From NCBI GenBank assembly GCA_003161635.1, contig PMOA01000139.1, positions 54,782 through 100,454 on the forward strand: a stretch of DNA of 45,673 nt, given 5' to 3'. Source of the DNA: Limisphaerales bacterium (lineage in GTDB: Bacteria > Verrucomicrobiota > Verrucomicrobiia > Limisphaerales > UBA11358). The notes below the pieces were generated by a model, which saw nothing but the letters and a program-made list of their open reading frames with translations, did not search any database and had not been told where the DNA came from. Below are positions 1 to 45,673 of this stretch, piece by piece. Every line of letters starts with the position of its first letter. The stretch's first letter is position 1. A program made the position numbers and the translations under genes.

Positions 1-990
1 CCGGTGAAAATTTACGAATTGAGCCGGACGCTTTACGGGCTCTCCGGTTACCTCGGCAACGCGCTCGAAGAAGTGGGGAACAGCGAACCGGCATTGACCC
101 GGCAGCTGGTTTCGCTGCGGCAGGCGATTGAAAATTTGCGCAAGGCGATGTTGCAAGGCGACAGCCTGGCCCTCGACGAACACGCGAACAAACTGGCGCA
201 GTTCCAACAGGCCCTGTTTGCCGACCTGATCGAGACTTTCCAGATCCTGCAGCATCAGGACGACCGCGCGCCGTTGCGGGTCGAGGATCTGCCGCCGGCA
301 TTGCGCGACCGGTTCGTGGGTGTGACCGGGAAATTGTTGTTGCAGGTTTACCCCCGGGATGATGTCTGGCAGCGTGACAAGCAGGAAAAATTCGTCACCG
401 ATTTGCGGAAAGTGGATCCCAATGTCACCGGCACGCCGGTTCAACTTTACGAGTACGAAACCCTGCTCAAAGACAGCTATGTACAGGCGGCCTGGTATTC
501 GTTGGCGGCGATTGCCCTCATGGTGTTCTTCCATTTCCGCAGCCTTGGCGCGGTGATTTTGTCGTTGCTGCCGGTGGGCATCGGCACGCTTTGGCTGACG
601 GGGTTGATGGGCTGGTTCGACATTCCCATCAATCTGGCAAACATCATGACCCTCCCGCTGGTCATTGGCATCGGCGTGACCAACGGGGTTCACATTCTGA
701 ACCGTTTTGCCGAGGAACGCACGCCGGGCATTCTGGCGCGCAGCACCGGGAAAGCCGTGCTTGTGTCCGGGTTGACAGCGATTGCCGGTTTCGGCAGCCT
801 GATTCTCGCCAAGCACCACGGCATTTACAGTCTGGGGTGCGTGATGGCCACGGGCATTGCCACGTGTATGATTGCAGGACTGACTTTTTTGCCGGCGTTG
901 TTGAATTTACTTGGCCGGTGGCGTCCGTTAATAAAACAACCCAGCGCCGACAACTCGTTGTCGACACTGGGTCAGGAGGAACCGAGGTAA
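1..990 (+). CDS. hpnN: HpnN-like hopanoid/MMPL-family RND exporter, C-terminal part
   Basis: This is the 3' end of a gene that begins before the window; the GTG at position 4 is probably an internal codon. The visible part starts with a helical periplasmic stretch rich in Leu, Gln and Glu (about residues 1-110). It then has a second periplasmic segment and a C-terminal block of five hydrophobic helices (about residues 160-310) typical of the MMPL/SSD half of RND pumps, with conserved Gly-rich helices and a GIGVTNGVHILNR segment. Characterised HpnN proteins move hopanoids towards the outer membrane, and the mla genes downstream fit a lipid-trafficking role. The last 17 codons lie on a hairpin (939-972). 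The family call rests on motif recognition; the exact substrate is inferred. Confidence 0.75.
   Translation, partial: PVKIYELSRTLYGLSGYLGNALEEVGNSEPALTRQLVSLRQAIENLRKAMLQGDSLALDEHANKLAQFQQALFADLIETFQILQHQDDRAPLRVEDLPPALRDRFVGVTGKLLLQVYPRDDVWQRDKQEKFVTDLRKVDPNVTGTPVQLYEYETLLKDSYVQAAWYSLAAIALMVFFHFRSLGAVILSLLPVGIGTLWLTGLMGWFDIPINLANIMTLPLVIGIGVTNGVHILNRFAEERTPGILARSTGKAVLVSGLTAIAGFGSLILAKHHGIYSLGCVMATGIATCMIAGLTFLPALLNLLGRWRPLIKQPSADNSLSTLGQEEPR
939..972. repeat. Hairpin at the 3' end of the HpnN-like gene
   Basis: An inverted repeat starts with ACCCAG and ends with CTGGGT; the 15-nt arms have two mismatches around a 4-nt loop. It lies inside the last codons of the exporter gene, and a second small hairpin (GAGG...CCTC) covers the stop. 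No T-run follows, so it is not a standard intrinsic terminator. It may be a 3' mRNA-stabilising hairpin or a degenerate palindromic repeat. Confidence 0.4.
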
Positions 991-1167
991 AACCTCAATT
1001 GTATAAAAAGAATAAAGAAAACTCACAAGAAGTCAATATCAATGTTAAACCTAACTTCTAACGGCTTGAAAACAAGCAAATCCTGTTTTCAATAACGATA
1101 ACGCAAGGTGCTAAATATCTTGTCAAAACCCTGTCAAAATTCGCTCTTCCGGCTTAAGGGCACGAGC

Positions 1168-2637
1168 ATGTTCACCCGGTCCAAAATATTCATTCATCGC
1201 TTGCGAATCTGTTACTTGGGCCTGGCAATCGGTTTTCCATCCGCCGCCTTTGCCGGGGATGGTTTTCGTGCCGGGCCAATCTTCGATCAATTTGCGCTGA
1301 CGCTGGATTCGGGTCAACGCACCGAAGCCGCCGGGCCGTTTTTTTATGACCAGCGCAAAGATTCGGAAAAAACGTGGGCCGTTCCGCCGCTGCTATCTTA
1401 TGACACCGATCCCGCAACCGAATCAAAGGAATTCGATTTGCTTTACCCGGTGCTAACTTATGAGCGCTATGGTATGGAATACCGCTGGCAGCTCGGCCAA
1501 CTGCTCAGTTTTTCCGGCGGCCAGAACCCGGATGATTTCCCCGCAAGACGATTCACGATTTTCCCGTTTTATTTTCAACAACGCTCGCCGGACACGAACA
1601 AGAACTACACCGCGCTGTTTCCGCTTTATGGTCACATTCGGGACCGGCTGTTTCGCGACGAAATTTTCTTCGTCCTGTTTCCCATTTATGGCGAGTCGCG
1701 GAAGAGGGACGTCGTCACCGACAATTATCTTTATCCGTTTTTCCATCTGCGGCTCGGCGAGGGCCTGCAGGGGTGGCAATTCTGGCCGCTTATCGGCAGT
1801 GAACACAAGGACGTGACCACGAAAACCAACGGCTTTGGCGAAACGGAAATCATCGGTGGTCACGACAAATTTTTCATGCTCTGGCCGGTTCATTTCAAAC
1901 AAACCACCGGCATCGGCACCGACGACCTGGAAAAACTCAGCGTCAACTGGCCGCTTTACAGCGCGCTCCGCTCTCCCAAACGCGATTCAACCTCCGTGCT
2001 CTGGCCGTTTTTCGCCTGGATTGACGACCGTGAAAAAAAATATCACGAATGGGAGGGGCCGTATCCATTCGTGGTCATTGCGCGCGGCGAGGGCAAAACC
2101 ACCACGCGCGTATTCCCTTTGTTCAGCCGTGCGCACAACGCCACGGCAGAGAGCGATTTTTATCTCTGGCCCTTGTATAAATACAGCCGCATCCGTGCCA
2201 GCGCCCTGGATCGAGAACGCACGCGCATTTTGTTTTATCTGTTCTCGAGTGTGACGGAAAAAAACACCGAAACCGGCGCGGAGCGGAAGCGCGTTGATTT
2301 CTGGCCGTTGTTCACCTGGCGCCACGAGTTTAATGGCAACCGCCGGCTGCAAATTCTCGCGCTGGTTGAATCGGCACTGCCCAACAACCGGGGCGTCGAG
2401 CGCAACTGGTCGCCGCTGTGGTCGTTGTGGCGTTCGGAAAACAATCCCCAGGCCGGCGCCACCAGCCAGTCGTTTCTCTGGAATCTGTATCGCCGCGACA
2501 CGACGCCCGTGTCGAAAAAAGGCTCGCTCCTGTTCGGGTTTTTCCAGTATCAATCGGATTCGGAAATGAAAAAGTTGCGTTTGTTTTATGTTCCGGCGCT
2601 TAAATGGCATGCGAAAACGGGCCGCGCAGTGAAATAA
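1168..2637 (+). CDS. Secreted WPL-repeat protein of the lipid-transport operon (unknown function)
   Basis: The start chosen is ATG 1168, which has an AAGGG ribosome site 7 nt upstream and gives a clean signal peptide (basic MFTRSK start, hydrophobic core, cut after PSAAFA); a GTG at 1108 is in frame but less likely. The mature protein (about 460 residues) has some fifteen short hydrophobic-aromatic motifs of the type FPLY, LWPF, FWPL, YPFF or LWPV, about 20-35 residues apart and separated by charged loops. This looks like a regular beta-strand or barrel/solenoid architecture. The gene ends 3 nt before mlaE, so it is very probably cotranscribed with mlaEFD. I do not recognise a named family. 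A role as the outer-membrane or periplasmic partner of the Mla system is inferred from position and predicted export. Confidence 0.75.
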   Translation: MFTRSKIFIHRLRICYLGLAIGFPSAAFAGDGFRAGPIFDQFALTLDSGQRTEAAGPFFYDQRKDSEKTWAVPPLLSYDTDPATESKEFDLLYPVLTYERYGMEYRWQLGQLLSFSGGQNPDDFPARRFTIFPFYFQQRSPDTNKNYTALFPLYGHIRDRLFRDEIFFVLFPIYGESRKRDVVTDNYLYPFFHLRLGEGLQGWQFWPLIGSEHKDVTTKTNGFGETEIIGGHDKFFMLWPVHFKQTTGIGTDDLEKLSVNWPLYSALRSPKRDSTSVLWPFFAWIDDREKKYHEWEGPYPFVVIARGEGKTTTRVFPLFSRAHNATAESDFYLWPLYKYSRIRASALDRERTRILFYLFSSVTEKNTETGAERKRVDFWPLFTWRHEFNGNRRLQILALVESALPNNRGVERNWSPLWSLWRSENNPQAGATSQSFLWNLYRRDTTPVSKKGSLLFGFFQYQSDSEMKKLRLFYVPALKWHAKTGRAVK

Positions 2638-2640
2638 ATT

Positions 2641-3378
2641 ATGTTTGAAAACATCGGCGAAATTTTCCTGTTGTTTTGGCGCACGCTGCTGTCTCTGCCG
2701 CTGGCGTGGCGGCAGCGGCAGAAAGTCTTAGACCAATTCTTTGAAATCGGCAACGCGAGCCTGCTGATGGTTTGCGTGCTGTCATTTTTCATCGGCGCGG
2801 TCATTGCGTTGCAAACCGGCCCGGTGCTTGTTGAACGCGGCCTGGCCAGCGCCGTTGGCGGCATCGTCGGCATCTCGATGGCCAAGGAACTGGCGCCGGT
2901 GATGATGGCCATTCTTATCGCGGGACGCATTGGTTCGGCGATGGCGGCGGAAATCGGTTCCATGCGTGTTTATCAGGAAATTGACGCGTTGCGCACAATG
3001 AACATCAATCCGGTCCACTACCTCGTTCTGCCGCGATTGGTCGCCATCGCATTTGCACTGCCGATGCTCGTGGTTTTTGCGATTCTGGTCGGCTGGCTCG
3101 GCGGCGCGATCGTCGTGGAGACCAATAGCCACATTGCAATTCCGTTTCAGGCGTTTTTTGCCGACCTGCGCGATATTGTCGTGCTCAAGGACGTGGCCAA
3201 CGGCGTATTCAAAAGTTTTTGCTTCGCGCTGATCATCGGCGTGGTCTCGTGTCATCAAGGTCTGGCGACCATCGGTGGACCGCGCGGCATCGGCCGCTCG
3301 GTCACGAAGGCCGTCGTGAATTCCATCATCCTGATTGTGATTTTTGACTACGTGCTCACGCGCGTCCTGTTGCAATAA
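2641..3378 (+). CDS. mlaE: MlaE-family ABC transporter permease
   Basis: Integral membrane permease of the MlaE/YrbE family (245 residues, usual length about 250-260), which forms the membrane core of MCE-type phospholipid transporters. The sequence has an N-terminal interfacial helix and about five membrane helices. It also has the family signature around residues 82-118, including the ELAPVMMAILIAGRIGSAMA stretch, the EIGSM motif and EIDALRTM. The gene starts 3 nt after the WPL-repeat gene, and its TAA overlaps the ATG of mlaF, indicating tight translational coupling. It would act in the inner membrane with MlaF and MlaD in retrograde or anterograde lipid movement. Confidence 0.93.
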   Translation: MFENIGEIFLLFWRTLLSLPLAWRQRQKVLDQFFEIGNASLLMVCVLSFFIGAVIALQTGPVLVERGLASAVGGIVGISMAKELAPVMMAILIAGRIGSAMAAEIGSMRVYQEIDALRTMNINPVHYLVLPRLVAIAFALPMLVVFAILVGWLGGAIVVETNSHIAIPFQAFFADLRDIVVLKDVANGVFKSFCFALIIGVVSCHQGLATIGGPRGIGRSVTKAVVNSIILIVIFDYVLTRVLLQ

Positions 3379-4151
3379 TGAACGCTCCAACCAACCGCCA
3401 CTCCGGCGTCAGCCTCCAGGTGCGCGGCCTGCGCAAAAGTTTTGATGGGCAGGCGGTACTCAACGGCATTGATTTCGAGGTTCAGCCCGGCGAAATTTTT
3501 GTCATCATGGGGCCGAGCGGCAGCGGCAAAAGCGTGTTGCTCAAACACCTCATCGGACTCGAATCGCCCGATGCCGGCGAAATCCTCATCAATGGTGAGT
3601 CCATCCAAACACCGGAAATCGCGAGCAAATACCGGCTCGCGCTGGTGTTCCAGTCCGGCGCGCTGTTCAACTCGCTGACCGTCGGCGAAAATGTCGGGCT
3701 TTACCTGAGCGAGCACCGGCTCAAACCGCCCGCGGAAATCGCGCGCATCGTTGCTGAAAAGCTTGAGGACGTCGGCCTCAAAGGCACCGAGGACAAAATA
3801 CCCGGAGAACTTTCCGGCGGCATGAAAAAGCGTGTCGCCATCGCCCGCGCGCTCGTCATTGAGCCGCAACTGATTCTTTACGACGAACCGACGAGCGAGC
3901 TTGATCCGCTTTCGGCCATCGTCATTGGCGAGGAAATTCTCAAGCTCCAGCAGCGCATTCATGTCACGTCGCTGGTTGTGTCACACGACCGCGACCTCGC
4001 ATTCGGCGTGGCCGACCGCATCGCCGTCATCAATGAAGGCCGCATTCTCACCATCGGCACGCCGGATGAAGTAAAGCGTTTCGATGACCCGCTCGTCCAA
4101 AGTTTTTTGCACGCAGATTTTAAACGCGAACCTCAATCTAAAAGCTTATGA
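3378..4151 (+). CDS. mlaF: MlaF-family ABC transporter ATP-binding protein
   Basis: ATPase of the Mla phospholipid transporter (257 residues). Visible motifs are Walker A GPSGSGKS at 45-52, the Q-loop glutamine at 92, the signature LSGGM at 145-149 followed by KKRVAIARAL, Walker B LILYDEPTSELDP from 165, and the switch histidine in VSHD at 203. The PTSELDP form after Walker B is typical of MlaF relatives. The start ATG overlaps the mlaE stop (TAATG) and the end overlaps mlaD by ATGA, so the three genes are translationally coupled. It sits on the cytoplasmic face and powers MlaE. Confidence 0.94.
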   Translation: MNAPTNRHSGVSLQVRGLRKSFDGQAVLNGIDFEVQPGEIFVIMGPSGSGKSVLLKHLIGLESPDAGEILINGESIQTPEIASKYRLALVFQSGALFNSLTVGENVGLYLSEHRLKPPAEIARIVAEKLEDVGLKGTEDKIPGELSGGMKKRVAIARALVIEPQLILYDEPTSELDPLSAIVIGEEILKLQQRIHVTSLVVSHDRDLAFGVADRIAVINEGRILTIGTPDEVKRFDDPLVQSFLHADFKREPQSKSL

Positions 4152-5098
4152 AAAATTCACTCGAAACCAAGCTCGGTATTTTCGTCATCTTCGTGGTGCT
4201 CGCCGCCTGGGCTATCATCGAAACGCTGGGTGGCATGGAATCATTCCTCGGCGGCTACCGTGTCAGTGCGTTGTTCAACACTGTGCAGGACTTGAAGGCC
4301 GGCAGCAGCGTCAAAATGGCCGGCGTGGAAATTGGCCGCGTCGAAAAAATCGCGCTCGCCAACAACAAGGCCAATGTCACGATGAAGCTTCATTCCGACG
4401 CCATCGTGAAAACGGACAGCAAGGCCGCCGTCAAATTCACCGGCCTGATGGGGCAGAATTTTATTTCCATTGACTTTGGGTCGGCGGACGCGCCAAAGGC
4501 GGTTGACGGCGCGGTGCTCACGACCGAGGATCAGCCCGACCTCAACGCCATCATGGCCAAGCTCGACAGCGCCGCCACCGGCATTGAAAATTTCGGCAAG
4601 AGTTTCACCGGCGACAGGATTGACAATTTGATCGGCCCGCTGACCGATTTCATCAAGCAAAACAGCAGCCACATCGGCGGAGCCATCTCCAACATGGAAA
4701 ACATTTCCGGCCAGATTGCGAGCGGTCAGGGCACGATTGGGAAACTCATTTACACCGATTCGCTCTACAATTCCGCGCTCGTCACCGTTACCAACCTTCA
4801 GGACGCCGTGACCGAGGTGCGGGGGGTCGTCAGTGGGATCACCAACGGCCAGGGCACGATCGGCAAACTGGTGACCGACGATACACTTTACACCGCGACC
4901 ACCGCTTCGATGACGAACCTCAGTCAAGTTCTGCTGAAGATCAACCAGGGACAGGGCACGATCGGCAAGCTCGTCAACGACCAGGAGTTTTATAAGAACG
5001 CCAAGCTCTCGCTGCAAAAACTGGATAAGATGGCCGATGGTTTGGAAGACCAGGGACCGTTGAGTGTCATCGGGATCATGGCGAACAATTTATTTTAA
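4148..5098 (+). CDS. mlaD: MlaD-like MCE-domain lipid-binding protein with GQGTIGKL repeats
   Basis: Inner-membrane anchored, periplasmic lipid-binding subunit (316 residues; E. coli MlaD has 183). A single N-terminal membrane helix (about 9-30) is followed by the MCE domain (about 38-115: VSALFNTVQDLKAGSSVKMAG and GLMGQNFISIDFG). The long C-terminal part carries three copies of GQGTIGKL at about residues 193, 234 and 268, each followed by an acidic stretch with (D/T)xxxY and a helical stretch. Such repeats are common in MCE proteins of Verrucomicrobia, Bacteroidetes and Chlorobi and probably form a helical extension. The start overlaps mlaF (ATGA). Confidence 0.88.
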   Translation: MKNSLETKLGIFVIFVVLAAWAIIETLGGMESFLGGYRVSALFNTVQDLKAGSSVKMAGVEIGRVEKIALANNKANVTMKLHSDAIVKTDSKAAVKFTGLMGQNFISIDFGSADAPKAVDGAVLTTEDQPDLNAIMAKLDSAATGIENFGKSFTGDRIDNLIGPLTDFIKQNSSHIGGAISNMENISGQIASGQGTIGKLIYTDSLYNSALVTVTNLQDAVTEVRGVVSGITNGQGTIGKLVTDDTLYTATTASMTNLSQVLLKINQGQGTIGKLVNDQEFYKNAKLSLQKLDKMADGLEDQGPLSVIGIMANNLF

Positions 5099-5102
5099 TG
5101 AT

Positions 5103-5321
5103 CGTAGCAACCGACGCCTGCCGGGTCGTAGCACTTGGTGCGAAGACTGGTGAGGAGGCTCATTTTAAATGCAGAAGGCAGAATGAAGAATGATGAAGCT
5201 GTTCCGCGACCGTTTCGCGTCAAACTGATATTTCTTCATTCACCATTCTTCCTTCATCCTTCAGTGTGAGCCTCGTTACCCGCCGCGCTACGCTATGGCG
5301 CGGCAAGCCTCGGCTGCTACG
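5103..5321. repeat. Composite nested palindromic repeat
   Basis: The stretch between mlaD and metF is built from nested inverted repeats. The outer pair is CGTAGCAACCG (5103-5113) and CGGCTGCTACG (5311-5321), one mismatch. An inner pair is GAGGCTCA (5155-5162) and TGAGCCTC (5267-5274). Inside that lies a GAATGAAGAA-type inverted repeat (5171-5263). The outer ends match the GTAGCAGC...GCTGCTAC ends of the elements at 23234 and in mutS at 27932. The order suggests one repeat family inserted into another. No gene is seen here. Confidence 0.7.
5171..5263. repeat. GAATGAAGAA-type inverted repeat, copy 1
   Basis: The left part is purine-rich with GCAGAATGAAGAATGA-like units; the right part is pyrimidine-rich with TTTCTTCATTC and CATTCTTCCTTCAT units. 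Together they form an imperfect inverted repeat around a short GC-rich centre. A second copy lies at 24871-24964. It sits nested inside the composite repeat at 5103-5321. Confidence 0.6.
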
Positions 5322-5331
5322 GATGGTTGGG

Positions 5332-6219
5332 TCACGCCAGACCGAGATTTTTCAAAACCCGCACGGTCGAGCGTGATTTGTTCAGCGTGTAAAAATGCAG
5401 CCCCGGTGTGCCGGCGCGCAGCAATTCCTCGCACTGTTTCGTGGCGTATTCGATGCCGAATTCCGCGGCGGCTTCGTCATTGCCTTCCAATTGATCGAGT
5501 TTTGAACGGAGTGGCGGCGGAATTTTCGCGCCACAAAGCTGGGTAAATTTCGTGATTTGCGACGCGTTCAAAATCGGAATGATGCCGGGTACGAGCGGCA
5601 CGCAAACACCAAGTTTGCCGGCAACAAAATCGCGAAATTCAAAATAGTCGGCGTTGTCGAAAAATAATTGCGTGAGGATGAAGTCCGCGCCGGCGTCCGT
5701 TTTTTCCTTCAAATGCCGCCAATCGGCGTGTTTGCCTTCCTGGCACGCTATGTGGCCTTCGGGAAAACCGGCGACGCCGACGGAAAAATCGCCCGACTCG
5801 CGGATGAACTTGACGAGTTGCGCGGCGAATTCAAAGCCGCCGGGCGTCGGCTTAAATTCGCCGCCGCCGGGGGGATCGCCGCGCAACGCGAGAATGTTTT
5901 TACAACCCAGCAAGTGGATTTTTTCCAAAAGCTCGCGGACCTGCGCGCGGGTGTGGTTCACGCAGGTAAGGTGCGCCAGCGCGATCAGTCCGTGCTGCCG
6001 CTGAATGCGATCCACAATCATCAACGTTTTGTCGCGCGTGCTGCCGCCGGCGCCATAGGTGACGGAGCAATAATCGGGTTTGGCCTGGAGCAGGGCGGGG
6101 ATTTGCTTTTCCAAAAGATTGCGGTCGCCCTCATCGGTTTTCGGGGGGGAAAATTCAAAGGAGATGACCGGCCGGCCGGCCGCGCGTTTCGCCGCGTAAA
6201 TGTCACGAATCAATTGCAT
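5332..6219 (-). CDS. metF: Methylenetetrahydrofolate reductase
   Basis: Flavin-dependent reduction of 5,10-methylene-THF to 5-methyl-THF, which supplies methyl groups for methionine synthesis; a cytoplasmic TIM barrel. The 295-residue length is normal. Recognisable blocks are SFEFSPPKT near residue 20 (catalytic Glu), SVTYGAGGST near 52, NILALRGDPP near 108, FILTQLFFD near 180 and VPGIIPI near 208. The start ATG is followed by QLIRDIYAAKRA, which fits the family N-terminus. It stands alone on this strand, between two repeat-filled spacers; no riboswitch was recognised upstream. Confidence 0.95.
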   Translation of the reverse strand: MQLIRDIYAAKRAAGRPVISFEFSPPKTDEGDRNLLEKQIPALLQAKPDYCSVTYGAGGSTRDKTLMIVDRIQRQHGLIALAHLTCVNHTRAQVRELLEKIHLLGCKNILALRGDPPGGGEFKPTPGGFEFAAQLVKFIRESGDFSVGVAGFPEGHIACQEGKHADWRHLKEKTDAGADFILTQLFFDNADYFEFRDFVAGKLGVCVPLVPGIIPILNASQITKFTQLCGAKIPPPLRSKLDQLEGNDEAAAEFGIEYATKQCEELLRAGTPGLHFYTLNKSRSTVRVLKNLGLA

Positions 6220-6585
6220 TGGGAGAGCGGATTATCAGCGGAAGCGCGAGCGAAGCCAAGTTTTGTTGTGTAGGAACCGACACAAGCAGTGCAACTCGGC
6301 ACAGTTTTTGACCTGAAGATGGAAAAAGCGTTGGCGGGAAGAGCGGCGGAGAGCCGCCGCAGTCCAAGACGCTGCCGCGCGGATTGGCATGGCAACCGGT
6401 ACAGCTGGAACTTGTTGGCAGCAACGAAGCCCGCGAAGCGTCGTGGAGTGCGCCAGTCCTCTGGCGCTTTCGGCAGGAATGATGGGAAGCTATACGCCGG
6501 GTGCGGAGACTCATTTTCAAAATCCGAAACAGAGAATTGGTCGGAGTTTCGTTACCCCGGCGGCTACACGTATTGATGAAGCAAA
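6220..6585. other. Gene-free spacer with several palindromic repeats
   Basis: The spacer between metF and the porin terminator has no convincing gene. It holds a hairpin element at 6327-6373 (stem GCGGCGG/CCGCCGC flanked by AGCGT-TGG and CCAAGACGCT) and a second hairpin near 6454-6472 (GCGCCA...TGGCGC). From memory, similar sequences are scattered through verrucomicrobial genomes. Short open frames here (for example 6289-6576) follow the repeats and have no family features. Confidence 0.55.
6327..6373. repeat. Palindromic element with GCGGCGG/CCGCCGC stem
   Basis: A central hairpin GCGGCGG-AGAG-CCGCCGC is bordered by AGCGTTGG on the left and CCAAGACGCT on the right, an approximate terminal inverted repeat. 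It is compact and GC-rich like the other elements in this window, but no second copy occurs here. Confidence 0.5.
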
Positions 6586-6616
6586 AAGCCCCTTCCGGAA
6601 AAACCGGAAGGGGCTT
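6583..6616 (-). terminator. Rho-independent terminator of the porin gene
   Basis: A perfect 13-bp stem AAGCCCCTTCCGG/CCGGAAGGGGCTT with a 5-nt loop is followed, on the minus strand, by further T residues and TTTGCTT. It begins about 20 nt after the porin stop codon, the expected place for that gene's transcript end. Confidence 0.9.
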
Positions 6617-6634
6617 GATAAGCTTTAACCGAGA

Positions 6635-7840
6635 TTAGAACTGATAAATAATGTTGAATGCGAGCATGAAGTCGTTTTCCTTCATCGGAGCACCAGGAGT
6701 AGCCCCCTGCGCATAGCCGAAGGCATTGCTGCCATCAACATGGTCCCAGCGGAATTCCACCCGGCTCAACACATTGGCCCACAGTTGGTACTGGACGGTG
6801 GCCGTAACTTCCCCGGCGTAATGCCCGGCATAGGCACCCGCTGTGACTCCAGGCAATGGATTGACGGCGCCAATTTGCTTGGCATCCACAAATTCACCAC
6901 GGAGGTTAAAGGACAGCTTGTCCGAGGCTTGGACGGTGGTATAAAGGCCGGCCACCCAGACGCTGTCATCATTGGCATTTCCACCAACGCGGTTGTTGAA
7001 GTTGAGGTAGTCGAAGGCGGCACCCAGTTTCACAGCGGAGCTGGGCGTTGGCAGGGTCACACCAGCATAATAGCTGGTTCTGGTGCCAGCACCGGAAACC
7101 GCTGAGTCAACACTATTGATGATACCGAGGTTGAGGGTCGCGCCTTTCAACGCACCGAAACTGTCCGGCGCGGTCAACGCAATTGAACCCATGTAGGTCT
7201 TTTGCGATTCGTAAGAGGAAGTCCCATTTATTGCCTGCGTGGTTGTTCCCACATTGGAACTATTAGCCACACCAGCCGAAAGTGCCAGCACGTCAGTCAC
7301 TTTGTAGGTGGCCAAAACACCCGTATGGGTCGTCGGCTCGATGCTGTACCCATAGGAACGGGTGTAGTTCGGATTCAGCGGATCGCTGGTGGATTCGTAA
7401 CCGATGATGGTGTCGAACACGCCCACTTTCCAGTCAATGCCATTGCCCACCGGAGTACGCAATGCGACGTAAGCTTGGCGAATTGGAATGGTGGAGCCAT
7501 TGCCATTAAAAGCGGCGGGAGTCGCATCCGGACCAAGCATTAATTCCACATGGTAGCCGGAAGCCCACGGGCTTTCATCCAACGGCTTGTCGAGGGCGAT
7601 GTCAACGGCGTTCAGGGAGAAGCCATCGTTTTTGCTGAAGGCGTAGGCGGGAAGATTAGCCCCTAACGGGCCGCTGTCCGTGCCTGGCCTCCATATTGCC
7701 GCCACGTCCACATAACCACTGAGGGTGGTGTTCGAGAGCGCGGTTTGCACTTGGCTCATTTTTTCGTCTGCGCGCGCCGCCGAGGCAAGGCTGACCACCC
7801 CGATGGCCGCGAGACTCACTGTCCATTTATTAAACTTCAT
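6635..7840 (-). CDS. Outer-membrane beta-barrel porin-like protein
   Basis: 401 residues with a signal peptide (MKFNKW start, hydrophobic core, cut after ASAARA). Alternating-residue strands with many Tyr, Phe and Gly continue to a C-terminal Phe (NIIYQF), the usual BAM recognition end of outer-membrane barrels. The early SGYVDVAAIW strand and the overall layout resemble the BBP2/OmpL-like putative porin group. A good Shine-Dalgarno (GGAGG) lies 8 nt before the ATG, and a strong terminator follows the gene. It is monocistronic, with a long AT-rich, dyad-containing region upstream, which suggests regulated, high expression. Substrate unknown. Confidence 0.85.
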   Translation of the reverse strand: MKFNKWTVSLAAIGVVSLASAARADEKMSQVQTALSNTTLSGYVDVAAIWRPGTDSGPLGANLPAYAFSKNDGFSLNAVDIALDKPLDESPWASGYHVELMLGPDATPAAFNGNGSTIPIRQAYVALRTPVGNGIDWKVGVFDTIIGYESTSDPLNPNYTRSYGYSIEPTTHTGVLATYKVTDVLALSAGVANSSNVGTTTQAINGTSSYESQKTYMGSIALTAPDSFGALKGATLNLGIINSVDSAVSGAGTRTSYYAGVTLPTPSSAVKLGAAFDYLNFNNRVGGNANDDSVWVAGLYTTVQASDKLSFNLRGEFVDAKQIGAVNPLPGVTAGAYAGHYAGEVTATVQYQLWANVLSRVEFRWDHVDGSNAFGYAQGATPGAPMKENDFMLAFNIIYQF

Positions 7841-7923
7841 CTGGTTCCTCCGATGTTGTTTGTTTTAATTGTTTTCTATTTTTTAGTGCCTCTGCACTTC
7901 AGGGCAAAAACCCGTTTGCCCCG

Positions 7924-7937
7924 GCACCAAATGGTGC
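7924..7937. promoter_or_regulatory. Palindrome GCACCA-AA-TGGTGC upstream of the porin gene
   Basis: Perfect 6-bp arms with a 2-nt centre, 84 nt upstream of the porin ATG. The size and position fit a dimeric regulator site; the regulator is unknown. Confidence 0.4.
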
Positions 7938-7970
7938 AATTGAAATGAAAATAGGAGAATTCCATTTTTT

Positions 7971-8006
7971 TTACAACATTTTTTTTGGGGAATTAAGTTG
8001 TTGTAA
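7971..8006. promoter_or_regulatory. TTACAACA/TGTTGTAA dyad in an AT-rich upstream region
   Basis: Perfect 8-bp arms at 7971-7978 and 7999-8006, separated by 20 nt that include a T8 run and GGGG. It could be an operator for the porin or the divergent pilC-type gene, or a hairpin in a long leader. Function is inferred from position only. Confidence 0.4.
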
Positions 8007-8245
8007 CATTCTTAAAGCCAAACAGTTGCACCAACAGCCTATGTTTCAGATCCAATTTTATGCAGTGGTTGTGCGAAGTTCGGGCATTCATAACCATGCC
8101 GGTCTTTGGAAGTTATGGATTCTGCTTCATCGGATTTTAGCAAGCCAGACTGGAACAAATTGTGCTTTGTCAGACGGCGGAAGCCCAATTGCAGGGTTGC
8201 GATTGGGGTGAGTTTTGAGAGCGGTTTTATTACGAAATCAAAGGT

Positions 8246-9457
8246 ATGCCATCATTTGCCTATTCAGCCCGGGAGACGGCCACCGGCCGGGAAATCAACA
8301 GCTCGGTCGAAGCCGTGACTGAACAAGCCGCCATTGCCGCGTTGCTTAACCGCAACCTTTTGGTGGTGTCCATCCAGGAAAAGATCTCCAAACGAGGCAA
8401 AATGAAGGGCGGCAAGGTGGCGCTGAACGACCTGGTCGTTTTCACCCGCCAGTTGGCGACGATGATTGAGGCGGGCATTGCCATCGTGCAGTCCCTGCAA
8501 GCGCTGGCGGACCAAACGCCGAACAAGGTCATGCGCGATGTGATCCGGGACGTGTGCACGCGCGTTGAAAGCGGCGAAAGTTTTTCCGAGGCGTTGCAAA
8601 AGCATCCGAAGACATTCAACCGCCTTTACTATTCCATGGTGTCGGCGGGCGAAAAGGGCGGTTTGCTTGCCGAAATTCTCGCGCGACTGGCCACTTACCT
8701 GGAAAATGCCGAACGCCTTCGTAAAAAGGTCAAGACCGCGTTGATGTATCCGTCGGCCGTGACCGTCGTGGCGATTTCCATCACGATCTTCCTGCTGGTG
8801 AAAGTCGTCCCTACCTTCAAGGAAGTTTACTCCGGCTTCGGAGCGCAATTGCCCGGACCAACCCAGTTCATGATGAATATCAGCGACATCGTCAAACATT
8901 TTTTCCTCTTGTTTATCATCGCCGCGGTCGCGGCTGTATGGGGTTGGCTTCATTTCATCAAGACCAAACCGGGACGCATGTTTTGGGATGCCCGGCGCAT
9001 CAAGCTGCCGGTTTTCGGCTCCATTGCGCATAAAATCTGCCTGGTCCGCTTCACGCGCACGCTCGCCTCGCTTATTCGTAGCGGCGTGCCCATCCTGGAA
9101 GTGCTGCAAATTGTCTCTCAAACCGTCGGCAACGTCGTCATGGAAAAAGCCATCAAGACCGCCGCCCTTGACATTGAACGGGGCGAAGGCATTTCCGCCG
9201 CGCTCGGCAAGAACCCGATTTTCCCCAGCATGATCATCCGTATGCTGAGCGCCGGCGAACAAACCGGCAACATTGACAACATGCTCGAGCGCGTCTCGAA
9301 CTTTCTCGACGAAGAAATTGAAACCACGCTCTCCGGCCTCATGTCGCTCCTTGAACCCATGCTGATTGTCTTCCTGGGAGTTGTCATCGGCGGCATGGTC
9401 GTTTGCATGTTCCTGCCGATCTTCAACCTCGCCAACATCGTCAATGGCGGACATTAA
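8246..9457 (+). CDS. Type II secretion / type IV pilus inner-membrane protein (PilC/GspF)
   Basis: 403 residues, normal for the family. The N-terminus MPSFAYSARETATGREINS matches the GspF/PilC start. Two T2SSF domains (about 70-195 and 275-395) each carry the family pattern: FTRQLATMIEAGIAIVQSL and EKGGLLAEIL in the first, FTRTLASLIRSGVPILEVL and GEQTGNIDNML in the second. Membrane helices lie at about 168-195, 215-240 and 368-395. The protein is the inner-membrane platform for pseudopilus or pilus assembly. No other secretion genes are adjacent, so pilus and secretion roles cannot be separated here. A terminator follows. Confidence 0.92.
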   Translation: MPSFAYSARETATGREINSSVEAVTEQAAIAALLNRNLLVVSIQEKISKRGKMKGGKVALNDLVVFTRQLATMIEAGIAIVQSLQALADQTPNKVMRDVIRDVCTRVESGESFSEALQKHPKTFNRLYYSMVSAGEKGGLLAEILARLATYLENAERLRKKVKTALMYPSAVTVVAISITIFLLVKVVPTFKEVYSGFGAQLPGPTQFMMNISDIVKHFFLLFIIAAVAAVWGWLHFIKTKPGRMFWDARRIKLPVFGSIAHKICLVRFTRTLASLIRSGVPILEVLQIVSQTVGNVVMEKAIKTAALDIERGEGISAALGKNPIFPSMIIRMLSAGEQTGNIDNMLERVSNFLDEEIETTLSGLMSLLEPMLIVFLGVVIGGMVVCMFLPIFNLANIVNGGH

Positions 9458-9479
9458 ACTTGCGGCGCAGAACACACAG

Positions 9480-9514
9480 ACCGCCGTCCGAATTCATTTC
9501 GGCCGGCGGTTTTG
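9480..9514 (+). terminator. Rho-independent terminator after the PilC/GspF gene
   Basis: 13-bp stem (ACCGCCGTCCGAA / TTCGGCCGGCGGT, one mismatch) with a 5-nt loop, followed by TTTTGCTTT. It lies 22 nt past the stop of the plus-strand gene and just ahead of the convergent nuclease gene end, so it may act in both directions. Confidence 0.85.
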
Positions 9515-9517
9515 CTT

Positions 9518-10894
9518 TCACACCGCAACCGCCCTGGCCGGCTGCGGCTGGATGATTTTGATTTTCGGATGGCGCGCGCGGATTTGTTCCTCAAACCAGG
9601 CGCGGGAATCCTCACCGCCGTGGCCGAGTAAAATCGCGCGCGGCGAAACCCGCCCGACGAAATCCAGCAAATCCCCGCGGTTCGCGTGCGCGGTCAAATC
9701 GAAATCCAGCACTTCGCATTTACGGGTGACCCGGCCGGCGCTGGGGCTGAACACAAACGTTTCACCTTGTTTCGCTGCCTTCAACCGTCCGCCCGGCGTG
9801 TTCGGGTCCGCATAACCGACGAAGAAAATGGATTGCCGCTCGTCACCAACCATGCGCGCGGCGAGGTTATGGGCGGCGGTGTTCTCGCTCATCATGCCGG
9901 CGGTAATCACAAAGATGCGTCCGCCGCTGAGCTTCATTTTTTCCGACTGGCCCTGTTCCAGCACGATGAGTTGCAGCGACTCGTGCAATTGCAAATTCGT
10001 GTGCTGACGATGCGCCCGGTGCGCTTCCAGATCGTAAATCTCCGTGAACACGCGGCCCAGGCCGCCGATGTAAATCGGCTGCGGCTTCAATTTGCCCGCG
10101 CGCATGAGCAACGCGAGCAGCGCCAGAATCTCCTGCGTGCGCCCCAGCGCAAACGACGGAATCAGCACGCAGCCTTTGCGTTTGAGCGCGCGCTGGATCG
10201 CCGCAGTGAGCCGCTCGATTTCGCCTTCCCGCGAAAAATCCGGCGGCGTCGCGCGGTTGCCCCGCGTCGTTTCCATGACGAGCACGTCGGCCTTCACGTC
10301 TTCAAAGCGCGCGGCCCGCAACATCGTCTGGTCGTGAAAGCAAACGTCGCCGGTGTAAAACAGCGTCTCCTTTTTTCCGCGAATCAAAAGGCCCGCCGAG
10401 CCCAGCGTGTGCCCGGCATCAAAAAATTCCAGCGTCGGGGAGGCGAATCCCGCGCGGGTTTTGTGAAACGCCGCCCATTCGACTTCCCGATTGTAGCGGA
10501 AGCCCTGAAACACCGGCGCGATGTCGTCCACCTCGTCGTGCGTGTAGAGCGGATATTCCCGGATGCCCAGCTCATCGCGCTGGCGCGTCATCACGTTCAC
10601 CGAATTGTGCAGCACGCGCTCGACGATGAAATAGCTCAACTCGCTCATCAGCACATGCGCTTTGGGGAAATGCCGCAATGCCACCGGCAGCGCGCCGACG
10701 TGATCGTGATGGCAATGAGAAATCGCAATCGCGTCCACCTCCACATTCCCCGCCTTGCCGAACAGCGGCAGCGCGTCGCGGCCTTCGCGTTTCGGGTGCA
10801 TCCCCGCGTCGAGCAAAATGCGGTGGTCATCCACCTCCACCAGCCAGGCACTCGCGCCGATGTCCGTGTCGGGATTCAGATTCGTAATGTTCAC
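9518..10894 (-). CDS. Metallo-beta-lactamase / beta-CASP RNA nuclease (CPSF73-like)
   Basis: 458 residues. The N-terminal metallo-beta-lactamase half has the zinc motif SHCHHDHVG at 59-67 and AGHTLGSAG near 160. The beta-CASP insert follows, with METTRGNR (motif A), IPSFALGRTQEILALL and TAGMM, and the C-terminal part has LTAHANRGDL (motif B) and LGHGGE (motif C). These are the hallmarks of prokaryotic relatives of CPSF73/Ysh1 that cut or trim RNA. Cytoplasmic. The RNA substrate cannot be told from sequence. Monocistronic; the upstream spacer contains repeats. Confidence 0.92.
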   Translation of the reverse strand: MNITNLNPDTDIGASAWLVEVDDHRILLDAGMHPKREGRDALPLFGKAGNVEVDAIAISHCHHDHVGALPVALRHFPKAHVLMSELSYFIVERVLHNSVNVMTRQRDELGIREYPLYTHDEVDDIAPVFQGFRYNREVEWAAFHKTRAGFASPTLEFFDAGHTLGSAGLLIRGKKETLFYTGDVCFHDQTMLRAARFEDVKADVLVMETTRGNRATPPDFSREGEIERLTAAIQRALKRKGCVLIPSFALGRTQEILALLALLMRAGKLKPQPIYIGGLGRVFTEIYDLEAHRAHRQHTNLQLHESLQLIVLEQGQSEKMKLSGGRIFVITAGMMSENTAAHNLAARMVGDERQSIFFVGYADPNTPGGRLKAAKQGETFVFSPSAGRVTRKCEVLDFDLTAHANRGDLLDFVGRVSPRAILLGHGGEDSRAWFEEQIRARHPKIKIIQPQPARAVAV

Positions 10895-10902
10895 GGGAAA
10901 AA

Positions 10903-10935
10903 TTTAACCACAGATGGACACGGATTAACACGGAT
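10903..10935. repeat. TTTAACCACAGAT...ACACGGAT short repeat
   Basis: A 33-nt stretch with two ACACGGAT units directly upstream of the beta-CASP nuclease start. From memory, this type of short repeat is scattered in many environmental bacterial genomes; no second copy occurs here. Confidence 0.35.
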
Positions 10936-10957
10936 AAAATGGGTGGGCTGCGGTGCT

Positions 10958-11022
10958 GGTAGGGCCGAGCTGCTGTTCTGCCCAAACTTAAATCCGGGCG
11001 GCGCAGCAGCGCCCGCCCTACC
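10958..11022. repeat. GGTAGGG-type palindromic element, intergenic copy 1
   Basis: Terminal inverted repeat GGTAGGG (10958-10964) and CCCTACC (11016-11022), enclosing a strong hairpin with a GGGCGGCGC left arm and a weaker one containing GCTGCT. Same ends as the elements at 12852 and 34431. Confidence 0.7.
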
Positions 11023-11028
11023 GAAGAA

Positions 11029-12840
11029 TTATTTCGAGGGATACCGCCAGACCCAGTCGCCGGTGTTTACGTCCATCGAGCCACCCTTTGTGAAACCAAC
11101 CTCTCCACCGTCATCCGTTCCGTTCCAGCCGACCGAGTAGAGAACGAATTGGCCATCCGAAGTGCGGCGATAGTGCAACGGCTGGTCGTTGATGATATCG
11201 TGCGGCAGTTTGGCTATGAACTGCGGCGACAATACGGCGAGCGATTCGGGATACTCACCGTGCGCGAGGCGATAACGCTCCAGCGCGATTGCCACCCGGG
11301 CCAGATTCACGGAGTTTTGTCCGGCGGCAAATTTCTTCGCGGCATTGCCGAGCGCGGGCAGCATCAGCTTTTCAAGCATATTGAAAGGGCTGACAGATTT
11401 TATTTCAGCCGTTAATGCAGCATCACCGCGCCGGGCCAGGGCTGGAGAAAAAGTGCCTTGGTTCACATCCGCCAGCGGCAAATAATAATCCACCATCATG
11501 CGGGCGCAGCGAAACTGGTTTTGATAAAACCAGCCGGGAGGGATCAAACGGGCGGCGATTTTGCCCGGCAGAAGTCGCTTGCTGCTTTTTGCTTCGTCAC
11601 CACCTAAGGCCCAAAAATCCTGCAAGCACTCCGGGTGCCGACGCAGGCGGTCCATTTCGCTGCCTTGAAAACCCAATTCGCTGTGCATACCCAGCTTGTA
11701 ATCTGGAAGAAAATCCAGCTTCGCAAGTTCCGCATCGAGCGCGACCAGTTGTTCATCCGACCATTTGTGTTCCGCCAAACCTTCCCAAACCGGCTGGAGC
11801 ATGATTTGCAGCATCGCAATGCGGACCAAATGAGAAATCAAACACGGCTCGGTGCGAATTTTGCCGGTCAGTTGCAACGCCAGCTTCGCATCGGCCAGGG
11901 CCTTTTCGGTTTGACCTTTTTGCAATTCGGCAATGGCACGCAATTGCAGCACCTGACTGCATCGCTTCAGCTTTGCCAGGTGCGGGAGTAAAATTGCAGC
12001 CGGATCGTCCTTTTCATATTCCAGCGGAAACCGGGAATAAGAAAGCCGGCTGGCTTCGCGCAATTCCTCGATGGCCGGATCGTATTTGCTCAAGGCCAGC
12101 AAAACATCTTCGGCTGGCGATTGCGGCTGCGATGCGATTGGAAATTCATTGGTTGCAATTGCCGGATTTCGATCTGTTTGGGCTGGAGCACGATAATATG
12201 CCTGCCACGATTTGAGGTCCGTAATGGTTCCTTTCGCCCAGTTGCCGTTGGTTGGCCCGCTTCCCCAATCATTGTTGCGAACAATATCCAGCGCCAGCCG
12301 GTCGGTGAAATTGGTGCGGCCATTGTCAGGGAATTTATCTCCAAACCACAGACGTGAATTTTTAGGGCCAAGCGTGGCTTTGATGGATTCAACCCAAATC
12401 GGCACCAAAGCAAAATTTTGTTCGTCCGGCACCGGCGGCGGGACCACGCTGGCAAAATCAAAATGTTCACCCTTGGCCTCCCATTCCTGTTTAAATTTGT
12501 TCCAGGTGTGCCAGCCGCGCCAGTCCTCCTCGGCGTAAAACAGCGCAATCAGCGTGGCCAGGCAAGCGGCGCCAAACAGCAGCCGCCGGAAGTTGCGCCA
12601 GCAAAAAAAACTGCGGATGAAAGCCCAAAGGCCAACAAACACGGTGGCGACTACCACGCTGACAACGAGCGTGAAAACCAGCGCCGGCCACCAGTCCGAA
12701 AAATGTCGTGGCCCGTCGGGAATAAACAGAGTGACAATCAAAATGGTGAAAAAAGTCGCAGCCACCACCATCAGCCACGCGCGCAGCCAGTGCAGACCAG
12801 CCCACGATTTCTTCCAGATGCTTTTTGGTTTTTCGTTCAT
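11029..12840 (-). CDS. Large membrane protein of unknown function
   Basis: 603 residues. Three hydrophobic helices occupy the first 105 residues (about 20-40, 50-72, 84-101). A long soluble region follows, mostly helical, with an (A/L)xxL-rich stretch near 290-330 (LRAIAELQKGQTEKALADAK) that resembles a TPR-like helix pair. The C-terminal 75 residues (RVAIALERYRLAHGEYPESL, LPHD and YSVGWNGTDDGG) match a tail I associate with planctomycete and verrucomicrobial proteins and that recalls the C-terminus of GspG-type pseudopilins. It lies 66 nt downstream of the anti-sigma gene, with a palindromic element between them, and may be part of the sigma-factor regulon. No function is assigned. Confidence 0.7.
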   Translation of the reverse strand: MNEKPKSIWKKSWAGLHWLRAWLMVVAATFFTILIVTLFIPDGPRHFSDWWPALVFTLVVSVVVATVFVGLWAFIRSFFCWRNFRRLLFGAACLATLIALFYAEEDWRGWHTWNKFKQEWEAKGEHFDFASVVPPPVPDEQNFALVPIWVESIKATLGPKNSRLWFGDKFPDNGRTNFTDRLALDIVRNNDWGSGPTNGNWAKGTITDLKSWQAYYRAPAQTDRNPAIATNEFPIASQPQSPAEDVLLALSKYDPAIEELREASRLSYSRFPLEYEKDDPAAILLPHLAKLKRCSQVLQLRAIAELQKGQTEKALADAKLALQLTGKIRTEPCLISHLVRIAMLQIMLQPVWEGLAEHKWSDEQLVALDAELAKLDFLPDYKLGMHSELGFQGSEMDRLRRHPECLQDFWALGGDEAKSSKRLLPGKIAARLIPPGWFYQNQFRCARMMVDYYLPLADVNQGTFSPALARRGDAALTAEIKSVSPFNMLEKLMLPALGNAAKKFAAGQNSVNLARVAIALERYRLAHGEYPESLAVLSPQFIAKLPHDIINDQPLHYRRTSDGQFVLYSVGWNGTDDGGEVGFTKGGSMDVNTGDWVWRYPSK

Positions 12841-12851
12841 AAATTTATTTT

Positions 12852-12903
12852 GGTAGGGCCGCGCTGCCGCGCGGCCTCGGACGACCGGCAGGTCGTCCCT
12901 ACC
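12852..12903. repeat. GGTAGGG-type palindromic element, intergenic copy 2 (reference copy)
   Basis: 52 nt. Ends GGTAGGG/CCCTACC (8 bp if the flanking T and A are counted) enclose two hairpins, CCGCGC-TGC-CGCGCGG and GACGACC-GGCA-GGTCGTC. It differs from the copy inside the peptidase gene (34431-34482) at three positions, all in hairpin loops. It sits between the anti-sigma gene and the 603-residue membrane protein gene. Confidence 0.88.
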
Positions 12904-12906
12904 ATT

Positions 12907-13329
12907 TCACGCCGTCATAAATTCCACGCGTTCGCTGCGCGGCTGCGGCACAAATGGTTTAGACCGGTCAGCATCACGTGTGTCACGGGGGCCGATCAAT
13001 TCCGCCATCATCCGCTGCTGTTGCCGCAATTCCACAATGACTTCGGGCGACGGCGGTGCGGTTTTTTCCGCCATGACCGGGGTTTTGTCCCGCAGCGAAA
13101 AATCCACGGTCAGAATCAAAACCCACACTGCGGCCAGCCCGGCCCAGGCCTTGGGATGAGGCCACAGGATGGTTGAGAGTTGAGCGATGAAAGTTGAGCC
13201 GCCTTCGCTCCGCTTCGGCGCGCCAGGGAGTTGAACTTCGGCGGCGGCAAGAATTTCCTCGCGCCATTCGGTAGGGACTTGCCGCAACGGCTGGCGTTGA
13301 AGTTTTTGTTCAAAATTGTCCATGTTCAA
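12907..13329 (-). CDS. Probable anti-sigma factor (single-pass membrane protein)
   Basis: 140 residues, encoded 22 nt downstream of the ECF sigma gene on the same strand, the usual place for a cognate regulator. The N-terminal cytoplasmic part (about 1-55) contains QPLRQVPTEWREEILAA, one membrane helix lies at about 58-77 (WAGLAAVWVLILTVDF), and a short outer tail rich in Pro, Arg and Glu follows. No zinc HxxxCxxC motif is visible, so it is not a classical ZAS protein. Residues 38-50 (PKRSEGGSTFIAQ) look repeat-derived. The anti-sigma role is inferred from position and topology. Confidence 0.6.
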   Translation of the reverse strand: MNMDNFEQKLQRQPLRQVPTEWREEILAAAEVQLPGAPKRSEGGSTFIAQLSTILWPHPKAWAGLAAVWVLILTVDFSLRDKTPVMAEKTAPPSPEVIVELRQQQRMMAELIGPRDTRDADRSKPFVPQPRSERVEFMTA

Positions 13330-13351
13330 GCTCCGTCAGTTTCTTCATCCA

Positions 13352-13870
13352 TCATTGTGCATTCTTCATTTCCTCATAAATGGGACGCAGCCGCTCGCGC
13401 AATTTGTCTAGCCCGTAACGATACCGGCTGGCCGCCGTGTTTAATGGAATATCCAGTGCGCCGGCGATTTGCTCAAACGTCAGCCCCTCCCACAATTTCA
13501 AATGCACCACCGCCTGCTGCTCCGTTGGCAGTCCGGCCAGCGCCCGGGACAATTCGGCGCGAAACGTTTCCGCGTCCGGGTCTTTGGCCGGAGCGAAGAG
13601 AGGAATGGTTTCCGCGGCGAAGTTTTCCCGGGTCCGCTCCCGTGTCCCGCGCCGGCGGATGAGGTCAATCGCCGCGTTATGAGCCAGCCGGATGAGAAAG
13701 GCGCGTTCGTCCCGCACGCCGGTTAGCAAATCCTCATCCCCGGCGAGTTTGACAAAAATGTCCTGGAGCAGGTCGCGCGTGTCGGCCTCGTCGCGGGTCA
13801 GGTTCAGGAGAAAGGCATAAAGCGGCTGGGCGTGCTCGTCGTAGAGCCGTCTGAGGTCGGGTCCGCGCAT
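13352..13870 (-). CDS. ECF-type RNA polymerase sigma factor
   Basis: 172 residues from ATG 13870; an upstream in-frame start at 13900 would place the N-terminus inside a probable promoter. Region 2 is visible (LYDEHAQPLYAFLLNLTRDEADTRDLLQDIFVKL, about 7-40, then RAFLIRLAHNAAIDLIRRRG), as is region 4 (LPTEQQAVVHLKLWEGLTFEQIAGAL with the helix-turn-helix ending NTAASRYRYGLDKLRE). It directs core polymerase to a stress or envelope regulon. The upstream 31-nt element shared with the DUF1361 gene suggests autoregulation. The probable anti-sigma gene follows at 22 nt. Confidence 0.93.
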   Translation of the reverse strand: MRGPDLRRLYDEHAQPLYAFLLNLTRDEADTRDLLQDIFVKLAGDEDLLTGVRDERAFLIRLAHNAAIDLIRRRGTRERTRENFAAETIPLFAPAKDPDAETFRAELSRALAGLPTEQQAVVHLKLWEGLTFEQIAGALDIPLNTAASRYRYGLDKLRERLRPIYEEMKNAQ

Positions 13871-13879
13871 GTTTAACCT

Positions 13880-13910
13880 TATGACGCGCCCGGCGGGCAA
13901 ATTTGTCTAG
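13880..13910 (-). promoter_or_regulatory. Candidate ECF sigma promoter, sigma-gene copy
   Basis: 31 nt that match 14813-14843 at 28 positions. Read on the minus strand it has an ACAAATTTG block, a GC-rich spacer and CGTCATA, which looks like an ECF -10 (CGTC core). The end of CGTCATA is only 9 nt before the ATG at 13870, so the transcript would have almost no leader. Promoter function is inferred. Confidence 0.55.
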
Positions 13911-14015
13911 TGCGAAAACAAAGGCCATTTTACGGAGATGATTTTTCCCCTCGTCCGGGGAAAACGTTGCCCACGGCCGGAAAGCATTTCCGGCGCGATA
14001 TTCAGCGGCCTCCCG

Positions 14016-14723
14016 TTATCCGTTTTTCGCGGCCGCGCGGATGAAGTCGGTTTTCGGCAGGCGGGTCAGGGCATGGAGCAACACATAGGTGATGAAAAGA
14101 AACGCGGCGAAGAACACCAGGAACGCCGCGGAGGCCGTATTGATCATCGGGCCGCCCATCCAAGTGTCCAGGCCGTGATAGATTTTTCCCGGCCGCAAAA
14201 GCACGTCCCAACTGTTGAAACGCAAAAACCGGCCGAGATAGATTCCCAGGCTGCCCAATCCCAACGCCAGAGCCACAAACAACCAGCCCGCCACCCGGCC
14301 GAACAGCCGCGCCACAATGGCTTGCATGAAATAAAGCGACACGAAACCAAGCATCAATCCGGTGAAAGCACACAGCAAAATCAGCGTCAGGTCGGTCCAG
14401 AAAAATCGGGGGAATCTTGCCGTTAGGTGAATCAGGTCGGTTAAGATGTAAGGCGCATTCGGAAAGAACAGGAACCATGCGCCCGCCAGTCCAAGCAACC
14501 GCCACGTTTTTTGCTGCTCCGTCCGAAAGGTTTCCCGCGCCAGCAGGGCGAACAGGAGCGGCAACCACGCCAGAAACAGATTCCAGACCAGGAAGACGTA
14601 GTGAAAATCCCTGGTCCAGGCAATGCGGGTGAAGACGAAGACGACGCTCGCGGTCGTGGCGAACATCAACGCCAGCATCGGGGCGCGGGTGTCGTGTTGG
14701 AAGGGCAGTCTCAGGTATTTCAT
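14016..14723 (-). CDS. DUF1361 family membrane protein
   Basis: 235 residues with about seven hydrophobic helices. DUF1361 signatures are visible: FLFFPNAPYILTDLIHL near residue 85 and GIYLGRFLRFNSWD near 160. Function is unknown in the family. Its upstream region carries the same 31-nt element as the sigma gene, so it is a candidate member of that regulon. It lies 145 nt upstream of the sigma gene on the same strand. Confidence 0.88.
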   Translation of the reverse strand: MKYLRLPFQHDTRAPMLALMFATTASVVFVFTRIAWTRDFHYVFLVWNLFLAWLPLLFALLARETFRTEQQKTWRLLGLAGAWFLFFPNAPYILTDLIHLTARFPRFFWTDLTLILLCAFTGLMLGFVSLYFMQAIVARLFGRVAGWLFVALALGLGSLGIYLGRFLRFNSWDVLLRPGKIYHGLDTWMGGPMINTASAAFLVFFAAFLFITYVLLHALTRLPKTDFIRAAAKNG

Positions 14724-14812
14724 AATGGTGAATCAGCACTGGTTAGACCGGGTTTGCCCAAACCCGTTCACCCATCCCCAGGTTGTGATCAATTGCAGGC
14801 ACGGGTTGTCCG

Positions 14813-14843
14813 TATGACGCCCCCGGCGGGCAAATTTGCCCCA
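14813..14843 (-). promoter_or_regulatory. Candidate ECF sigma promoter, DUF1361 copy
   Basis: Second copy of the 31-nt element, three mismatches from 13880-13910. It includes a perfect palindrome GGGCAAATTTGCCC and the CGTCATA box on the minus strand, ending about 90 nt upstream of the DUF1361 ATG. Two copies at two adjacent transcription starts support a regulatory role. Confidence 0.55.
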
Positions 14844-14879
14844 GCGTTTTAACGCAGGTCGAGAGCCAGAACAAAACGT

Positions 14880-15389
14880 TCATTTTTCGTCCGTCCCGCC
14901 ACGTGAAACAAGCTGCTCCAACTCACTTGTCCACTTGCGGCAGAACCAAAGTGGAATGAATCCAAACAAGCCAAAGGAACAATCAATCAGCCGCCACCAG
15001 AGCGGGATCCCCCGCAAGCCACCGAACACCAGCGCGTAAGGAATCACCATCACGCAGGCAATCAAGCCAAAGTCAAAAAGCCATCGGTTACGGACGGGAT
15101 CACGTAATGCGCCGATGAAGGCAATCGCAATGACAAAATGTCCAAACGCCAGCCAATCCGTGCCGTAGAAAAGAAACGGGTGCCGCTCCTGTGTTTGCGA
15201 CAGCGCGTCGCGAACGCGCAAAAGTCAGTGTGCCAATTCTGATGATTCGCCATTTGAACCACAGAAATTCACCATCAGGCTCAACTCGCCTTGCAGCGGA
15301 ATCGCCGTTGCACCGCTCAAGGCCAGTCCGATGATGAACAGCCAGGTCAGCAGTTTGATACGACGGCGCAAGATTGGTTCGCGATTCAT
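14880..15389 (-). pseudogene. Membrane protein gene interrupted by an in-frame TGA
   Basis: A single reading frame runs from ATG 15389 to the stop at 14880 (169 codons before the final stop) but has TGA at 15225-15227 (codon 55). The first part is a membrane-type N-terminus (IKLLTWLFIIGLALSGATAI). The second part continues in the same frame with LLRVRDAL, HPFLFYGTDWLAFGHFVIA, ALRDPVRNRW and GIPLWWRLIDCSFG, blocks I recall as conserved in one verrucomicrobial membrane family. A TGG-to-TGA change (Trp before LLRVRDAL) would explain the break. The 3' part could also restart at TTG 15221. It is the last gene of the ispH-led unit. Sequencing error cannot be excluded. Confidence 0.65.
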
Positions 15390-15407
15390 AAGTGAATTTT
15401 TCAGAAT

Positions 15408-16967
15408 TTAATCCCGCGATCTTGATTTCGATTCACTGTCCGGCGACGGCGCTTTCTTTCGCTGATCCCTGGGGAAAAGTTGGGCACAGACTAGGAAAAG
15501 CAGCGCGATGAGCGTTTTGCCAGAGAACAGGCAGATGGTGCAGGCGATCAACAGTCCGGCCCAAACACCCAGTTGTGCTCCGGGGCGGCGAAGAACCATC
15601 GAGGGATGTTGTTTCCGCCACTGACGGAGTGACAGGATTGGGGTTATCAGCAGAATCAGGCCAAGCCCGAATTGCAGTGCCAAAAAAATCAAGACGAACC
15701 CTGGCATAGAACCACCAGTCTTGATGGAAACCCCTTCAGCCGGCAAACGTGTGAGATTAAATAGAATGGCGGCTTCACCGAGGTAAGGAGCATCGGCCGC
15801 ATTGGAAAGCAGCCGGGGAAAGAGTCGCGTGCCATTTGGAAGAGGCCAAGAGGCAACTAACATCTCGGCGGTTAGCGGATAGGCGTGCTCAAAGTGTCCA
15901 TTGACACGGGCCGCGCCAACACCAAATGCGCAAGCGGCACAACCGAAACCTTTGAGAACCGGTCCGGCATCCACGTCAGCATACCAGTCGTTTCGGGGCA
16001 AATCTTTTGGAAACTCCCGGAATCCGGCACAGGTCCAGGTTTCCTGCCAGAAATACTGGGCATAAAGGTCATACCATTTTCGAGCCTGTTCCGGCCAGAT
16101 TTCCGGGGAGAAAAGCGAGACATAAGAATTACCACAGCCGCGGCTTGAATCAACGGGTTCTCCCAGCGGGGCGACGGCGAAGTAGGGGACCAATCCCCGG
16201 GAATCCAATGCCTCGTTCTGAAAGCCGCGTAAGGCACGAGCAACGAAGGCTGAATGATCCGTGCCAAGGACCTCGTCTGCCCGATGAATCATCGCCATCG
16301 CAGTCAATACGTCGCCCGGATAGCATTGGCCCGGATAATCATCCAACAAGCCATGGTGACTGGCGTCCAGTTCGGCGGATAAACTGTCAACCTGATCCCT
16401 TAGCAAAGGCAGATATTCCTTATCTCCGGTAAGCCGGGTGTGGCTGGCAAGCGCCGAAATGACGAGCATCCGGTAGAATACATTTTCGGTTTTCAAATAT
16501 TTTTTGCCCCAGTGCAGTTTGACCCAGTTTGCTTGTTTGGGATCGATGACGAGACGTGTCGCAACTTCGATGGCCCCGTGGGCATAAACTTTTGGGGCAA
16601 CAGTGTAAGGAGAGTGGCCTTGTTCCCATTCCGCTTGGAGTGATTCCGTCGCCCAAAGATAGAAGACCGCTCCGAAAAGTGGCCATTCCGTTCCTGAAAA
16701 GTTGGTGGTGGGCAATTCTGTCGCACGCGTGGAAGCAAGACGTTTCCCGGCCCATCGCTCAAACTGGGGCGATAAAACGCGGTGGAGCTTCCAGGCGGAT
16801 CGAGGGATGCCGGCGGAACGGATGTTCGGATCCGACAAGTCGTGGATGGTGATAACTCCGGGGATCAAAAAAAAGAGCAACGCGATCAGAACCAAAATAG
16901 CGGCATTGGAATAGCGGCAGATGCCCATCAAAACAGGCGCTGATGTTGGCTGACTTGACGGCATCAT
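15408..16967 (-). CDS. Membrane-anchored helical-barrel-like protein of unknown function, paralogue A
   Basis: 519 residues. A membrane helix lies near the N-terminus (about 22-42) and two or three at the C-terminus (about 430-490); the middle part (about 60-420) is rich in helices and aromatics. It shares two blocks with the 395-residue protein encoded at 17306-18493: a YPxxC block with downstream D(H)SA (DDYPGQCYPGD, GTDHSAFVARAL) and an ADVDAGP block. This pattern recalls alpha/alpha-toroid enzymes, but I cannot name a reaction. It follows the 92-residue membrane protein gene by 13 nt. Confidence 0.7.
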   Translation of the reverse strand: MMPSSQPTSAPVLMGICRYSNAAILVLIALLFFLIPGVITIHDLSDPNIRSAGIPRSAWKLHRVLSPQFERWAGKRLASTRATELPTTNFSGTEWPLFGAVFYLWATESLQAEWEQGHSPYTVAPKVYAHGAIEVATRLVIDPKQANWVKLHWGKKYLKTENVFYRMLVISALASHTRLTGDKEYLPLLRDQVDSLSAELDASHHGLLDDYPGQCYPGDVLTAMAMIHRADEVLGTDHSAFVARALRGFQNEALDSRGLVPYFAVAPLGEPVDSSRGCGNSYVSLFSPEIWPEQARKWYDLYAQYFWQETWTCAGFREFPKDLPRNDWYADVDAGPVLKGFGCAACAFGVGAARVNGHFEHAYPLTAEMLVASWPLPNGTRLFPRLLSNAADAPYLGEAAILFNLTRLPAEGVSIKTGGSMPGFVLIFLALQFGLGLILLITPILSLRQWRKQHPSMVLRRPGAQLGVWAGLLIACTICLFSGKTLIALLFLVCAQLFPRDQRKKAPSPDSESKSRSRD

Positions 16968-16980
16968 GTTTTTTTAGGCT

Positions 16981-17259
16981 TTATGTCCGTGGTCCCGAGA
17001 AATTTTCTTCTTTTCGAACGCATCGCTGCCAAACCATCAGTATCAACGCTGCCAAAACCAGCACCGGAACCAGAATGACGGACGCTAGGTACAACAAGAG
17101 GTAAATCAGCGCCAGAAATCCTGAAAGTTTCCAGCCCGCGGCCACCGAACCGACCGTCCCATTCAACACGCTGGTAAACTCCCGCAGTCCGGCGAGATGC
17201 GCCAGCAGAAACAGCACGCTGACACCCAACGCACGTTGCAACAAATCCCTGGCCGACAA
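16981..17259 (-). CDS. Small membrane protein of unknown function
   Basis: 92 residues with two or three hydrophobic helices (about 10-26 and 45-78), ending in a short basic tail. TTG 17259 is the most likely start; no ATG or GTG lies in frame between it and the end of the upstream gene. The frame stays open upstream through KNFWQKLAVSRRAEF, so the true start could be an unusual codon or a frameshift near 17309. It lies between the two helical-barrel-like paralogues in a tight gene row, which suggests a shared membrane complex. Confidence 0.6.
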   Translation of the reverse strand: MSARDLLQRALGVSVLFLLAHLAGLREFTSVLNGTVGSVAAGWKLSGFLALIYLLLYLASVILVPVLVLAALILMVWQRCVRKEENFSGPRT

Positions 17260-17305
17260 AAATTCCGCCCGCCGGGAAACTGCGAGTTTCTGCCAAAAAT
17301 TTTTA

Positions 17306-18493
17306 TCATGGTTTTGCCCCCGTTTTCACCTTTTGCCAGAGCGGCCCGAGCGTCGCAGCGTAGAGCAAAGCGGCGTCGCCGACCTGGTTGCTCGCGCAGT
17401 ATTTCAACCGTCCGCGCGTTCGTGAGGGAAATCCGGCAAAATCCAGCATGGCCGCGAGCGAGGTGAGAAATTTCCCGTCGTTGAATGTGCTGGCGCCGAT
17501 GAAGGCCATGCCGCTCGATCCGGCGCTGATCTCAAACCACGGAATAATCGGGCCGGAATCAACGTCAGCCTCGCCCTTCCATGATTTCGGCCATTCATGC
17601 GCGTAACCGAAACCCAGCGTGATTTCACCGAGTTCCTTCCGGGCGCGCTGGTATTGGTCGCGGGCGAAATCCTCGTCCAGCAGTTGCAAGGAATGCGCCA
17701 CCATCCAGATGGTCGAGCCTTCCGGGCCGTCCAGCGGGATGCCGTCCGCCGTGAAGCTGGAAATCAGCAGGCCCGATTTGGGGTCCACGAGCTTTTGCCT
17801 GGCCATGGCAATCCAGTCACGGATCAAAGCCGAATGATCGCTGCCGTCGAGATAATCGGCCACCTTGATGGCATCCAGCGCGACACAATGATCGAACATC
17901 CAGCATTCATCAGGATAACTCTCCAGCAACATCCGCGGACCTTTCTGAAGGCGTCCGACGATGGCGTTTACGCGCCCGGTCAGCAGCAGCCGGTATTTCG
18001 GCTTTTCTTCGATTACCCGGCGTGAGGCCAGCATCAAGGCAATCTCACCGTCCAGAAACAAGCTATGCGCCGGTTGCACAAGATAATGCCGGTCTTTGGC
18101 GTAAGGCATCAGAAAGAAATACATCCCCTCCTGTTTTTCGAGCCGGAGAGTTTCATCAATGATTTGGTCCATCGTCTGGAGGTAAAGCGGTTTGGACGCC
18201 GGATCGCGCAAGGCCATGTTGGCCAGCGACCAGACCAGATAGCTTCGCCCCATGAAATCCCATTCCGCATTGCTGGCCCGCATTTTTTTCAGTTCCTGTT
18301 CGCGCAAGGCCGGTTCGGTCCAGAGTTGCAGATGTCGGGCCGCGAGCTGGCGCGCCTTGGGGGAGAGTCCTTGATTTTGGCGAAAGTTCGACAGGGGGCG
18401 GGTGAAAACGAGATGCAGGCACGGCAGCCAGATGATCGCAGCGACCACCAAAGCCGCCAGTCCGGCCAGGATTCTTGCGATTCGCGATTTCAT
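17306..18493 (-). CDS. Helical-barrel-like protein of unknown function, paralogue B
   Basis: 395 residues with an N-terminal membrane or signal helix (about 9-33) and a long helical periplasmic part. Shared with paralogue A are ESYPDECWMFDH with GSDHSALIRDW (about 205-240) and EADVDSGPIIPWFEI (about 305-320). Cys and Asp residues in these blocks could be catalytic. The start ATG overlaps the stop of the Yip1-like gene upstream (ATGA). Function unknown; a carbohydrate- or lipid-active toroid is a guess from shape only. Confidence 0.7.
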   Translation of the reverse strand: MKSRIARILAGLAALVVAAIIWLPCLHLVFTRPLSNFRQNQGLSPKARQLAARHLQLWTEPALREQELKKMRASNAEWDFMGRSYLVWSLANMALRDPASKPLYLQTMDQIIDETLRLEKQEGMYFFLMPYAKDRHYLVQPAHSLFLDGEIALMLASRRVIEEKPKYRLLLTGRVNAIVGRLQKGPRMLLESYPDECWMFDHCVALDAIKVADYLDGSDHSALIRDWIAMARQKLVDPKSGLLISSFTADGIPLDGPEGSTIWMVAHSLQLLDEDFARDQYQRARKELGEITLGFGYAHEWPKSWKGEADVDSGPIIPWFEISAGSSGMAFIGASTFNDGKFLTSLAAMLDFAGFPSRTRGRLKYCASNQVGDAALLYAATLGPLWQKVKTGAKP

Positions 18494-19206
18494 GATAATA
18501 TCAACCGGCGCGCTGCCTCGAAGACCGTTTCAAAAAAACTGCCGTGAAAATATTCGCGTCCAATAAACTCCACCGACCGCGCCGGGTCCCAGATAAACGG
18601 CCGCAGCACCCAGCAAATTTGACTGCCGAGAAACAGGTTCCCCGCCAGCCACGCGAACAGAACCTTCCGGGCCGTGAACACACTGCGCGCCCATTCCGAC
18701 AGGAGCGGCAGCAAATGCACATTGCCCACAATACCAGCTAACGCGATGAAGCCCGCCAACGTCAATTGCATGACGCCATACTCCGGGGACGACAACTGCA
18801 TCGCAGCCGTGAGCGGCGGCGTGTTCCAGACCACAAACCACGCAACCGGGCTCAGCGCACCCAGCACCAGCGACATGACGGCGAAGCTCATCAAAACCAC
18901 TGCCAGCGACTGGCGGAAAGTCAAGTTGAGACCGAGCAATGGTGCCAGCATTCCGTTCAGCAATCCGTTGCCCAAAGTGGTCAGCAGGATGGCCAGTGGA
19001 AGTTTGATGCCGGTATAGAGCGCCTGCCAAGGACCCCGCCATGATCCCATGACAGCACCATAAACGCCCGCGCCAATCACAATGGCGACGACGCAAAACA
19101 TCACAAGATTCAATTGCCGGCGCAACACCCACTCGCGGAGCAGTTCCGGCCGGGCGCGCAGAAAAACGCCAATGGAACCCAACCGTACAGGCTGGTGGTC
19201 ATGCAA
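18490..19206 (-). CDS. Yip1-like polytopic membrane protein C
   Basis: 238 residues with about five membrane helices. It aligns by eye with the 239-residue protein encoded at 20049-20768: VIGAGVYGAVMGSWRGPWQA, GNGLLNGMLAPLLGLN, and the C-terminal FAWLAGNLFLGSQICWVLRP followed by FIWDP. Proteins of this kind are often annotated as Yip1-family membrane proteins. Third of three consecutive related genes. Confidence 0.72.
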   Translation of the reverse strand: MHDHQPVRLGSIGVFLRARPELLREWVLRRQLNLVMFCVVAIVIGAGVYGAVMGSWRGPWQALYTGIKLPLAILLTTLGNGLLNGMLAPLLGLNLTFRQSLAVVLMSFAVMSLVLGALSPVAWFVVWNTPPLTAAMQLSSPEYGVMQLTLAGFIALAGIVGNVHLLPLLSEWARSVFTARKVLFAWLAGNLFLGSQICWVLRPFIWDPARSVEFIGREYFHGSFFETVFEAARRLILS

Positions 19207-19255
19207 TTGAGTCGCTGGGTTGTGTTCAATCGTAGGTACAGTTTTAACAGGACGA

Positions 19256-20029
19256 TCACCGCGATTCTGATTTTGATGCCTCGTCTTGCGCTTTCAAACA
19301 GTCGCCCCAGTGAGCCATAAAGAATTTTTTCTCCGTCGGTAAAAACGTTTCCGAAGTCCCCAAGATGGGTCGCAGCGCGGTGGTCATTTGCACGGCCACC
19401 AGCAGGAAGATGACCACCCAGGTGCGGAAACCGGCAAGTGATCTGGCGTTCGAGTGCGAAAATCCGGCTTCCAGAAATCGCAGTCCGAACAGCGTCGCGA
19501 TGAACCAGAAAACCAGATGCAGTGTGCCCATCCAGGCGAGCGATTCCGTGGACTGCGAGAAAATCCACGCCACCGGAGCGAAGCCAATCAACAGGATGGT
19601 CATCAACATGAGCAACCCTGCCAGCAGGCCGCCGACTTCAATCAATCGCGCCTGCGAACCGCCCAGACAGGTGAAAATGTAAAGACTCGGCAGACAAATC
19701 AGCGCCGAAATCATCAGCCCCACCGCGATTTTGACCGGTGCGGCCCAAAGTTGTGTGCCGCCGGAAAATGTGCCGGCCACCACGCCGTAAATCAAAGCAC
19801 ACACAACCGAGACGAACAGCATCGCTGTAATCAACCGCCCCGCGCCCGGCTGGCGCAACTGGAACATCACGCGCCGCGGGTGGCGCAGGACGGCCTCAAT
19901 GGCGACAATGACGTTCGGGATCGCGACGCGCTCGGACGGGTCATCGCCCAGCGGTCGCGGGCCGCTGGCAGGCATCACGGGCGGGAGTTGCGGTGGAATT
20001 TGGGGCGGGATTGGATTTTGATCGTTCAT
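19256..20029 (-). CDS. Yip1-like polytopic membrane protein B with Pro-rich N-terminus
   Basis: 257 residues. A Pro-rich N-terminus (IPPQIPPQLPPVMP) is followed by about five helices. It is more diverged than its two neighbours but keeps the pattern YGVVAGTFSGG, a PVKIAVGLMISALICLPSLY block and a C-terminal LRPILGTSETFLP. It starts 19 nt after gene A ends. The three-protein set may form a hetero-oligomer; this is inferred. Confidence 0.7.
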   Translation of the reverse strand: MNDQNPIPPQIPPQLPPVMPASGPRPLGDDPSERVAIPNVIVAIEAVLRHPRRVMFQLRQPGAGRLITAMLFVSVVCALIYGVVAGTFSGGTQLWAAPVKIAVGLMISALICLPSLYIFTCLGGSQARLIEVGGLLAGLLMLMTILLIGFAPVAWIFSQSTESLAWMGTLHLVFWFIATLFGLRFLEAGFSHSNARSLAGFRTWVVIFLLVAVQMTTALRPILGTSETFLPTEKKFFMAHWGDCLKAQDEASKSESR

Positions 20030-20048
20030 AGGTCAATGATGTTTTGGT

Positions 20049-20768
20049 TTAATCGAATTGCTGGAAAATTTGCAGCAGCGAATGGAAAATATTTTCATAA
20101 AAATTTCCGTGAAGCGCCGCTGCGCGGAAAAACTCCACGGGCAACAACGGCGACCCGATGAATGGGCGTAAAGTCCACGAAAGCTGGCTCCCGAGAAACA
20201 GATTGACTGCCAGCCACGCGAACAACACCCGGCGCGCGACAGTCCGGCTGCCGCCCAGCTGCGCGAGCAGTTGAAACAAACGCACATTGCCTGTTATGCC
20301 GGCGAAAGCAATGACGGCGACATGCGTGAGCTTGATAAAACTATAGGTCGATCCGGAAACCGCTTCCGGCGACATTGATGGCGCGTTCCAAACCATGAAT
20401 GCCAGCAGCGGGCTGAACGCGCCGAGAATGGCCGCCGCAATGACAAAGCTCATCAAAATGGCCGAGAAAGACTGGCGGAACGGGATGTTCAAGCCCAGCA
20501 ACGGCGCGAGCATGGCGTTGAGCAGCGCATTGCCGCCGGTGGTAAACAGGATGATGAGCGGGAATTTGACGGCCGTGAAAAGCGCCTGTTGCGGATCGCG
20601 CCACCAACCCATCGCTGCGCCATAAAGTCCCGCGCCAACGATGATGACGACAACGTGCAGTGCAAGCCGTCGCGCGCTCCATTGCCCGGCCCAGGCCGCG
20701 ATCCTCTCCGGCTCGCCGCACAATAGCACGCTGATTTCGCGTGGATTTAATTCGTCAAGCGCATACAT
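20049..20768 (-). CDS. Yip1-like polytopic membrane protein A
   Basis: 239 residues with about five membrane helices and a short soluble N-terminus (MYALDELNPREISVLLCGEP). Shared blocks with protein C are VGAGLYGAAMGWWRDPQQA, GNALLNAMLAPLLGLN and FAWLAVNLFLGSQLSWTLRP. The ATG lies inside the end of ispH (22-nt overlap), so translation is probably coupled to ispH. First gene of the Yip1-like trio. Confidence 0.72.
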   Translation of the reverse strand: MYALDELNPREISVLLCGEPERIAAWAGQWSARRLALHVVVIIVGAGLYGAAMGWWRDPQQALFTAVKFPLIILFTTGGNALLNAMLAPLLGLNIPFRQSFSAILMSFVIAAAILGAFSPLLAFMVWNAPSMSPEAVSGSTYSFIKLTHVAVIAFAGITGNVRLFQLLAQLGGSRTVARRVLFAWLAVNLFLGSQLSWTLRPFIGSPLLPVEFFRAAALHGNFYENIFHSLLQIFQQFD

Positions 20769-21637
20769 AAAAGCTTTTCAGCCATTTTCGCGCCCGTTGA
20801 AACAGGCGTGATTTGCATCAGCCGCTGTTCAACCGCGTTGATAACAGAATCCGGCGTCGAAGTGCCAGCCGTAATCCCGACGATCTGTGCGTCGGCGAAC
20901 CAATTGATCTGCAAATCTTCCGCTGCTTGCACGTGGTGCACGCACGAACAAAAACGGGAACAGATCTTGACCAGTTCCTGCGTGTTGTTGCTGTGCTCGC
21001 CGCCGATGACGACCACCACGTCGCACTTTTGAGCGAGTTCAATGGCCGCGTTCTGCCGCTGCTTCGTCGGCTGGCAGACGGTGTCAATGAAACACACTTC
21101 CGACTGCGGAAAGCGCTTGCGAATCAACTGCACGAGATGCCGGACCTTGTCAATCGGCTGCGTCGTCTGCGAAACGACACCGAATCGCGGACGCTCGCAA
21201 AGTTTCGCCACGTCTTCCTCACCCAGCACCACGTCGAATTCATCCAGATCCCCGGTTAGGCCGCGCACTTCCACGTGATCGCGCTTGCCAATGATAACCG
21301 GGTGAAAACCTTTACGCACGAGCTTGGCCAGGCTGCGATGGGCAACATGAACGAGCGGGCAGGTCGCTTCGAGCACGTTCAGACCGCGTCCGCGCGTTTC
21401 GTTGATCACGCGTTCCGACGTGCCGTGGGCTGTGACCATCACCGTCCGCGTGCCCACACCGGCGGGGTGCTGCGCCAGACGGATGCCCTGCGCGCGCAAT
21501 TCCGCCAGCACGGTTTCGTTATGGACGAGATCGCCCAGAATGGTCAGCGGCTCCTGTTTCGCGGCCCCCAGCGCCAGCGCGATGGCGTCCTTTACCCCAA
21601 AACACATGCCCAGATGCTCGGCCCGGATGATTTTCAT
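20747..21637 (-). CDS. ispH: 4-hydroxy-3-methylbut-2-enyl diphosphate reductase
   Basis: Last enzyme of the MEP isoprenoid pathway, an Fe-S reductase that makes IPP and DMAPP. The start taken is ATG 21637 with GAGG 7 nt upstream; a TTG two codons earlier is possible. The 296 residues include the three cluster cysteines (C12 in GMCFGV, C93 in EATCPLV, C188 in DTVCQPTKQRQ) and the substrate motifs HNE near 39, TAHG near 69, SNNTQEL and TAGTSTP. The MEP pathway feeds hopanoid synthesis, which fits the HpnN-like exporter at the window start. It leads a long minus-strand unit and has a TTACTTTGT dyad just upstream. Confidence 0.96.
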   Translation of the reverse strand: MKIIRAEHLGMCFGVKDAIALALGAAKQEPLTILGDLVHNETVLAELRAQGIRLAQHPAGVGTRTVMVTAHGTSERVINETRGRGLNVLEATCPLVHVAHRSLAKLVRKGFHPVIIGKRDHVEVRGLTGDLDEFDVVLGEEDVAKLCERPRFGVVSQTTQPIDKVRHLVQLIRKRFPQSEVCFIDTVCQPTKQRQNAAIELAQKCDVVVVIGGEHSNNTQELVKICSRFCSCVHHVQAAEDLQINWFADAQIVGITAGTSTPDSVINAVEQRLMQITPVSTGAKMAEKLLCMRLTN

Positions 21638-21658
21638 GATCAACCTCGTGGAGTTAAT

Positions 21659-21679
21659 TTACTTTGTATCACAAAGTAA
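21659..21679. promoter_or_regulatory. TTACTTTGT-N3-ACAAAGTAA operator upstream of ispH
   Basis: Perfect 9-bp arms with a 3-nt centre, 21 nt upstream of the ispH ATG and in the spacer downstream of the winged-helix regulator gene. A close variant (17 of 21 positions) sits just upstream of the regulator operon at 22640-22660. Probable binding site of that regulator. Confidence 0.65.
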
Positions 21680-21714
21680 GTGACCATGCCGATTTGATTC
21701 TGTTCAAAAGATTT

Positions 21715-22023
21715 TTATTTACCCTTGTTTTGCCGGACGATTTGTTCCAGCAGATTGATGTATTCAGCGAATGCCTTGCGACCGGCGGGGGTGAGCGAGC
21801 AGGTCGTGAGCGGACGGTTGTTTTGATACGACTTGGCCACGGCCACGTAGCCTTCCTGTTGCAACGCGCGGATGTGGGTGGTGAGGTTGCCGTCGGTCAT
21901 GGTCAGCGCGTCGCGCAGTTCGGTGAACGACAGTTCCGGCGAGGCGGCCAGCATGGACATGATGGTCAGCCGGCCCTTCTCGTGAATCACGCGGTTGAGC
22001 TGTAGGAACGGTTCCGGGTTCAC
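21715..22023 (-). CDS. Winged-helix transcriptional regulator (HTH_34/MarR-like)
   Basis: 102 residues, a one-domain winged helix. Visible are a dimer helix (LNRVIHEKGRLTIMSML), the recognition region SFTELRDALTMTDGNLTTHI and the wing GYVAVAKSYQNNRPLTTCSL, then TPAGRKAFAEYINLL. This pattern fits the small HTH_34-type proteins often encoded next to a membrane protein. The GTG start overlaps the stop of that membrane protein gene (GTGA). The two nearby TTACTTTGT dyads suggest autoregulation and control of the ispH unit. Confidence 0.88.
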   Translation of the reverse strand: MNPEPFLQLNRVIHEKGRLTIMSMLAASPELSFTELRDALTMTDGNLTTHIRALQQEGYVAVAKSYQNNRPLTTCSLTPAGRKAFAEYINLLEQIVRQNKGK

Positions 22024-22634
22024 GCCGCATTCTTTCCCTTTTCGGTCAGGTACAAATACGTGCCGTAAGCCAGATGCAGCACACCGAAGAAAAAGCCCAT
22101 CAGCCAGTGTGCGTTTAATTCAACATCCGGCTGGGCAATTCCCAAAAAGAGCAGGCTTCCACAGGCCAGTCCGATATAAATCCACCCAAATAATTTCACG
22201 CCGCGCGGCATGAAAAATCCCGCCGCATGCAGTGCGCAGCCGTAAAACAGCAGCCAGATGAAAGTCAGGACGACCGCGTTGGCCAGCCCCACAAACACGA
22301 AGACGAAACCCAGGCACATTCCCGCCGTCAAAGGCGGCAGCAAAGCCTGGGTCACCCGCCGCGTCGGCGGCGACCAGAACGGCTCGTGATCCCTGAGTGC
22401 CTGCCGCCGGGCGATGAGCAAGGCACCGGCAACAGCCACAAACGCGGTGCCCAGCCAAAATCCGCCGAACGCCCGCGGCGAATCCAGATGCAAAGCCAAA
22501 CCAATCGCCGCGGCGAACACGCCGGTAAAACCGGCAAAGAGCATGATGGGCGCGAGCGCCCGCCGGTACACGGCGGAGCGTTCCATCAAAGTGCGGATGG
22601 TTTGAAGATGCTCAACGGCCCAGTTTGATTCCAT
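22020..22634 (-). CDS. Membrane protein partnered with the winged-helix regulator
   Basis: 204 residues. A soluble N-terminal stretch (VEHLQTIRTLMERSAVYRRA) is followed by about six hydrophobic helices. Proteins with this NHLQTIRxLMERSAxYRR-type start are commonly encoded directly upstream of HTH_34 regulators in Planctomycetes, Acidobacteria and Verrucomicrobia; function unknown. The ATG lies only 5 nt from the operator-like dyad, so the message may be leaderless or nearly so. Confidence 0.78.
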   Translation of the reverse strand: MESNWAVEHLQTIRTLMERSAVYRRALAPIMLFAGFTGVFAAAIGLALHLDSPRAFGGFWLGTAFVAVAGALLIARRQALRDHEPFWSPPTRRVTQALLPPLTAGMCLGFVFVFVGLANAVVLTFIWLLFYGCALHAAGFFMPRGVKLFGWIYIGLACGSLLFLGIAQPDVELNAHWLMGFFFGVLHLAYGTYLYLTEKGKNAA

Positions 22635-22639
22635 GACAA

Positions 22640-22660
22640 TTACTTTGCATTACAAAGCCA
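22640..22660. promoter_or_regulatory. TTACTTTG-type operator upstream of the regulator operon
   Basis: Same 21-nt pattern as 21659-21679 with four differences (core ACTTTG-N4-ACAAAG). It ends directly before the membrane protein-regulator operon, as expected for an autoregulatory site. Confidence 0.6.
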
Positions 22661-22856
22661 AAGTTGGCAAGCAAAAAATGCCCCCAAAAAAAGTTTTAAA
22701 GTCATGAAAAGATCGAGGACGAAGAAGAACAGGATGCTTCCTGAATTTGCGTTTCCAGTCCGGAGCCTGTCAGCTTGCTTTCCCCGGTGGTTACGCCGAT
22801 GCTTTTTCCGCTTGAAGCCGCCGCCCAAATACATTCCGCCGTTGGGTTCGGGGAAA

Positions 22857-23219
22857 ATGTCTGCCCGCCGTCGCGTGCTCGCGCAATGGCGCGGCGTGGA
22901 CCTCACACCGCTCGAAACCGCGCGGGCCGTGCGCGCGCGCCGCGTCGGCGACGTGCTGCCGCAGGTAACGAAGGATTTGCACATGGACCAGCGCCGGGCC
23001 GAGGCGGAAATCGTCAAGGTGTGGAATTCGCTGATCGACCCGAACATCGTCGCGCACGCGCAGCCGGTGGGGGTGCGGAAAGGCACGCTGTTCGTGAACG
23101 TGGACAGCAGCGTGTGGCTCTCGGAAATCGTCCGCTACCGCCGCAAGGAAATTCTCGACCGGTTGCAGCACAGCTTCGGGCGGGATTTGATCCAGCGCAT
23201 TTCGTTCCGCGTCGGGTGA
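22857..23219 (+). CDS. DUF721 (DciA-like) protein
   Basis: 120 residues from ATG 22857; the frame stays open upstream to 22704, but that part is unusually Cys/Phe/Arg-rich and lacks a ribosome site. The C-terminal half matches DUF721: VWNSLIDPNIVAHAQPVGVR, GTLFVNVDSSVWLSEI, and LDRLQHSFGRDLIQRISFRVG. DUF721 includes DciA, the loader or helper of the replicative helicase DnaB in bacteria without DnaC. The N-terminal basic stretch (SARRRVLAQWRGVD) could bind DNA. The start is uncertain. Confidence 0.82.
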   Translation: MSARRRVLAQWRGVDLTPLETARAVRARRVGDVLPQVTKDLHMDQRRAEAEIVKVWNSLIDPNIVAHAQPVGVRKGTLFVNVDSSVWLSEIVRYRRKEILDRLQHSFGRDLIQRISFRVG

Positions 23220-23233
23220 AAATCTTTTTGCTC

Positions 23234-23308
23234 GTAGCAGCCGACGTGAGTCGGCTCTGATTTTTGGAGGAGAATGAGCGGACTCATCCCGCATTGCGGG
23301 ACTGCTAC
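23234..23308. repeat. GTAGCAG-type palindromic element, intergenic copy
   Basis: 75 nt with ends GTAGCAG (23234-23240) and CTGCTAC (23302-23308). It encloses the hairpins AGCCGAC-GTGA-GTCGGCT and TCCCGCA-T-TGCGGGA. The first hairpin with its flank corresponds, in reverse orientation, to the right half of the element inside mutS at 27932-28001. Located between DUF721 and sixA. Confidence 0.85.
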
Positions 23309-23312
23309 AAAC

Positions 23313-23816
23313 TTAGCCCATCAACTTCATCTGCCCTGGCGTAAGCAGCCACACGAGCGTCGCGCATCGGCCCAACCGCAGTGATTCCGCCTCCAGCTTG
23401 CCCAAGCCGCCCTTCTTCAAATCAATCGCCACGCCCGTTTCACCCGCCGTTAGCAGCGCGATCAGTTGGCTCAAATAAGGTTCATGGCCGACGAGCAAAA
23501 CGTTTTCCGGCACAGGCTTTAATTCATTCAATTGCCGGATCAACGCCTTCGGATTGCCGTCGGGCGTCAGCGCATCCGAAAATCCGAGTTGCTTTTTCAG
23601 CTTCAGCGATTCAGCGATGATTTCGGCGGTTTGCTTTGCCCGTAAAAACGGACTGGAAAAGATCAGGGCGAACCGCAAATCCATTTTCTTCATCGCGCCG
23701 GCGATTTGCCGAAGCTGGTGCCTGCCTTTGGGTGTGAGCGGGCGCTCGGAATCTTTCTCGTAACCCGGCGTGCCGGGTTCCACCGCGATGCCGTGCCGCA
23801 AAACGTAAAGGTTCAT
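23313..23816 (-). CDS. sixA: SixA-type phosphohistidine phosphatase
   Basis: 167 residues from ATG 23816, normal for the family. It is a histidine phosphatase-fold protein with the catalytic RHG at residues 6-8 (LYVLRHGIA), SERPLTPKGRHQ near 23-34, SSPFLRAKQTAEI near 54-66 and the second catalytic His in VLLVGHEPYLS near 107. SixA removes phosphate from His in phosphotransfer domains. It is divergent from ppx, with about 100 nt between them. Confidence 0.9.
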   Translation of the reverse strand: MNLYVLRHGIAVEPGTPGYEKDSERPLTPKGRHQLRQIAGAMKKMDLRFALIFSSPFLRAKQTAEIIAESLKLKKQLGFSDALTPDGNPKALIRQLNELKPVPENVLLVGHEPYLSQLIALLTAGETGVAIDLKKGGLGKLEAESLRLGRCATLVWLLTPGQMKLMG

Positions 23817-23917
23817 GGCGGAAAAATACACGCCGCCGGCTTCAGCGCAACGCTGCACAGAAATGTAACATTTTTTCGCTTGGGCTTTCGCAATCGCGCT
23901 TCGTAGTCTGATGGCTC

Positions 23918-24862
23918 ATGGAACCCCTTCGCCGCGCCGTGATTGATGTCGGCACCAACTCCATCAAATTGTTGGTGGCTGATGTGGCCGGGCGCGACGT
24001 GCAGCCGGTGCACGAGGAAAGCCGGCAGACGCGCCTTGGCAGGGGTTTTTACGAAACACAACAACTCCAACCCGATGCCATCGCACGCACCGCCGAGGCC
24101 GTGGCGGAATTCGCCAAAACCGCGCGCGAGCACAAAGCCGCCTCCATCCGCGTCATTGCCACCAGCGCCGCGCGCGACGCAGTGAACGCCGACGAATTGA
24201 CTTCCACCATCCAGCGCGCATCCGGCCTCAAGGTCGAAATCATCTCGGGCGACCGGGAAGCCGGGTGGGCGTTTCAAGGCGTGACCACCGACATGGCATT
24301 CGCCAATGCACCGCTGCTGTTGCTGGATGTCGGCGGCGGCAGCACGCAATTCATTCTTGGTCAGGGCGAACGCACGCATTTCGCGCACAGTTTCCCGCTC
24401 GGTGCGGTGCGATTGCTTGAAAAATTTCCGCACAGCGACCCGCCGACGCGCGGTGAATTCACTACCTGCCGCGACTGGCTGAAAAATTTCCTGCAAACCG
24501 AAGTCCGCCCCAAACTCGAACCCGCGCTGCGCCGCGAAACTGATTCCCAGTCCGCCGGGATTCAGCTCGTCGGCACCGGCGGCACGACGAGCATTCTCGC
24601 GCGCATGGAAGCGAAACTCGACCGCTATGACCGCGAACGCATGGAGGCCACGCGCCTCAGCCTGGAGCAGGTGAAAGCGCACCGAAAACGGCTCTGGAGT
24701 CTGCCGCTCACTGACCGCAAGGAAATCACCGGCCTGCCCAAGTTGCGCGCCGACGTGATCCTCACCGGCGTCATGATTTACGAGGTGGTAATGGAAGAGT
24801 TCGGCTTCAAACTGCTCCGCGTCAGCACCCGCGGCCTGCGCTTCGCGGCGGTAATGGACTGA
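23918..24862 (+). CDS. ppx: Ppx/GppA-family phosphatase
   Basis: 314 residues, the short two-domain form. ASKHA-fold motifs are AVIDVGTNSIKLLVAD (7-22), ATSAARDA near 86, ISGDREAGWAFQGV near 108, LLLDVGGGSTQFILG near 134 and VGTGGTTSIL near 222. It hydrolyses exopolyphosphate and/or pppGpp and shapes phosphate storage and the stringent response. The C-terminal HD domain of long GppA proteins is absent. It sits beside sixA, a common neighbourhood. Confidence 0.92.
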   Translation: MEPLRRAVIDVGTNSIKLLVADVAGRDVQPVHEESRQTRLGRGFYETQQLQPDAIARTAEAVAEFAKTAREHKAASIRVIATSAARDAVNADELTSTIQRASGLKVEIISGDREAGWAFQGVTTDMAFANAPLLLLDVGGGSTQFILGQGERTHFAHSFPLGAVRLLEKFPHSDPPTRGEFTTCRDWLKNFLQTEVRPKLEPALRRETDSQSAGIQLVGTGGTTSILARMEAKLDRYDRERMEATRLSLEQVKAHRKRLWSLPLTDRKEITGLPKLRADVILTGVMIYEVVMEEFGFKLLRVSTRGLRFAAVMD

Positions 24863-24870
24863 AAACCAAG

Positions 24871-24964
24871 GCAGAATGAAGAAGTAAGAATGCAGAAAAT
24901 ACCCGTTCAAAGTTGAAGCGCGGGAAACAGGTTTCTTCATTCTTCATTTTTCATTCTTCATTCC
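24871..24964. repeat. GAATGAAGAA-type inverted repeat, copy 2
   Basis: Purine-rich left arm starting GCAGAATGAAGAA and pyrimidine-rich right arm with TTTCTTCATTCTTCATT repeated, forming a long imperfect inverted repeat around a GC-rich centre. Same family as 5171-5263. Located between ppx and the epimerase gene. Confidence 0.65.
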
Positions 24965-24977
24965 GTATCGTCCCTCC

Positions 24978-25898
24978 ATGCGCGTTTTGATTGTCGGCTG
25001 CGGCTACGTCGGTTTGCCCCTCGGAGTGGAACTCGTCCGCTTAGGCCACGAGGTTTCCGGCCTGCGCCGGAATGCGTCGGCGGAAAACGAATTGAAGGCC
25101 GCTGGCATCCAGCCGCTCTTCGGCGACGTGACCAAGCCGGAAACGCTGGCGAAGCTGCCGCAAAATTTCGATTGGGTCGTGAATTGCGTTGCCGCCGGTG
25201 GCGGCGCGGAAGATTATCGGCAGGTTTATCTCCAAGGCACGCGCAACATGATTGAATGGCTCGCGCCGAACCCACCGAAAAAATTTGTTTATACGAGTAG
25301 CACCAGCGTTTACGGCCAAACCGACGGTTCGCAGGTCAAGGAATCCAGCCCGACCGAACCACTGGTGGAAACAGCAAAAATTCTGCTCGAAACGGAAAAG
25401 CTGCTGCTGGCGGCGGTGGCCGAACGCAAGTTTCCCGCTGTGATTTTGCGCGTGGCCGGCATTTACGGGCCGGACCGCGGCCATTGGTTCAAGCAATTTT
25501 TAAAGAACGAGGCGCGGATGGAAGACGACGGCTCGCGGTTCCTGAACATGATTCACCGCGACGATTTGATTGGTTGCGTCATCGCGGCGCTGAAGAACGG
25601 ACGCTCCGGTGAAATTTACAACGCGGCGGATGATGAACCGGTGAGCCAGTTGCACTTTTTCCAGTGGCTGGCCCAGGCGCTGGACAAACCGCTCCCGCCG
25701 TCCGAGCCGGCCGCCGTCGCGCTGGCGCGCTCTGGCGCGCCGCGGGAAAATCCCGACGCCTCCCGCAAACGCGGTGTGACAAACAAGCGTGTCTTGAATC
25801 GCAAACTCAAGATGGAACTCGGCCATCAGTTCAAGTATCCGAACTTCCGCAAAGGCTACAGCGCGGAACTTTTGCGGCTCGACCACGCCGCAAGTTGA
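24978..25898 (+). CDS. NAD(P)-dependent epimerase/dehydratase (atypical extended SDR, YeeZ-like)
   Basis: 306 residues. Rossmann start MRVLIVGCGYVGLPLGVEL, acid patch LFGDVTKPETL, a FVYTSSTSVYGQTDG active-site block (Ser/Tyr) and RVAGIYGPDRGHW with IYNAADDEPVS. It lacks the canonical YxxxK lysine spacing, as atypical extended SDRs of the YeeZ type do. The substrate is probably a nucleotide sugar or small metabolite. The C-terminal stretch near residues 247-262 (AVALARSGAPRENPDA) sits on GC-rich short repeats and may be repeat-derived. mutS follows by 61 nt. Confidence 0.85.
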   Translation: MRVLIVGCGYVGLPLGVELVRLGHEVSGLRRNASAENELKAAGIQPLFGDVTKPETLAKLPQNFDWVVNCVAAGGGAEDYRQVYLQGTRNMIEWLAPNPPKKFVYTSSTSVYGQTDGSQVKESSPTEPLVETAKILLETEKLLLAAVAERKFPAVILRVAGIYGPDRGHWFKQFLKNEARMEDDGSRFLNMIHRDDLIGCVIAALKNGRSGEIYNAADDEPVSQLHFFQWLAQALDKPLPPSEPAAVALARSGAPRENPDASRKRGVTNKRVLNRKLKMELGHQFKYPNFRKGYSAELLRLDHAAS

Positions 25899-25959
25899 GT
25901 TGGGCTTGTGAGTAATTTCTTTTCGACCTTGTGAAATTTTCCGCCTAACGTTCCTGACG

Positions 25960-28698
25960 ATGGCCGCCGAAGCCCAACTGACTCCCATGATGACGCAGTA
26001 TCGCCGCATCAAGAGCGAACTGCCCAAGGACGCGCTGCTGCTGTTCCGCCTCGGCGATTTTTATGAAATGTTTTTCGAGGATGCTCAGACCGGCGCGCAA
26101 CTCCTCAACCTCGCGCTCACCGCCCGCAACGGCGTGCCGATGTGCGGCCTGCCGCATCATGCGGCCCATGCCTACATCGGCAAACTGCTCAAAGCCGGAC
26201 GGAAAGTTGCCATCTGCGACCAGCTCGAGGACGCCCAACCCGGCAAGCTCGTCAAACGCGAGGTCACCCAAATCCTGTCGCCCGGCACGCATTTCGACGA
26301 GCGGATACTCGTGGCCGAACGTAATAACTTCCTCGCCGCGATTTACCCGCTGGGAAAAACTTTCGGCCTCGCGCTGGTGGATTTGACCACGGGCGATTTC
26401 ATGACTACGGAATTGGAGGCCGGGTCAGCCCTCCTGACTGAATTGGAACGATTGCGCCCGGCGGAAATTATTTATCCGGGTGAGTCGGTGGCTGTGCGCG
26501 AACTGCTTGGCAGCCGCCGACGTGAATCGGCGCAAACTTCGCCAAGCGATGGTCAGCGCGCTTTCACAAGCGCGGCTACGGGGCAAGGCTGGATTCTCAA
26601 TGGCTACGACGACTGGACGTTCGCGCCGGAAACCGCGCTTTATACGGTGCGCGACCATTTCAAGGTCGCGTCGCTCGACGGGTTCGGGCTGAAGGACCGC
26701 ACCGCCGCCATCGGCGCGGCCGGCGCGGCGCTGCATTATCTCACGCAACACCTGCGCCGCGACGTGAAGCATCTCACGCGGCTGTCGTTTTATAGTCGGA
26801 ACGACTATCTCGCGCTGGATTACACAACACTGCGGCATCTCGAAATCCTCGAACCGCTCCACCATGATGCTCCGCGCAACGCTTCACTTTACGGCGCGGT
26901 CAACCGCACCGTCACGCCGATGGGCGCGCGGATGTTGCGCAACTGGCTTTCGCAACCGCTGGCTGCCGTTGAACCAATTCGCCGCCGTCAGGAAACGGTG
27001 CAGACGTTCATCGGGAACTCGGCGGGCCTCGACCGTTTTCGCGCGCAGCTCGCGAACGTACGTGATCTGGAGCGCACCCTGGGCCGGTTGAGTTCCGGCA
27101 GCGGCAACGCGCGCGACCTCGTCGCCTTGCGCATGGCCTTGGAACAAATACCGGCGGTAAAACAAATTCTTCGCAATGTAGGAGTTGAGATAACGAGACT
27201 CACTTCAACGGAAAATCAGAGCCTCCTTACGTCGTCTCCTACAAATGAATTGGAGGACGCGCAGCAGCACGTTCCTACCTTGATGGAAGACCTTGAATCC
27301 CAGCTCACCGAATCGCCCGACCTCGTGGAGTTGATTTCGCGCGCCATCGTGGATGACCCGCCGCTCGCCGTGAAAGAGGGTGGCATGATTCGCGACGGCT
27401 TCGATGCGTCGCTCGACGAACTCCGCGACGCGATGCGCGGCGGCAAGGATTGGATTGCGAAGTTACAGGCGGACGAAATCGAGCGCACCGGCATCACATC
27501 GCTGAAAGTCCGATTCAATTCCGTCTTCGGCTACTACATCGAAGTCACGAAGTCGAATCTCGACAAGGTCCCGCCGCATTACATCCGCAAGCAGACCGTC
27601 GCCAACGGCGAACGCTACATCACGCCCGAACTGAAGGAGATGGAAGGCAAAATCCTCGGCGCGGAGGAACGCAGCGTGAAACTGGAATATGAGCTTTTCC
27701 AACGCGTGCGCGAGGAAATGATGGGTCGCCTGCCGCAAATACAACAAACCGCTGCCGTCCTCGCCCAACTCGACGTGCTGGCGTCGTTCGCCGAGACGGC
27801 GCGTTTGCACAGCTACTGTCGCGCGGTCGTCGCCGACGAAGGGGTGCTGCAAATTCGCGACGGACGCCATCCGGTCCTGGAACAGAACCTCGCCGATGAG
27901 CGTTTTGTGCCGAATGATGCCTCCCTTTCCAGTAGCAGCGGACGTCAGTCCGCTCCAATTTCTCAAGCAGAAGATCAGAGCCGACTCACGTCGGCTGCTA
28001 CGGAGGGAGCTTTCCCCCAAATCGCGCTTATCACCGGGCCGAACATGGCAGGCAAAAGCACTTACATCCGGCAGGTGGCGCTCATCACGCTGCTGGCGCA
28101 CACCGGTTCGTTCGTCCCGGCAGTGGAGGCGCGGATTGATCTGGTGGACCGGATTTTCACGCGCATCGGCGCGAGCGACGATCTTACGCGCGGGCAGTCA
28201 ACCTTCATGGTCGAAATGACCGAGACCGCGAACATCCTGAACAACGCCACGCCGCGCAGCCTCATCGTGCTCGACGAAATCGGGCGCGGCACGAGCACAT
28301 TCGACGGCCTGAGCCTCGCGTGGAGCATCGTCGAGCACCTGCACAACCAGGTCGGCGCGAAGACGCTGTTTGCCACGCATTACCACGAACTGACCGAACT
28401 GGCGCAACGCCTGCCGCGATTGAAAAATTTCAATGTGGCCGTGCGCGAATGGCGCGACCAGATTGTGTTCCTGCGGAAAATTGTCGAAGGCGGCACGGAC
28501 AAAAGCTACGGCATCCACGTCGCGCGGCTGGCTGGCGTGCCGAAGGAAGTGTTGGAGCGGGCGAAGGTGATTCTCGGCAACCTCGAAGAATCCGAGCTGA
28601 CGCCGGAAGGAACCGTGCGCCAGTCTCCGCGCCGGCAGCAGGACCGCGACAAGCTCAAGCAACTCGCCCCGCCACCACAGATGGATTTATTTGGGTGA
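25960..28698 (+). CDS. mutS: DNA mismatch repair ATPase MutS with three repeat-encoded inserts
   Basis: 912 residues, against about 850-880 for typical MutS1. Domain I has the mismatch-reading LFRLGDFYEMFFEDA (Phe-X-Glu). The core and clamp follow, then the ATPase part with Walker A GPNMAGKST near 693, LIVLDEIGRGTSTFDG near 768 and ATHYHEL near 805. Three stretches do not fit the family: about residues 184-207, 406-429 and 658-681. Each is encoded by a palindromic element (26510, 27177, 27932) and is rich in Ser, Thr, Arg and Gln. They lie at the connector/core area, in the core/lever region and just before the ATPase. Removing about 70 residues restores normal length. Catalytic residues are intact, so the protein is probably active. 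Confidence 0.96.
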   Translation: MAAEAQLTPMMTQYRRIKSELPKDALLLFRLGDFYEMFFEDAQTGAQLLNLALTARNGVPMCGLPHHAAHAYIGKLLKAGRKVAICDQLEDAQPGKLVKREVTQILSPGTHFDERILVAERNNFLAAIYPLGKTFGLALVDLTTGDFMTTELEAGSALLTELERLRPAEIIYPGESVAVRELLGSRRRESAQTSPSDGQRAFTSAATGQGWILNGYDDWTFAPETALYTVRDHFKVASLDGFGLKDRTAAIGAAGAALHYLTQHLRRDVKHLTRLSFYSRNDYLALDYTTLRHLEILEPLHHDAPRNASLYGAVNRTVTPMGARMLRNWLSQPLAAVEPIRRRQETVQTFIGNSAGLDRFRAQLANVRDLERTLGRLSSGSGNARDLVALRMALEQIPAVKQILRNVGVEITRLTSTENQSLLTSSPTNELEDAQQHVPTLMEDLESQLTESPDLVELISRAIVDDPPLAVKEGGMIRDGFDASLDELRDAMRGGKDWIAKLQADEIERTGITSLKVRFNSVFGYYIEVTKSNLDKVPPHYIRKQTVANGERYITPELKEMEGKILGAEERSVKLEYELFQRVREEMMGRLPQIQQTAAVLAQLDVLASFAETARLHSYCRAVVADEGVLQIRDGRHPVLEQNLADERFVPNDASLSSSSGRQSAPISQAEDQSRLTSAATEGAFPQIALITGPNMAGKSTYIRQVALITLLAHTGSFVPAVEARIDLVDRIFTRIGASDDLTRGQSTFMVEMTETANILNNATPRSLIVLDEIGRGTSTFDGLSLAWSIVEHLHNQVGAKTLFATHYHELTELAQRLPRLKNFNVAVREWRDQIVFLRKIVEGGTDKSYGIHVARLAGVPKEVLERAKVILGNLEESELTPEGTVRQSPRRQQDRDKLKQLAPPPQMDLFG
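26510..26580. repeat. Palindromic element inside mutS, copy a
   Basis: Ends GCAGCCGC and GCGGCTAC (one mismatch as an inverted repeat), with hairpins CGCCGA-N6-TCGGCG and CGCGCTT-TCAC-AAGCGCG. It is in frame and adds about 24 residues containing SAQTSPSDGQRAFTSAA. The right end resembles the right ends of copies b and c (CAG, stem, TCAC, stem, GGCTACGG). Confidence 0.75.
27177..27243. repeat. Palindromic element inside mutS, copy b
   Basis: Ends TGTAGGAG (27177-27184) and CTCCTACA (27236-27243), perfect 8-bp inverted repeat. The right half (AAAATCAGAGCC, then TTACGTCG) lines up with the right half of copy c. The internal stems are weak, so this is an older or degenerate copy. It encodes a Ser/Thr-rich stretch including RLTSTENQSLLTSS. 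Confidence 0.72.
27932..28001. repeat. Palindromic element inside mutS, copy c
   Basis: 70 nt. Ends GTAGCAGC (27932-27939) and GCTGCTAC (27994-28001) enclose hairpins AGCGGAC-GTCA-GTCCGCT and AGCCGAC-TCAC-GTCGGCT. The right half matches, in reverse orientation, the left half of the intergenic copy at 23234. It encodes SSGRQSAPISQAEDQSRLTS, about 25 codons before the Walker A motif begins. Confidence 0.88.
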
Positions 28699-28762
28699 CG
28701 CAATTTTCCGGCAACAAAAACCTGTGCCTTCCGGTCGCTTGTGCTAAAACATTCCGCGTTTT

Positions 28763-29659
28763 ATGGAAATGACCATCTTTTCCGGGCGGCTCCGCAAATT
28801 TGAAATCCCCGGTCGTGTCACGTTCGCCCACGGCAACGGCGGCCTGCCCAAAATCAACATCACAACAGGCCGCAGCACCGCTGAAATTTATCTGCGCGGC
28901 GCGCACATCACCGGTTTCCAGAAAAATGGCGAACCGCCGCTGCTGTTCATGAGCCGCCTCAGCCAGTTTGCCGCCGGCAAACCGATTCGCGGCGGCGTGC
29001 CGGTTTGTTTTCCGTGGTTCGGCCAGCGCGAAGGCGACGTGATACACGGATTTGCGCGGATCACGGAATGGGACTTGATTGAAACCGCCGCCACGCCCGA
29101 CGGCGGTGTGACGGTCCGCTTCCGGCTGCCGTCAACGGCCGCCAATGCCGCCTGGCCGGCGTATCGCGCGGAATTTGTTGTCGCCGTCACCGACCGGCTG
29201 GCGATGGAACTGATTGCCACCAATGAATCGGCGGACCGTAATTTTGACTTCGAGAATTGCCTGCACACCTATTTCGCCGTCGGCGACATCGCACAGGTTT
29301 CCATCACCGGCCTGAAAGGCGCGCCCTTTCTCGACAAGACCGATGGCGGCGCGCGCAAAGTGGAACACGACGACGCGCTGCGCATCACCGCCGAGACCAA
29401 CCGCGTTTATCCGGACACCCCGGGCACGGTGGAAATCCGCGACGCGGAATTCCGCCGGACAATCCGTGTGGACAAAAGCGGCTCGGCGGCCACCGTGGTC
29501 TGGAATCCGTGGACGACGCAGCTCATGCCCGACTTCGACCCGGTGGAACACCGGCAAATGGTCTGTGTCGAATCCGGCAACGTGGGACAGAACAAACTTT
29601 CACTCGCGCCCGGCAAAACAGCAGGATTGAAGGTGGTTCTGAGCAGCCGGCCACTTTGA
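28763..29659 (+). CDS. D-hexose-6-phosphate mutarotase-like aldose 1-epimerase (YeaD family)
   Basis: 298 residues, a beta-sandwich aldose-epimerase fold. YeaD-type blocks are SRLSQFAAGKPIRGGVPVCF followed by PWFG, VIHGFAR, the catalytic-type His in NCLHTYF, and VVWNPWT near the end with a late CVESGNV. It would equilibrate the alpha and beta anomers of glucose-6-phosphate or a related sugar phosphate in the cytoplasm. It lies 64 nt downstream of mutS and 4 nt upstream of the helicase gene, suggesting cotranscription with the latter. Confidence 0.9.
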   Translation: MEMTIFSGRLRKFEIPGRVTFAHGNGGLPKINITTGRSTAEIYLRGAHITGFQKNGEPPLLFMSRLSQFAAGKPIRGGVPVCFPWFGQREGDVIHGFARITEWDLIETAATPDGGVTVRFRLPSTAANAAWPAYRAEFVVAVTDRLAMELIATNESADRNFDFENCLHTYFAVGDIAQVSITGLKGAPFLDKTDGGARKVEHDDALRITAETNRVYPDTPGTVEIRDAEFRRTIRVDKSGSAATVVWNPWTTQLMPDFDPVEHRQMVCVESGNVGQNKLSLAPGKTAGLKVVLSSRPL

Positions 29660-29663
29660 CAAA

Positions 29664-31802
29664 ATGATTTCGGTCGTTGAACCCCAGCCCGCCGGAGCGG
29701 GCATTGACCTGGTAAAGCAGGTCGAGGCGATCTTTTCGCCGACGGGACTGCTGTCGCGCGCGAAGAATTTCGAGTATCGCCCCCAGCAGCAGCAGATGGC
29801 CGTAGCCGTGGCGCGCGCGCTCCAGAACCGCGAGCATCTCGCGGTCGAGGCCGGCACGGGCGTCGGCAAATCGCTGGCCTATCTGATTCCGGCGATTTTG
29901 TTCGCGGTGGCGCAGAAAAAGAAAGCGGTAGTTTCCACTCACACCATCAATTTGCAGGAGCAGCTCACGGAAAAGGATTTGCCGATGCTCGCGCAGATTT
30001 TGCCGGGGAAATTCAACTTCACGATGCTCAAAGGCCGCGCGAATTATCTCTGCACGCGCCGGTTGCAAAAGGCGATGCAGCAGTCCGGCAATTTGTTCAC
30101 GTCGTCCGAGGCCGAGGAACTCCAGCGCATTTACGAATGGTCGAAGAAAACCAAAGACGGCAGCCTGTCGGATTTTGACATCGAGCCGGACATGAAAGTG
30201 TGGGCGCAGGTCTGTTCCGAGCGCGGCCTGTGCTCGCCGAAAATATGCGGGCATCCGTCCGATTTCGCCAAAGACCACGGTGTTTGTTTTTTCCAGCGGG
30301 CGCGCAACCGCATTCTGTCATCGGACGTGCTGGTGTTGAATCACACGCTGTTTTTCACGCTGCTCGGCGGCGTGGACGAGGACATGGAGGGCGGCATTTT
30401 ATTCAAGAACGACTTCGTGATTTTCGACGAGGCGCACCAGATGGAACATGTGGCGTCGCGGCACATCGGCCTGAGCGTGTCGAGCGGGCAGATGCGTTAT
30501 GCGCTGAACCGGCTCTGGAATCCGCGCACGGAAAAGGGGCTGCTGGCGACGTTGCGCAAGGGCGCCGCGGTGAAACTGGTGGCTGACATTTTGAGCGAAG
30601 CCGACAAGTTTTTTGAGAATGTCGAGACCGCCTGCGAAGAAATTCAGAGCCACGCCAGGCGCGACAGTTTTGGCGGCGGTGAAGGTGGCGGACGCCGCCG
30701 CGCGTGGACGGAGCTCCGCATCCGCCGCGCGGAACTGGTGAAGGACAACGTCACGCTGCCAATTCAGCGTTTGCGTGAAGCCATGGGCGACTTGATTAAA
30801 TTGAGCGCGGACAAGGACATCGGGCAGGAGCTGGTCGAGTGCAACCGCCGGCTGGCCGAGCTTCGCGACGAAGTGAAGGCGTTCCTCGAGCAGAGCGCAG
30901 CCGACCACGTCTATTGGGTCGAACGCAGCGGCAAGGCGCACAAAAATCTTGCGTTGAACGCCGCGCCGATTGACGTGGCGGAATTTTTGCGCCGGCGTTT
31001 GTTCGAGAGCGACACCAGCATCATCATGACGAGTGCGACACTGGCGACAAGCGTGCTGCCGGCGTCCCGCCGGCAGAGCCAATCCGAGACAAACAGAACT
31101 GCCGGCAAGATGCCGGCAGCACGTTCGGGCGGATTGAATTACTTCGTCCGCCGCGTCGGCGCGGAATCCGCCGCCCAATTGCAGGCCGGCACGCCGTTCG
31201 ATTACGAGCGGCAGATGAAAATTTTTGTCGCCCAAAAAATGCCCGACCCGCGCGAGGCCGGTTATGCCGCTGCGCTCGAACATTGGATTGCCCATTTCGT
31301 GAAGCAGACCCACGGCAAGGCGTTTGTATTGTTCACGAATTACAAGCTCATGCAGGAACTCGGCGAGCGGATGGAGCCGTTTTTCAACAAGCTTGGGGTC
31401 GCGTGTTTTGTGCAAGGCAAGGGCACGCCGCGCTCGACGATGCTGGAAAAATTCAAGGACGATGTGGACTCGGTGCTGTTCGGCACGGACAGTTTCTGGC
31501 AGGGCGTGGACGTGCCGGGCGAGGCCTTGAGCAACGTCATCATCACGCGGCTGCCGTTCGCCGTGCCGGACCATCCGCTCATCGAGGCGCGCATCGAGGC
31601 GATTGAAGCACGCGGCGGGAATTCCTTCAGCGAATTTTCATTACCGGAGGCGATTTTAAAATTCCGCCAGGGCGTGGGCCGGTTGATCCGCACCAAAACC
31701 GACACGGGCATCATCGTGGTGCTGGACAATCGCGTGCTCACGAAGCAATACGGTCAGGCCTTTCTCGACGCGCTGCCGAAATGTCCGGTAGAAATTGTTT
31801 GA
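29664..31802 (+). CDS. dinG: DinG/XPD-type Fe-S DNA helicase with a repeat-encoded insert
   Basis: 712 residues. Walker A EAGTGVGKS at 62-70, motif Ia STHTINLQEQ, cluster cysteines among C130, C184, C190, C195 and C208, and DEAH at 255-258. A motif TSATLATS near 454 is followed at once by the insert, and the late motifs are GTDSFWQGVDVPGEAL and QGVGRLIRTKTD. It unwinds DNA 5'-3' in repair. Residues about 464-487 are encoded by a palindromic element (31053-31122), where relatives have a short loop leading to LNYFVRRVG. The final 14 residues are repeated downstream in two other copies of the gene's 3' end. dinG is the closest familiar name; the YoaA branch is also possible. Confidence 0.9.
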   Translation: MISVVEPQPAGAGIDLVKQVEAIFSPTGLLSRAKNFEYRPQQQQMAVAVARALQNREHLAVEAGTGVGKSLAYLIPAILFAVAQKKKAVVSTHTINLQEQLTEKDLPMLAQILPGKFNFTMLKGRANYLCTRRLQKAMQQSGNLFTSSEAEELQRIYEWSKKTKDGSLSDFDIEPDMKVWAQVCSERGLCSPKICGHPSDFAKDHGVCFFQRARNRILSSDVLVLNHTLFFTLLGGVDEDMEGGILFKNDFVIFDEAHQMEHVASRHIGLSVSSGQMRYALNRLWNPRTEKGLLATLRKGAAVKLVADILSEADKFFENVETACEEIQSHARRDSFGGGEGGGRRRAWTELRIRRAELVKDNVTLPIQRLREAMGDLIKLSADKDIGQELVECNRRLAELRDEVKAFLEQSAADHVYWVERSGKAHKNLALNAAPIDVAEFLRRRLFESDTSIIMTSATLATSVLPASRRQSQSETNRTAGKMPAARSGGLNYFVRRVGAESAAQLQAGTPFDYERQMKIFVAQKMPDPREAGYAAALEHWIAHFVKQTHGKAFVLFTNYKLMQELGERMEPFFNKLGVACFVQGKGTPRSTMLEKFKDDVDSVLFGTDSFWQGVDVPGEALSNVIITRLPFAVPDHPLIEARIEAIEARGGNSFSEFSLPEAILKFRQGVGRLIRTKTDTGIIVVLDNRVLTKQYGQAFLDALPKCPVEIV
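31053..31122. repeat. Palindromic element inside the DinG-type helicase gene
   Basis: 70 nt with perfect 11-bp ends GTGCTGCCGGC and GCCGGCAGCAC. It encloses hairpins CTGCCGGC-GTCCC-GCCGGCAG and CTGCCGGCA-AGA-TGCCGGCAG. It is in frame and encodes LPASRRQSQSETNRTAGKMP followed by AA. Same architecture as the other elements, different sequence family. Confidence 0.88.
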
Positions 31803-31804
31803 AA
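31761..31804. repeat. dinG 3'-end direct repeat, copy 1 (in the intact gene)
   Basis: 44 nt covering the last 13 codons and stop of the helicase gene (FLDALPKCPVEIV). Copy 2 at 32707-32750 differs at two positions, both synonymous third codon positions. Candidate attachment or recombination site. Confidence 0.8.
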
Positions 31805-31866
31805 GAAAATTGTCGCGCGAAGAAAGCGAAGTTTTTATCCACAAATTTCGCGGCGTTCATGGAATT

Positions 31867-32012
31867 CTCATTAACACCGTGGCTTCAGCCCGGTGACTGG
31901 CGGCGGCGAAAAGTTTTAACCGTTTCAACGGTTTGCTGCGTGCATGAAACCGTTAAAACGGTTTTGTCCTTCACTGCTCAAGTTCACCCGGCTAAAGCCG
32001 GGTGTTAATGAG
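31867..32012. repeat. 146-nt palindromic element after the helicase gene
   Basis: Perfect 12-bp ends CTCATTAACACC (31867-31878) and GGTGTTAATGAG (32001-32012). Inside are matching sub-ends (GGCTTCAGCCCGGTGA on the left, TTCACCCGGCTAAAGCCGGG on the right) and two central AACCGTT...AACGGTT palindromes. The rest of 31805-32203 shows no gene. Confidence 0.75.
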
Positions 32013-32203
32013 AAGTAATTTAATCACGGCCATAACCGATGAGTTTGCGCGTGGACAAATCCGGTGGACCGGAGACACTGCCGCAAAGGTCTTTGGCTCG
32101 ATCATGAAGTGAAAAGCGTGGTTTGCGGCTTTGATGCTTGTTGTGCTTTCGGTTCATTTTCAATGGAAGTTTTTTCATGCAACAAAATTGTTCCTTTGAA
32201 CTC

Positions 32204-32467
32204 CTACCCGCGCGCCACCAGTGGAAATTTTTCCGGGTGTTCGATGCGCTCCAAATCCAAATCCACGTCGAGATCCGGCCAATGAAGATGATTGCCGTGG
32301 GAAAATTCCACGTTGAACAACTGGTTGACCGGCGCGCTGCGAAACCACGGGAAATCGTCGAAGCCGAGAAAATACTCCTTGCCCGCGACGAACAGCCAGA
32401 AGCCGTGCGGCGAGACGTTCAGCACTTCAGCTTTTGAAGTGTCGCTGCCAATGATCGCGGATTTCAT
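32204..32467 (-). CDS. DUF2442 domain protein
   Basis: 87 residues from ATG 32467 (an upstream in-frame start at 32482 is possible). It matches the small DUF2442 family by its pattern VLNVSPHGFWLFVAGKEYFL, DDFPWFRSAPVNQLFNVE, then HWPDLDVDLDLERIEHPE. DUF2442 genes are usually paired with DUF4160 genes, as here, in a layout like a toxin-antitoxin pair; no activity is firmly assigned in my knowledge. The start overlaps the end of the DUF4160 gene by 41 nt. Confidence 0.87.
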   Translation of the reverse strand: MKSAIIGSDTSKAEVLNVSPHGFWLFVAGKEYFLGFDDFPWFRSAPVNQLFNVEFSHGNHLHWPDLDVDLDLERIEHPEKFPLVARG

Positions 32468-32666
32468 TTTGTCGTTCCTCAACGATTTGTTTCAGTTCGT
32501 TCAACTCGGTTGCGCTGAGACCTTTGTTGACGGCCAGTTCGATTTTCGGCTCCAGCCAGAATTTCGCCTCGCCGTCCGGCGAAATCACATGGACGTGCAT
32601 CCGCGATTCTTCACGCGAGAAGAAATAAAATCGGTAATTGCGATACCGAAAAATCGTCGGACTCAC
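32427..32666 (-). CDS. DUF4160 domain protein
   Basis: 79 residues with a GTG start. It matches DUF4160: SPTIFRYRNYRFYFFSREE, RMHVHVISPDGEAKFWLEP, then a helical tail LSATELNELKQIVEERQNEI. Upstream partner of the DUF2442 gene. The pair lies between copies 1 and 2 of the dinG 3' end, so it looks like cargo of an inserted segment. Confidence 0.88.
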   Translation of the reverse strand: MSPTIFRYRNYRFYFFSREESRMHVHVISPDGEAKFWLEPKIELAVNKGLSATELNELKQIVEERQNEIRDHWQRHFKS

Positions 32667-32706
32667 CTTGGCACAATACCAAATCCGCCGAATGATTCAA
32701 CCTGCA

Positions 32707-32750
32707 TTTCTCGACGCGCTGCCGAAATGTCCGGTGGAGATTGTTTGAAA
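32707..32750. repeat. dinG 3'-end direct repeat, copy 2
   Basis: 44-nt near-copy of 31761-31804 with the same reading (FLDALPKCPVEIV and stop). The two differences are GTA to GTG and GAA to GAG, both silent. It has no gene body in front of it, so it is a remnant. Confidence 0.85.
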
Positions 32751-32782
32751 TGCGTTTGCAATGAAACTAAAGCAACAACTAA

Positions 32783-33412
32783 CTACTTCGCTTCGCTCTT
32801 CACAACCCCGGCCTTTTTTAATTCTGCAAAGAAAAGGTCATGACGTTTTTGCAGGTCTGCAATTTTATCACGCAACTCAAGTGCATCAGTGCTTAACATG
32901 GCTTTGTCGTCCTTCACGGACTTTTGAACTTTTTTAACCGCGCTGGCGGCACTCGCCATTGCTAAATAGAGTTCATGAAACTGCGCAAAGACAGCTACTG
33001 CCGTTGCCGCATCAGAAAACGCAGCTTCTTTTTGTGAGGGCAGACTTTTCGCAACGAACCCATCGTCGGTTTTATATCGAGAAGAAAGCGGCAAAGAACC
33101 GTTTTCGGAAATTGGTTCAGAAAAAATCAAAGAGGAAAACCCAGAAACAAGAGCCTCTTCGTATGCAGATGGGGCTTGCGGATGAGCCGATTACAACATT
33201 GATGCTTCCATCGTAACTGGACTTGCTCGCGACAATTCAACTTCTTGCCAGCCTGATTTTTCCATTGCTCGCTTCGCCCCATCAAAATTAGGCGGCAAGT
33301 CTTTGGGCTGTCTGAAGAACAAGAGAAAGCCATGTTTTTCATTCGCCGGATAATCAAAAACGTTCGTTGCGCCAGCGCGCGCCTCTCCTTGAAATAAAAT
33401 TACTTCAAACAT
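32783..33412 (-). pseudogene. Unknown gene interrupted by an in-frame TAA
   Basis: One frame runs from ATG 33412 to the stop at 32783 (209 codons before the final stop) with a single TAA at 33191-33193 (codon 74). The first part starts MFEVILFQGEARAGATNVFD and includes FFRQPKDLPPNFDGAKRAME. The second part continues in frame with PSAYEEALVSGFSLIFSEPI and ends in a charged helical, coiled-coil-like tail (TDALELRDKIADLQKRHDLF). The even quality on both sides of the stop suggests one gene with a nonsense change. I recognise no family; a sequencing error is possible. It lies between dinG 3'-end copies 2 and 3. Confidence 0.6.
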
Positions 33413-33462
33413 TGTGTTTGGTTTACGCCCGCCAAAATCTCGTGTCGAGAAGAAAGGGGAAA

Positions 33463-33524
33463 AGTGGCACAGGCCTCCGGCCTGTGGAGTAATTACTTTT
33501 CACAGGCTGGAAGCCTATGCCACT
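33463..33524. repeat. AGTGGCA-type palindromic element, intergenic
   Basis: Ends AGTGGCACAGGC (33463-33474) and GCCTATGCCACT (33513-33524), one mismatch, with hairpins CACAGGCC-TCC-GGCCTGTG and AGGCT-GGA-AGCCT. Same two-hairpin plan as the other elements. It lies just ahead of the chimeric fragment at 33533. Confidence 0.8.
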
Positions 33525-33532
33525 CTGAAGCC

Positions 33533-33601
33533 ATGACGCGCACGGAAAAACTCCTGGCCGAATTCATCGCCCTTCCCAATTGCTTGGTGGAAATAGTCTG
33601 A
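33533..33601 (+). pseudogene. Chimeric remnant: peptidase gene start fused to dinG gene end
   Basis: A 22-codon frame reads MTRTEKLLAEFIALPNCLVE and ends IV-stop. The first part repeats the start of the M20 peptidase at 34351 (MTRTEKLLAELIALP), and the last part repeats the end of the helicase (LPKCPVEIV-stop). Both intact genes share GCGCTGCC at the corresponding spot, a microhomology that could have joined them. Too short to be a functional gene as far as can be told. Confidence 0.75.
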
Positions 33602-33607
33602 ACCGCC

Positions 33608-34192
33608 ATGGACTTTCACGATGCCCTAAAAATCGCCGGCGGCCTCGGCGCGCTGGTCCTGTTTGTTCCGATGGCGGTCGAAATGATCAAAGACGGCGGC
33701 GCCGGTCAAAGTTTTGCCACTTGGATGCTCTGGGCGGCGCTGGACACGATTTTAACCATCAGCCTTTTCCTGCAACGCGGTAATTATCTCCTGCCGCTTG
33801 GTTTTGCGGTCGGCGGCATCGTCCTGACGACACTGTTGCTAGTCAAGGGGCGTTTCGCCTGGGGCCGCATGGATAGTGTAATTTTGGTGCTCGTGCTTGG
33901 CTGCCTGATCGGCTGGAGGCTGGGTGGGGCAAAGACGGCCGCTGTTGCCGCCACGACAGGGATTTGTCTGGCGGGAATCCCCGGCTTGGTTGAGTTGTGG
34001 TGGAAACCGCAGCGGAAAGTGGGAAATATCTGGGGATGGTATGTCCTTGCCAACGGGTTGGCCTTTCTGGGCGGAACCTCCATAACACTGGAAGAACGTT
34101 TCGCTCCCGGAGTGTTTGCGGTGTTTTCGTTGCTGATGTTTGTTGCGAGTCGGAGACGGTGCGTCTCCATACCGCCACTTCCGGCTCAATAA
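33608..34192 (+). CDS. Polytopic membrane protein of unknown function
   Basis: 194 residues with about six or seven hydrophobic helices. The start MDFHDALKIAGGLGALVLFV and the GQSFATWMLWAALDTIL motif near 33-49 recall small PQ-loop or SemiSWEET-like membrane proteins, but similarity is weak. The C-terminal tail (SRRRCVSIPPLPAQ) looks added. A strong terminator lies about 60 nt after the stop. It sits between the chimeric remnant and the peptidase gene it resembles, so it probably came with the rearranged segment. Confidence 0.7.
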   Translation: MDFHDALKIAGGLGALVLFVPMAVEMIKDGGAGQSFATWMLWAALDTILTISLFLQRGNYLLPLGFAVGGIVLTTLLLVKGRFAWGRMDSVILVLVLGCLIGWRLGGAKTAAVAATTGICLAGIPGLVELWWKPQRKVGNIWGWYVLANGLAFLGGTSITLEERFAPGVFAVFSLLMFVASRRRCVSIPPLPAQ

Positions 34193-34253
34193 CACCAAAA
34201 CGTCACTTGCGAAATTCGGGAAGCGGATTAAGTTTGCATCGTTAGTTTAGGCA

Positions 34254-34303
34254 GCGGGCGTTGGGCATAAATCGTGTGTTACCCAACGCCCGCGTTGTTT
34301 TTC
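34254..34303 (+). terminator. Rho-independent terminator before the M20 peptidase gene
   Basis: Perfect 12-bp arms GCGGGCGTTGGG (34254-34265) and CCCAACGCCCGC (34282-34293) with a 16-nt loop, followed by a T-rich tract (GTTGTTTTT). It would end transcripts of the 194-residue membrane protein gene. Confidence 0.8.
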
Positions 34304-34350
34304 CAGCCAAGACTCGACACCCGCGCGCTCTGTCATTAAGCTGTTGGCGC

Positions 34351-35640
34351 ATGACGCGCACGGAAAAACTTCTGGCCGAACTCATCGCGCTGCCTAGCGT
34401 GAATCCCGCCTTCGTTCCGCTTTCGCCTGCGGTAGGGCCGCGCGGTCGCGCGGCCTCGGACGACCAGCAGGTCGTCCCTACCAACCCACACGCCGGGGAA
34501 AAGCGCGTCGCGGATTTTCTCGCCACCGTCGCCGCGCGCGCCGGGCTCGAAGTCGAATTCCAGAAGGTTCTGCCCGGTCGTTCCAATGTCATTGCCCGCC
34601 TCTTGCCGCGAAACAAAATCCGCCAAACCATCCTGCTCGCGCCACACCTCGACACCGTCAACGCCGACGATTCGCAATTCGTTCCGCGCCGGAAAAACGG
34701 CCGGCTGTACGGACGCGGCGCGTGTGACACCAAAGGTTCCGTCGCCGCAATGCTCACTGCGCTTTGCGAGCTGGCAAACGCAAAATCCCGTCCGCTCGGA
34801 ACCGAAATCGTTTTCGCGGGATTGGTTGACGAGGAACACGCGCAAGCCGGTTCGCGCGCGCTGGTGGGGAGCGCCTGCGGCTCGCAGGCTGTCGTCGCCG
34901 GCCCGGCGACGAGTGGTTGGCGAGCCGCCGAACACAGCAAGCCAGCGGCCTGCGCTCCCAAAAACAAAAATTTCGTTCCGATGAAAGCGGACCTGGCGAT
35001 TGTCGGCGAACCGACGCGATTGCAGGTTGTCACCGCGCACAAAGGCAGTTTGTGGTTGCAGCTCGAAACGTGCGGTAAGGCGGCGCACGGCGCCACACCG
35101 CAGCTCGGTCAAAACGCCGTCCATGAAATGGCGCGCATCGTGGACGCGCTCGAAACGGATTACGCCGCGCGGCTGCGAAAACGCCGGCATCCGCTGCTCG
35201 GCACGGCGACGGTGAACGTCGGCATGATTTCCGGCGGGGCACAACCGAATATCGTGCCTGACTACTGTGCCATTACCATTGATCGGCGGACGTTGCCGGG
35301 CGAAACGGAAACGAGCGTGCGGCGGGAAATTGCCGCGTTGCTGCGCGCGAAAAGATTGTCGGCGAAAATTTCCAGCACGAAGCTCGCGCCATGCCTGCCG
35401 CTGGAAACAAGTTCGAAGCTGCCGCTGGTCCGGCGCTTCCTGCGGAGCGTCGGCCAGACGCGGCCCGCGGGTGTTGATTTTTACTGCGACGCGGCGGTGT
35501 TGTCTCGTGGCGGCATTCCGAGCGTGGTGTTTGGTCCGGGTGACATCGCACAGGCGCACACGGCGGACGAATGGATTTCGCTGGATTCGCTGGAGCGCGG
35601 GAAGGACTTGATTTTGCGCTTTTTACATTCGCTTCCGTGA
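34351..35640 (+). CDS. M20-family metallopeptidase (ArgE/DapE/CPG2 type) with two repeat-encoded inserts
   Basis: 429 residues from ATG 34351; the frame is open upstream to 34261, but the duplicated start at 33533 and the terminator at 34254 support 34351. Metal and catalytic residues are visible: H99 and D101 in APHLDTV, D126 in ACDTKG, E161/E162 in LVDEEHAQAG, E220 in VGEPT, H246 in AAHGATP, and a late His in AQAHTADEW. It is a cytoplasmic amidohydrolase of N-acyl amino acids or peptides. Two stretches are extra: about residues 27-45 (in the element at 34431) and 173-203 (in the element at 34867). The second lies before the VGEPT strand. Substrate uncertain. Confidence 0.9.
   Translation: MTRTEKLLAELIALPSVNPAFVPLSPAVGPRGRAASDDQQVVPTNPHAGEKRVADFLATVAARAGLEVEFQKVLPGRSNVIARLLPRNKIRQTILLAPHLDTVNADDSQFVPRRKNGRLYGRGACDTKGSVAAMLTALCELANAKSRPLGTEIVFAGLVDEEHAQAGSRALVGSACGSQAVVAGPATSGWRAAEHSKPAACAPKNKNFVPMKADLAIVGEPTRLQVVTAHKGSLWLQLETCGKAAHGATPQLGQNAVHEMARIVDALETDYAARLRKRRHPLLGTATVNVGMISGGAQPNIVPDYCAITIDRRTLPGETETSVRREIAALLRAKRLSAKISSTKLAPCLPLETSSKLPLVRRFLRSVGQTRPAGVDFYCDAAVLSRGGIPSVVFGPGDIAQAHTADEWISLDSLERGKDLILRFLHSLP
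34431..34482. repeat. GGTAGGG-type palindromic element inside the peptidase gene
   Basis: 52 nt. Ends GGTAGGG/CCCTACC, with hairpins GGCCGCGCG-GT-CGCGCGGCC and GACGACC-AGCA-GGTCGTC. It differs from the intergenic copy at 12852-12903 at three loop positions only. It encodes VGPRGRAASDDQQVVPT in frame. Confidence 0.92.
34867..34959. repeat. GGGAGCGC-type multi-hairpin element inside the peptidase gene
   Basis: 93 nt (31 codons). Ends GGGAGCGC/GCGCTCCC with hairpins GCCTGCG-GCT-CGCAGGC and GTCGCCGG-C-CCGGCGAC, plus a weaker GTGGTTGGCG / CGCCGAACAC stem. It encodes an Ala/Ser-rich segment (CGSQAVVAGPATSGWRAAEH). Confidence 0.85.
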
Positions 35641-35647
35641 TTTTTTG

Positions 35648-35716
35648 TGGGAGGGACGGCGTGCCGCCGTCCCATTTTTTGATTTAGTTTGGGACGCCGA
35701 CACGGCGTCCCTCCCA
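35648..35716. repeat. TGGGAGGGACG-type palindromic element, intergenic
   Basis: Perfect 11-bp ends TGGGAGGGACG (35648-35658) and CGTCCCTCCCA (35706-35716), hairpins GGGACGGCG-TGC-CGCCGTCCC and GGGACGCCG-ACA-CGGCGTCCC. Eight nt after the peptidase stop; T-runs flank the first hairpin, so it may also end transcription. Confidence 0.88.
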
Positions 35717-35767
35717 AATTTGAATTCACTTTCCCGAAACGTCTCAGTTTCGTATTGTCCAACGCCC

Positions 35768-37051
35768 ATGTCTGAAGCCAATGCTAAAAACATCAAGACG
35801 GTGGACCACAAGCAGCACGCGGCGTTTTTCCGGCAAAGCGGCTGGCTGATGATCGCGACCATCGCGGGCGGCGCGATGACGTTCGGTGTGCATTTCCTGA
35901 CCAAGTCGGATTCCGTTCCCAAATCGCAATACGCGGCCTTCGGAACGCTGCTGATGGTGGTGGCGTGCCTGCCCACGATGCCATTGCAGATGATTTTTGC
36001 CCAGCAATCGGCGCTGGCGCTGGCGACGGGGCGCGAGCGGCAACTGGCGGGCATGATCCGGCTGGCATGGTTGTGGACGTTCATTGTGTGGCTGTTTGGC
36101 GCGGCGTCGGTTTTTGTGTTCCAGAAACAAATCGTCGCGGGCTGGCACCTGCCGGACGCGACCGGATTGTGGGTGACGCTGCTGCTGTTGTTATTTTCGC
36201 TATGGGTGCCGCTGTTCAGTGGCGTATTGCAAGGACGTCAGGATTTTTTCTGGTTGGGCTGGTCAACCATCCTGGGCGGCGTGGGCCGTTTCGCCGGGGC
36301 GGTGTTTCTGGTGCTGGCGTTGAGCTTGGGTTCAGCGGGGATGATGGCGGGCGCGTTGATGGGGGTCGGGTTATCAGCGGCCGTCGCCATCTGGCGGACG
36401 CGGGATTTGTGGTCACTCGTGGCTGAACGGTTCGATGGGAAAAATTTATTGCGCCAGGTGCTGCCGCTGGTGTTCGGCTTCGGCGCGTGCCAGTTCATGT
36501 TCACCTCGGACACGATGTTTGCGAAGGCGTATTTCAGCGATGACGAAATAGCGCCGTATGTGGCGGCGGGAACGCTGTCACGGGCGTTGTTGTGGCTGGT
36601 GATGCCACTGGCGGCAGTGATGTTTCCGAAAATTGTCCATGCGAGCGCCCGGTCGGAAAAAAGCAACTTGTTCGGAATCGTAGTGCTGGGCACAGCGGTG
36701 CTGGCCATCTGCGGCGGGCTGGGACTGTGGCTGGTGGGGCCGCTGGTGATCAAGCTGGTGTATAAATCAACTTACTTGGGCGCAGCGACGCTGATCCCAT
36801 GGTATGCTGGCGCGATGGTGCCGCTGGCGATGGCGAACGTGCTGGTGAACGATTTGCTGGCGCGGGCGCGTTTTGGCGTGGTGCCATGGATGGTGTTGCT
36901 GGCGGCGGCCTATGGTTTCACGCTGCCGGTGATGCTGAACCATTTTCCGGGGCGGCTGGAGGTGGTGCTGCAAACACTTGGCGCGTTCAACCTGCTGCTG
37001 TTCCTCGTCTGCGCGTGGTTCACATGGGGCAAAACCGGAGATCGGAGATAG
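35768..37051 (+). CDS. Polysaccharide/lipid-linked oligosaccharide flippase-like membrane protein (MOP superfamily)
   Basis: 427 residues from ATG 35768; an upstream GTG start at 35645 would translate a palindromic repeat and is rejected. About twelve hydrophobic helices in pairs. The start of the membrane part (FFRQSGWLMIATIAGGAMTF), an FSGVLQGRQDF segment near 155, and FTSDTMFAKAYFSDDEIAPY near 242 followed by VAAGTLSRALL resemble Wzx/MurJ-like oligosaccharide exporters. Transport of surface polysaccharide units is likely. The last residues (KTGDRR) and the stop lie in a GGAGAT-type repeat shared with the convergent GT2 gene, which is a plausible functional partner. Confidence 0.82.
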   Translation: MSEANAKNIKTVDHKQHAAFFRQSGWLMIATIAGGAMTFGVHFLTKSDSVPKSQYAAFGTLLMVVACLPTMPLQMIFAQQSALALATGRERQLAGMIRLAWLWTFIVWLFGAASVFVFQKQIVAGWHLPDATGLWVTLLLLLFSLWVPLFSGVLQGRQDFFWLGWSTILGGVGRFAGAVFLVLALSLGSAGMMAGALMGVGLSAAVAIWRTRDLWSLVAERFDGKNLLRQVLPLVFGFGACQFMFTSDTMFAKAYFSDDEIAPYVAAGTLSRALLWLVMPLAAVMFPKIVHASARSEKSNLFGIVVLGTAVLAICGGLGLWLVGPLVIKLVYKSTYLGAATLIPWYAGAMVPLAMANVLVNDLLARARFGVVPWMVLLAAAYGFTLPVMLNHFPGRLEVVLQTLGAFNLLLFLVCAWFTWGKTGDRR

Positions 37052-37138
37052 GAGTTTGGAGATGGGGAGGAATGGCGGTTTTCACATCAACCGGGCCACC
37101 CCAACTTCGATCGGCTATCTCCCATCTCCCAAGTCCGG
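37035..37138. repeat. GGAGAT-type inverted repeat overlapping two convergent gene ends
   Basis: Left arm CCGGAGATCGGAGATAGGAG and right arm ending CCCATCTCCCAAGTCCGG. The left arm supplies the C-terminal codons and TAG stop of the flippase gene; the right arm supplies those of the GT2 gene on the other strand. Confidence 0.65.
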
Positions 37139-37948
37139 TCCCGGCAACGGTCGCGGCGCCCGGAGTTTGGTGTAAATCCAGCCTTCCAGCGGACGCAACG
37201 GACGCAACCATTTGTAAAACGGCGAGTAAATCAGCCGGATGCGCACGACGGAAAGGAACATCGTCAGCGAGGAACGGAACAGCGTGACTTTTGAGCCGGC
37301 TTGATCCGTCCATTCGGTCGGCACCTCGCGGATGCGATAACCGGCGCGCTTGAGCGAGACCAGCAGGTTGATGTCAAAGGCCATGTCGGCGATGCGCAAA
37401 TTCGAATGGATTTTTTCCACCGCCTCGCGCTTCATCACCTTTGCCCCGCATTGCGTGTCATGGATGTTTAACCGGAAGAACAGTTGCACGATGGTGTGAA
37501 ACACCCGGCTGGCGAATCGCCGGTCGCCGGTCTGCGATTGATGAATGACCGAATCCGATAGCCAGCGCGAGCCGACGACGCAGTCCGCGTCGCCAATGTG
37601 CCGGACCAAATCCAGGAACGCCCGCGGCGTCGTCGCGCCGTCGGCATCCACGTAACCGATCAAATCGCCGAAGGAGGCGAGCTTGAGGCCTTCGATGAGC
37701 GCGCCGCCCTTGCCAATCGGCTCCTTGAATTCCAGCGCCCGCAGAACCGCCGGAAATTCCGCCACGATACGCCGAACCACCCCGAGCGTGTTGTCGGTGC
37801 AGCCGTTGAGCACAACGACGAGCTGGAATTTGCCGGAATAATTTTTCCCGAAAAATTGCGCGTAGTCGCGCAGCACCGGTTCGATGCGGCGCTCCTCGTT
37901 GTAAGCCGGAATGAGGAGCAACAGACTGGGATCAGGCACGGCCACCAA
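37115..37948 (-). CDS. Glycosyltransferase family 2 (dolichyl-phosphate sugar synthase-like)
   Basis: 277 residues. GT2 start LLLLIPAYNEERRIEPVL (about 9-26), NGCTDNT near 48, donor site GYVDADGATTP near 97 (Asp-x-Asp), VGSRW near 125 and TQCGAKVMKREAVEKI near 162, followed by a helical tail. It lacks the C-terminal membrane helices of some relatives. It would transfer a sugar from a nucleotide donor to a polyprenyl phosphate or a lipid carrier. It faces the flippase gene end to end. Confidence 0.9.
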   Translation of the reverse strand: MVAVPDPSLLLLIPAYNEERRIEPVLRDYAQFFGKNYSGKFQLVVVLNGCTDNTLGVVRRIVAEFPAVLRALEFKEPIGKGGALIEGLKLASFGDLIGYVDADGATTPRAFLDLVRHIGDADCVVGSRWLSDSVIHQSQTGDRRFASRVFHTIVQLFFRLNIHDTQCGAKVMKREAVEKIHSNLRIADMAFDINLLVSLKRAGYRIREVPTEWTDQAGSKVTLFRSSLTMFLSVVRIRLIYSPFYKWLRPLRPLEGWIYTKLRAPRPLPGPDLGDGR

Positions 37949-38026
37949 GTAACAGAAAACCGGCGAAATGCAATCACGGGCAAACTTTGGCTTGCGTCAA
38001 AAATCACAACCCGTTATGCAAACCGG

Positions 38027-39133
38027 ATGGATTCGCGCGAGGCGCTTATAGCCATCAACCTCATCGAGCATGTCGGCCCGGTGCGCGCGCGGCTGCTGCT
38101 GGAACATTTCGGCGACGCGCCAAAAATTCTTCAGGCGTCCCAGAGTGAACTGCGTCGCGTCCGCAACATCGGCGAGGAGACCGCCGGGGCGATTGCCAGT
38201 TGGGAGAAAACGGTTGACCTCACCGGGGAATTGAAACGCATCCAGGAATTCGGCTGTCACGTTTTGATTCAAAGCGACGAGGATTATCCCGAATCGCTCC
38301 GGCAAATCTACGACCCGCCGCTGGTGCTTTACGTCAAAGGCTCGCTGACCGCGAAGGACAAAAATGCCGTGGCGATGGTCGGTTCGCGGATGACGACACA
38401 TTACGGCATCGAGACCGCGCGCAAACTGGCCTATCAACTGGCCTATGTCGGCGTGACGGTCGTGAGCGGCGGCGCGCGCGGCATTGACACGGCGGCGCAT
38501 CAGGGCGCGCTGGCGGCGAAAGGACGGACGGTTTGTGTGCTCGGCACGGGCATCAACATCGTGTTCCCGCCGGAGAACGCGGAATTGTTCGGGCGCATTG
38601 CCGAATCCGGCGCGGTCATCACGCAATTCCCCTTCAACCGCAACGGAGACAAACAATCCTTCGCCATCCGCAACCGGATCATTGCCGGCATGACGCTTGG
38701 CACGGTTGTCGTGGAAGCGGACCTGCACAGTGGCGCGCTCATCACGGCGAATTTTGCGACGGAATATGGCCGGCAGGTTTTTGCCGTGCCCGGACGGATT
38801 GATTCGCCGCGCAGCAAGGGCTGTCACGACTTGATCAAAAAAGGCGCGAAGCTGTGCGAAGGCGCGGAGAATGTTTTGAGCGAGTTCGAGTATTTGTTTC
38901 CGGCGAGCAATCGTCCGCCGTCGCCGGGCGAGACCGGCGTTCTCCCGGCCATCACCCTGTCCGAAAACGAAAAACTCGTCTATGACGCGTTGAACAACGA
39001 GGAATCGAGTATTGATGAAGTCATCCGGCGCAGCGGTTTGCCGAGTTCGGCGGTCAGCGTGGCATTGCTGGGTCTGGAAATGAAGCACGTGGTCAAGCAA
39101 CTGCCGGGAAAGTTGTTCGTGCGCAACACGTGA
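38027..39133 (+). CDS. dprA: DNA-processing protein DprA
   Basis: 368 residues from ATG 38027; the longer upstream frame is antisense to the GT2 gene and is not taken. An N-terminal SAM/HhH-like part (ALIAINLIEHVGPVRARLLL) precedes the Rossmann core with AMVGSRMTTHYGIETA, VVSGGARGIDTAAHQGAL, GTGINIVFPPENAELF, SFAIRNRIIAGMTLGTVVVE and FAVPGRIDSPRSKGCHDLI. A C-terminal winged helix follows (ENEKLVYDALNNEESSIDEV). DprA loads RecA on incoming single-stranded DNA during natural transformation. It stands alone here and is followed by a palindromic element. Confidence 0.95.
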   Translation: MDSREALIAINLIEHVGPVRARLLLEHFGDAPKILQASQSELRRVRNIGEETAGAIASWEKTVDLTGELKRIQEFGCHVLIQSDEDYPESLRQIYDPPLVLYVKGSLTAKDKNAVAMVGSRMTTHYGIETARKLAYQLAYVGVTVVSGGARGIDTAAHQGALAAKGRTVCVLGTGINIVFPPENAELFGRIAESGAVITQFPFNRNGDKQSFAIRNRIIAGMTLGTVVVEADLHSGALITANFATEYGRQVFAVPGRIDSPRSKGCHDLIKKGAKLCEGAENVLSEFEYLFPASNRPPSPGETGVLPAITLSENEKLVYDALNNEESSIDEVIRRSGLPSSAVSVALLGLEMKHVVKQLPGKLFVRNT

Positions 39134-39136
39134 AAT

Positions 39137-39192
39137 TGTAGCGCCACTGTACGAGCGCCGAAAATCAGCGACGGTCATAGACCGCCGCTACA
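39137..39192. repeat. TGTAGCG-type palindromic element, intergenic
   Basis: Ends TGTAGCG (39137-39143) and CGCTACA (39186-39192), with stems GCGC...GCGC and CGGTC-ATA-GACCG. It begins 3 nt after the dprA stop. 56 nt, same plan as the other elements. Confidence 0.75.
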
Positions 39193-39253
39193 GCGAAACG
39201 GCTTGCGTCGTTGCGTGCGATGAACTAGAAATCGGCAAACACGGGACAAAATT

Positions 39254-39892
39254 ATGGCGACCTACACCATCATCGGCGGCGATCAAAAACCATACAGCTC
39301 GGTCACGGCGGACGACCTGCGCAAATGGATCACCGACGGCCGGCTCAATGCACAATCTTTGGCGAAGGAGGAAAACGGCACCGAATGGCGTCCGCTCTCG
39401 GCGTTTCCTGAATTCGCCGATGTTCTTGCCGCAAGTTCCGCCCCGCCGCCGCCTTTCAGTTCGCCCGTGGCAGCCGCGAGTGGCGGGCGCGACGCAGCCT
39501 TGCAACTGGTCAAAGGTCCCGCCATCGGACTTAAAGTGACAGCCATTCTCGGGCTGGTCCTGGTGGCGGCGGGTTTGGTGATGAACATTATGACGCTGGG
39601 CGGATTTCAGGTTTTCCCGCAGCAAATCAATGATCCACAGATGCAGAAACTCCTCAGCTCATTGAGCGGCGGCCTGGGAATTGTTCAGGGTATCATCGGC
39701 GGGGTTGTCGGCGTCATCGTTCTCATCGGCGCGGCAAAAATGCAAAAATTGCAGAGTTATCAGTTTGCCCTCACCGCCAGCATTGTGGCCATGGTGCCGT
39801 GCATTTCACCCTGCTGTGTTTTCGGGCTTCCCTTCGGCATTTGGGCGTTGGTGGTTTTGAACAAGCCGGAAGTGAAGTCGCAATTCAATTGA
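39254..39892 (+). CDS. DUF4339 (GYF_2) domain membrane protein
   Basis: 212 residues. The N-terminal GYF_2 domain (about 3-52: YTIIGGDQKPYSSVTADDLR followed by KWITDGRLNAQ, and EWRPLSAF) leads to a Pro/Ser linker. Then come about three membrane helices (about 93-115, 140-160, 168-190). GYF_2 domains are thought to bind Pro-rich peptides. A second DUF4339 protein with a TM2 tail is encoded at 40339; the two flank a 133-residue membrane protein. Confidence 0.85.
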   Translation: MATYTIIGGDQKPYSSVTADDLRKWITDGRLNAQSLAKEENGTEWRPLSAFPEFADVLAASSAPPPPFSSPVAAASGGRDAALQLVKGPAIGLKVTAILGLVLVAAGLVMNIMTLGGFQVFPQQINDPQMQKLLSSLSGGLGIVQGIIGGVVGVIVLIGAAKMQKLQSYQFALTASIVAMVPCISPCCVFGLPFGIWALVVLNKPEVKSQFN

Positions 39893-39898
39893 TGAACC

Positions 39899-40300
39899 AT
39901 GACCGTCCGGACCGCCCGACCCTTAAGCCACGCCCGAGCCTGGACGTGCCTTTTGACGAATCTATTTGCGACTCCAGGGCTTGGCTCGTTGATGGCGCGG
40001 CGGTTTTTTGCCGGAATCGGTCAATTGCTGCTCGCCCTGGTGGGTTTTGTTTTGATCGTTGGCTGGATGTTTGAATTGTTCCACCGCGTTTTTCTCCAGC
40101 AACTCGGCGACCCGGTTCCGCCAGATTCATCCGGCTGGATGTGGAAGTGGGGGCTGTTATTTTTCGGCGCAGGCTGGTTGTGGTCGCTGGTCACGAGTTT
40201 AAGTTTGTTGCGTCAGGCAAAAGCGGACGGGCAAGTGGAACCAAAACCCATTCCGCCACGGATGGCGGATTTGCCCGGCAAACCGCCGAAACCATCCTGA
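39899..40300 (+). CDS. Small membrane protein of the DUF4339 cluster
   Basis: 133 residues with two or three hydrophobic helices (about 25-60 and 83-105) and a Pro-rich tail (PKPIPPRMADLPGKPPKPS). The block LLTNLFATPGLGSLMARRFF followed by GIGQLLLALVGF recurs, from memory, in uncharacterised proteins of related bacteria. It starts 6 nt after the DUF4339 gene. The Pro-rich tail is a plausible ligand for the neighbouring GYF_2 domains; this is inferred. Confidence 0.72.
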   Translation: MTVRTARPLSHARAWTCLLTNLFATPGLGSLMARRFFAGIGQLLLALVGFVLIVGWMFELFHRVFLQQLGDPVPPDSSGWMWKWGLLFFGAGWLWSLVTSLSLLRQAKADGQVEPKPIPPRMADLPGKPPKPS

Positions 40301-40338
40301 AATTTTCGTGACGGCAACTAAAACAAGAAAGGCGTGTT

Positions 40339-40797
40339 ATGTATAAAATCATCGGAACGGACGGGCGGCCATACGGCCCGGTAAGCGTGGAGGAAATGCG
40401 GCGCTGGATTGCCGAGAACCGCGTCAACGCCCAAACGCCGGTTCAAATGGAAGGTTCCCAGGAATGGAAACCGCTGGGCTCGCTTTTGGAATTTGCCGCC
40501 GATCTGAAGATGGTTCCCCCGCCGATCGCGCCGCCTCCGTCCGCCGTCGCATCACGGGCGTCAAACAAAATTCCGGCCGGCATTTGCGGGATTCTGCTCG
40601 GCTCGCTCGGCATTCATAAATTCATTCTCGGTTACACCGGCGCAGGTTTGGTCATGCTGCTGGTGACGATCCTGACCTGCGGCATTGCCGGGGCGGTGAC
40701 ACACATCATCGGCCTCATCGAAGGCATCATTTACCTGTGCAAGTCCGACGAAGAGTTTGTGCGCACTTACGTGGACGGACGCAAGGAATGGTTCTGA
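40339..40797 (+). CDS. DUF4339 (GYF_2) and TM2 domain protein
   Basis: 152 residues. The N-terminal GYF_2 domain (about 1-50: YKIIGTDGRPYGPVSVEEMR, RWIAENRVNAQ and EWKPLGSL) is followed by a Pro/Ala linker and a TM2 domain (about 75-135) with GILLGSLGIHKFILGYTGAG and VTHIIGLIEGIIYL. TM2 proteins are two-helix membrane proteins of unclear function. Close in form to the 212-residue neighbour. Confidence 0.88.
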   Translation: MYKIIGTDGRPYGPVSVEEMRRWIAENRVNAQTPVQMEGSQEWKPLGSLLEFAADLKMVPPPIAPPPSAVASRASNKIPAGICGILLGSLGIHKFILGYTGAGLVMLLVTILTCGIAGAVTHIIGLIEGIIYLCKSDEEFVRTYVDGRKEWF

Positions 40798-40811
40798 TTC
40801 GTTTCACTTTC

Positions 40812-40861
40812 CATCCTCGTCCTCGCTCTCGTCCTCGATTTTCCGAGGGGCTTCGAGGATG
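40812..40861. repeat. CCTCG-rich inverted repeat
   Basis: Arms CATCCTCG (40812-40819) and CGAGGATG (40854-40861) enclose further CCTCG/CGAGG units. Low-complexity palindromic spacer just upstream of phhB. Confidence 0.5.
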
Positions 40862-40911
40862 AGCAGGCATTGGCCATTGGCCATCCGGCCAACCTGCGCC
40901 ATCTGTTACTC

Positions 40912-41196
40912 ATGAAAAAACTCAGCGCTCCTGAGGTCAAAACCGCGCTCGCCACCGTGCCGGATTGGAAAAAGAAAGGCGCGACGATTGCGCAGACGTA
41001 TCGGTTCAATGATTTCCCCGCCGCGATAAAATTTGTCCAGGCCGTCGCCGGACTCGCCGAGAAGGCGTGGCATCATCCGGACATTGACATCTGCTGGAAC
41101 AAGGTGACGCTTGCGCTCACAACGCACGACGCAGGCGGTTTGACGGAAAAGGATTTTGCGCTGGCCAAAAAATTCGACGGGCTCTCACTTCGCTGA
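40912..41196 (+). CDS. phhB: Pterin-4a-carbinolamine dehydratase
   Basis: 94 residues from ATG 40912, the normal size; the frame extends upstream without a better start. The family motif is clear: WHHPDIDI with H54, H55 and P56, then LTTHDAGGLTEKDFALAKKF with H72. It dehydrates 4a-hydroxy-tetrahydrobiopterin in the cofactor cycle of aromatic amino acid hydroxylases; some relatives work in molybdopterin or folate-like pathways. Its last 12 nt overlap the 3' end of the convergent membrane protein gene. Confidence 0.92.
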   Translation: MKKLSAPEVKTALATVPDWKKKGATIAQTYRFNDFPAAIKFVQAVAGLAEKAWHHPDIDICWNKVTLALTTHDAGGLTEKDFALAKKFDGLSLR

Positions 41197-42738
41197 ATTC
41201 ACCGAACTGGTTGAAGTTTCGCGCGTCGCCGTTGCGGGAATGGTCGGTGCGGGCGGCGGCGCGTTGGTGCGCGGCACGCGTCCAATCCAGATGCCGCTGA
41301 CGCCATACTCCCATTCCAATTGCGAGATGTTCGGCAAGCTGCCCCTGCCGCCGCGCAGGACGAGGCGATCTTGCGGGCGCATTTTGTCCACCCACGGTTT
41401 GTAGGCTTTGGCGTCGCCGAAATTCCACAGGATTTTGTGATACACCTGGAAATCTTCATCGGGCATCAGGGCGGGTTCATAGCCAAGAATGTATCGCCAG
41501 TCCTCGTTGGGATTCTTGAAAAATGTCTGATAAAAAATCGTCATGTCCGCGGAATAAATGATGCCGCCTTTTTCCGGCAACCAGCCGTTGAGGTCGGGAT
41601 TGTCCTGCGTGAGATATTGCTGGGTCAGATTATACGTCCAGCGGCTGTTGTGATCGTTGGTGATGACAAGGAACGTTACTGCCGCAAGTCCGCAGGTCAG
41701 CGCCAGGCGCTTGAAAGAGTCCGCCGCGAATCGCGCTTGCAGGAGCAGTTGCAAATCGCAAGTGACCAGAACCATCAGCGCCGGCCAGCCCCAGTCTTCC
41801 GTGAAACGCGCCGCTTTGAAACTGAGCACCCACGCGAGACAGGCGAGCCAGAACGCGGGATTGGAGGTCAGTGGTCGCGCCTTCAAGCCGGCCAGTTGAC
41901 GCAGAATCAACAGGCCACCCAGAAGGATCAGCGCGAAAACATCACCCGACGACGACTGGAATTCGGTGACCATCGTGCGCTGTGTTATATGCATTCCAAA
42001 AGCCCGATATGCCATTACGAGAGCCTGGTAAATGGACTCAAACGGATGCCCGGTGAGTGAAGCGCCCAGGAATGCTCCCGCCACCCATCCCGCAATCAGC
42101 GTCAATCCCCAGCGAAATTGTCCGGCGAGGAAAAACGCCGCAACCGGCAGCATCCAGAGATACCACACTCCGTGCACGAACGTGCAAATGGCAATCAACG
42201 GTGCCATCCACAACACCGTCCACCATTTGGGCGGAGACGAACCGCGAACCTGCCAGACAAAAAGAATGGTCAGCAGCCCGGCAATCGTCACCAAAAATGG
42301 CCGCCCGATTAAAAACCGCAACGGGACGTCCGACGTGAGCGCCGCCGCCGCCAACGCAATCAACCATGCCTCCGGCCGTTTTAACCACGGCAATGCCGAC
42401 CAGCTCACCAACGTGAACAACGCCACGACGGCAAACAAGACCAACCTTTCGGTGTCGCATTTGCTCCGGAGATAAATTTGCCGCAGCAGAAAATGCCAGC
42501 CGTAGTTGTGATCTATCTGGAAAGCGGGACCCACCACCAGAATTTCCGGCCACGGTTTGCCGCTCACCGCCTTGGCCGCGTGCCGCAGCGCGTCGTCGCC
42601 CGGCAAAAAGCCGTAGCTGATGATTTTCAGCGGAATGGCAAGAACGACCAGAATGACGATGGCCCAAACCGCCAGTGGAACGTAACGCCGAACCGCGTCA
42701 AGGGGCGATGAGTTGGAATTACCGTTGTCGTCGGTCAT
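41185..42738 (-). CDS. Multi-pass membrane protein of unknown function (GT-C-like layout)
   Basis: 517 residues from ATG 42738. About ten membrane helices in the N-terminal 370 residues and a C-terminal periplasmic part (about 375-500) with WTYNLTQQYLTQDNPDLNGW, GIIYSADMTIFYQTFFK and the GVSGIWIGR end. Early loop residues GDDALRH and an N-terminal DUF-like layout resemble GT-C type membrane glycosyltransferases, but no catalytic pattern is certain. Alternatively a structural membrane protein. Convergent with phhB (12-nt overlap). Confidence 0.75.
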   Translation of the reverse strand: MTDDNGNSNSSPLDAVRRYVPLAVWAIVILVVLAIPLKIISYGFLPGDDALRHAAKAVSGKPWPEILVVGPAFQIDHNYGWHFLLRQIYLRSKCDTERLVLFAVVALFTLVSWSALPWLKRPEAWLIALAAAALTSDVPLRFLIGRPFLVTIAGLLTILFVWQVRGSSPPKWWTVLWMAPLIAICTFVHGVWYLWMLPVAAFFLAGQFRWGLTLIAGWVAGAFLGASLTGHPFESIYQALVMAYRAFGMHITQRTMVTEFQSSSGDVFALILLGGLLILRQLAGLKARPLTSNPAFWLACLAWVLSFKAARFTEDWGWPALMVLVTCDLQLLLQARFAADSFKRLALTCGLAAVTFLVITNDHNSRWTYNLTQQYLTQDNPDLNGWLPEKGGIIYSADMTIFYQTFFKNPNEDWRYILGYEPALMPDEDFQVYHKILWNFGDAKAYKPWVDKMRPQDRLVLRGGRGSLPNISQLEWEYGVSGIWIGRVPRTNAPPPAPTIPATATRETSTSSVNSAK

Positions 42739-42762
42739 ATTTGGGCGGCGCAATGTTCAAGA

Positions 42763-43692
42763 TCAAAACACCACCGGCACGCCTTCGTCAAGCATTCGCA
42801 GTTTTTGCGTGAGGTTTTCCTGCATGGCAATCTCGCGGAGCCAGCGCGGCGGTTCGTCCATTGCCTCGAACGACAATTTGAACGTCCCGTAGTGCATCGG
42901 CACCAGCCAGCGCGCGCGCAAATCCCGGAACGCCTTTACCGCCTCGTCCGGTCCCATGTGGACGCGGCGGAATGATTCCGGGTGATACGCCCCAATCGGC
43001 AGCAACGCGATTTCCGGCGCCAGCCGTTTGCCGATTTCCTTGAAGCCGTCGAAATAGGCGCTGTCGCCCGCGTGGTAAATTTTGCGGCCTTGATGTTCGA
43101 GCAGGAAACCGCCGTAACCCCGGTGGCTGTCACGCAGCGTGCGCGCCCCCCAATGCTTGCTTGGGGTGAACGTCACCTTCCAATCGCGTTGCGAAAAACT
43201 TTCCCACCAATCCAGCTCGATGATGCGCGCAAAGCCGAGGTTTTTCGCCAGATCACCGACGCCGCGTGGCATCACGCCGATTTTCGGCTGCGGCAGCCGG
43301 CGCAACGTCGGTTTGTGAAAATGGTCGAAGTGCGCGTGCGTGAGCAGCACCAGATCAATCCGCGGCAGGTCCTGGATTTTAAGGCCGGAGCGTTTGATGC
43401 GCTTCAAAAAAAACAGCCAGTTCGCAAAATTCGGATCAATCAAAACATTCAGGTTCGTGAACTGGATCAGAAACGATGCATGGCCAATCCAGGTGATGGC
43501 AACCTGTCCGTGCGAAAGTTTCGGGAAAATCGGGTGGCGTGATCGTCCGATGCGCGGCGTGAGCAGCGCTTTCCAGACGAGTTCACGGAAAAACGTGCGC
43601 GGATTGAAATGTTTGGACGGGGTTAAATCCTTGAAAGAGCGCGGCAATCTCCGGCGCGGCGGTGCGGGACGTGGTGAAACCGGTTTCTTCAT
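42763..43692 (-). CDS. Metallo-beta-lactamase-fold hydrolase (NAPE-PLD/UlaG-like)
   Basis: 309 residues from ATG 43692. A basic Pro-rich N-terminus precedes the metallo-beta-lactamase fold: WIGHASFLIQ near 69, VLIDPNFANW, the zinc motif LTHAHFDHFHKPTL near 117, ...SKHWGART near 180, HAGDSAYFDGF near 213 and PMHYGTFKLSFE near 275. Relatives include NAPE-type phospholipase D and RomA/UlaG proteins. A lipid or lactone substrate is plausible. It lies 24 nt downstream of the start of the 517-residue membrane protein gene on the same strand. Confidence 0.9.
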   Translation of the reverse strand: MKKPVSPRPAPPRRRLPRSFKDLTPSKHFNPRTFFRELVWKALLTPRIGRSRHPIFPKLSHGQVAITWIGHASFLIQFTNLNVLIDPNFANWLFFLKRIKRSGLKIQDLPRIDLVLLTHAHFDHFHKPTLRRLPQPKIGVMPRGVGDLAKNLGFARIIELDWWESFSQRDWKVTFTPSKHWGARTLRDSHRGYGGFLLEHQGRKIYHAGDSAYFDGFKEIGKRLAPEIALLPIGAYHPESFRRVHMGPDEAVKAFRDLRARWLVPMHYGTFKLSFEAMDEPPRWLREIAMQENLTQKLRMLDEGVPVVF

Positions 43693-43791
43693 ACTATGGG
43701 GACATTCTAGCTGGCCAGGCCGTTTGCACAAAATGTAAATTGATGATTCAACCGGACTTTACAACCGGCCCAAAACCGCCAATCTGCGCGC

Positions 43792-44976
43792 ATGATGAAG
43801 CGCCTTCCGACCCTCATCGTCATTGGTCTGGGTATATCTTTGCTGATCGCCCGCGCCGGCACATCAGACAATGCCGCGACTGCGGATAAAAACACGCCCG
43901 GCCAGCAGTTCGCCCAGACCATTTCCATGATCACCGGGGTAGCGATTTCGCCACTCATGGGTGTGGGCGCGGTCGGAGCCTGGCAATATTTCCACGCCAA
44001 AACGCCCGAGCAGAAAGCCAAACTCTCTTGGTATGCCAACCCGATGTTTTGGGTGCCCGCCCTGCTGCTCGTCGGCGCCTGCTTTTTGAAAGATTCCGCT
44101 GGCGTGGCTTTGCCGGCGGTATTGAAAAAACCTTTTGACGTTGCGGAAACCATCGAACACAAAATCAGCGGCCTCGTCGCGACTGGCGCGTTTGTGCCCA
44201 TCGCCGCCTCGATCTTTCATTCCAGCAGCGGCAGCGGCGATGGCGCATGGTTGAGTGCCGCCGGTTTTGCCGCCATTGATCTCTCGTGGCTTTTTAACGC
44301 CCTGATAGTGCCGGTCGCGATGGTCGCGTTTTTCATCGTCTTCCTTGCGTCCAATACCATCAACATCCTCATCCTGCTCAGCCCGTTCACGGTGTTTGAC
44401 GCGGCGCTCAAGGCGTTTCGCACGGCCATCGTCGCGAGCATCGTCGTCAGTTCCTGGGCCAACCCGTGGATCGGCGCGGCGTGGGCGCTCATCATCATCG
44501 GCTTTTGCTATCTCATCTCCGGTTGGTCGTTCCGCCTCTCGCACTTCGGCCTCGTGTTTGTTTGGGATCTTGTGACCCGCCGGTGCAACCGCTTCACGCC
44601 GGACAAGACCGCAAACAAAATGTTCCTCGGTCGCAAGATCAACCAAGTCCCGGCTCGCACCTACGGCAAATTGAGCCGCGATGAAAAAGGCCTGCTCGTC
44701 CTCAACTACCGTCTGTGGCTGGTTTTGCCCGCCCGCACCCTCGCGCTGCCTGAAGCCAAATATGCCGTCGGCAAAGGCGCGTTCTTTTCCGAAATTTTCC
44801 AGCTCGACGGCGACAGCGAACGCATCGCGCTTCTGCTGCCACCGCGTTATCGTTCACACGAGGAACAACTCGTCGCCATCTACAGCTTCGTGGACGTGCG
44901 CCCGACCGGCCTGCACGCCGTGTGGCAATGGGTCAAGAGCCTGTTAGGAGGGAAAACGCACACGGCGGCGGCATGA
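43792..44976 (+). CDS. Polytopic membrane protein of unknown function
   Basis: 394 residues. Signal-anchor-like start (RLPTLIVIGLGISLLIARAG), then about five further membrane helices to residue 260 (including ISPLMGVGAVGAWQYF, AALDLSWLFNALIVPVAMVA-like and ILILLSPFTVFDAALKAF stretches), and a soluble C-terminal domain (about 265-385: KINQVPARTYGKLSRDEKGL and LALPEAKYAVGKGAFFSEIF). I recognise no named family. Divergent from the hydrolase gene; the gamma-carbonic anhydrase gene follows by 58 nt. Confidence 0.78.
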   Translation: MMKRLPTLIVIGLGISLLIARAGTSDNAATADKNTPGQQFAQTISMITGVAISPLMGVGAVGAWQYFHAKTPEQKAKLSWYANPMFWVPALLLVGACFLKDSAGVALPAVLKKPFDVAETIEHKISGLVATGAFVPIAASIFHSSSGSGDGAWLSAAGFAAIDLSWLFNALIVPVAMVAFFIVFLASNTINILILLSPFTVFDAALKAFRTAIVASIVVSSWANPWIGAAWALIIIGFCYLISGWSFRLSHFGLVFVWDLVTRRCNRFTPDKTANKMFLGRKINQVPARTYGKLSRDEKGLLVLNYRLWLVLPARTLALPEAKYAVGKGAFFSEIFQLDGDSERIALLLPPRYRSHEEQLVAIYSFVDVRPTGLHAVWQWVKSLLGGKTHTAAA

Positions 44977-45034
44977 CCTGATTCCGAAACAGCCGCGCTT
45001 GATCTGTGTGGCTGACTGAACGCAACATTGACCT

Positions 45035-45601
45035 GTGCAACTCAAAAAGACGAACGTTTCAATCCAACTGGATGCGTTTCTGCGGAAGAAACCGAAGCTC
45101 GGCCAGGGCGTTTACCTCGCCAAAACCGCCGTCGTCCTCGGCGACGTGACCATCGGTGCGCATTCGAGCGTGTGGTATGGCGCGGTGTTGCGCGGCGACA
45201 TCAACCGCATCATCGTCGGCCATCACACGAACATCCAGGACAACGCCGTGCTGCACCTCGCGGACGACTTTGCCTGTATCGTCGGCAACTGGGTCACGGT
45301 CGGCCACGGTGCGATTGTCCATGCCTGCAAGGTCGGTGACGAAGTGCTCGTGGGCATGGGCGCGGTGATTTTGGATGGCGCGGTCATCGGCAAACAATCC
45401 ATTGTCGGTGCGAAGGCGCTGGTGACGCAGGGAATGAAAATCCCCCCCGGCTCACTCGTGCTCGGCGCGCCGGCGAAAGTCCTGCGTAAATTGACAAAAA
45501 AGGAACGCGCCGGACTGAAAAGGTGGGCGGAAAAATACGTGGACAATGGCGCGTATTGCTTGAAACAGGGAATCAATGTAGGGGCAGCATTGCCGACATG
45601 A
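45035..45601 (+). CDS. Gamma-class carbonic anhydrase family protein
   Basis: 188 residues, GTG start. Left-handed beta-helix of hexapeptide repeats (VVLGDVTIGAHSSVWYGAVL onwards), then a C-terminal helix. The three metal-binding histidines are in place at H74 (AVLHLAD), H91 and H96 (TVGHGAIVHAC), with R53, D55 and Q68 at positions known from Cam. It may hydrate CO2 or act as a YrdA/PaaY-type relative of unknown activity. Cytoplasmic trimer expected. Confidence 0.92.
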   Translation: MQLKKTNVSIQLDAFLRKKPKLGQGVYLAKTAVVLGDVTIGAHSSVWYGAVLRGDINRIIVGHHTNIQDNAVLHLADDFACIVGNWVTVGHGAIVHACKVGDEVLVGMGAVILDGAVIGKQSIVGAKALVTQGMKIPPGSLVLGAPAKVLRKLTKKERAGLKRWAEKYVDNGAYCLKQGINVGAALPT

Positions 45602-45602
45602 T

Positions 45603-45673
45603 TTAACGCAAAGCCGCGAAGGCACGAAGACGCAAGAGAAGACTTTGCGGCCTTGGCGTCTTTGCAGTGCTAT
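45603..45673. repeat. GCAAAG...CTTTGC inverted repeat at the window end
   Basis: Left arm GCAAAGCCGCGAAGGC and right arm GCCTTGGCGTCTTTGC form an imperfect inverted repeat directly after the carbonic anhydrase stop. From memory this short repeat type (GCAAAGNCGC...) is widespread in environmental bacteria. Confidence 0.6.

Follow-up and report, generated by a model that had tools for sequence, protein, structure and literature searches.

GTAG-tagged palindromes, very probably of the REPIN type, inside and between genes of a Limisphaerales bacterium, and enzyme loops with different inserts in different relatives

A 52-nt palindrome found both between genes and inside a peptidase gene of a Limisphaerales bacterium belongs to a family dispersed over the genome, about a third of whose copies lie in coding frames. 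These elements are very probably non-autonomous, REPIN-type DNA that is moved by Y1/RAYT transposases and kept in genes where it falls in frame at tolerant loops. Conserved enzymes are normally purged of insertions. This genome carries dozens of recognizable ones in such genes, and the corresponding sites of congeners are empty or differently filled. The way in which protein loops arise, the sites that can accept an insertion, and the part of transposase or selection in setting codon phase thus become open to direct test. Caution is also warranted, as a loop of this kind in a genome-assembled protein can derive from a mobile element and not be a family signature.

The window, by which we mean the whole 45,673-nt stretch of contig PMOA01000139.1 that was analyzed, holds two close copies. 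One (34431-34482, + strand, 70.3 bits) lies in frame in an M20/M25/M40 peptidase gene recognized by frame and Pfam (34351-35640, + strand, ATG at 34351), where it encodes residues 28-44, VGPRGRAASDDQQVVPT. The other (12852-12903, + strand, 81.7 bits) is intergenic, flanked by minus-strand open reading frames (ORFs) 12907-13329 and 11029-12840, neither of which gave a match in a Pfam scan. The copies agree at 49 of 52 bases. The predicted fold has a 5-bp outer stem and two 8-bp hairpins, and all three mismatches fall in its two 4-nt loops, those at 34444 and 34446 in the first (34444-34447) and that at 34466 in the second (34466-34469). The two-hairpin fold beats shuffles (z of -4.1 for 34431-34482 and -7.1 for 12852-12903, + strand), and a search of the window allowing up to three mismatches returned exactly these two copies, while none of 100 dinucleotide shuffles gave any. 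An earlier note, made from the letters of this DNA, had placed one copy between genes and the other within the M20 frame, with differences confined to the hairpin loops, and it was right on both counts. A third GTAGGG dimer, more diverged (10958-11022, + strand, 43.8/41.8 bits; z -3.4) lies between minus-strand ORFs 9518-10894 and 11029-12840, and the GGAG-tagged palindrome GGGAGGGACGGC, a weaker model match, sits directly 3' of the M20 stop (35649-35715, + strand, 35.6 bits; z -8.0).

Twenty-four aligned copies share one plan: GGTAGGG, an 8-bp stem with a TGCY-type loop, a spacer of about 0 to 12 nt, a second 8-bp stem, and CCCTACC, the two tags (columns 9-15 and 64-70) being invariant or nearly so. 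Stem sequences vary among these copies yet pair, with 98.2% of 504 pair cells standard. Double-sided changes occupy 62 pair cells, against 23.9 in shuffles (0 of 500 as high), 9 of 21 stem pairs show changes on both sides, and the covariation score is 0.339, against 0.109 in shuffles. Several marks of a REP dimer are therefore present, namely inverted halves with tags outside and a short spacer, a GTAG tetranucleotide at the foot of each hairpin, and high copy number dispersed over the genome (79 elements).

A BLAST search of the source genome (4.31 Mb, 159 contigs) with the intergenic copy as the query gave at least 49 matches at E <= 10, a count that includes some places matched on both strands and comes from scoring 40 of 123 first-look candidates. 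With a covariance model built from the 24 copies, at least 150 strand-hits were obtained at E <= 0.01, a lower bound because 150 of 6515 candidates were scored, and at least 79 distinct elements on many contigs were recognized (kept from 81 loci, with 12 weaker places dropped). Across the genus, in a search with stricter filters, at least 33 of 49 genomes, the source genome included, have a match at E <= 1e-8 among the matches listed. In the same list, the source genome is the richest (94 strand-hits), followed by G040 (39), in a set of assemblies that are fragmented and in several cases incomplete.

An element was assigned to a coding ORF when a stop-free frame ran across it with at least 120 nt on each side and both flanks had codon scores above 0.05 and within 0.1 of the best of the six frames. 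The score, trained on 30 window ORFs, separates frames moderately (median of 0.26 in frame; about 5 to 10% of wrong-frame 150-nt pieces exceed 0.05). By this fixed criterion, 27 of 79 elements of the source genome lie in coding ORFs and 52 elsewhere; the figure for congeners is 21 of 60, these 60 being the elements fetched, from 20 congeners, among at least 63 deduplicated places. Most elements are therefore extragenic, but the criterion is conservative, and the in-gene share is a third or more. It supersedes a hand-made list, which had 30 of 79 in genes and 49 outside them; it omits the M20 element itself, L054 (MiaB-like), L236 (5-enolpyruvylshikimate-3-phosphate [EPSP] synthase), and L201 (amine oxidase) and adds L024. 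The counts over the whole genome, in genes and in spacers, bear out the earlier suggestion of a dispersed palindrome that tolerates coding positions.

The many copies off coding ORFs, like the strong covariation, would also suit terminators or mRNA stabilizers, that is, regulatory hairpins selected at the RNA level whose coding copies are exaptations. We regard this as very unlikely: the covariation is equally expected from a transposase that recognizes DNA hairpins, an Rfam scan of the window returned nothing at the gathering score, and at the M20 and MnmA sites the insert is missing from most genus genes, which argues against a conserved regulatory role there.

A Pfam domain was recognized at E <= 1e-5 in 26 of the 29 host ORFs scanned in the source genome (all but L010, L231, and L238), and many in-gene elements sit within such domains. 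The hosts include IleRS, with two elements in one gene, a ProRS-like synthetase, CysRS, MnmA, a radical-SAM/TRAM (MiaB-like) enzyme, HypF, UvrA, EPSP synthase, two protein kinases, CinA, and an AcrB-family pump, and segments of the GRAELPLGQDAQQRVPT type are element-encoded stretches in these enzymes. Aligned with PDB 8c9e, IleRS shows a clean 21-residue gap opposite its first element, and residues 138-164 of MnmA, around the element, remain unaligned with PDB 2der; with CysRS and EPSP synthase, the alignment to PDB sequences continues through the element.

REP dimers and REPINs are a known kind of element, including intragenic copies in a verrucomicrobium. GTAG-tagged REPs in head-to-head dimers have been described inside genes of Opitutus terrae (Di Nocera et al. 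2013, PMC3733652), the species with the highest number of intragenic GTAG repeats in that account, which names uvrA as a host gene in O. terrae and tRNA synthetase genes as hosts in other species, and which gives one example, Xanthomonas recB, where distinct REPs occupy roughly one position. The passages considered of that paper agree with our elements in that each hairpin ends in the tag, the pair is inverted around a short spacer, stem residues alternate in complementary fashion, copies number in the tens or more with some of them intragenic, and one gene can hold double insertions; the likeness rests on this anatomy and not on a sequence match to a named GTAG family. Unlike the GTAG REPs as described there, about a third of the present elements lie in genes, and the same passages do not mention length classes, a codon-boundary rule, or genus-wide refilling of loops. 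REPINs, two inverted REPs that form one replicative unit, for which a clover fold was discussed, were proposed to be associated with RAYT transposases (Bertels and Rainey 2011, PMC3116915). The earlier note had likened the palindrome to Rickettsia palindromic elements, which are inserted, with the reading frame kept, in a wide range of unrelated protein genes (Ogata et al. 2000, 2002, as covered in PMC10969869 and PMC3733652). That likeness stands for function, in-frame insertion in unrelated genes being common to both, but the closest kind is the GTAG REP dimer (REPIN) in a Limisphaerales lineage; the Rickettsia elements, of about 150 bp and from another lineage, are set apart by their description in those sources, not by sequence. 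In the open-licence literature, our searches listed no paper that deals with REPs of Limisphaerales or Pedosphaera, and the main text of RepRanger 2025 (PMC12306157), as far as covered, contains neither "intragenic" nor "Verrucomicrob." Apparently new are the present lineage, the share of elements in coding ORFs (27 of 79 in the source genome and 21 of 60 in congeners, with IleRS, CysRS, and MnmA among the hosts), the length and codon-boundary rules, and the refilling, across the genus, of particular loops in several enzymes.

In-gene elements differ from the others in length. A multiple of three is found in 42 of 48 in-gene elements and in 30 of 91 elsewhere; the split is 22 of 27 against 17 of 52 in the source genome (Fisher p 4e-5) and 20 of 21 against 13 of 39 in congeners (Fisher p 2e-6), where the in-gene cases are partly non-independent, several being the same gene and site. 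The 3' end coincides with a codon boundary in 47 of the 48. Elements with lengths that are multiples of three read GGT AGG ... CCT ACC (41 of 42), and the six of length 3n+1 read (xx)G GTA GGG ... CCT ACC. In 23 of the 30 hand-listed in-gene elements, four of the six frames are stop-free, two per strand.

The base 5' of the 48 in-gene elements is T in 75%, C in 16%, A in 8%, and G in 0%, and the base 3' of them is A in 54%, G in 41%, T in 4%, and C in 0%; the ends of elements outside genes show the same tendency (T 56% and C 24% of 182). We considered whether target composition alone could produce the codon-boundary rule and rejected this. Genes of the source genome have T at codon position 3 in 15% of codons, T|R steps are twice as common within codons, after position 2 (2211), as at boundaries (1108), and Y|R steps are slightly commoner at boundaries (6454 against 4900 after position 2), so target choice alone fails to explain the phase. 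Codons with T at position 2 specify hydrophobic residues, which are often buried; one idea is that insertions after such a T are lost because of this. A further possibility, which we hold tentatively, is that these are coding-adapted REPINs, with 51- and 54-nt subfamilies made of whole codons, stop-free in the frame used and flush with codon boundaries, that serve as natural in-frame loop cassettes and replace given loops of essential enzymes time and again. On this view, selfish DNA would keep supplying proteins with new loops, and the codon-boundary rule (47 of 48) may stem from a property of insertion as well as from selection.

The M20 gene, whose named relatives are from Limisphaerales/Verrucomicrobia subdivision 3, allowed its insertion site to be followed across the genus. 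The M20 query matched in 46 of 49 genus genomes, a few of the matches being weak; 45 loci were read, the source locus included, and 44 cover the site. Of these 44, again with the source gene among them, 32 have only a short LPPRHP-type segment and lack the insert, and 12, including those of the source genome and G003, have extra residues. At this site L070, whose M20 protein looks the same as that of G003, carries a three-hairpin palindrome, GGTAGGGACGGC...CCCTACC. Orthologues that lack the segment therefore exist, as the alignment suggested in the earlier note was meant to reveal. Its statement that relatives continue directly applies to the 32 short genus genes but not to the nearest metagenomic relatives, which keep the own-type peptide or carry a different one. 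That note had also held that orthologues with conserved protein over diverged, non-palindromic DNA would speak against a mobile palindrome; where DNA was at hand, orthologues either lacked the segment or carried something else in its place, a second GTAGGG palindrome in L070 and different inserts in others, and in-gene copies that orthologues share in cysS and other genes remain palindromic. The metagenomic proteins that keep VGPRCRAASDDQQVVPT are seen as protein only.

To this locus set we added metagenomic relatives, giving 165 M20 proteins (the source protein, 119 metagenomic best hits, and the 45 loci, with self-copies, identical proteins, and loci shorter than 340 residues left out). Sorted by peptide, in a set whose metagenomic part was picked by similarity to an insert-bearing query, 49 proteins have the own type, 46 the ARQAR type, and 38 no segment; rarer classes are GTRGPRV (9), GTARRAVR (8), RTRGPVAQ (5), LRRDKSARQ (4), and others (4), and 2 are unreadable. 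DNA was seen for the loci only, palindromes in metagenomic members being inferred from peptide, and inspection of the locus DNA by eye revealed no clear palindrome in ARQAR-type inserts. The M20 site is thus a recurrent slot with several insert classes, not the place of one private insertion. The persistence of GPRCRAASDDQQVVPT, nearly unchanged in several metagenomic relatives (seen as protein), could suggest a conserved functional protein loop over a coincidental DNA palindrome. This is extremely improbable, as the same DNA also stands in spacers and in unrelated proteins, is absent from most genus M20 genes, and is read in different frames (VGPRCRAAS in 52-mers, GRAELPLG in 51-mers). The AlphaFold model of the M20 protein (mean pLDDT of 49, the insert a coil at 35-40) was too poor to use. 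The protein has a second extra segment at residues 175-210 (34873-34980, + strand), where most genus-mate matches break; it is weakly structured (z -2.7, with 3 of 200 shuffles as good).

On a quick tree of the remaining M20 protein (357 columns), in which 74 of 161 inner branches are drawn open (support below 80), the insert classes require 55 changes, against a shuffled mean of 92.2 (0 of 200 as low). The starred branches alone force at least six changes for the own-type class. Sisters that differ at SH-aLRT values of 98 to 99 are P0006, with the insert, and P0040, without it, as well as P0086 and P0093, P0095 and P0103, and P0101 and P0105, although recombination can mimic such class switching. 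It is accordingly conceivable, if rather unlikely, that in-gene copies are not new insertions but are inherited, and pass from species to species when gene segments undergo homologous recombination, with the palindrome as a passenger. The clustering of insert class on the tree fits this, as do near-identical elements whose codon position is shared by several congeners (in three cysS genes and three kllgay genes), and recombination of the 5' ends of genes would resemble class switching. However, in MnmA and IleRS the same loop holds palindromes of different sequence, and 79 copies stand at unrelated places in one genome; recombination explains sharing, not dispersal.

Mobile REPINs remain our preferred reading, and the proposal that a loop can be refilled by another element leads one to expect different palindromes in the same loop of different species. 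MnmA matched in 44 genomes, and of 40 loci read (source included), 22 have a short loop, 15 have an insert, and 3 fall outside the search pattern. Twelve of the 15 inserts fold better than all 100 shuffles (not L317, L322, and L326), and by sight at least six sequence types occur: GTAGCAGC..GACG, CCCCTCACCC, GGAGCGCCGAG, GTAGCGCAGGC, GTGGAACAG, and GGTAGGG. At the first IleRS site, 20 of 30 loci have 0 to 5 extra residues and 10 have 11 to 36; four of these 10 long inserts fold at or below -0.5 kcal/nt (absolute energies, no shuffles) and look like four different palindromes. The other six, together with the three MnmA inserts, lack a strong fold, which counts against the REPIN explanation. 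Of 30 CysRS loci, 24 matched the search pattern; 14 of these keep a short native loop, four carry GTAGGG elements, whose right halves are of two kinds, and the inserts of L426 and L430, known from protein, are of other types. The M20, MnmA, IleRS, and CysRS loops thus hold different inserts in different relatives, which is apparently new. The net gain in residues is often unequal to the element length (about +19 for 17 in M20, +21 for 17 in MnmA, +9 for 18 and +7 for 17 in CysRS), so precise insertion is not supported and the loops have been reshaped; no target duplication was identified around the elements.

Two further observations concern IleRS. The source protein (L395) has a 26-residue extra segment at residues ~137-162 in common with L396; it is absent in 27 of 28 other aligned loci, and L422 has 18 residues there. 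The window has a AGTGGCACAGGC..GCCTATGCCACT palindrome at 33462-33530 (z -7.5), and the IleRS loop of L396 is filled by one starting GTGGCACAGGCC.

As for the mobilizing enzyme, Y1_Tnp occurs in 44 of 49 genus genomes, the source genome included, which has ten matches in an assembly that is 94.6% complete. We scanned 59 of a larger number of Y1_Tnp loci with the covariance model and for GTAG or GGAG hairpins. None of the 59 is a RAYT gene directly flanked by the GTAGGG family; three have a strong element, each ~1.2 to 1.4 kb away, and two have weak matches. The REPINs described in PMC3116915 differ in this respect, being extragenic in the parts of that paper covered, with a RAYT beside each group. 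The Y1 genes L030 and L036-L039 have tagged hairpins (GTAG or GGAG) nearby; L030, L038, and L039 have them on either side, and the first ten bases of two such flanking families (GTAGCGCAGG and GGAGCGCCGA) reappear in congener MnmA inserts. A related GTAGGGCGGGCAGTCC repeat ~330 to 700 nt from a Y1_Tnp match in G010 (L257) was rejected as cognate, its model score being only 21.7 bits.

In the mechanism that we propose, the 52-nt element would be a head-to-head dimer of GTAG-tagged REPs, a non-autonomous mobile REPIN, each half comprising GGTAGGG, an 8-bp stem, and a 4-nt loop and lying inverted ~0 to 12 nt from the other. A single strand would fold into a clover, with an outer GGTAG/CTACC stem and two hairpins. 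A Y1 tyrosine transposase of the RAYT type may act on single-stranded DNA, recognizing the hairpins together with the GTAG tag and inserting the unit preferentially at a pyrimidine|purine step. In genes, the survivors would be those that leave the frame open, at a codon boundary in a tolerant loop, and a retained copy would amount to 17 to 21 extra residues that gradually lose the palindrome.

Other palindromes and gene-end copies were seen in the window. MutS, compared with PDB 7ai5, has two extra segments, residues 408-443 and 659-687 (27181-27288 and 27934-28020); the first looks like a decayed palindrome followed by half a GTAGGG element, and the second contains a GTAGCAGC..GCTGCTAC palindrome. 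A strong palindrome, GTGCTGCCGGCG..TGCCGGCAGCAC (31045-31130, z -7.6), lies in the DEAD/Helicase_C_2 ORF 29664-31802. A 94% copy of the final 47 nt of the helicase gene (31758-31804) stands ~950 nt downstream of that gene (32704-32750). At 33532-33603, a copy of the M20 start (MTRTEKLLAEFIALP) is fused to an apparent copy of the C-terminal end of the upstream helicase (..LVEIV, stop), which looks like a chimeric gene-end fragment; similar mnmA gene-end fragments lie on the mnmA contig in G000, G006, and G015. Finally, 100-nt stretches at 18565-18664 and 20130-20229, in neighboring ORFs, are 70% identical, perhaps reflecting paralogous genes.
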